The notes under the pieces were generated by a model. The model had not been told where the DNA came from. It saw only the letters and a program-made list of their open reading frames with translations, and did not search any database. 28,764 nt of DNA from a virus, in IMG/VR virus record IMGVR_UViG_3300028025_000773, positions 1-28,764 of that record; one strand, 5' to 3'. The first letter of the stretch is position 1. Each line of letters starts with the position of its first letter. The position numbers were made by a program, and so were the translations under genes. Shown here piece by piece: positions 1-28,764 of the stretch.

Positions 1-857
1 GCGACGATGGACTTTATCCGAAATGGGATGGACCCTCTTTATTTAAGAGACGCTCTGAAGTTGCGCCATCTGTCTGGGCTATGGTCTACCAGCAAGAAGA
101 CGTCGTTGAGAACTCAATCTTCTCACCTACCTGTGTCGCAGGTTCTGTCAACGGAATGCGAAAACGAGGACCGCTAAAGCCAGGAGTCCCAGGACATCCT
201 AAGCACGCAGAGTCCACCTATACGGTAATCGGACTTGACCCTGCTATGGCTGGTGCCACAGGTGCGGTAGTAGCAACTTATAATCGCGCTGATGGCAAAA
301 TCTATGTTTTAGATTGCGTCAATATGACTGACCCAACTCCAGCCAAGATTACAAACTTGATTGAAGAGTGGGTACCTAAATACAAGCCACAAGAACTAAG
401 AATTGAAATCAACGCCCATCAGAAGGCTTACGCCTTAGATGAGGATTTGAGAAACTACTTAGCATCCTACGGATGTCAACTTAATTCACACTTTACTGGT
501 AAGAACAAGTGGGACGTGGGATTTGGTGTTGCTTCAATGGCATCACTATTTGGCAATACCCGCGATGGTAGATTCCAAGATAACAACATTATTGAACTAC
601 CAAGCAATGAGGGTTCTGAGGGTCTTAAGACTTTAGTACAGGAACTCATTACTTGGAAACCAGATACTAAAAACCCTACAGACTGCGTTATGGCTTTATG
701 GTTTGCGATTATTCGTATTCGTGAACTTATGCAAACATCATCACGAGTAGGGCAATACCAACAAAACCGCTGGGCTACTAGAGCACAGAAGGCAAGCAGA
801 GGTTCATTGAACTTAGATGAAGCATTTGCTGAACAATGGTCAGAAACTTACGGATAG
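1..857 (+). CDS. terL: Terminase large subunit, C-terminal part (5' end outside window)
   Basis: This is the DNA-packaging motor subunit that cuts concatemeric genomes and drives DNA into the prohead. The reading frame is open from the left edge (first full codon at base 3), so the ATPase domain lies outside the window and about 285 residues of the C-terminal part are visible. The RNase H-like nuclease shows the expected acidic residues: Asp in VIGLDPAMAG, Glu in LRIEIN, and Asp in TDCVMALWFA near the end. The stretch before it, with VWAMVYQQEDV, is typical of the linker to the nuclease. The ATG at base 81 is internal, not the start. The stop is followed at once by the portal gene, the usual packaging-module order. 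The family assignment is firm; the subfamily cannot be judged without the N-terminus. Confidence 0.93.
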   Translation, partial: DDGLYPKWDGPSLFKRRSEVAPSVWAMVYQQEDVVENSIFSPTCVAGSVNGMRKRGPLKPGVPGHPKHAESTYTVIGLDPAMAGATGAVVATYNRADGKIYVLDCVNMTDPTPAKITNLIEEWVPKYKPQELRIEINAHQKAYALDEDLRNYLASYGCQLNSHFTGKNKWDVGFGVASMASLFGNTRDGRFQDNNIIELPSNEGSEGLKTLVQELITWKPDTKNPTDCVMALWFAIIRIRELMQTSSRVGQYQQNRWATRAQKASRGSLNLDEAFAEQWSETYG

Positions 858-864
858 GAAACCA

Positions 865-2646
865 ATGGCATTATCAATAGACCAGATTGCAGCACGAGTT
901 GATTCTCTGCGCTATCGTAATCACGAACGTGATGCTCGTAACCTTGACGTTCTTGCAGTACGTAAGGGAAAGATTGCTGAAGTCTATCCAAACTTTTTCC
1001 CAGATGGCGTAGATGCCAACGTAGTAGCAAACTTTATTGACATTGTTGCCCGTGACTTATCTGAAGTTATGGCTCCACTGCCAGCAGTAAACTGCTCTGC
1101 AGCCAATGCCGTCAATGACCGTGCACGCTCTTTTGCTGACAAGCGCACACGTATTGCTTCAAACTACTTCCAGCACTCTGACCTAGCAGTACAGATGTAC
1201 TCAGGTGCAGACTGGTACATAACATATGGTTTCGTCCCTTTCATTATTGAATTAGACGAAGAAACAAAAATGCCGCGTATTCGCATAGAAAATCCGATTG
1301 GGGCTTACCCAGAGTTTGACCGCTATGGACGCTGTGTGGCATTTGCTAAAAGATATATGATGACCCTTGGTGAATTGGTTTCACAATTTCCTGAGTATGA
1401 GCGAGAACTGTTTGGTGCCCAAGGCTTCAAGCAGGACTTGAACGCTCAGATTGAATTGATTCGCTATTACGACAAAGACCAGTCAATCATTTATTTACCA
1501 ACAAAAGACAACCTAGTTCTATCTATTGCTAAGAATCCTCTTGGCAAGATGATGGTGGTTGTCGCACGTAAGCCATCTATTGATGGTGAACTACGTGGAC
1601 AGTTTGACGATGTACTAGGAATCCAACTTCTTCGCAACCGCTTTGCGTTGCTAGCAATGGAAGCAGCAGAGAAATCTGTACAGGCTCCTATTGTTCTTCC
1701 ACAAGATGTTCAGGAACTCCAACTTGGTGGAGATGCGGTTATCCGTACAGCCAACCCAGCAGGTGTTCGCCGTGTAGAACTTTCTATTCCACAGGGTGCA
1801 TTCCAAGAACAGTCACAACTTAATCAAGAACTAAGAGTAGGCACACGTTATCCTGAAGGACGTACAGGAAACATTGATGCATCTATCGTCACTGGACAAG
1901 GCGTACAGGCTCTTATGGGTGCCTTTGACACTCAAGTCAAATCAGCACAAGCAATCTTTGCAGCAGCACTTCGTGATGTTATTAGCATTTGCTTTGAAGT
2001 TGATGAAAGTATTTATCCAGAAGAAAAGACAATTCGTGGAGTAGATTCAGGTTCACCTTATGAAATTACATACAAGCCGACTAAAGACATCAAGGGCGAC
2101 TATTCTGCTGATGTTCGTTATGGTATGTTGGCTGGTCTTAACCCAGCCCAAGGTCTTATCTTTATGCTACAAGCACTTGGCGGAGGATTAATCTCCAAGG
2201 ATATGGCAATGCGTGAACTACCATTTACAGTAAATGTCACACAAGAACTTGAAAAGATTGAAATTGAAAATATGCGCCAAGCATTACTTGGTGGAATTAC
2301 AGCAATGGCTCAGGCTATTCCTGCGATGGCGACACAGGGACAAGACCCATCAGATATGGTTAACAAGATTGCTGCGGTAATCAAGGCTCGTCAAAAGGGT
2401 GTCTCACTAGAAGATGCTATTGAAACGACTTTTGCGCCACAGCAGCAAGTTCCTCCTGCTGGGGCAGCACCTATGGTTGAGCAACCGTCCCCTGCTCCCA
2501 CCGCTTCTCCAGCAGGAGGCGCTCCTTCTCCAGAGGGAGTAGCAATGCCACCACAAGAACAATCACCAGACATTATGAGCATTCTTTCAAGCCTCACCGC
2601 ATCAGGTGAAGCAGGTGGAAGTGTAAGAACAATCGCACGTAGATAA
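865..2646 (+). CDS. Portal protein
   Basis: Predicted dodecameric portal at the capsid vertex, through which DNA enters and leaves and to which terminase and tail attach. I chose ATG 865 (593 aa) over the in-frame ATG 817, because AGGAA at 856-860 lies just upstream and 817 would start inside terminase. The N-terminus has an alpha-helical region with VANFIDIVARDLSEVM, followed by the mixed alpha/beta core (for example GFVPFIIELDEETKMPRIRI and IENPIGAYPEFDRYGRC), and a long helical part. The C-terminal 60 or so residues are Pro/Ala/Gln-rich and probably disordered. Size and position directly after terminase fit portals. The call rests on overall pattern and context; no single diagnostic motif exists for the family. 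Confidence 0.85.
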   Translation: MALSIDQIAARVDSLRYRNHERDARNLDVLAVRKGKIAEVYPNFFPDGVDANVVANFIDIVARDLSEVMAPLPAVNCSAANAVNDRARSFADKRTRIASNYFQHSDLAVQMYSGADWYITYGFVPFIIELDEETKMPRIRIENPIGAYPEFDRYGRCVAFAKRYMMTLGELVSQFPEYERELFGAQGFKQDLNAQIELIRYYDKDQSIIYLPTKDNLVLSIAKNPLGKMMVVVARKPSIDGELRGQFDDVLGIQLLRNRFALLAMEAAEKSVQAPIVLPQDVQELQLGGDAVIRTANPAGVRRVELSIPQGAFQEQSQLNQELRVGTRYPEGRTGNIDASIVTGQGVQALMGAFDTQVKSAQAIFAAALRDVISICFEVDESIYPEEKTIRGVDSGSPYEITYKPTKDIKGDYSADVRYGMLAGLNPAQGLIFMLQALGGGLISKDMAMRELPFTVNVTQELEKIEIENMRQALLGGITAMAQAIPAMATQGQDPSDMVNKIAAVIKARQKGVSLEDAIETTFAPQQQVPPAGAAPMVEQPSPAPTASPAGGAPSPEGVAMPPQEQSPDIMSILSSLTASGEAGGSVRTIARR

Positions 2647-2660
2647 CAAAGTAGGGGACA

Positions 2661-3203
2661 ATGACAACAATTATAGGGCTTGAATATAAAGACAGCGCAG
2701 TAATTGTTGCTGATAGCCAGACCACCGATGATAGTGGTCGTATCTACAGCCATCCTGATGTTAAAAAGATTGCCGAACGTGGTTCGTTTCTAGTTGCTGG
2801 CTCAGGTGAGGTTCTACCTTGCGATATAGCCCAACACATATGGGAGCCACCAGCACCAACTAAGGCTGATTACAAAGACTTGTATCACTTTATGATTGCT
2901 AAGGCTATGCCATCTCTACGCAAATGCTTATCAGAGAATGGTTATAACTTTGATGAAGACAATAAAGAAATGCGTTTTCAGTTTATCATTGCAGTCGGTG
3001 GAGAAATATTTGATGTAGACCAAGAGTGCTCAGTATCTAAAACTGACACAGGAGTTTATGCCGCAGGTTCAGGTGCAGCATATGCACTTGGTGCACTACA
3101 CGCTGGAGCAGATGCTTACGAAGCAATGGAAATTGCAAGTAAACTTACAGCCTTTACATCAAAACCTTATTATTCAAAAACACAACCTAAACATATTAAG
3201 TAG
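2661..3203 (+). CDS. Proteasome/HslV-like Ntn-hydrolase (peptidase family T1), candidate prohead protease
   Basis: 180 aa with the layout of the bacterial HslV peptidase and proteasome beta subunits. After Met removal the N-terminus is Thr-Thr-Ile, the catalytic Thr position of the family. Asp18 (in VIVADSQTT) matches the conserved Asp17, and Lys36 (in DVKKIAE) matches the catalytic Lys33 with a two-residue insertion between them. The later AAGSGAAYALGAL (residues 134-146) matches the family's GSGG-YA motif, followed by the helix DAYEAMEIASKL. No propeptide is present, as in HslV. I do not see a clear equivalent of the proteasome Asp166. No unfoldase partner (HslU, Mpa) is present in the window. 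It has an AGGGGA ribosome site and lies 14 bases after the portal gene. Inference: in this position it may process head proteins during maturation, replacing the usual S78, S14 or S49 prohead proteases. It could instead act on host proteins. Confidence 0.8.
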   Translation: MTTIIGLEYKDSAVIVADSQTTDDSGRIYSHPDVKKIAERGSFLVAGSGEVLPCDIAQHIWEPPAPTKADYKDLYHFMIAKAMPSLRKCLSENGYNFDEDNKEMRFQFIIAVGGEIFDVDQECSVSKTDTGVYAAGSGAAYALGALHAGADAYEAMEIASKLTAFTSKPYYSKTQPKHIK

Positions 3204-3211
3204 GAGGAACA

Positions 3212-3691
3212 ATGGCGGGAAATGAGAACAGTGGCGGTTTTCGTCCAGGTGCTCCACAAAACAATCCAGCAAATGTTAACCCCCTTGGCGGTAACGGACA
3301 GTCAGGTCAGGCAAATCCAAATTACACAGGATTTGCTTATGGCGAAAACACAGCATTAGAAAATCAAGCAGGTTCAGCAACTATGGCTAAGGCTGCAACT
3401 CCAGCAGCAAGCCAACCTGCGCCAGCACAATCTATGAGTTCAGTAATGGGTGGATTAATGCCACTTGATGCAGAGTCACAAGATTCTCTTCCTATTTCAG
3501 ATGGTGTAGACATTGGGCGCGGACGCGGAAGCGAAGCACTTCCTCCTTCTGTAAATGCAGATACACGTATAACTGAAAACATTGATTTAATGAAACGATA
3601 CCTACCTGACCTTATTGATGCAGCCCGACTACCTGGAGCACCTGACTCATATAAGCGTCTTGTTAACTATGTCAAGTCAAGGCTTATTTAA
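3212..3691 (+). CDS. Hypothetical protein with disordered Gly/Asn/Pro/Ala-rich N-terminus
   Basis: 159 aa, not recognised. Roughly the first 80 residues are low in complexity, rich in Gly, Asn, Ala, Pro and Gln, and probably unfolded. The last 45 or so residues look folded and helical (ENIDLMKRYLPDLIDAARL and DSYKRLVNYVKSRL). A strong GGAGG precedes the ATG, eight bases after the protease gene. Because it sits next to the candidate maturation protease and portal, it could be a scaffold-like or processed head component, but nothing in its sequence proves that. It is translationally coupled to the next gene through a TAATG overlap. Confidence 0.7.
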   Translation: MAGNENSGGFRPGAPQNNPANVNPLGGNGQSGQANPNYTGFAYGENTALENQAGSATMAKAATPAASQPAPAQSMSSVMGGLMPLDAESQDSLPISDGVDIGRGRGSEALPPSVNADTRITENIDLMKRYLPDLIDAARLPGAPDSYKRLVNYVKSRLI

Positions 3692-3897
3692 TGAAATGGG
3701 TAGAAAATAACTTTTTTGACCATTTAGATAAGTTTGGCAACTCACTAGGTTATGAAAACTTTGGTGTTGCTGTATGCCTATCAATGGTTCCCTGGGAATC
3801 ACCACAAGACAGAGATGTATTTATTATGTCTTTAACTGGAGAGGATGTTAAAGGTGGAGAACCGTCAACATTTAATCCAGAAGGCGCGGTGATGTAG
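3691..3897 (+). CDS. Small hypothetical protein
   Basis: 68 aa, not recognised. The start ATG shares its A with the preceding TAA stop, and its own TAG shares its last base with the GTG start of the giant gene that follows. Translation of the three genes is therefore very likely coupled. The sequence has an aromatic/acidic N-terminal half (KWVENNFFDHLDKF) and a short hydrophobic stretch (FGVAVCLSMVPW) too short for a confident membrane segment. Being locked between virion genes it is probably expressed late, either as a minor virion protein or an assembly factor. Confidence 0.62.
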   Translation: MKWVENNFFDHLDKFGNSLGYENFGVAVCLSMVPWESPQDRDVFIMSLTGEDVKGGEPSTFNPEGAVM

Positions 3898-6800
3898 TGT
3901 CATTATGGAGCGATTTTCTTGATAATATTCAAGGTGCTGCAAAAACTGCAGGAAGCGCAGTAAGTGGCGTAGCAGGTGGAATTGCAAGTGGTGTTACAGG
4001 TACTGTAGGTGGACTCGTAGGTGGAGTCACAGGTACTGTAGCAAAATCTGGTGCATCTTTAGGTGCATCACAAATGTTTAAGGGACGACCTGACCTAGCC
4101 GCTGCTGCTGCTATTGGTGCAGAAGAGAGAACATCTCGTGCACTTGAAAAGGCTGGCATTACTCCTGTAGAAAAAACTGTGGCAAAGGTTGCAGACCCAG
4201 TTTTATATGTTGGTGAAAAAGCAGAAAAGTATGTTTTTAGCCCAGTAATTGCTCGTCCAATTTCTACTGCATTTTTATTAACTGACCCAAACAGTGTTCT
4301 ATACAATTCAGATAAACTTGGTCAAGGATTCCAGTTATCTGACGTAGTTGATGCATACAACAGAAGCGAAAAGGTTTCTCTTGGCGTATCAATGACTAAA
4401 TCAATGATAAATCCTCTTGCTGGAATTACTACACCAATTCTTGAGTCTGGTGGAATTGACCTATCTAATGTTGACCTATGGAATGACGAAGATGTAAAAA
4501 AGAATTTTCAAGACAACGTAGTTGGTAGATGGGTTACAGGAACATCTGACTTCATTATTAAGAATGTTGCTATTGCACGTGTTGGAACTACAGCATCTGC
4601 TTTAGCCAAAGCCGCTGCTACACGTTCTGGGTTAAACACATCACTTAAAGTTGGCGACATTAATGCTATGCCGCAGTGGGAAAAGTTAGCAACTGACCAT
4701 ATTGATTTTATTAAATCAAATGGTGCAACTGGTACTCGTTCTAATCTTGGAGAAGACATTCAGAGAATTGCTGAATCTGATGATTTAATCCTTATTAAAA
4801 ATACTATAGAGAAGTACAGTAATAATCCTAGACTTCTTCCATTGTTCAAAGAGACCAAAGACCCAGAGTTTGTAAGAGATGGATTTCTTGCTGATATTGG
4901 TTATGGTCCAGCAATAGAGCGTCTTGCATCAGCCCGACGTAGAGACGACTTGTGGTACTTGGCAGACGGAAACGCTGAGACACAAGGTGCATTCATAACC
5001 ACTGGTAAGGTCCCAGACTTTACTCCAGACCAGCGTGCTCGTTGGATGGGTGCATTTGATGATGCAATTGCTAAAGACCCTAAGAATCAAGAAATCTTTG
5101 ATGCATTCTTAAAGCAAGTTGAAAATCCAGAGACTGGCGTAATGTCTATTGAGCCAACATTCTTTGGCAAAGGATATAAGCCAGCAGAACCAATTATTGG
5201 TAAGGCTGCATTTACTGCAACACGTAACCGAGCAGCACAACTAAAGGCTGCAGCAATTCAAAGAGATTTCTCTAAGGTGGGTGGAGTTACACAGACAGTT
5301 CTAAGTTCTCGTGTTGGTGGACCTGTAACTGTTCTTATGCGTAATGTTGGAACCTATATGCCAAAGGGCATTGTTTCTTTTTCTGGTCTACGCCCATCTC
5401 AAGGCATAGATGAGTTAATATCAGTATTTGATGACGTTCCTTTGTTTACAAGGGGCGAAAAACTTATTACAATTTCAGAACGTACACCTCAGATTACTGT
5501 ATCTCAATACCGAACTCAAGTTATTGATAGATTTGTTTCTGCAGCAAACGATGGCGATAGAGCCAATGTAATTAAAGATTTAAACAAAGAACTTGCTAGA
5601 GTTGTTGCATACAACAGGGGCGTTTTTGACAACAATCTTATTGATGAATTTGTTGATGGACTAATGCAGAATGTTAACTCTGTTCACGGTCAATTACGCA
5701 GTACTGGTTTTGCATATGACCCATCTGGTGCTCGTATTGCAGTCAATGCAATTACTCAGCGCCAATTAGCCAACACTGAAGTAATGCTTCCATTTGGTCA
5801 ATTAGATAGAATGCTTCGTCGTGCTGAAAGACAAGAGCGTTCAAGGTTGACAAGTCTTCCAGCAGATACACTATCTATTACTTCTGCTGGAGCAAGACAA
5901 ATATTTGAGGCTGGTAACAAAGCCTTCTCTCTTGCTCAACTGTATCGTTTTGCATACATACCTAAGAACTCAATAATGGAACCAATTTTGTCTGCAACTA
6001 TGGCATCTGGTATGGATTTTGTCCGACCTTTGACAACACAGGCTAGCCGAGGCATACTTGATAGGTCAACTAATTTTATTATGCGTAATGTTGAGAAGAG
6101 CAAGACTGTTCTTCCTAGCCGTAAAAGAGAAATTCAACGAGAGATTAAAGCACTTCGTGACCAATATGATAGGGCTATTAATAATCGTGATGAAGCATTT
6201 CTTGAATACCAAGAGTTCTTCTCTGATACACCTACCGTATCTCCTTCTGCACGTCGTGATTGGTCTGATACCGTTAAGGCTGACCTTCGTGATGCAGAAC
6301 GCATTGTAGATGATATTGAGTCAAGACTGAATCAATATACTGTTGATTTTGGTAACAATAAAAAAATTGACGTACCAACTATATATGGACTACAACGCAG
6401 ACTTGAGGCACTAAAGAAAGCAAAAGACCCACGCTTTGGTGCAGACATTGCCAACGCACAAGCGGTTATTGCTAAGGCAACAGGTAACATAAATACTTTG
6501 ACACCTGAACTTAATGCTTTAAATAATGAAGTTGCTAGTGCATATACACGCTTGACCAGCATTATGGATGAGTTAGCACCTAAATTGCGTGAAGAAGCAG
6601 ACCTGCTTTCTATCGCAGAAAATCGTTATGCTAAAAAACCTATAATGCCACAGACCACAAAGGTAAGACTTAAGAATGGTCAGACATTTGATATGCCATC
6701 ATTTTCAAACCAACAATATCTTGGTGATGGCTATACAAGCGAAATTGCAAATATGTCAACTCGGACACTTGAGTTTCTTGGTAACAAGGCAATTGCTGGT

Positions 6801-9062
6801 AAGGTAAACAGAATTAGTCGCAAGACACCTGGAACACCTACAAAGCCAACTGATGTAGGTTATTTTGATGAACTTGCTTTTATTGTTAACAACCATATGC
6901 GTGGGGATATTCTTGTAGACCAAATCCTTTCAGGTTCTGGTCGTGAGTTACTTCTTAAGTGGGGTACTACAAAGCAGGGCGCCTCTTATGCTAAAAATAT
7001 GGGTCGTATGCCAGAGGATATTGTAGAGATTATTGACAACTCAATTTCATATGTTAATAGTTACCTACCAACAGCCCAGGCTCGCAGTATTGCTGCTGCT
7101 GGAAATGTTAAGGTTACAGACCTACAACGTGAACTTGCAGACAAACTAGATTCTATGGTTCCAATTCAACCATTAGATATTGAGTATGCAAACCCAACAA
7201 CTTTAGGTGGAACATTTAATCAAGCAATTGATTACTACTCATCAAAAGCGTGGCAACAACTGGCACGTCCAGAAAACATCTCTCGTGAAATATGGGGAAA
7301 TGTTGAGCACGTAAAGCGTACTACTCAGAAACTAGATTCTCTTGTAGCAAGTGGAGTAGAAGTAGACCTAGCAACTGCACTATCTGTGCGTCAGGCTGCT
7401 GCTGCTGAGGTTGTCAAGGAAGTCTCCAATGTCTTCTATACAATTCCACGTCAGCATCGTGCGTTGTATCTTGCTCGTACAGTATCTCAGTTCCCTAATG
7501 CTTCTGCTAGTGGAATTTACCGATATGGTCGCTTCGCAGCAAAACAACCTACACGTGTTGCAGGATTCTTAAATAGTTACTATGGTCTATACAATTCATT
7601 TGGTGTAGATAAGTACGGTAACCCAGTTGAAGACCCAATGAAGGCTGAGTATCTATTAGTTCCAGGTTCCAAAGAACTAGGATTTAATAAAGGCAAGGGT
7701 ATTATTCTAAGTGCCCGTGCAACAAACTTTATTGCCAACTTACCAGGTCCAGCCTGGATTGTTCCAATTGCAGTGGGCAAGTTATTAGATTCAAAACCTA
7801 ACTCTCGTGATGTCATTAAAGATATTATTGATAACTCTATAGGTAAAGTTCCTAATTACTCATATGATGAATTGTTCCCGTTTGGCGTAGAAACTAATAC
7901 TGCAAAGCAACTAAAGACAACATTTACACCTGCCTGGGCAAGAAATGTTCAAAGTGCATTCAGCAAAAAAGACACAGATTTAATGTGGATGCAGTCATAC
8001 CAGTCAGAGTCTAATCGTCAATGGATTCTTTATGATATGGAATTAGGTCCTAAGCCAACAGAAAAGTCAGTAATTGACGCAACTGAAAGTATATTCTTAC
8101 GCAAGGCTCGTACTCAATTCTTCTCACTATTTGGTAGCCCACAGTTTGTGGATACACTTCCAGATAGCATATACAAGGATTACTACTACACTCGTTTGAA
8201 TAAGTACAAGGCTCAGATTGACCCTGAGACCAACAAGCCATTTACTCAGAAAAAAGCCCTTGCTTTAGCAGAGGCTGATTTCCAAACTAATATGCGTCTT
8301 GCTGGTGGCAAAGACTTTCCAATGGACCGTCTATTTCTTTCCGTTAAGAGCAAGGTTGCAAACATACCTGCCAACGAAAAGGCTTACGATAGAATCTGGA
8401 ATGACTTCTCTGGTCTTGCAAAGCAACTAGAAAGTATAGACCCTTCAACGGTTGCATTACTGACGGCTGATATTCCTATTGAATACAACGGTCAGGTTAA
8501 GAAATTTCTTGAAGACCCTAACACAACATTGCCTGGTGGCACGACTCTTAATGAAAAGTTAAGAACACCAAAGCAAATTGAAGAGGAACTAGAAAGAACA
8601 CGTGTGTGGAGAGCATACTCTGACTACAAGGAAGAACTTAACGCTGCAGCAAAAAAGGCTAACTATGCTAGTTACCGAAGTGTTCCTGAATTAAAAGAAT
8701 TAATGCAGCAACACGTAAATAACCTATCTGAGTACAGCACTCTATGGCGTAACGAGTACAACAAGAATGTTACTAGCGGAGATTCTGCCTGGGTTCAATC
8801 ACAGGGTCTTTATGAGATTGTTAAAAACGATAAGTTTATGAAACAGTTTGGTGATACACAATTTTGGCGTCAAGCCAAGGGCTTTTTGTCCTATCGTGAT
8901 TCTGTTGCCAAGGCTTACAAAGATGCTCCTACTGGTTCAAAAGGCAAAGTCCAGGAACAATGGGCAGACTACCTTGAGGGAACACTTGATATGTGGGACC
9001 CAGTAATGCAGAAGTTAATCTCACGATACTTTATTAATGATAATCTGAAGGAGAATAAGTAA
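3897..9062 (+). CDS. Giant putative internal virion (ejection) protein, 1721 aa
   Basis: The largest gene in the window. It starts at GTG 3897 inside the previous stop codon. Residues about 12-55 are Gly/Ala/Ser/Val-rich with a glycine-zipper look, including GVTGTV twice (residues 32-37 and 43-48); such segments can insert in membranes. The rest is mostly helical, with a charged coiled-coil-like region at about residues 735-840 (SRKREIQREIKALRDQYD onward) and a Lys/Glu-rich helical C-terminus. I see no lytic transglycosylase, protease or polymerase motif. The length could suggest a tape measure, but there is no tail tube or chaperone gene nearby, no run of transmembrane helices, and it lies between portal and scaffold. 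An internal protein ejected with the DNA, like the T7 core proteins, is my preferred inference. It is coupled to the next gene by a TAATG overlap. Confidence 0.75.
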   Translation: MSLWSDFLDNIQGAAKTAGSAVSGVAGGIASGVTGTVGGLVGGVTGTVAKSGASLGASQMFKGRPDLAAAAAIGAEERTSRALEKAGITPVEKTVAKVADPVLYVGEKAEKYVFSPVIARPISTAFLLTDPNSVLYNSDKLGQGFQLSDVVDAYNRSEKVSLGVSMTKSMINPLAGITTPILESGGIDLSNVDLWNDEDVKKNFQDNVVGRWVTGTSDFIIKNVAIARVGTTASALAKAAATRSGLNTSLKVGDINAMPQWEKLATDHIDFIKSNGATGTRSNLGEDIQRIAESDDLILIKNTIEKYSNNPRLLPLFKETKDPEFVRDGFLADIGYGPAIERLASARRRDDLWYLADGNAETQGAFITTGKVPDFTPDQRARWMGAFDDAIAKDPKNQEIFDAFLKQVENPETGVMSIEPTFFGKGYKPAEPIIGKAAFTATRNRAAQLKAAAIQRDFSKVGGVTQTVLSSRVGGPVTVLMRNVGTYMPKGIVSFSGLRPSQGIDELISVFDDVPLFTRGEKLITISERTPQITVSQYRTQVIDRFVSAANDGDRANVIKDLNKELARVVAYNRGVFDNNLIDEFVDGLMQNVNSVHGQLRSTGFAYDPSGARIAVNAITQRQLANTEVMLPFGQLDRMLRRAERQERSRLTSLPADTLSITSAGARQIFEAGNKAFSLAQLYRFAYIPKNSIMEPILSATMASGMDFVRPLTTQASRGILDRSTNFIMRNVEKSKTVLPSRKREIQREIKALRDQYDRAINNRDEAFLEYQEFFSDTPTVSPSARRDWSDTVKADLRDAERIVDDIESRLNQYTVDFGNNKKIDVPTIYGLQRRLEALKKAKDPRFGADIANAQAVIAKATGNINTLTPELNALNNEVASAYTRLTSIMDELAPKLREEADLLSIAENRYAKKPIMPQTTKVRLKNGQTFDMPSFSNQQYLGDGYTSEIANMSTRTLEFLGNKAIAGKVNRISRKTPGTPTKPTDVGYFDELAFIVNNHMRGDILVDQILSGSGRELLLKWGTTKQGASYAKNMGRMPEDIVEIIDNSISYVNSYLPTAQARSIAAAGNVKVTDLQRELADKLDSMVPIQPLDIEYANPTTLGGTFNQAIDYYSSKAWQQLARPENISREIWGNVEHVKRTTQKLDSLVASGVEVDLATALSVRQAAAAEVVKEVSNVFYTIPRQHRALYLARTVSQFPNASASGIYRYGRFAAKQPTRVAGFLNSYYGLYNSFGVDKYGNPVEDPMKAEYLLVPGSKELGFNKGKGIILSARATNFIANLPGPAWIVPIAVGKLLDSKPNSRDVIKDIIDNSIGKVPNYSYDELFPFGVETNTAKQLKTTFTPAWARNVQSAFSKKDTDLMWMQSYQSESNRQWILYDMELGPKPTEKSVIDATESIFLRKARTQFFSLFGSPQFVDTLPDSIYKDYYYTRLNKYKAQIDPETNKPFTQKKALALAEADFQTNMRLAGGKDFPMDRLFLSVKSKVANIPANEKAYDRIWNDFSGLAKQLESIDPSTVALLTADIPIEYNGQVKKFLEDPNTTLPGGTTLNEKLRTPKQIEEELERTRVWRAYSDYKEELNAAAKKANYASYRSVPELKELMQQHVNNLSEYSTLWRNEYNKNVTSGDSAWVQSQGLYEIVKNDKFMKQFGDTQFWRQAKGFLSYRDSVAKAYKDAPTGSKGKVQEQWADYLEGTLDMWDPVMQKLISRYFINDNLKENK

Positions 9063-10180
9063 TGGCTGGCGGCAAAACCGACGAAAAGACAGATATACCA
9101 CAAGGACCAGTCATAACTGTTACTCCTAAAGATACTACTAAAAAGATTTCATACATCTGGATGCCAGATAAAAATGGTAATCTTGTAAAAGCAGATGCTT
9201 CTAAAGTAAAGAAGTCATTTGCTACATTACCTCAAGATGCAGTTCTTGCTCTTCAAGAGTTTTTGATTACAGTAGAAAACAAGACTAACCCAACCCGTGC
9301 CCAGCGCAATACCCTGTGGAACGATATTATTGATGGCGCTGCTGCGGCATTCAAGGATGGACAAAAAGTAAGTCCTTGGGAAGTTTTAGAGACTCTTACA
9401 CAGAATGCTCCAGATGTCAGTGGTATATCTGTTTCCTATACAGAGTACGACAAACTTACTGCAGATGCACTTCTTAATAAAGTATCTAAGAAAATAGGTT
9501 TTGATGTAAATAACCTAAGTGATGCTGATAAGGCTGAGTACTTTGCCAAGTTACAGCAAGAAGCCAAGGCTGGTGGTAAGACAGTAACTCGTAAGGCTGC
9601 TGCAGGTGGAATAGAGCAAGTAACAACTCCTTCAACCTTTGATGCTTTATCTTTTACTGAATCCTTTATTTGGGCTAAAGTAAACTTTGCTGATACAACT
9701 AAGTTGCCATCATCTGCAATCACGAGTATTTCTGGGGTAAAGTCACTACTTCGTCAATACAACATTACCAATCTTAGCCAGATGGAGATTGACCAACTTG
9801 GAATTGACTTAGCATCAGGTTCTAAATCACTAGATACTATTAAGTTAGACTTCCAACAGAAGGCTATTAAGGATTATCCTGCTTTGGCTTCACGCTTTGA
9901 ATCAAATCCTAACTTAACTGTACGTGCTGCGTTAGAGCCAATCCTAAATACTGTAGCAAAGTTATGGGAAGTTGACCCTGAGTCACTTGACCTTAATGAC
10001 CCAAACATTGAAAAGTTAGTACGTCCTGATGGAGTAGTTGGAAAACTGCCACCAGCATCAGTTGCTGAAGCATATAACTTTGCAATCAACCACCCAAATT
10101 TTGAGAAAACTTTAAAGGCTCAAGATATGGCACGTGATTCCGCTACTAGCGTCGCAAGAGCGATGGGATTTGGAATATAA
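9062..10180 (+). CDS. Putative internal virion protein (372 aa)
   Basis: 372 aa, no recognised family. The ATG overlaps the TAA of the giant gene (TAATG), and its own stop overlaps the next ATG in the same way. The first 40 residues are Lys/Thr/Asp-rich and polar; the remainder is predicted mostly helical, with several Asp/Leu-rich segments such as NNLSDADKAEYFAKLQQEA. There is no signal peptide or membrane segment. The C-terminus (SVARAMGFGI) ends in a short hydrophobic Gly-Ile tail, like the next gene product (RRAAGLI). Both share the start MAG and similar size and composition, so they may be distant paralogues. Coupling to the giant gene suggests that the three proteins are made in a fixed ratio and act in one complex. 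Confidence 0.7.
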   Translation: MAGGKTDEKTDIPQGPVITVTPKDTTKKISYIWMPDKNGNLVKADASKVKKSFATLPQDAVLALQEFLITVENKTNPTRAQRNTLWNDIIDGAAAAFKDGQKVSPWEVLETLTQNAPDVSGISVSYTEYDKLTADALLNKVSKKIGFDVNNLSDADKAEYFAKLQQEAKAGGKTVTRKAAAGGIEQVTTPSTFDALSFTESFIWAKVNFADTTKLPSSAITSISGVKSLLRQYNITNLSQMEIDQLGIDLASGSKSLDTIKLDFQQKAIKDYPALASRFESNPNLTVRAALEPILNTVAKLWEVDPESLDLNDPNIEKLVRPDGVVGKLPPASVAEAYNFAINHPNFEKTLKAQDMARDSATSVARAMGFGI

Positions 10181-11445
10181 TGGCTGGCAAAATAACTAAC
10201 CAGGCTGCTATTGACGCCGCCATAAGACAGAATGCTGTTAACGCTGCAAAAACAAAGGCAGCCGCTACTGTTGTCCAGCAACTACAACCACGTCAAGAAA
10301 CAGCCAAGCAAATCTCAGAGAGGGCTTCAAGTCTTCTTGATTTAGCAACTAAAATTGGTAAGAAAAAAGATGATGTTTCAAAGACGCAACCTATTGTAGA
10401 TAAAGCAAGCGGTATAATAAGCACTCAAAGAAGCACAGTTATTGACCCATACGAAAAAGCATTAAGAGATATAGAAACTTTTAGTAATCAGATAGCAGTG
10501 CCTAGTGCGATATTTGCTACAGAAGAAGAAGCCCCAGTTAGAACATTGGCTATTGATGTTTTTAAGCAAACTCTTGGTATGTTCTTTGGTCAAACAGAAA
10601 TGCAAAAGCCTTGGGTAAATGAACTATATTCATCTGTATCTAAGTTCTATAAATCAGGTTCTACCGCAGATGAGTCTTTCAACCTAGCGGTTCTAGATGT
10701 TCAAAAGAACCCTAATATGACTGAGTTCACAAAGCGTTTCAAGGGTATCTATGCCCTACAGGAAATGAAGCAAAAGGGTCAGGCTGTAACAGTGCCGACA
10801 GTTGCTGAATACTTTGCAACAGAGGCAAAGATGGGCGATATTCTTAAGCAATCATCTCTTGGAGAACTTGCTAACGAAGACTTCCTTGGAGATGTACTTG
10901 CTAAGGGTGTATCTGCAACAGAGTTTGCCAATAGAATTACAGCAATTTTTGATAGAATTGATAATGCTCCAAAAGAAACTAAAGACACAATTAGTAGATT
11001 CTTCCCATCTGTAGACAGAGTAAGTCTTGCTAAGGCTATTGCTCTAGGCGATAAGGGAGCAAAGGAATTGCAGAGTAAAGTAGCAGGGTATGAAGTTCTA
11101 TCTGCTGCAGAAAAGCAGGGACTTGGAGCATCAGCAACCAATCCATTTGGTGTCACGGAAGCAAGTGCTTATCAGTATGCCCTTAGCGGTGAAACGTTTG
11201 ATACAGCATTAACTAAATTTGGAACAATTGCTGCAGCATTGCCAACAGTTAATAAATTAACTCAGATTTATGGTCAAGAAACAATTGGACAGGCTGGTCT
11301 TGAATCAGCAATCTTTGGTAAGTCTGCTGCAGATATAAAGCGACTTGAAGATATAGCAAGAAAAGAAGAAGCATCATTCTCTGGAAGAAGCGGTGTTTCA
11401 CAAGTAAGTCTAGCCTCTCAACGTAGAGCCGCTGGCTTAATCTAA
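10180..11445 (+). CDS. Putative internal virion protein (421 aa)
   Basis: 421 aa, not recognised. It starts at an ATG overlapping the previous stop. The N-terminal 110 residues are strongly Ala/Gln/Lys-rich and helical (AAIRQNAVNAAKTKAAATVV), which is compatible with a coiled coil. The middle contains globular helical segments, and the C-terminal part is Ala/Gly/Ser-rich and ends in RRAAGLI. No enzyme motif is visible. It is the last gene of the portal-to-ejection block: the following 132 bases are non-coding and the scaffold gene then begins with its own ribosome site. Role inferred from position only; a tail or head completion protein is an alternative. Confidence 0.7.
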   Translation: MAGKITNQAAIDAAIRQNAVNAAKTKAAATVVQQLQPRQETAKQISERASSLLDLATKIGKKKDDVSKTQPIVDKASGIISTQRSTVIDPYEKALRDIETFSNQIAVPSAIFATEEEAPVRTLAIDVFKQTLGMFFGQTEMQKPWVNELYSSVSKFYKSGSTADESFNLAVLDVQKNPNMTEFTKRFKGIYALQEMKQKGQAVTVPTVAEYFATEAKMGDILKQSSLGELANEDFLGDVLAKGVSATEFANRITAIFDRIDNAPKETKDTISRFFPSVDRVSLAKAIALGDKGAKELQSKVAGYEVLSAAEKQGLGASATNPFGVTEASAYQYALSGETFDTALTKFGTIAAALPTVNKLTQIYGQETIGQAGLESAIFGKSAADIKRLEDIARKEEASFSGRSGVSQVSLASQRRAAGLI

Positions 11446-11577
11446 ACAAATAGAATCCTGAACGGACCGACCAGCCCCGTCAGCGTAACAGACTGGTAGC
11501 AAGAGCCAGACCGATTCCCCGATTGGGACCTGAGGCTTGCGACTAACGAATAACGAATAGAAGGGTGGACAGTTGCT
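11446..11577 (+). other. Intergenic leader before the scaffold/capsid genes
   Basis: 132 bases without a credible gene, visibly richer in G and C than the surroundings. It contains several short inverted repeats (for example TCCC-CGATT-GGGA around 11516-11528) and a tandem TAACGAA repeat at 11544-11557. A TTGCGA at 11537-11542 could be a -35 element, but no matching -10 lies at the right distance. AAGGGTGG about 11 bases before ATG 11578 may be the ribosome site. It is long by the standard of this tightly packed genome, so a promoter, an RNA processing site or a structured leader that raises capsid-module expression is possible. Which of these applies is undecided. Confidence 0.4.
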
Positions 11578-12054
11578 ATGAGCAACAACTACTGGGACGA
11601 CGAAGACGATGACCTAGATACCGACACAGAAACACAAATGGATGGTAGTGACTTACTTAAAAAGTTACGCAAAGCCAAGCGTGCAGACGAGAAGCGTATC
11701 AAGGAACTCACAGAGCAACTTGAGGGATTATCCAAGGCGCAGCGTGAACGTACAGTCAAAGAAGTCTTAGAAAAAAAGGGTGTAAATCCTAAAGCAGTTA
11801 GATTAATCCTCAAGGACATAGACGATGTATCTGAAGAATCAGTGAATAACTGGTTAGAAGATAACGGAGATTTGTTCGGGCTTACTCCAACTCAGGATGC
11901 ACCAGCAGTAAGTAACGTAGACCGTGCTGCATTACGTCAGCAGGATGCGATTACTCAAGGTGCAACAACACCTGACCGAGCAGAGAACTTAGAACAACGC
12001 CTCAATAGCGCCGAAAGCGCAGAGGAAATTCTATCAATTCTTCGCTCACAATAA
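11578..12054 (+). CDS. Scaffolding protein
   Basis: 158 aa, highly charged and mostly helical, directly before the capsid gene, the classical place for a scaffold. The N-terminus is very acidic (WDDEDDDLDTDTE), followed by a Lys/Arg/Glu-rich coiled-coil-like stretch (residues about 25-75), then an acidic and Gln/Ala-rich C-terminus ending in AEEILSILRS. This arrangement is typical of scaffolds that template prohead assembly and are then expelled or digested. If the T1-type protease at 2661 is a maturation protease, this protein would be a likely substrate. Recognition is by composition and position; scaffold sequences are poorly conserved. Confidence 0.77.
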   Translation: MSNNYWDDEDDDLDTDTETQMDGSDLLKKLRKAKRADEKRIKELTEQLEGLSKAQRERTVKEVLEKKGVNPKAVRLILKDIDDVSEESVNNWLEDNGDLFGLTPTQDAPAVSNVDRAALRQQDAITQGATTPDRAENLEQRLNSAESAEEILSILRSQ

Positions 12055-12086
12055 ATCATAGTTCCTAGTCACTTGGAGGTGACAAT

Positions 12087-13043
12087 ATGGCAACAGCCAA
12101 TTACACATCAACCGATTCCGCTTCTCTAGGCGGTACCGCTGGTGGTGCTGGTCTTGTTCAGAAAGCATATGACCGTCTTCTTGAGTTCGCTCTTCGCAGT
12201 GAGCCTCTTATTCGTTCAGTAGCAGACAAGCGCCCAACCAACCAGTCAATTCCAGGCTCAACAGTCGTTCTACAACGCTATGTTGACCTTGCTGCTAAGA
12301 CATCAACTCTTACAGAAACAGATGATGTTGACTCATTAACAATGTCAACACCAACATCAGTTACAATTACTCTTGCAGAGTACGGTAACTCAGTGTTGGT
12401 AACACGTGCTCTTGAGTTATTCTCACTAGCAGATGTAGACCCAGCGATTGCAAACATCATTGCATTCAACCTTGCAGATTCAATTGACGCCGTAGCAATG
12501 ACAACATTGCGTGGCGGTTCAAACGTAATCTACTCAGGTTCAACAGCAACATCTACAGCAACAGTAACCGCAGCAGCAACAATCTCTTCAGCAAACATCC
12601 GTCGCGCAGTTGCGAAGTTGCGTGCTAACAAGGCAGTTGCTCGCAAGGGTTCACTATACTGGGCTGGAATCCACCCAGAAGTTTCACACGACCTCCGCGC
12701 TGAGACAGGTTCAGCAGGATGGTTGCTTCCAAACCAGTACGGTTCTGCACAGGACCGCATCTGGGCGGGAGAAATCGGACAGTACGAAGGTGCATACTTC
12801 GTAGAGTCTCCACGTCTACACGTGGGAACTGATGGTGCTAACTCTGCAAAGGTGTATCGCACAATCCTTGCAGGACAGCAAGCACTTGCCGAAGCAGTGG
12901 CAGAAGAGCCACACGTAGTTATCGGACCAGTCGTTGACCGCTTAATGCGTCACCGTCCAATGGGCTGGTACGGAGTTCTAGGTTTCGCACGTTACCGTGA
13001 AGAAGCACTATTCCGTATTGAGTCAGGTTCATCAATCGCTTAA
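12087..13043 (+). CDS. Major capsid protein (N4-gp56-like, HK97 fold)
   Basis: 318 aa, the shell-forming protein. The order of elements resembles the N4-gp56 family of HK97-fold capsid proteins. An N-terminal arm is followed by YDRLLEFALRSEPL and the segment PGSTVVLQRYVDLA, then LTLTE-type residues before the spine helix, LAEYGNSVLVTRALE, a long helix, and a C-terminal beta region with GPVVDRLMRHRPMGWYGVLGFARYREEALF. There is no large N-terminal delta domain, consistent with a separate scaffold gene. It has the best ribosome site of the window, GGAGGTGA at 12075-12082. Its codon choice is visibly biased to a few codons (GCA, GTT, TTC, AAC, CGT), as expected of the most abundant virion protein. 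A hairpin follows the stop. Confidence 0.9.
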   Translation: MATANYTSTDSASLGGTAGGAGLVQKAYDRLLEFALRSEPLIRSVADKRPTNQSIPGSTVVLQRYVDLAAKTSTLTETDDVDSLTMSTPTSVTITLAEYGNSVLVTRALELFSLADVDPAIANIIAFNLADSIDAVAMTTLRGGSNVIYSGSTATSTATVTAAATISSANIRRAVAKLRANKAVARKGSLYWAGIHPEVSHDLRAETGSAGWLLPNQYGSAQDRIWAGEIGQYEGAYFVESPRLHVGTDGANSAKVYRTILAGQQALAEAVAEEPHVVIGPVVDRLMRHRPMGWYGVLGFARYREEALFRIESGSSIA

Positions 13044-13082
13044 TTGATTGACGCTGGTACAGGGGTAGAAATATCCCTGTAC
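13032..13082 (+). promoter_or_regulatory. Two consecutive hairpins at the end of the capsid gene
   Basis: The first, TCAATC (13032-13037) with GATTGA (13046-13051), spans the capsid stop codon. The second is a perfect 8-bp stem, GTACAGGG (13057-13064) with CCCTGTAC (13075-13082), and a ten-base loop. No T-run follows, so this is not a normal intrinsic terminator. It could stabilise the capsid mRNA 3' end, act as a processing site or cause partial termination, giving capsid mRNA in excess over downstream genes. The pairing is seen; the function is inferred. Confidence 0.5.
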
Positions 13083-13107
13083 TGGAGTAAGTTCATTAAG
13101 GAGAACA

Positions 13108-13380
13108 ATGGCTAATTACACATTCACAACACCAAGAGTTCTTGAAAGAGGCTCTGGAGGTCATAGACTGTTTCAATTCTACAATCGTAGTGTTGGTGTA
13201 TCTGTAGCCAAAACAGCAGCAGGTTCTTATATCAGTCTACGCTTTCCCAATGAAGATGATATTGCAACTTACCTTGAGTTTTATCAAGGTGGTAGCAAGC
13301 ACACAGTTAACGATGCACAAAAGGCAGCGATAATTGCAGCAGATATAGGTGTTACTGAAAGTAACTTTGTAGCACAGTAG
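13108..13380 (+). CDS. Small putative virion protein
   Basis: 90 aa, not recognised. It starts at ATG 13108 with AAGGAG six bases upstream. The N-terminal half looks like beta strands (YTFTTPRVLERGSGGHRLFQF and SYISLRFPNEDD), and the C-terminal third is helical (NDAQKAAIIAADIG). Immediately downstream of the capsid gene, phages often encode decoration, head-completion or small virion proteins, and this could be one. There is no membrane segment or signal peptide. Confidence 0.68.
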   Translation: MANYTFTTPRVLERGSGGHRLFQFYNRSVGVSVAKTAAGSYISLRFPNEDDIATYLEFYQGGSKHTVNDAQKAAIIAADIGVTESNFVAQ

Positions 13381-13387
13381 GGGACAT

Positions 13388-13702
13388 ATGAATATACATC
13401 AGAGACAGAAGCACCCTGAGTATGTAGAGGGTTGCTTTGGTTGCAAGATAGGTACTCTTGAAATGGGAACTGGCGATGCTTCAAGAGATATATCAGATAA
13501 GAAGTGGACCTCTGAGTTAAACGAATACAAGAAGGCTAGAGCCGAAGGTATTCAACCAGCAGGTACTACAAGAAGGCACGTAGAAGAAGCAAGAAAAGCA
13601 TCAGAGACATTAGGGAAAGCATACGATGCTGACTCAATGCCTAAGACAAAAGATATAACCAAAGAATCCGTAGCAGTAATGAAACAGATTGGGCAAATAT
13701 AA
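13388..13702 (+). CDS. Conserved phage protein with Cys-x-x-Cys motif
   Basis: 104 aa. The N-terminus carries HQRQKHPEYVEGCFGCKIGT: two His residues and a CxxC, a plausible small zinc-binding knuckle. The rest is a Lys/Arg/Glu-rich helix (KWTSELNEYKKARAEGIQP, then RRHVEEARKASETLGKAYD). I recall similar proteins with this HPEYVEGCFGCK-like signature in actinobacterial and uncultured phages, always without known function; this is memory, not a search. GGGGA precedes the ATG and the TAA overlaps the next ATG. It may bind nucleic acid or protein. It starts the chain of small basic genes. Confidence 0.7.
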   Translation: MNIHQRQKHPEYVEGCFGCKIGTLEMGTGDASRDISDKKWTSELNEYKKARAEGIQPAGTTRRHVEEARKASETLGKAYDADSMPKTKDITKESVAVMKQIGQI

Positions 13703-13842
13703 TGATGAAGAACAAAGCATACAAGATGGCTGAAAAAATGGAATCTAAAAAAGAAAAAATGATGGAATTAAAGATGGGCAAGAAGGCTGTCAAAAAGGCT
13801 GCTAAGAAGGCTGTAGCAAAGAAGATGGGTAAGAAGAAGTAA
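13702..13842 (+). CDS. Tiny lysine-rich protein 1 (46 aa)
   Basis: 46 aa, about 40 percent Lys with many Met and Ala, starting MMKNKAYKMAEKMESKKEK and ending in KKMGKKK. The ATG shares its A with the preceding TAA, and the stop shares its last A with the next ATG, so it is held in a strict translational chain. A second ATG directly follows the first (13705), so the exact start may differ by one residue. Such composition suggests binding to nucleic acid, in the manner of small histone-like tails. It is too short to assign to a family. The coupled neighbours on both sides support a real gene. Confidence 0.6.
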   Translation: MMKNKAYKMAEKMESKKEKMMELKMGKKAVKKAAKKAVAKKMGKKK

Positions 13843-13967
13843 TGCCAATGGTTAACGGAAAAGAATTTGCATACACCGCAAAAGGTATGGCAATGGCAAA
13901 GGCTGAAGCCAAGAAGTCAGGCAAGCCAATGAAGAAGGCTGCTAAGAAAAAGGCTAAGAAGAAGTAA
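13842..13967 (+). CDS. Tiny lysine-rich protein 2 (41 aa)
   Basis: 41 aa. The N-terminus is MPMVNGKEFAYTAKGMAMA, followed by a basic tail with repeated AKKK. About one third of residues are Lys. Start and stop each overlap the neighbouring gene by one base (TAATG). The N-terminal motif NGKEFAYTAKG resembles short proteins I have seen in other environmental phages near capsid genes, so selection appears to keep it. A role in genome condensation or as a packaged basic peptide is an inference. Confidence 0.58.
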   Translation: MPMVNGKEFAYTAKGMAMAKAEAKKSGKPMKKAAKKKAKKK

Positions 13968-14143
13968 TGAAAAAGAAATCAGCAGCCCAAAAGAAGGTCA
14001 GCAAAGTAATGAAAGAGTTCAAGGCTGGCACTCTTCACAGTGGTATTAACCCAAAGGGTCCTAAGAAGGCTCCAGTAGTTAAGTCTAGAAAACAAGCAGT
14101 TGCTATCGCACTGTCTGTTGCTGGTAAGGCAAGGAAAAAGTAA
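13967..14143 (+). CDS. DUF6496-like small basic protein (58 aa)
   Basis: 58 aa with the pattern KKVSKVMKEFKAGTLHSG followed by VKSRKQAVAIALSVAGKA. This is close to the short DUF6496-type domain found in phages and bacteria (core features: EF-K-G-LHSG and SRKQAVAIALSxA-K). The function of that domain is unknown. The SRKQAVAIAL segment is an amphipathic helix flanked by Lys-rich ends. The ATG overlaps the previous stop, and the next ATG follows its stop directly. Family assignment is from memory of the motif. Confidence 0.68.
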   Translation: MKKKSAAQKKVSKVMKEFKAGTLHSGINPKGPKKAPVVKSRKQAVAIALSVAGKARKK

Positions 14144-14401
14144 ATGTCAGACCCAAGACTAAAGCGAGCAGGAGTGTCAGGATTTAATAAGCCAAAGCGC
14201 ACACCGAATCATCCAACTAAATCACACGTTGTTGTGGCTAAGTCAGGCGATACAATTAAAACTATTCGCTTTGGTCAACAGGGTGTTACTGGCGACAAGA
14301 CTCCAACTGCTCGTCAGAAATCATTCAAAGCACGTCACGCAAAGAATATTGCTAAAGGCAAACTAAGTGCCGCATATTGGGCAGATAAGGTGAAGTGGTA
14401 A
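14144..14401 (+). CDS. Conserved basic phage protein (85 aa)
   Basis: 85 aa beginning MSDPRLKRAGVSGFNKPKRT and ending with FKARHAKNIAKGKLSAAYW and ADKVKW. I recognise the overall pattern from many marine and freshwater phages (SDPRLKRAG at the start, SFKARHAKNIAKGK near the end), where it is also a small gene without assigned function. The middle, SHVVVAKSGDTIKTIRFGQQ, looks like a short beta unit, so this one is more than an unstructured basic tail. It abuts its upstream neighbour and overlaps the next start by one base. Binding to DNA or RNA is a guess based on charge. Confidence 0.72.
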   Translation: MSDPRLKRAGVSGFNKPKRTPNHPTKSHVVVAKSGDTIKTIRFGQQGVTGDKTPTARQKSFKARHAKNIAKGKLSAAYWADKVKW

Positions 14402-14556
14402 TGGCAAAGAAAGTAGCATTTTGGGATAAGAAGAATCCAAAGAAGAAGTCAACACCACTTACACCTGCTCAGAAGACTAAGGCTAAAGCAATGGCTAAGA
14501 AGGCTGGACGACCTTACCCAAACCTAGTAGATAACGCTAGAGCCAAGAAGAAATAA
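14401..14556 (+). CDS. Conserved tiny basic phage protein (51 aa)
   Basis: 51 aa, MAKKVAFWDKKNPKKKS at the start and GRPYPNLVDNARAKKK at the end. The combination VAFWDK-NPKK and AGRPYPNLVDN recurs in small genes of other environmental phages, again of unknown function. It is Lys-rich and probably partly disordered. The start overlaps the preceding TAA. It is the last member of the chain; 14 bases with AGGGGA then lead to the glycosyltransferase gene. Confidence 0.68.
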   Translation: MAKKVAFWDKKNPKKKSTPLTPAQKTKAKAMAKKAGRPYPNLVDNARAKKK

Positions 14557-14570
14557 GAAAGCAGGGGACA

Positions 14571-15251
14571 ATGCAAGAGACAGTATCGGTTGCTTGGTGC
14601 GACAATGGAATGGTAGACGGAAAGTTTATGCAAGGCGTAACCGATGTGTTACTTAAGTCTGGCATTAAATTTGAATCTACTCTACGCAGTCAAGGCAATC
14701 AAATTGCTAGACAGAGGGAAACTGTAATTACCTACTGGTATGAACAGAACAAAGCAGACTGGCTACTATGGGTTGACTCAGATGTAGTTATAAGCCCAGA
14801 GGGTTTCTTAAAACTTTGGAATCAAAAGGATAAAGACGAACGACCAATTATGACTGGCGTTTACTTTACTACTGATAATCCAGAAGAGCCTCTGATGATT
14901 CCAATGCCTACAGTGTTTAACTTTACAGAGAACAAAGATGGTGGCTTTGGACTATCTAGGGTTCACCCACTACCTGATAACAAGTTAATCAAGGTAGATG
15001 CTGCAGGTATGGGATATGTCCTTATGCACCGCAGCGTGGTTGAACGAATCAAGAAGGAAATACCTGATGCTCAGTTCTTTATGGAAATGGGCAGAGGAAC
15101 TAAATTTATAGGTGAGGATATTTACTTTTTTGCTCTATGCGAAAAGGCTGGTATCCCACTCTATTGCGACACAAGCGTCTTGGCGCCGCATATGAAACGC
15201 TTCTCATTTGATGAGCATTATTACAGAGCAATGACTAAAGGGAGAAAATAA
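14571..15251 (+). CDS. GT-A fold glycosyltransferase
   Basis: 226 aa. It has the DxD metal/nucleotide-sugar motif in WLLWVDSDVV (Asp69-Ser-Asp71), followed by a typical acceptor region, FIGEDIYFFALCEKAG (GED 181-183, likely containing the catalytic acid), and a C-terminal His (APHMKRF, His207) fitting the third metal ligand of GT-A enzymes. It is shorter than cellular family 2 enzymes but typical of phage versions. It should transfer a sugar from an activated nucleotide to an unknown acceptor in the host cytoplasm. Within the structural operon, acceptors could be virion proteins, phage DNA or host glycans. AGGGGA ribosome site; TAATG coupling to the next gene. Confidence 0.85.
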   Translation: MQETVSVAWCDNGMVDGKFMQGVTDVLLKSGIKFESTLRSQGNQIARQRETVITYWYEQNKADWLLWVDSDVVISPEGFLKLWNQKDKDERPIMTGVYFTTDNPEEPLMIPMPTVFNFTENKDGGFGLSRVHPLPDNKLIKVDAAGMGYVLMHRSVVERIKKEIPDAQFFMEMGRGTKFIGEDIYFFALCEKAGIPLYCDTSVLAPHMKRFSFDEHYYRAMTKGRK

Positions 15252-15520
15252 TGGCTGGTACTGCAGGTAGTACTTTCTGTTCAGAACTTAATCGTCTGGC
15301 AAATGGTGGAACCTATCCTCTTCTTACTGCATATCTTGATGACCAAGGTGCAGCAAACAAGTGGGCTGGAACTACAGGACTTGCAGTACAGGGTGCATTA
15401 AATGCCAAACTTGGCATTACTGATAAGAAACTATTTAAAGGTATCGGAGCAGCGTGCAATGCGCTGGCTGGTACAACTGGTAAATCACCAACAGATGCTT
15501 TGAGAGGAATTGATTCCTAA
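15251..15520 (+). CDS. Small hypothetical phage protein (89 aa)
   Basis: 89 aa, Gly/Ala/Thr/Leu-rich, beginning MAGTAGSTFCSELNRLANGG. It contains WAGTTGLAVQGALNAKLGI and ends GTTGKSPTDALRGIDS. No membrane segment is clear, though hydrophobicity is moderate. It is coupled on both sides by TAATG overlaps, between a glycosyltransferase and the connector-like protein. I do not recognise a function; a small head-tail joining or virion protein is possible from position. Confidence 0.65.
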   Translation: MAGTAGSTFCSELNRLANGGTYPLLTAYLDDQGAANKWAGTTGLAVQGALNAKLGITDKKLFKGIGAACNALAGTTGKSPTDALRGIDS

Positions 15521-16440
15521 TGACAACTCTTACAAATATGATTGACGAGGTTGCTGTCAATCTCTCTGGATACACATTCCAGCAGGATAGAGCAACGTAT
15601 CTGACTCACGCAGTGACTACCACTACATCATCTTCTGCTAGTCCTTTGGTTCTACAACTAGGTTCAACTGACTCTGTAGGTAAGGGTGTTATTGAGATTG
15701 ACGAAGAGTTAATGTGGGTAGACTCATTTGACCGTGTTGCTAACACTGCAACTGTAGCCCCATTTGGTCGTGGCTACCTAGGTACTACTGCTGCTACACA
15801 CGCTCTTGACACCAAAGTAACTATCAGCCCTACCTTCCCAAGATTTAATATTAAGAGAGCAATCAACGATACTATCCGCGCCCTTGGCGCCAACATCTTT
15901 GCTGTAAAGACTACAACATTTACATTCACATCTTCAGTATCTACATACGCTTTCAACAACCTTAACATTAAGAATATACTTTCAGTAACCTGGCAGGACA
16001 TTGGACCTTCTAAAGAGTGGGTTCCACTACGTCGCTGGGACTTTGATTCATTAGCCTCTACTGCAGCCTTTGGCGCAGGTGCTCAGACAATCACTTTGGG
16101 TGAGGCACCAGTATCTGGTCGTACAGTAAAGGTTGTTTATGCAACTGACCCTGAACCATTTACATCTAACTCAGATGTGTATGCAACAGTGACTGGTCTT
16201 CCAGAGTCAACACGGGACGTAGTAATTTTGGGCGCAGCCTACCGCTTGCTCTCATTCCTAGACCCTGCTCGTGCTTCACAGGTAAGCCCACAGGCTGATG
16301 AGACAGACGCTAAGCGTCCATACGGTGCTTCTCAGACAGCAACCAGACAACTTTATGCTCTTTATACACAGCGTTTAGATGAAGAGACAAAATCACAGCA
16401 AAGTAATTATCCAGTCAAAGTTCACTACTCCCGCCGATAA
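15520..16440 (+). CDS. Putative head-tail connector / tail adaptor protein
   Basis: 306 aa. Three parts are visible: a short N-terminal helix, a beta domain at residues about 28-103 (containing IEIDEELMWVDSF and RGYLGTTAATHAL), and a C-terminal part with helices and the segment LPESTRDVVILGAAYRLLSF typical of connector-like proteins. The beta domain has the layout seen at the start of many tail fibres, and the next gene product has a similar domain. The protein lies after the capsid block and directly before the fibre gene, as adaptor or tail-tube-like proteins do in short-tailed phages. No exact family can be named. A tail adaptor that also anchors the fibre is the best inference. Confidence 0.6.
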   Translation: MTTLTNMIDEVAVNLSGYTFQQDRATYLTHAVTTTTSSSASPLVLQLGSTDSVGKGVIEIDEELMWVDSFDRVANTATVAPFGRGYLGTTAATHALDTKVTISPTFPRFNIKRAINDTIRALGANIFAVKTTTFTFTSSVSTYAFNNLNIKNILSVTWQDIGPSKEWVPLRRWDFDSLASTAAFGAGAQTITLGEAPVSGRTVKVVYATDPEPFTSNSDVYATVTGLPESTRDVVILGAAYRLLSFLDPARASQVSPQADETDAKRPYGASQTATRQLYALYTQRLDEETKSQQSNYPVKVHYSRR

Positions 16441-16449
16441 GGAACATCA

Positions 16450-18843
16450 ATGCCAACAATTAGAAAATATTCCTCACGCTCACAGCAGACAACGCTGTCA
16501 AGCGCAGTCACATCTAGTGGTACATCAATCACAGTTGTCTCTGCAGCATCCCTTCTTGGTGGAGTTACTGTAGCCGCTAACGAAGTATTTACGATTGTCC
16601 TTGACCCTGATACGGCACTTGAAGAAATTGTAGATGTAGTCTCCGCAGCGGGTAACCCTGTCTCTGGAAACACAATTACCATTGTTCGTGGACGTGACGG
16701 CTCTACTGGCACAGCACACTCTGCTGGTGCCGTTGTTCGTCATATGGCTATCGGTAGAGATTACCGTGAAGCAAATGAGCACATCAATGAAGAAACAACT
16801 GCACACGGATTAACCCTTGGTAACGTAACTTTATCAACTGGTACAGGCAACGTATCAACTACAATGCTTGCATCTAATGCAGTAACAACTGCAAAGATTA
16901 CTGACCTAAATGTAACAACAGCAAAGATTGCCGATAGTGCAATTACTTCTGCCAAGATTGCAGACCTTACTATTGCTACTGGAGACATTGCAGACTCTGC
17001 TATTACAAGCGGTAAGATTGCAACAGGTGCCGTAGGAACAACTAAGATTGATGACTTGTCAGTCACAGAGGGCAAGTTAGCACCAAATGCTGTAAACACA
17101 GGAAAGATTGCAGACTCAGCAGTTACTAGCGCAAAGATAGCAGACGGAACTATCGTCGCTGGCGACATTGCAGATGGAGCCATTACCTCAGCAAAGATTC
17201 TTGATGGAACTATTGCTACTGCAGATATTGCTGATAGTGCTATTACTTCGGCTAAGATTGCCGATGGCACTATTGTTGCTGGAGACCTAGCAGACGGCGC
17301 AGTAACATCTGCCAAGATTCTAGATGGCACAATCGTCAACGCTGACGTATCTGGTACCGCTGCTATTGCTAAGACTAAGTTAGACCTTGGTGGAACTATT
17401 ACTTCCGCTGACCTTGTAGATGGAACTATTGTCAATGCTGACATTAACGCATCTGCTGGTATTGCTCTATCTAAGTTGGCTACAGACCCATTGGCTCGTG
17501 CTAACCACACTGGTACACAGACAGCCTCAACTATTTCAGACTTTGACACACAGGTTCGCACATCTCGCTTAGACCAGATGGCAGCACCTACTACTGCAGT
17601 TGCTCTTAACGCACAGAAGATTACAGGTCTTGCTGACCCAACTAACGCACAAGATGCAGTAACTCTTAACTACATCACAACTCAAAAGGGTGCAGTAAAT
17701 GGTCTTGCAGAACTTGATGGAAATGGATTAGTTCCTACCCATCACCTTCCAGCACTAGCAATTACAACAACACAGGTAGTTAATTCACAGGCTAATATGC
17801 TCGCGTTAACTGCACAGACTGGTGACGTTGCGGTTCGTACAGATGTAAACAAGTCTTTCATTCTTACAGCAACTCCAGCATCTACCCTAGGTAACTGGCA
17901 AGAATTACTTACTCCAACAGATGCAGTTCTTTCTGTTGACGGAAGCACAGGTGCAGTTAGCCTTTCAGGTACATATTTAAATAGAACATCTGGTCAGTTG
18001 CTAGGAAACCTAGATGCTGATGGTTTCAAGATTACAGACCTAGGAACACCAACTGGTGGTTCAGATGCTGCAACGAAGGCTTATGTAGATACTGTTGCTG
18101 GTTCAGCAGATGCCGCTGCAGCAAGTGCAACTGCTGCTGCTGCTTCATACGATTCTTTTGATGACCGCTACTTAGGTGCTAAGTCATCTGCTCCTTCTGT
18201 AGACAATGACGGTAATGCACTTATTGAAGGTGCTCTTTACTGGAACTCAACATCTAATGCAATGCTTGCGTGGGATGGTTCCGCTTGGGCATCTATTTCA
18301 TCTACAGCAGACATCTTCCGCTATCGCTACACAGCATCAGGTGGAGAGACTTCAGAGTCAGGTCCTGATGATAATGGACTAACACTTTCCTACATTGTAG
18401 GTAAAGAACAAGTATATCTAAACGGTGTGCTTCTTGTTCGTACTACAGATTACACAGCATCTAATGGAACAAGCATTACTTCTCTTGCAGCCTTGGCTGC
18501 TGGAGATATTCTTGAAATTATTACCTTTACAGCATTTGACCTAGCCAATGTAATTAGCCCAACAGTAATTGATGCTAAGGGTGATTTAATTGCAGGTACA
18601 TCTGCAGATACCATAGGTAAACTAACCGTTGGAACTAACGGACAATACCTACAGGCTGACTCAAGTACAGCCACTGGACTTAAGTGGTCAACAGTATCTG
18701 GCTACTCAGCCCCAACTATCGGTTCAACAAGTATTGCATCAGGTGCAACAGTAACAACTCTTAATGGAGTTACAGATGTTGTGCTTACAGGTGCTGGAAG
18801 TATTCAAGACCAATTAACATTGCTCTTAATGGGCGCACTCTAA
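16450..18843 (+). CDS. Tail fibre protein with decapeptide repeats
   Basis: 797 aa, AAGGA ribosome site. Residues about 15-100 form a beta domain (with TIVRGRDGSTGTAHSAGA) resembling the connector domain just upstream, probably the virion-attachment part. Residues about 149-331 are about 18 ten-residue repeats of the type KIADSAITSA, an elongated shaft. Then comes HTGTQ..STISDFD (about residue 352), and two copies of the fibre motif L-A-KITxL-xPT-A-DA (around 17600 and 18020). YLGAKSSAP, ALYWNSTSNAMLAWDGSAW and VYLNGVLLVRTTDYTA follow, all recurrent in phage fibres. The C-terminus ends in QLTLLLMGAL. It should be a trimeric fibre reaching for the host surface, with receptor contact made by itself or by the adhesins encoded next. 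Confidence 0.88.
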   Translation: MPTIRKYSSRSQQTTLSSAVTSSGTSITVVSAASLLGGVTVAANEVFTIVLDPDTALEEIVDVVSAAGNPVSGNTITIVRGRDGSTGTAHSAGAVVRHMAIGRDYREANEHINEETTAHGLTLGNVTLSTGTGNVSTTMLASNAVTTAKITDLNVTTAKIADSAITSAKIADLTIATGDIADSAITSGKIATGAVGTTKIDDLSVTEGKLAPNAVNTGKIADSAVTSAKIADGTIVAGDIADGAITSAKILDGTIATADIADSAITSAKIADGTIVAGDLADGAVTSAKILDGTIVNADVSGTAAIAKTKLDLGGTITSADLVDGTIVNADINASAGIALSKLATDPLARANHTGTQTASTISDFDTQVRTSRLDQMAAPTTAVALNAQKITGLADPTNAQDAVTLNYITTQKGAVNGLAELDGNGLVPTHHLPALAITTTQVVNSQANMLALTAQTGDVAVRTDVNKSFILTATPASTLGNWQELLTPTDAVLSVDGSTGAVSLSGTYLNRTSGQLLGNLDADGFKITDLGTPTGGSDAATKAYVDTVAGSADAAAASATAAAASYDSFDDRYLGAKSSAPSVDNDGNALIEGALYWNSTSNAMLAWDGSAWASISSTADIFRYRYTASGGETSESGPDDNGLTLSYIVGKEQVYLNGVLLVRTTDYTASNGTSITSLAALAAGDILEIITFTAFDLANVISPTVIDAKGDLIAGTSADTIGKLTVGTNGQYLQADSSTATGLKWSTVSGYSAPTIGSTSIASGATVTTLNGVTDVVLTGAGSIQDQLTLLLMGAL
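16894..17445 (+). repeat. Array of about 18 in-frame 30-bp repeats (decapeptide) in the tail fibre
   Basis: Each unit encodes ten residues of the pattern (K/D)(I/L)xDxx(I/V)xxx, such as KIADSAITSA, KIADGTIVAG and KILDGTIVNA. Units are similar as protein but differ at many third codon positions, so the array is old or under selection for the protein rather than freshly expanded. Two-unit and three-unit blocks reoccur (SAITSAKIADGTIVAGD is found twice), which points to past block duplications. The pattern fits a repetitive trimeric beta shaft. Confidence 0.85.
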
Positions 18844-18858
18844 GAAAGGGAGTAAACA

Positions 18859-19161
18859 ATGCCAACAACAACTAAGGTGCTGTCTCGTACAGCAGCGTCA
18901 ACATCAACAACAACTCTATATACAACTCCGTCTGCAACAACAACTGTGATAACTAACATTGTTATCTGCAACCCAACAGGGTCTGCAACAACAGCATCAG
19001 TATTGCTTAATGATATTGACCTGCTTGGTGCAGTATCTATTGCAGCAAATACATCAGCATTCTTTGACCTTAAGCAAGTATTGCCTACAACACAGACAAT
19101 CAAAGCAAGTGCATCATCAACATCTGTTGACTTTCATATTTCTGGAGTGGAGATAGCGTAA
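18859..19161 (+). CDS. Small beta-sandwich tail protein, cassette copy A
   Basis: 100 aa, Thr/Ser-rich, beginning MPTTTKVLSRTA and ending FHISGVEIA. It is the first gene of cassette A and pairs with the 109-aa product at 20303: both begin MPTT-KVL, contain a central strand like VITNIVICN / VVSTIAVCN, and end with similar strands. The beta pattern and fibre neighbourhood suggest a head-fibre or tip-associated structural protein. GGGAG lies seven bases before the ATG, and the stop overlaps the next ATG. The function is inferred from context. Confidence 0.72.
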   Translation: MPTTTKVLSRTAASTSTTTLYTTPSATTTVITNIVICNPTGSATTASVLLNDIDLLGAVSIAANTSAFFDLKQVLPTTQTIKASASSTSVDFHISGVEIA

Positions 19162-19928
19162 TGGGTATATCAGTATTTCCAGCACCTAGTGCTGCAGGTT
19201 TAACACAAAAAACACAAACATTTACAAGTACTGGTACTTGGACTGCTCCTGCAAATGTAACAACCGTTGATGTATTTTTAGTTGCAGGTGGCGGTGGGGG
19301 ACAAGGTTCTTACGCACCTTCTACTAACGGTGGTGGTGGCGGGGGCGGTGGTGCAGTTTTAAATAGAAGTTTAACTGTTACTCCAAATACAACTTACACA
19401 ATAACCATTGGCGCTGGAGGCGCTGGTGGTAACAATGGTGGTCTTCTACCTCCTGGAAGTAGTGGAAGTAACTCTACCTTTGGCGCTCTATTAACAGCCG
19501 AAGGTGGCGGCGGTGGTAAAGGCGTAAACGGTGGCACTGGAGGTGGCGCAGGTGCCAGCAACGCAAATACTTCTGGTGGTGGCGGTGGCGGTGCTGGTGG
19601 CATTGGTGGTAGTGGTGCTCCTGGTAATAATATTGCTGGCAATACTGGTTCAGGAAGTCAAGGCGGTGGCGGTGGTACTGGAAGTAATGCTTCTGGTTGG
19701 AATGGCGGTGCTGGTGGTATAGGAATAGATGGTTTCGGCGGCGGCGGTGGAGGCGGCGGTGGTGGCGGAATTGGAGGCGCTTCAAGCGGTGGCGGTAGAG
19801 GTAAGACAAGCGGTACTGGATATGCAGGAACTGCAAACACTGGCGGTGGCGGTGGGGGCGTAGGTCCTAGCGGTGGCACTGGTGGTGCTGGCGGTTCTGG
19901 TTTCTGTCGTATTACTTACTGGTCATAA
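19161..19928 (+). CDS. Glycine-rich adhesin, cassette copy A
   Basis: 255 aa. An N-terminal beta unit of about 45 residues (TQTFTSTGTWTAPANVTTV and DVFLVAGGGG) is followed by roughly 200 residues of Gly-rich sequence broken by short loops. It ends in a conserved GGSGFCRITYWS. This is the layout of glycine-rich phage adhesins such as T-even gp38 of phage S16, where Gly runs form a bundle of polyglycine-II helices and exposed loops bind the receptor. The loops between Gly runs (for example YAPSTNG, ATGSGSQ-like segments) are where specificity would lie. It overlaps the preceding gene by one base (TAATG). Likely mounted at the fibre tip; the receptor is unknown. Confidence 0.8.
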   Translation: MGISVFPAPSAAGLTQKTQTFTSTGTWTAPANVTTVDVFLVAGGGGGQGSYAPSTNGGGGGGGGAVLNRSLTVTPNTTYTITIGAGGAGGNNGGLLPPGSSGSNSTFGALLTAEGGGGGKGVNGGTGGGAGASNANTSGGGGGGAGGIGGSGAPGNNIAGNTGSGSQGGGGGTGSNASGWNGGAGGIGIDGFGGGGGGGGGGGIGGASSGGGRGKTSGTGYAGTANTGGGGGGVGPSGGTGGAGGSGFCRITYWS

Positions 19929-19939
19929 GGAGATAAACT

Positions 19940-20179
19940 ATGGAACAACATTACGCATTTATTAAAGATAATCGTTTACAAAACATTTGTGTTTTTGCTA
20001 CCCAAGATGAAGAACTTGCTGACCGCATTGCACAAGAACAAGGCTATGACGATGCAGTATGGGTAGGCGAAGATAGACCAGTAAAGTATTCATTATATGA
20101 CGGTACAACATTTACCGACCCGACAGAAGAATATTTAATTTCTATTGGAGTTATGAAACCAGAGGCAACTAATGAGTAA
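19940..20179 (+). CDS. Small acidic protein after the adhesin, cassette copy A
   Basis: 79 aa starting MEQHYAFIKDNRLQNICVFA, then DEELADRIAQEQGYDDAVWV and a C-terminal SLYDGTTFTDPTEEYL. It is a clear paralogue of the 77-aa product at 21427; well over half of the residues agree by eye. The YDG-x-F-x-P ending resembles small tail-fibre-associated and fibre-assembly proteins. A chaperone or a small tip protein for the adjacent glycine-rich adhesin is my inference. GGAG lies upstream of the ATG. Confidence 0.72.
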   Translation: MEQHYAFIKDNRLQNICVFATQDEELADRIAQEQGYDDAVWVGEDRPVKYSLYDGTTFTDPTEEYLISIGVMKPEATNE

Positions 20180-20300
20180 AGCAAGAGACCTAGCAACATT
20201 GGCTGGTTCAGCCACAGTACTAGCAACTGATTCAGAAGTAACAGCAGCAGTGGCTGCAGCAGATTCAATACCAACAGCACTAATGACAATGGGAGCATAA
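20172..20300 (+). CDS. Mini-gene (42 aa) resembling the start of a tail fibre
   Basis: 42 aa, MSKARDLATLAGSATVLATD at the start and IPTALMTMGA at the end. It starts inside the last codons of the preceding gene and ends three bases before the next ATG. SKARDLAxLAxxAT-LATD is a phrase common within phage fibre proteins. Its last residues echo the end of the 797-aa fibre (LLLMGAL). It lies in front of copy B just as the fibre's end lies in front of copy A. It may be a remnant of a second fibre reduced to its ends, or a functional tip peptide. Being too short, it is uncertain as a gene. Confidence 0.5.
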   Translation: MSKARDLATLAGSATVLATDSEVTAAVAAADSIPTALMTMGA

Positions 20301-20302
20301 CA

Positions 20303-20632
20303 ATGCCAACAACATATAAAGTACTGGGGCAGGTAGCCCCTTCAGCAACAACAAACACAACATTAGAAACAGTACCTAGTGCTACTCAAGCAGTAGTATC
20401 TACTATTGCTGTATGCAACCGTGCTGCTACAGCAGCGACCTATCGTATTGCTGTGCGCCCTGCGGGTGCAACATTGGCTAATGAGCATTACATTGCTTAT
20501 GACTCTACAGTAGGTGCTAATGATTCAACAATGTTAACCATTGGTATTACCCTTGCAGCCACAGATGTTATTACTGTGTATGCATCAACTGCTAATCTTT
20601 CATTCTCAGCATTCGGAAGCGAGATTTCATAA
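20303..20632 (+). CDS. Small beta-sandwich tail protein, cassette copy B
   Basis: 109 aa, paralogue of the 100-aa protein at 18859. It starts MPTTYKVLGQVAP and contains SATQAVVSTIAVCNRAATAA, HYIAYDSTV and ASTANLSFSAFGSEIS. This version matches a phrase I recall from many phage and prophage tail regions (VVSTIAVCNR, LAATDVITVYAS), so copy B may be nearer the ancestral form. GGGAG at 20291-20295 precedes the ATG. The stop overlaps the following ATG. It is probably a structural component near the fibre tip. Confidence 0.75.
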   Translation: MPTTYKVLGQVAPSATTNTTLETVPSATQAVVSTIAVCNRAATAATYRIAVRPAGATLANEHYIAYDSTVGANDSTMLTIGITLAATDVITVYASTANLSFSAFGSEIS

Positions 20633-21414
20633 TGGCTGTATCTAAACTTAATCCTGTATCAGGCGGCGTAACTCAAAAAACACAAAACTTTACATCCACT
20701 GGAACATTTACTGTCCCATCTAACTGCACTAGCATTGAAGTTTTATTAGTTGGTGGTGGTGGTAGTGGTGGCTCTAGCAACGGTAGCAATGGCGGAGGCG
20801 GCGGCGGTGGTGGTGGTGAAGTTTTACTAAGAAATCTTACAGTAACTGCTGGAAGTTCGCATACCGTAACTATTGGCGCTGGTGGTGGTGCCGTAAGCAG
20901 TGGTGGTAGTTATGGATACATTGGCAATAATGGTGCTGATAGTTCTTTTGGTTCTTTATTAACCGCAATTGGCGGAGGTGGTGGGGGTAACCGTGCTTTT
21001 GCTGGTTTAAATGGTGGAAATGGTGGCGGTGCTGGCGGTGGAGTTAATAGCACTGGCTACGGTGGTGGCTCTGGTGGTGGTGCAGGTTCTTCGCCAAAAA
21101 TAAATACTAATACTGCTCCTACAGGTGCGCAAGGCGGAAGAGGAACTAGAGGATTTGATGGTTCTAGAGGGTCCACAGTTACTGGTGCGTGCGCTACTGG
21201 TGGAACAGGATTCTTAGGCTTTGGCGGCGGCGGTGGTGGTGGAAATGGAAATACCAATAATCTTGGAAAAGGCTGTACGGGTGGCGGCGATGGAAGCCAT
21301 AATACTACTGCTGGAAGTGGAACTGCAAACTCTGGCGGCGGTGGTGGAGGTACTGTAGTTGGTACATCTGGTGCTGGCGGTTCTGGTTTCTGTAGCGTTA
21401 CTTATTGGTCTTAA
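20632..21414 (+). CDS. Glycine-rich adhesin, cassette copy B
   Basis: 260 aa with the same plan as the adhesin at 19161: a short beta N-terminus (TQNFTSTGTFTVPSNCTSI and EVLLVGGGGS), a long Gly-rich body with variable loops, and the end GGSGFCSVTYWS. N-terminus and C-terminus are conserved between the two copies (about 25 bases before the Cys codon are identical in DNA), while the loops differ almost completely. This is what divergent receptor specificity would look like. Two Cys pairs not present in copy A occur in the loops (ACAT and KGCTGG). One-base overlap with the preceding gene. Confidence 0.8.
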   Translation: MAVSKLNPVSGGVTQKTQNFTSTGTFTVPSNCTSIEVLLVGGGGSGGSSNGSNGGGGGGGGGEVLLRNLTVTAGSSHTVTIGAGGGAVSSGGSYGYIGNNGADSSFGSLLTAIGGGGGGNRAFAGLNGGNGGGAGGGVNSTGYGGGSGGGAGSSPKINTNTAPTGAQGGRGTRGFDGSRGSTVTGACATGGTGFLGFGGGGGGGNGNTNNLGKGCTGGGDGSHNTTAGSGTANSGGGGGGTVVGTSGAGGSGFCSVTYWS

Positions 21415-21426
21415 GGAGAAATTATA

Positions 21427-21660
21427 ATGGAACAACACTATGTGTTTATTAAAAACAATCGTGTAGAAAATATTGCAGTATTTGCTTCACAAGATGAAGA
21501 ACTTGCTGACCGTGTAGCACGGGAGCAAGGTTTTGATGATGCTGTGTGGGTAGGTGAAAATGCTCCCGCTAAATGGTCAACTTATGATGGCGCTACCTTT
21601 ACTAAGCCAACAGATGAGTATTTAATATCTATTGGAATTTTAGAACAACCAACAGAGTAG
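21427..21660 (+). CDS. Small acidic protein after the adhesin, cassette copy B
   Basis: 77 aa, MEQHYVFIKNNRVENIAVFA and then DEELADRVAREQGFDDAVWV and STYDGATFTKPTDEYLISIG. Paralogue of the protein at 19940. GGAGAAATTATA precedes the ATG. It is the last gene of the duplicated cassette; a promoter and the sulfotransferase moron follow after 45 bases. A fibre or adhesin assembly role is inferred from conserved linkage to the glycine-rich gene in both copies. Confidence 0.72.
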   Translation: MEQHYVFIKNNRVENIAVFASQDEELADRVAREQGFDDAVWVGENAPAKWSTYDGATFTKPTDEYLISIGILEQPTE

Positions 21661-21671
21661 AGGTTGCTTGC

Positions 21672-21700
21672 TTGCAGAGTTAGTATAGGGGTGGTATAAT
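21672..21700 (+). promoter_or_regulatory. Sigma70-type promoter giving a leaderless sulfotransferase mRNA
   Basis: A perfect -10 box TATAAT at 21695-21700 is preceded, after a 17-base spacer, by TTGCAG at 21672-21677, a partial -35 match (TTG conserved). The ATG of the next gene begins at 21706, six bases after the -10, which is where transcription should start. There is no room for a ribosome site, so the mRNA is predicted to be leaderless, a common arrangement in actinobacteria. Confidence 0.7.
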
Positions 21701-21705
21701 CTAGT

Positions 21706-22542
21706 ATGGATAAAACATATCATTTTCTAGCAGGACTACCACGAAGTGGTAACACACTTCTGTCTTCAATACTCAATCAGAACCCAAATATCTATAGTAG
21801 TCCATTAAGCCCAATTGCTGGAATGATGTGGGACTATAGAGGTTTATATAACACAGAAACAATGAACCGTAATAAAGAAAACAAACTTAGGGCTGATATA
21901 TTTTTATCTTCTTTTATAAATAACTTTTATAAAGATGTTGAAAAACCTATAGTAATTGATAGAGAAAAAACTTGGGGTACTCCTGCTAACTTGGCTTTAA
22001 TAAAAGAATACATAACACCAACTCCTAAAATCATATTTACGGTACGTGATGTGTTAGACATTATTGCTTCTTTTGTCAAGATGGATGCTGATTATTTAAA
22101 AACAAATACAACAAACAGCGCAAGTTTTTACCTTAACTATCGGTCACAAAAAGATTCTATAGTGGAATTTCTAATGACTCCTAATGGTGAGTTAGATAGA
22201 GCATTACTTTCTTTAGCAACTGCTTTCTTTCCAGAAAACAAAGGTATGTTTCACATTGTGGAGTATAACGATTTAGTTCTTAAGCCAGAAGAAACAATGT
22301 CTAGTATTTATAAGTTCTTAGAGTTGCCTGAGTACAAACATAACTTTAAGAAGATTGAAAAGGTAGAAGTAGATGATGATGAGTCATCAGGACTACCTAA
22401 AAATCTACACGAGATAAGAAAAAGTATATCTAAATCTACAACAAATACCGACATATTGTCAGATTACATAAAGCACAAGTATTCCAATATGGAGTTCTGG
22501 CGTGATAATTCCTTAATGAAAATTAAAGGAAGAGATTTTTAA
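21706..22542 (+). CDS. Sulfotransferase (PAPS-dependent), moron gene
   Basis: 278 aa. The 5'-phosphosulfate-binding loop AGLPRSGNTLLSS (residues 9-21) and the 3'-phosphate-binding motif FTVRDVLDIIASF (Arg114, Ser122) are both present in the order and spacing of cytosolic-type sulfotransferases. The enzyme would move a sulfate from PAPS to a hydroxyl, such as on a glycan, lipid or protein. No signal peptide or membrane anchor is seen. Base composition is more AT-rich than in the neighbouring structural genes (runs of AAA, ATA, TTT codons), which suggests separate origin. The gene has its own promoter and terminator and interrupts the tail operon, the definition of a moron. Host glycan alteration (receptor masking) or sulfation of the virion's own glycans are both possible. 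The stop is followed by 22 bases and then the terminator. Confidence 0.88.
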   Translation: MDKTYHFLAGLPRSGNTLLSSILNQNPNIYSSPLSPIAGMMWDYRGLYNTETMNRNKENKLRADIFLSSFINNFYKDVEKPIVIDREKTWGTPANLALIKEYITPTPKIIFTVRDVLDIIASFVKMDADYLKTNTTNSASFYLNYRSQKDSIVEFLMTPNGELDRALLSLATAFFPENKGMFHIVEYNDLVLKPEETMSSIYKFLELPEYKHNFKKIEKVEVDDDESSGLPKNLHEIRKSISKSTTNTDILSDYIKHKYSNMEFWRDNSLMKIKGRDF

Positions 22543-22564
22543 TAAAGAATATAAACAACAAAGA

Positions 22565-22586
22565 ACCCACTTCGGTGGGTTTTTTT
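22565..22586 (+). terminator. Intrinsic terminator with UUCG tetraloop
   Basis: The stem ACCCAC (22565-22570) pairs with GTGGGT (22575-22580) around TTCG, forming the very stable C(UUCG)G loop. Seven Ts follow at 22580-22586. It lies just behind the sulfotransferase gene and just before the GGAGG site (22591-22595) of the tail protein gene. It must be partly read through, or antiterminated, unless the downstream genes have a promoter that I cannot see. Confidence 0.92.
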
Positions 22587-22599
22587 ATTAGGAGGCATA

Positions 22600-24828
22600 G
22601 TGGCGTTTCGTGATATTACCGAAGGTGACGATAATGTATGGGCACTTGCTGGCGATGGGTTACCTATTGCTCGTGGTGTTGCAGACATTGGCGTTGCAAC
22701 AACTGCTGGTCTCTGGCAAAACACTGATGTTGCCTATGACGTAGCCATTGGCGGTCTCCCATTTATTTATGCAATCAGTGATGGACGTCCTTACACGCGT
22801 CAGACTGCACCCTTTCGTAAAGACCAGTTTGACAATGGAGCAGAACCAGGTGAGCAATCACTTACTGGTTGGTGGTTAAGAAGTCAATCATCCTTTCACG
22901 GTGGTACTGGAATTAAATTTTATGACCCATCTGCAGGTGAGACAGTTACTCATAGGTTTACAGATAGCAAGGGTGTTAACGTCTGGACTAAAGGTGAAGT
23001 AACACTACTCAAAGATACTACTGTTGCTCACATAACCACATATCCAGTTGAATCTAATGGTCGTTCATTGCAACAGTTGCGCTCTATCAAATGGGGCACA
23101 AACAATGGTGTACTACTACACGATGGATACGATGTAGACAAGATTAATACCGCTGGCGCAGAGACTCACTTTATTGACTTTAATGCTGGAGCAGATGACA
23201 AGGTATATGCAATCTGTGATGATGGAACTTCAGCCTATTGGGTAACCAATGATACGGGTCCATCTGGAAAACTAGAAGTAAATTCAAAGCCATTAACTGG
23301 TGATGCATCTACATCTAAGGCTGTATTGTTTACTTCTGCTGGTATTACTGTTACCAACGCTACTATGGAATATGTCAAAGACCGTATTGTTATGGCTGCT
23401 AACAACAAAGTATATGAGTTTTCTACAACAGCATCATCATTACCTACTGCTGTATACACACACTCTGATACAGATATTGTATTTACTTCTATTACAGCCT
23501 CTGGTCCTGCTATCTATATTGCTGGCTTTAGTGGTATTCAATCGTTTATATTTAAATTTACTCTTAATACATCTGGTGTTATGCCAACTCTTACTACAGC
23601 CATTACTGCTGCAGAGATGCCAACAGGTGAAGTAATTCATAAGATTTATTACTATCTAGGTTATATGATGATAGGAACAAATAAGGGAATCAGAGCAGCG
23701 GTTATCTCAGACCAAGACGGCTCTATTAACTATGGTCCACTTATTGTGGAAACAACCCAACCTTGCTATGACTTTGCATCACGTGACCATTACGTATGGT
23801 GTGCAACTAGCGTAAATGGGGAGCCAGGCGTTATCCGTATTGACCTTAGCAATGAGATAGAACCTTTGCGCTTTGCTTATGCAAATGATATTTATTACTC
23901 AGGTGTATCTGGAGTAGACACTACATCTTGTGCATTCTTAGGGGAAACAGACAGACTTGCATTCTGTACTGAGGCAGTTAACCAAAAGTCTGTAACCAAT
24001 AAAGAACGCACTGGTACTACTGCAACCATTACATCTGCATCTCACGGCTTTGTTGCTGGAGATGTTATCTATGTTATCGGTGTAGATGCAGCACTAGATG
24101 GTGACTGGACTATTACTTCAGTAACTACAAATACAATTACCTATACAACAACTACGTCTGGAACTATTGCATCAACTGCAGTAACTACTGGTCTAGTGGG
24201 CAAGCCTGGATATTCTTATCTTGAAGCAGCATCTACATTAGCCTCTACTGGATACCTAACTACAGGCTATATCCGATATGGAACACTAGAGCCTAAGAAC
24301 TTTAAGCGTCTTCTTGGACGCGGCAATTTTACATATGGTTCTCTTAGTCTCCAGACTATAGATAAATTTGGAAACCCACCATATGACCACATTACATATG
24401 ATTCAGGTACATCACCTATTGAAGTGGCAACTAACAGTCCTGAAACAGCACAAGAGTATGTAGCCTACAAGTTTGTTCTTACTCGTGATGCAACTGATAC
24501 AACAAAAGGTCCATTGTTTCAAGGTTATCAAGTTAAAGCAACCATTGCTACTCCACGCCAGCGTGTAATTCAATTCCCAGTTTATTGTTTTGATGTAGAA
24601 ACTGACCGTTACAATGTAGTAACTGGTTACGAAGGACGTGCTGCAGAGCGCATTCTTGCGCTAGAAAATATAGAAGAAGGTGGAGACGTAGTTAACTGGC
24701 AGGATTTATCTACCCAGGAAATTCGTCAATCCGTAATTGAACAAATCACATTCACTCGTATGACTCCACCTGATAAGAAATTTGATGGCTTCGGAGGAAT
24801 ACTTACTATAACCGTCAGGACAGTGTAA
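22600..24828 (+). CDS. Large tail protein (742 aa)
   Basis: The start is GTG 22600 with GGAGG at 22591-22595; MAFRDITEGDDNVWALAGD begins the product. It has many short beta strands and repeated Gly/Thr-rich turns in the first 450 residues, which could form a propeller-like unit. A small inserted beta domain at about residues 464-532 includes TATITSASHGFVAGDVIYVI, a phrase frequent in phage tail proteins. The C-terminal region (YLTTGYIRYGTLEPKNFKRL and FDGFGGILTITVRTV) resembles the end of minor tail proteins I recall from actinobacterial phages. It is separated from the fibre cluster by the moron. Probable role: structural tail component near the host-contact end. The fold and exact role are not proven. 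Confidence 0.7.
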   Translation: MAFRDITEGDDNVWALAGDGLPIARGVADIGVATTAGLWQNTDVAYDVAIGGLPFIYAISDGRPYTRQTAPFRKDQFDNGAEPGEQSLTGWWLRSQSSFHGGTGIKFYDPSAGETVTHRFTDSKGVNVWTKGEVTLLKDTTVAHITTYPVESNGRSLQQLRSIKWGTNNGVLLHDGYDVDKINTAGAETHFIDFNAGADDKVYAICDDGTSAYWVTNDTGPSGKLEVNSKPLTGDASTSKAVLFTSAGITVTNATMEYVKDRIVMAANNKVYEFSTTASSLPTAVYTHSDTDIVFTSITASGPAIYIAGFSGIQSFIFKFTLNTSGVMPTLTTAITAAEMPTGEVIHKIYYYLGYMMIGTNKGIRAAVISDQDGSINYGPLIVETTQPCYDFASRDHYVWCATSVNGEPGVIRIDLSNEIEPLRFAYANDIYYSGVSGVDTTSCAFLGETDRLAFCTEAVNQKSVTNKERTGTTATITSASHGFVAGDVIYVIGVDAALDGDWTITSVTTNTITYTTTTSGTIASTAVTTGLVGKPGYSYLEAASTLASTGYLTTGYIRYGTLEPKNFKRLLGRGNFTYGSLSLQTIDKFGNPPYDHITYDSGTSPIEVATNSPETAQEYVAYKFVLTRDATDTTKGPLFQGYQVKATIATPRQRVIQFPVYCFDVETDRYNVVTGYEGRAAERILALENIEEGGDVVNWQDLSTQEIRQSVIEQITFTRMTPPDKKFDGFGGILTITVRTV

Positions 24829-25049
24829 TGACAGCAGCAGAATGGGCTGGACTCATTGTCTCAGTCGTAACGATAATAATTAGTTTCGGTGCAGCAACAC
24901 GTTGGTTAGTTAAACACTATCTTGATGAGTTGAAGCCGAATGGGGGCAACAGTTTGAGGGACTCCGTGAACATTAACACCGAGAGGCTTAACCGAGTTGA
25001 ACAAAGAGTTGACCAAATCTACGTCCTATTATGCGAGAGTAAGAAATAG
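24828..25049 (+). CDS. Small membrane protein, holin-like (73 aa)
   Basis: 73 aa with one strongly hydrophobic N-terminal segment ([17 protein letters not shown], residues about 7-27), a short basic/aromatic turn (TRWLVKHYL), then a hydrophilic tail with heptad-like spacing of Val/Leu ([20 protein letters not shown]) that could form a coiled coil. The layout recalls the single-span membrane proteins encoded between tail and lysis genes in actinobacterial phages. The start ATG overlaps the preceding stop. It could be a holin, an antiholin or a lysis regulator. Its last 53 bases overlap the next gene in another frame. Confidence 0.65.
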
Positions 25050-26304
25050 TTTAGCAGTTTGTTTTATAGCATTTAATTTTTTATTCCTAGTTCCACCAGC
25101 ATATGGTGAGGAATCACTACCAGAAGTAACAACAATAGTTACCAATGGTGGAGATGATGTCTCTTATAGAATCCCTCTGACAGTATCAATCGTCTATGAC
25201 GGTGTTACTTATGAAAATGTTTATGCAACAACCAACTCAGTTATAACCTTTGGTAGAGCAGATGGAACTTATTGGGATTACCCAAGAACTCCATCTATTT
25301 CTATTGAGTCTAAAGACTGGTGGGTATTGCCACAGCAAATGCCAGATACTCACTTTATTCTTAATGTAAGTGAAGGTGGATTCCAAGTAGATGGTTCATA
25401 CCGTCCATACGGTACATTTACTGGAGATACTACACAGATTGTTATTACTGCACAGATTCAAACAGATGGCACAGTTGCTTACACATACAATGTAACTGGA
25501 CCATTAACTGGTAATGAGCGTACAGGTGCAAGACTTACAGATGGAACTGTTGTTCCTTTGGAAGAAGCAAATATTATTGAGGTAGAAGAAGTTCCTGTAT
25601 TGGAACCAGAACCCGTAGAACCTACTCCTGAACCTGTTCCTGTTGAACCAGAACCTGAACCTGTTGTTCCTGAACCTGTGGAACCTGAGCCTGTTGTGCC
25701 AGAGCCAACTCCTGTTGAGCCTGAACCAACTCCTGTTCCTGTTGAGCCAACTCCAGTTGTAGTGCCACAACCATCTCCTGAGCCTGTGACACCCCCAGTG
25801 TATATCCCAGAACCAGAGATAGTAGAGACACCGATAGAAGAACCAGAAACTCAACCATTACCTACTCCAGAACCTGAGCCAGAGCCAGAACTTGAGCCTG
25901 TCCCAGTTGAGCCTGAGCCTACGCCAGAACCTATTGAACCAGAACCTATCCAACCTGAACCTCCTGTAGAAGAAACCGAAGAACCAATAGTACAGGCAGA
26001 TGAGATTGATTTGGAAACATTAGAACCAGACACGCCAGTTGAATTATCTAATGGTGTAGTAGTTACTGCAGAAGTAGCAATAGCAATTCAATTATTAGAA
26101 GACCCAGCAGCGTTGCTTCAAGAATTATTCACAGACCCAGCAGCAGCCTTTGCTGCACTTGGTTCAGTAGGGGCAGATATGACTGAAGAAGAGCGAGAAG
26201 AATCTGAGAAGGTAATTATCGCAGCAGTCATTGCAGGAAACATAGCCACAACCGCATCTATCTCAGCAGCATCAGCAGGTGCTGTAACCAGGAGGAAACC
26301 ATAA
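24997..26304 (+). CDS. Secreted, cell-wall-spanning Pro/Glu-rich protein (435 aa)
   Basis: The frame opens with TTG 24997; GAGAGG at 24981-24986 is the likely ribosome site. A signal peptide is visible: basic region then [17 protein letters not shown] with a cleavage-like AYG at residues 35-37. Residues about 40-190 form a folded, beta-rich domain ([20 protein letters not shown]). About residues 200-330 are a Pro-Glu-Val/Thr stalk (PEP, VEP, PTP repeats), extended and rigid. The C-terminus has acidic helices, [20 protein letters not shown], a hydrophobic Ala/Ile/Ser-rich stretch and a final TRRKP, like a membrane anchor with positive tail but without LPxTG. Similar C-termini are known to me from other actinophage lysis regions. 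Likely exported and membrane-tethered; a role in lysis or envelope disruption (spanin-like) or superinfection exclusion is inferred. Confidence 0.72.
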
Positions 26305-26477
26305 TGAAGAAGTTCTTTTCAGATATTGCCAACCAACTCTGGACACTACTAGGAATGTTTATTGCCTGGGTAGTTCTTGAGGGGTCAGCCAAGACGGTGG
26401 TTGGTTATGCAATAGGTATCTCTCTAATTGTATGGAGCGTTACCTTCCCTCTAAGAAACCCGAAGGACGAAGAATGA
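26304..26477 (+). CDS. Two-span membrane protein, candidate holin (57 aa)
   Basis: 57 aa, [19 protein letters not shown] then a second hydrophobic segment VVGYAIGISLIVWSVTFPL and a charged tail RNPKDEE. Two membrane spans at residues about 10-27 and 31-50, with basic N-terminus and short charged C-terminus, are typical for class II holins. GGAGG lies inside the end of the previous gene at 26291-26295, and the ATG overlaps the previous TAA. Its stop overlaps the next start (ATGA). Placement two genes before the endolysin supports a lysis role. Confidence 0.65.
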   Translation: MKKFFSDIANQLWTLLGMFIAWVVLEGSAKTVVGYAIGISLIVWSVTFPLRNPKDEE

Positions 26478-26716
26478 AAACACTTAAGCAAGTAATGATG
26501 AGAATCTTTGCTGTAATTGCAGCAGAGTCTCTTGGAGTAATTGGTGCTGGCTCATTAGTTGGTATTGAAGTATGGCAAGCAGCAACACTAGCAGGTGCAC
26601 TAGGTGCAGCACGTGTGCTTGAGGCTCTAGCCCGCTTCTATCTAGCAGACGGAAGCCTGACAGCAGAAGAAATCAACGAAGCCTTTGCTAAGGTAGACAA
26701 GAAAGCGAGTGCATAA
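26474..26716 (+). CDS. Holin-like protein (80 aa)
   Basis: I placed the start at ATG 26474, which overlaps the preceding TGA (ATGA) and has AAGGA upstream; an earlier in-frame ATG at 26432 would overlap the preceding gene by 46 bases. 80 aa: MKTLKQVMMRIFAVIAAESL, then GVIGAGSLVGIEVWQAATL with a second hydrophobic segment LAGALGAARVLEALARFYL, then an acidic tail with LTAEEINEAFAKVDKK. The pattern LGVIGAGSL-G followed by ARVLEALARFYLADGSLTAEE matches small membrane proteins common beside actinophage endolysins. It is coupled to the endolysin by a TAATG overlap. Probable holin. Confidence 0.72.
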   Translation: MKTLKQVMMRIFAVIAAESLGVIGAGSLVGIEVWQAATLAGALGAARVLEALARFYLADGSLTAEEINEAFAKVDKKASA

Positions 26717-27228
26717 TGGGACAAAGAGCAGACTTTATTGCAACAGCAAGAGGTGAACTCGGAGTTATTGAAGGACCAAAAGAAAACGAAACTAAGTACG
26801 GTGCCTTTACTAAGGCTAACTTCCAACCTTGGTGTGGTTCCTTTGTAAACTGGGTAGCCAACGAAGTTGGATTAAAGATTCCTAACTGTGTATTTACACC
26901 AGCAGGAGCACAAGCATTTATGAAGAAGGGTCAGTGGGAAGACGCATCTGATGTAGCACAACCACTACCAGGAGATATAGCCTTCTTTGATTTCCCAGGA
27001 GATAACGTCAATCGTATCTCACATATTGGGATTGTAGTCAAAGATAATGGAGATGGTACCGTGACTTGTATTGAGGGCAACACTGCTCCAGACAAGAAGG
27101 GTGACCAGCGTAACGGAGGGCAAGTATGCCTAAAGGTACGTGCATTCAAAAAGAAGAACGGCTCTAAACTGAGAAAGTCTCAGGCTGTGTCCATTGTTGG
27201 ATTCGGTAAGCCAGTCTTTAAGTCATAA
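26716..27228 (+). CDS. CHAP-domain endolysin
   Basis: 170 aa, a single CHAP (cysteine, histidine-dependent amidohydrolase/peptidase) domain. The catalytic Cys40 in FQPWCGSFVNW, His103 in ISHIGIVVKD and Glu120 in VTCIEGNT are all in place, with the typical PLPGDIAFFDF before the His. It should cut peptide cross-links or the amide bond of peptidoglycan. No separate cell-wall-binding domain and no signal peptide are present, so it depends on a holin for export and is at the short end for endolysins. The basic C-terminus may help to bind the wall. ATG overlaps the upstream TAA. Confidence 0.9.
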   Translation: MGQRADFIATARGELGVIEGPKENETKYGAFTKANFQPWCGSFVNWVANEVGLKIPNCVFTPAGAQAFMKKGQWEDASDVAQPLPGDIAFFDFPGDNVNRISHIGIVVKDNGDGTVTCIEGNTAPDKKGDQRNGGQVCLKVRAFKKKNGSKLRKSQAVSIVGFGKPVFKS

Positions 27229-27238
27229 GGAGATAACA

Positions 27239-27427
27239 ATGAAGGCAAAACTAATCGCAATCGCAAGCACATACTTTCGTGCAGCATTCGCAGCAGTGAC
27301 AGCACTATACCTTGCAGGAGAGACAGACCCAAAGGCTCTGGCTTCAGCATTTGTAGCAGCAATCGCTGGTCCAGTACTTAAGGCTCTTGACACCAATAGC
27401 CCTGAGTTCGGACGTGGAAGTAAGTAA
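27239..27427 (+). CDS. Holin-like membrane protein (62 aa)
   Basis: Start ATG 27239 was chosen because AAGGAGA stands seven bases ahead; earlier in-frame starts lie inside the endolysin gene. 62 aa: MKAKLIAIASTYFRAAFAAV, LYLAGETDPKALASAFVAAI and AGPVLKALDTNSPEFGRGSK. Two hydrophobic stretches (residues about 11-27 and 33-50) around a TDPKALA turn match the actinophage holin-like family I recall, which commonly ends in P-FGRGS. It is the last rightward gene of the late unit before the terminator. Probable holin or antiholin, the fourth small membrane protein in this region. Confidence 0.72.
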   Translation: MKAKLIAIASTYFRAAFAAVTALYLAGETDPKALASAFVAAIAGPVLKALDTNSPEFGRGSK

Positions 27428-27445
27428 CCTAGAGTACCGATTAAA

Positions 27446-27464
27446 CGCCTTCTGAGGCGCTTTT
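27446..27464 (+). terminator. Weak hairpin with T-tract after the lysis genes
   Basis: CGCCT (27446-27450) pairs with AGGCG (27455-27459) around TCTG, followed by CTTTT. Read on the minus strand the same stem is followed by TTTAAT, so it may act weakly in both directions. It is the first of two stems behind the last lysis gene. Confidence 0.5.
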
Positions 27465-27473
27465 AAGACACTT

Positions 27474-27516
27474 AGACCCCTGTTTGTAGGCAATCCCTAC
27501 AGATGGGGGTCTTTTT
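27474..27516 (+). terminator. Strong intrinsic terminator of the late operon
   Basis: AGACCCC (27474-27480) pairs with GGGGTCT (27506-27512), and inside it TGTAGG (27485-27490) pairs with CCTACA (27496-27501), making a two-part stem. TTTTT follows at 27512-27516. It lies two bases before the end of the minus-strand methyltransferase gene, so it separates two convergent transcription units. Confidence 0.88.
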
Positions 27517-27517
27517 G

Positions 27518-28081
27518 TCATTTCTTCTGAAGCCAAACCTGGTAATCCTTAGACAGTAATTCGTACTCGCCAGTATATTTGGCAAGGAAATCATCTATTG
27601 CTGTCTTAGGTGTTGTGTGTGGAGGTAGGTCTTCTCCCCATCTGTAATCATCAAAGGCTAAGATTCCATTAGGTTTAAGGATTGACCAAGAAGCCTCAGC
27701 ATCTTCTGCCACAACCTTGGCTGTGTGGTCTCCGTCTATGTAGATGAAGTCATAGGAATCCCTGAGGTTAGGTAAAGCGTACTCAGACTTAGAGCAGATA
27801 GATAACAAATTGTTATACTTCTCTGTGCGCTGGTTGTAGTAAGCCTGAACACCTGAGAATGAAATGAGTTTATGTTCACGCTCATCTGAGCCTTCCCAAG
27901 TATCTATATCTGTAAGGGTAGATGATGGGTCGGTTAGAATATTATCAAGTAACCAGACAGAAGCATCACCTGTGTATGCACCAATCTGTAGGAACTTTAA
28001 GTTAGGTTGACCAGCCAGTTGGATTAGATGATTCTCAAAGTTGTACTGTTGACCAGCAAACCAATTTGGATATTCTTTCAT
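27518..28081 (-). CDS. SAM-dependent methyltransferase (Methyltransf_24-like)
   Basis: 187 aa, class I Rossmann methyltransferase. Motif I is LQIGAYTGDAS (residues 31-41), the acidic end of strand 2 is LTDIDTWEGS (Asp58, Asp60), and DFIYIDGDHTAKVVAEDAE (residues 111-129) and LAFDDYRW (141-148) are typical of the Methyltransf_24/TylF-like group, in which the Asp residues after strands 4 and 5 bind a metal. The group includes sugar O-methyltransferases, so a glycan or small-molecule hydroxyl is a likely substrate, but this is inference. It is encoded against the late operon. The ATG overlaps the stop of the upstream minus-strand gene (ATGA), so the two are co-translated. The rightward terminator ends two bases from its stop. 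Confidence 0.85.
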   Translation of the reverse strand: MKEYPNWFAGQQYNFENHLIQLAGQPNLKFLQIGAYTGDASVWLLDNILTDPSSTLTDIDTWEGSDEREHKLISFSGVQAYYNQRTEKYNNLLSICSKSEYALPNLRDSYDFIYIDGDHTAKVVAEDAEASWSILKPNGILAFDDYRWGEDLPPHTTPKTAIDDFLAKYTGEYELLSKDYQVWLQKK

Positions 28082-28551
28082 TCTGTTATCACCGCATTCA
28101 GTAGGTAGGGTTCAAGTGCAGAGTAGTTCGCATCCACAACTAGGTCACGCTCTTGCGTATCTCCGCGTATGTGCCAGCGTGGTATCAAGTGAGCCAAGTC
28201 CTTGACTGGGATGATGGCTGAGTTGTCAGAGAAGCGGAATAGAATCCTGTGGAAAACCCCAAAGCCCTCTGTGTGTGGTGGAGCAATCATTAACTTCTGT
28301 AGTTTCTGAAATGGAAAGACTGCACCATTGGCTATCTCTGAGCGTAGCCACTTGACCTCTAGGTCGCCAATGTAATTCTCTCTGCCGTTACCCCAGTCGT
28401 GGTTGATGTGGTAGTCGGAGAAGTAGAATCTTGGGGTTGAGTATAATTTCCACTCAGGTTTGATTTGTCTTAGGGCAGACTCGGTTGCTCGCTCCCTGTC
28501 GCCATCGCCCGCGACTTGCCGAATAGGTTCCAACTTGCATTCTCCTGTCAT
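28078..28551 (-). CDS. Hypothetical protein preceding the methyltransferase
   Basis: 157 aa from ATG 28551. TTG 28533 (151 aa) is also attractive, since AGGAGA at 28546-28541 is correctly spaced for it and no ribosome site precedes the ATG. Not recognised. The sequence is mixed, with aromatic and His-rich segments (YFSDYHINHDWGNGRENYIG, GVFHRILFRFSD, PRWHIRGDTQERDLVV) that read like a beta-rich globular enzyme or binding domain, and no membrane part. It is coupled to the methyltransferase by an ATGA overlap. The pair may share one substrate or form one complex. Confidence 0.65.
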   Translation of the reverse strand: MTGECKLEPIRQVAGDGDRERATESALRQIKPEWKLYSTPRFYFSDYHINHDWGNGRENYIGDLEVKWLRSEIANGAVFPFQKLQKLMIAPPHTEGFGVFHRILFRFSDNSAIIPVKDLAHLIPRWHIRGDTQERDLVVDANYSALEPYLLNAVITE

Positions 28552-28650
28552 TCGTGTATAATTAATTATATAATAACATAATTAATATATATAGGCGCTA
28601 AGGCGCCATATAATATATATAATAATTATATATTATATATATACATTCAA
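28552..28650. promoter_or_regulatory. AT island with GC hairpin core between divergent genes
   Basis: About 99 bases are nearly all A and T except for GGCGC-TAAG-GCGCC at 28593-28606, a perfect 5-bp GC stem whose flanks are themselves alternating TA and can extend the stem with one bulge. TATAAT boxes occur on both strands (plus 28609-28614; minus 28570-28565), but no good -35 accompanies them. The island separates the minus-strand pair from the rightward gene at 28735. Function is undecided: a divergent promoter zone, a replication origin (DNA unwinding element) and a protein-binding site all fit. Confidence 0.5.
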
Positions 28651-28657
28651 CTGAATA

Positions 28658-28734
28658 TTAGATAGTTCTCTTGTGTTGAGTACTCTCCTGTCCTCCACAG
28701 GAGGACTATCTAACATTATTAGACAGGAGTAAAT
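28658..28734 (+). promoter_or_regulatory. Structured leader that can hide the ribosome site of the next gene
   Basis: The outer stem TTAGATAGT (28658-28666) pairs with ACTATCTAA (28705-28713). Inside it CTCCTGT (28685-28691) pairs with ACAGGAG (28697-28703). The same ACAGGAG occurs again at 28723-28729 as the Shine-Dalgarno site of ATG 28735, so CTCCTGT can pair with either. TCTAA (28709-28713) with TTAGA (28719-28723) is a further competing stem. Mutually exclusive folds could switch translation. The pairings are read from the sequence; the switching is inferred. Confidence 0.6.
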
Positions 28735-28764
28735 ATGTTCAACAAAGAAATCAATGAATTAATT
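28735..28764 (+). CDS. Start of a rightward gene, cut by the window end
   Basis: ATG 28735 with AGGAG five bases upstream (28725-28729) opens a frame of ten codons, MFNKEINELI, to the right edge. Too little is visible for any functional call. The strong ribosome site and structured leader support it as a true start, perhaps of the early or replication region. Confidence 0.55.
   Translation, partial: MFNKEINELI

Follow-up and report, generated by a model that had tools for sequence, protein, structure and literature searches.

The gene at 2661-3203 and its surroundings

The window, i.e. the whole stretch of DNA analysed, is a 28.8-kb virus record from a phage of about 40 kb; the terminase gene is truncated at its left edge. 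Its genes run in the order TerL (5' end cut), portal, T1, g4, further genes, scaffold and capsid protein, T1 being a peptidase gene that occupies a slot between portal and g4. This order agrees with the initial annotation, which had placed a protease in the portal-proximal slot of the head module with a separate scaffold gene downstream. The features are:

3-857, + strand: large terminase subunit, C-terminal part with the 5' end cut (PHROG 38, 1e-17; PF17289 over cut-off)
817-2646, + strand: portal protein, upstream border of the slot (PHROG 104, 1.1e-32; 43-44% identical to Beephvirinae portals)
2661-3203, + strand: T1 peptidase (proteasome/HslV-like, group I), 180 aa; catalytic Thr2/Asp18/Lys36, oxyanion Gly49, GSG motif at 136-138
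3212-3691, + strand: g4 (PHROG 8200), downstream border of the slot; found in phages with and without T1
3897-11445, + strand: variable block of g6 (1721 aa), g7 and g8, probable internal or ejection proteins; the counterpart region of Beephvirinae encodes NlpC/P60 and SLT domain proteins
11578-12054, + strand: probable scaffolding protein (PHROG 7813, 2.7e-34; PHROG 648 head scaffolding, 3.9e-5), alike in phages with and without T1
12087-13043, + strand: major capsid protein, N-terminal pro-domain not visible (PHROG 1357, 6.5e-79; PF13252, 9.8e-13)

The gene at the position of the scaffold in Streptomyces phage Dennebes is annotated as a scaffolding protein. The variable block is extremely divergent: the median pairwise distance is 0.7-0.83 for g7 and g8 versus 0.08 for the capsid protein, and identity in the g6-g8 block often falls below 35% even in pairs of phages with capsid proteins of about 90% identity. 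The capsid protein varies in length; it has 318 aa in the window and 399 aa in Planktophila phages E7 and F5 (L089:17567-18766), with 79% identity and an insertion of about 80 aa, and the capsid ORFs are longer in several further relatives too.

Several other genes of the window can be described. A phage-encoded sulfotransferase domain protein (21706-22542; PF13469, 1e-16) adjoins the tail genes. In the tail-fibre region, two similar glycine-rich proteins (19161-19928 and 20632-21414) are each followed by a small ORF related to the other (19940-20179 and 21427-21660), which looks like a duplicated module. A predicted 435-aa protein with a TTG start (24997-26304) contains a long Pro-Glu-Pro-Val repeat tract.

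Among named phages, those nearest to the window are E7 and F5 (OX376640 and OX376641), isolates on a 'Ca. Nanopelagicales' strain that infect 'Ca. Planktophila' LanE-43 (PMC10202952). Streptomyces podoviruses (Beephvirinae) have the same gene order and encode homologues of the window's portal and capsid protein. Kinship with E7 and F5 together with this homology makes an actinobacterium the likely host of the window phage; the hosts of the other virus records are likewise presumed ones.

A propeptide-less peptidase of family T1

The product of the gene had been assigned to peptidase family T1 on the basis of Thr2, Asp18, Lys36 and a GSGAAYALGAL motif, and both the residues and the assignment are correct. 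The ORF has an ATG start directly before Thr-Thr. PF00227 matches it with E = 1.5e-5 and 25.2 bits (cut-off 22.4 bits) in an alignment limited to residues 2-39; PHROG 1040, 'peptidase HslV family', matches residues 1-170 with E = 1.4e-29. PF00227 is also matched by 25 of 30 aligned relatives, and a profile built on 30 diverse relatives retrieves the betaproteobacterial BPH (5ovu, 1.3e-8), HslV and proteasome beta chains from the PDB. The AlphaFold (AF2) model (pLDDT 91.7, pTM 0.88) has an Ntn-hydrolase beta-sandwich fold with helices H1-H4, H2 lying at residues 74-92. Its best Foldseek match in the PDB is again BPH (5ovs, 3.7e-11), followed by HslV and proteasome chains; phage proteins annotated as HslV are matched as well. 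Profile search and structure prediction, which had been proposed as checks of family membership, both support it.

Thr2, Asp18 and Lys36 are the equivalents of the N-terminal Thr, Asp17 and Lys33 of family T1, and the oxyanion Gly is also kept. Among 131 distinct sequences, Asp18 and Lys36 are present in all, and Thr2 and Gly49 in 130 each. The GSGAAYALGAL motif spans residues 136-146, with G136, G138 and G144 invariant in the aligned relatives. Aligned members start with Met-Thr and have no propeptide. The intact catalytic set suggests that the protein is proteolytically active. The gene is under strong purifying selection (dN/dS = 0.04-0.2); conservation, fold and selection together rule out a chance ORF. 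At least 506 relatives are found in IMG/VR. Bacterial homologues number just 10; these are distant (25-35% identity) and come for the most part from proteobacteria.

The initial annotation had pictured an enzyme working without an unfoldase, and the gene content bears this out as far as the phage itself is concerned: AAA_2 (HslU/ClpX-type) has no match in the 18 records of T1-carrying phages of the clade. The PF00004 AAA matches in E7 and F5 were considered as an unfoldase and rejected, as they correspond to a DnaB-like helicase.

Exchange at the slot and the role of T1

Among 318 loci in which portal and g4 are both visible, the slot holds T1 in 251, a small protein designated s129 in 58, neither in nine and both in none; whichever of the two is present, it occupies the same position. 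Since the set was seeded with searches for T1, portal, capsid protein, s129 and s178, these proportions are not natural frequencies, while the lack of double carriers is independent of seeding. Loci without T1 in the freshwater clade were also recovered via portal or capsid protein, i.e. independently of T1. PHROG 1040 has no match in T1-lacking records of 28.9-41.0 kb, although IMG/VR records classed as linear are fragments, and absence from any single one is not proof.

The s129 family consists of uncharacterised proteins of 75-78 aa with the core YAIELHEFYKSLRKAGFTVDNALW and an acidic tail (L129:615-848, L169:995-1219 and 56 more loci); PHROG and Pfam searches with slot proteins of this type give nothing above chance. 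In part of the clade, T1 and g4 are separated by a further uncharacterised acidic protein of about 86 aa, s178 (WxLIxEWADYxGxRxL...TPWNA; L178:4886-5143, L089:8033-8287), which persists in a few phages without T1.

The portal tree implies at least five switches between presence and absence of T1, and its deepest branches among the freshwater phages are s129 lineages. Divergent T1 lineages, 30-60% identical, occupy the same slot. Phages with and without T1 can be paired on nearly identical head genes: L028 and L397 (portal 88%, scaffold 84%, capsid protein 97% identical), L152 and L388 (scaffold 90%, capsid protein 96%) and L063 and L169 (scaffold 91%, capsid protein 89%). Close relatives that lack T1 have almost the same heads, which makes an exchangeable accessory role the most likely one for this enzyme. 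The reading that we hold to be reasonably probable is that of an intact, propeptide-less group I peptidase encoded in an exchangeable slot, which is not an obligatory head-maturation protease. In most clade members, T1 keeps its place next to the portal gene, and its conservation equals that of the head genes; this steady place and high conservation are unusual for a dispensable accessory gene, and count against the accessory reading.

The initial annotation had proposed that T1 is a self-contained head-maturation protease, which would act within the prohead, with no unfoldase, to digest scaffold and/or trim capsid protein. The slot near the portal, the separate scaffold gene and the correlation of T1 distances with scaffold distances are compatible with this, as is the gene content of the clade: S78, S14 and S49 proteases are found in none of the tested members, with or without T1, in searches that do recover the S78 enzyme of AAS21 and the S49 enzyme of D'Alembert. 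As the window represents 28.8 kb of the roughly 40 kb of the phage, the claim that no other protease is present can be tested on relatives only. The expected lack of other prohead proteases in T1 phages stands for the tested clade members as regards S78, S14 and S49 but fails in AAS21 and D'Alembert, which carry T1 as well. PF03420 (S77/U9) has no match in the clade, but none in its controls either, and is thus uninformative. A maturation protease would be expected to accompany its capsid system throughout, or else to give way to a different protease. Neither is the case here: the T1-lacking relatives retain the portal, the scaffold and the capsid protein, and none of those tested shows an S78, S14 or S49 protease instead. 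These natural 'knock-outs' already argue against the proposal. Capsid-protein N-termini are alike in phages with and without T1, with no visible pro-domain, and Beephvirinae have homologous portal and capsid proteins but no T1. Their 'peptidase' gp11, considered as an alternative maturation protease, is an NlpC/P60 protein.

Co-evolution of T1 with the scaffold was also considered as a sign that the scaffold is its substrate, and rejected. The initial rho of 0.51 came from unequal samples; on a common non-redundant set, T1 distances correlate with those of scaffold (0.60), portal (0.54), capsid protein (0.47) and g8 (0.16), and the T1-scaffold value does not exceed that between portal and scaffold (0.63). 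These correlations single out no special partner for T1. Scaffolded podovirus heads such as those of P22, T7 and phi29 are not known to need a protease. The simplest reading is that the head of the freshwater actinophage clade likewise assembles without one; processing of head proteins by T1 is unlikely, and a role as head-maturation protease in particular is very improbable.

Alternatively, T1 could trim the internal or ejection proteins g6-g8, or enter the virion and later the host cell together with them. The slot lies directly upstream of this block in one late gene cluster, but the block is still present in phages without T1 and the divergence of T1 and g8 is only weakly linked (partial rho 0.12); we regard this as rather unlikely. 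T1 might instead target or mimic host proteolysis or defence, e.g. by capturing a proteasome-type ATPase of the host or by breaking down an antitoxin or a defence protein, and the small alternative slot proteins would then represent different responses to that pressure from the host. The exchange of slot content against nearly constant head genes and the sharing of one slot by such divergent T1 lineages favour this. Moreover, the hosts are actinobacterial, and Actinobacteria are a phylum known for proteasomes; a literature search for a proteasome in these particular hosts returned no relevant paper. We consider this explanation unlikely too.

A less probable proposal again is that T1 and s129 are mutually exclusive alternatives for the same late task near portal or internal-protein assembly, one proteolytic and the other not; if true, a proteasome-like enzyme would be a replaceable part of the machinery for virion assembly or ejection. 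Finally, T1 could be a transpeptidase or ligase rather than a protease. Connectase shows that the same fold can ligate (PMC8665760), but the T1 model, whose nearest fold is the protease-like BPH, has no visible counterpart of the two helices that connectase has inserted between strands 3 and 4, and a ligase is highly improbable.

For T1 as an accessory peptidase, the following course may be proposed. Removal of Met would expose the catalytic Thr. By analogy with BPH (PMC5777263), the protein most likely forms a small ring or double ring, which could then act on short or unfolded polypeptides with no need for an unfoldase. As part of the late gene cluster, it is probably made late in infection. 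The best guess at its substrates at that stage would be host proteins or peptides, or phage proteins other than the capsid protein.

Relation to known proteasome homologues and phages

Homologues of T1 in other phages occupy accessory regions. In the T5-like phage AAS21, the gene lies between those for thymidylate synthase and RNase H, far from the head module, and an S78 prohead protease is present; in D'Alembert it lies in a small-gene region, also far from the head module, and an S49 prohead protease is present. It is found beside ThyX in Pumpernickel, at the right end in Hum25 and in a small-gene region in DSL-LC01. Such phage genes have been annotated under protein metabolism (PMC8953757), and HslV without HslU has been remarked on in phage annotation (PMC7823757). 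A literature search found no phage-encoded proteasome homologue with an assigned function.

The phage proteins of PHROG 1040 match T1 over its full length and show no essential difference from it. Among characterised proteins, BPH (5ovs, 5ovt, 5ovu; PMC5777263) is the best PDB match by both profile and fold. Like T1, it has a Thr1/Asp17/Lys triad and no known partner unfoldase; identity is only about 22%, and BPH is a bacterial protein that forms 14-mers with an acidic cavity, whereas the viral T1 is known from sequence and model. HslV works with an AAA+ partner, HslU, for which AAA_2 gives no match in the 18 T1-carrying phage records of the clade.

Phage proteasome homologues were described in 2021 as PPH and AAH (Fuchs et al. 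2021; PMC8665760). PPH, found in phages and hosts, resembles T1 in being phage-encoded and propeptide-less. However, it has about 140 aa and no helix H2, while T1 of the window has 180 aa and contains H2; assignment to PPH is ruled out by this length and helix. AAH is a group I homologue with a compact subunit, found in phages and abundant in Actinobacteria (PMC8665760). Its helix set and lack of a propeptide are compatible with T1, a likeness drawn from the published description rather than from sequence. As of 2021, AAH had not been found in any phage specific to actinobacteria (PMC8665760); the present clade adds an actinophage group with a group I proteasome homologue.

The Beephvirinae Immanuel3, Manuel, FlowerPower and Dennebes share portal, capsid protein and gene order with the window; unlike the window, their four complete genomes contain T1 nowhere, and PHROG 1040 gives no match. 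E7 and F5 (PMC10202952) have the same gene order including T1, and their host is known. Their T1 is 37-39% identical to that of the window despite identities of about 85% for the portal and about 79% for the capsid protein. Together with the pairs that differ in T1 on nearly identical head genes, these isolates make the role of T1 testable. While proteasome homologues in phages were already known, their occurrence in this host clade and the exchange at the slot are new: in an abundant clade of freshwater actinophages with two isolated relatives, T1 stands at a fixed slot beside the portal, where it is swapped against an unrelated small protein.
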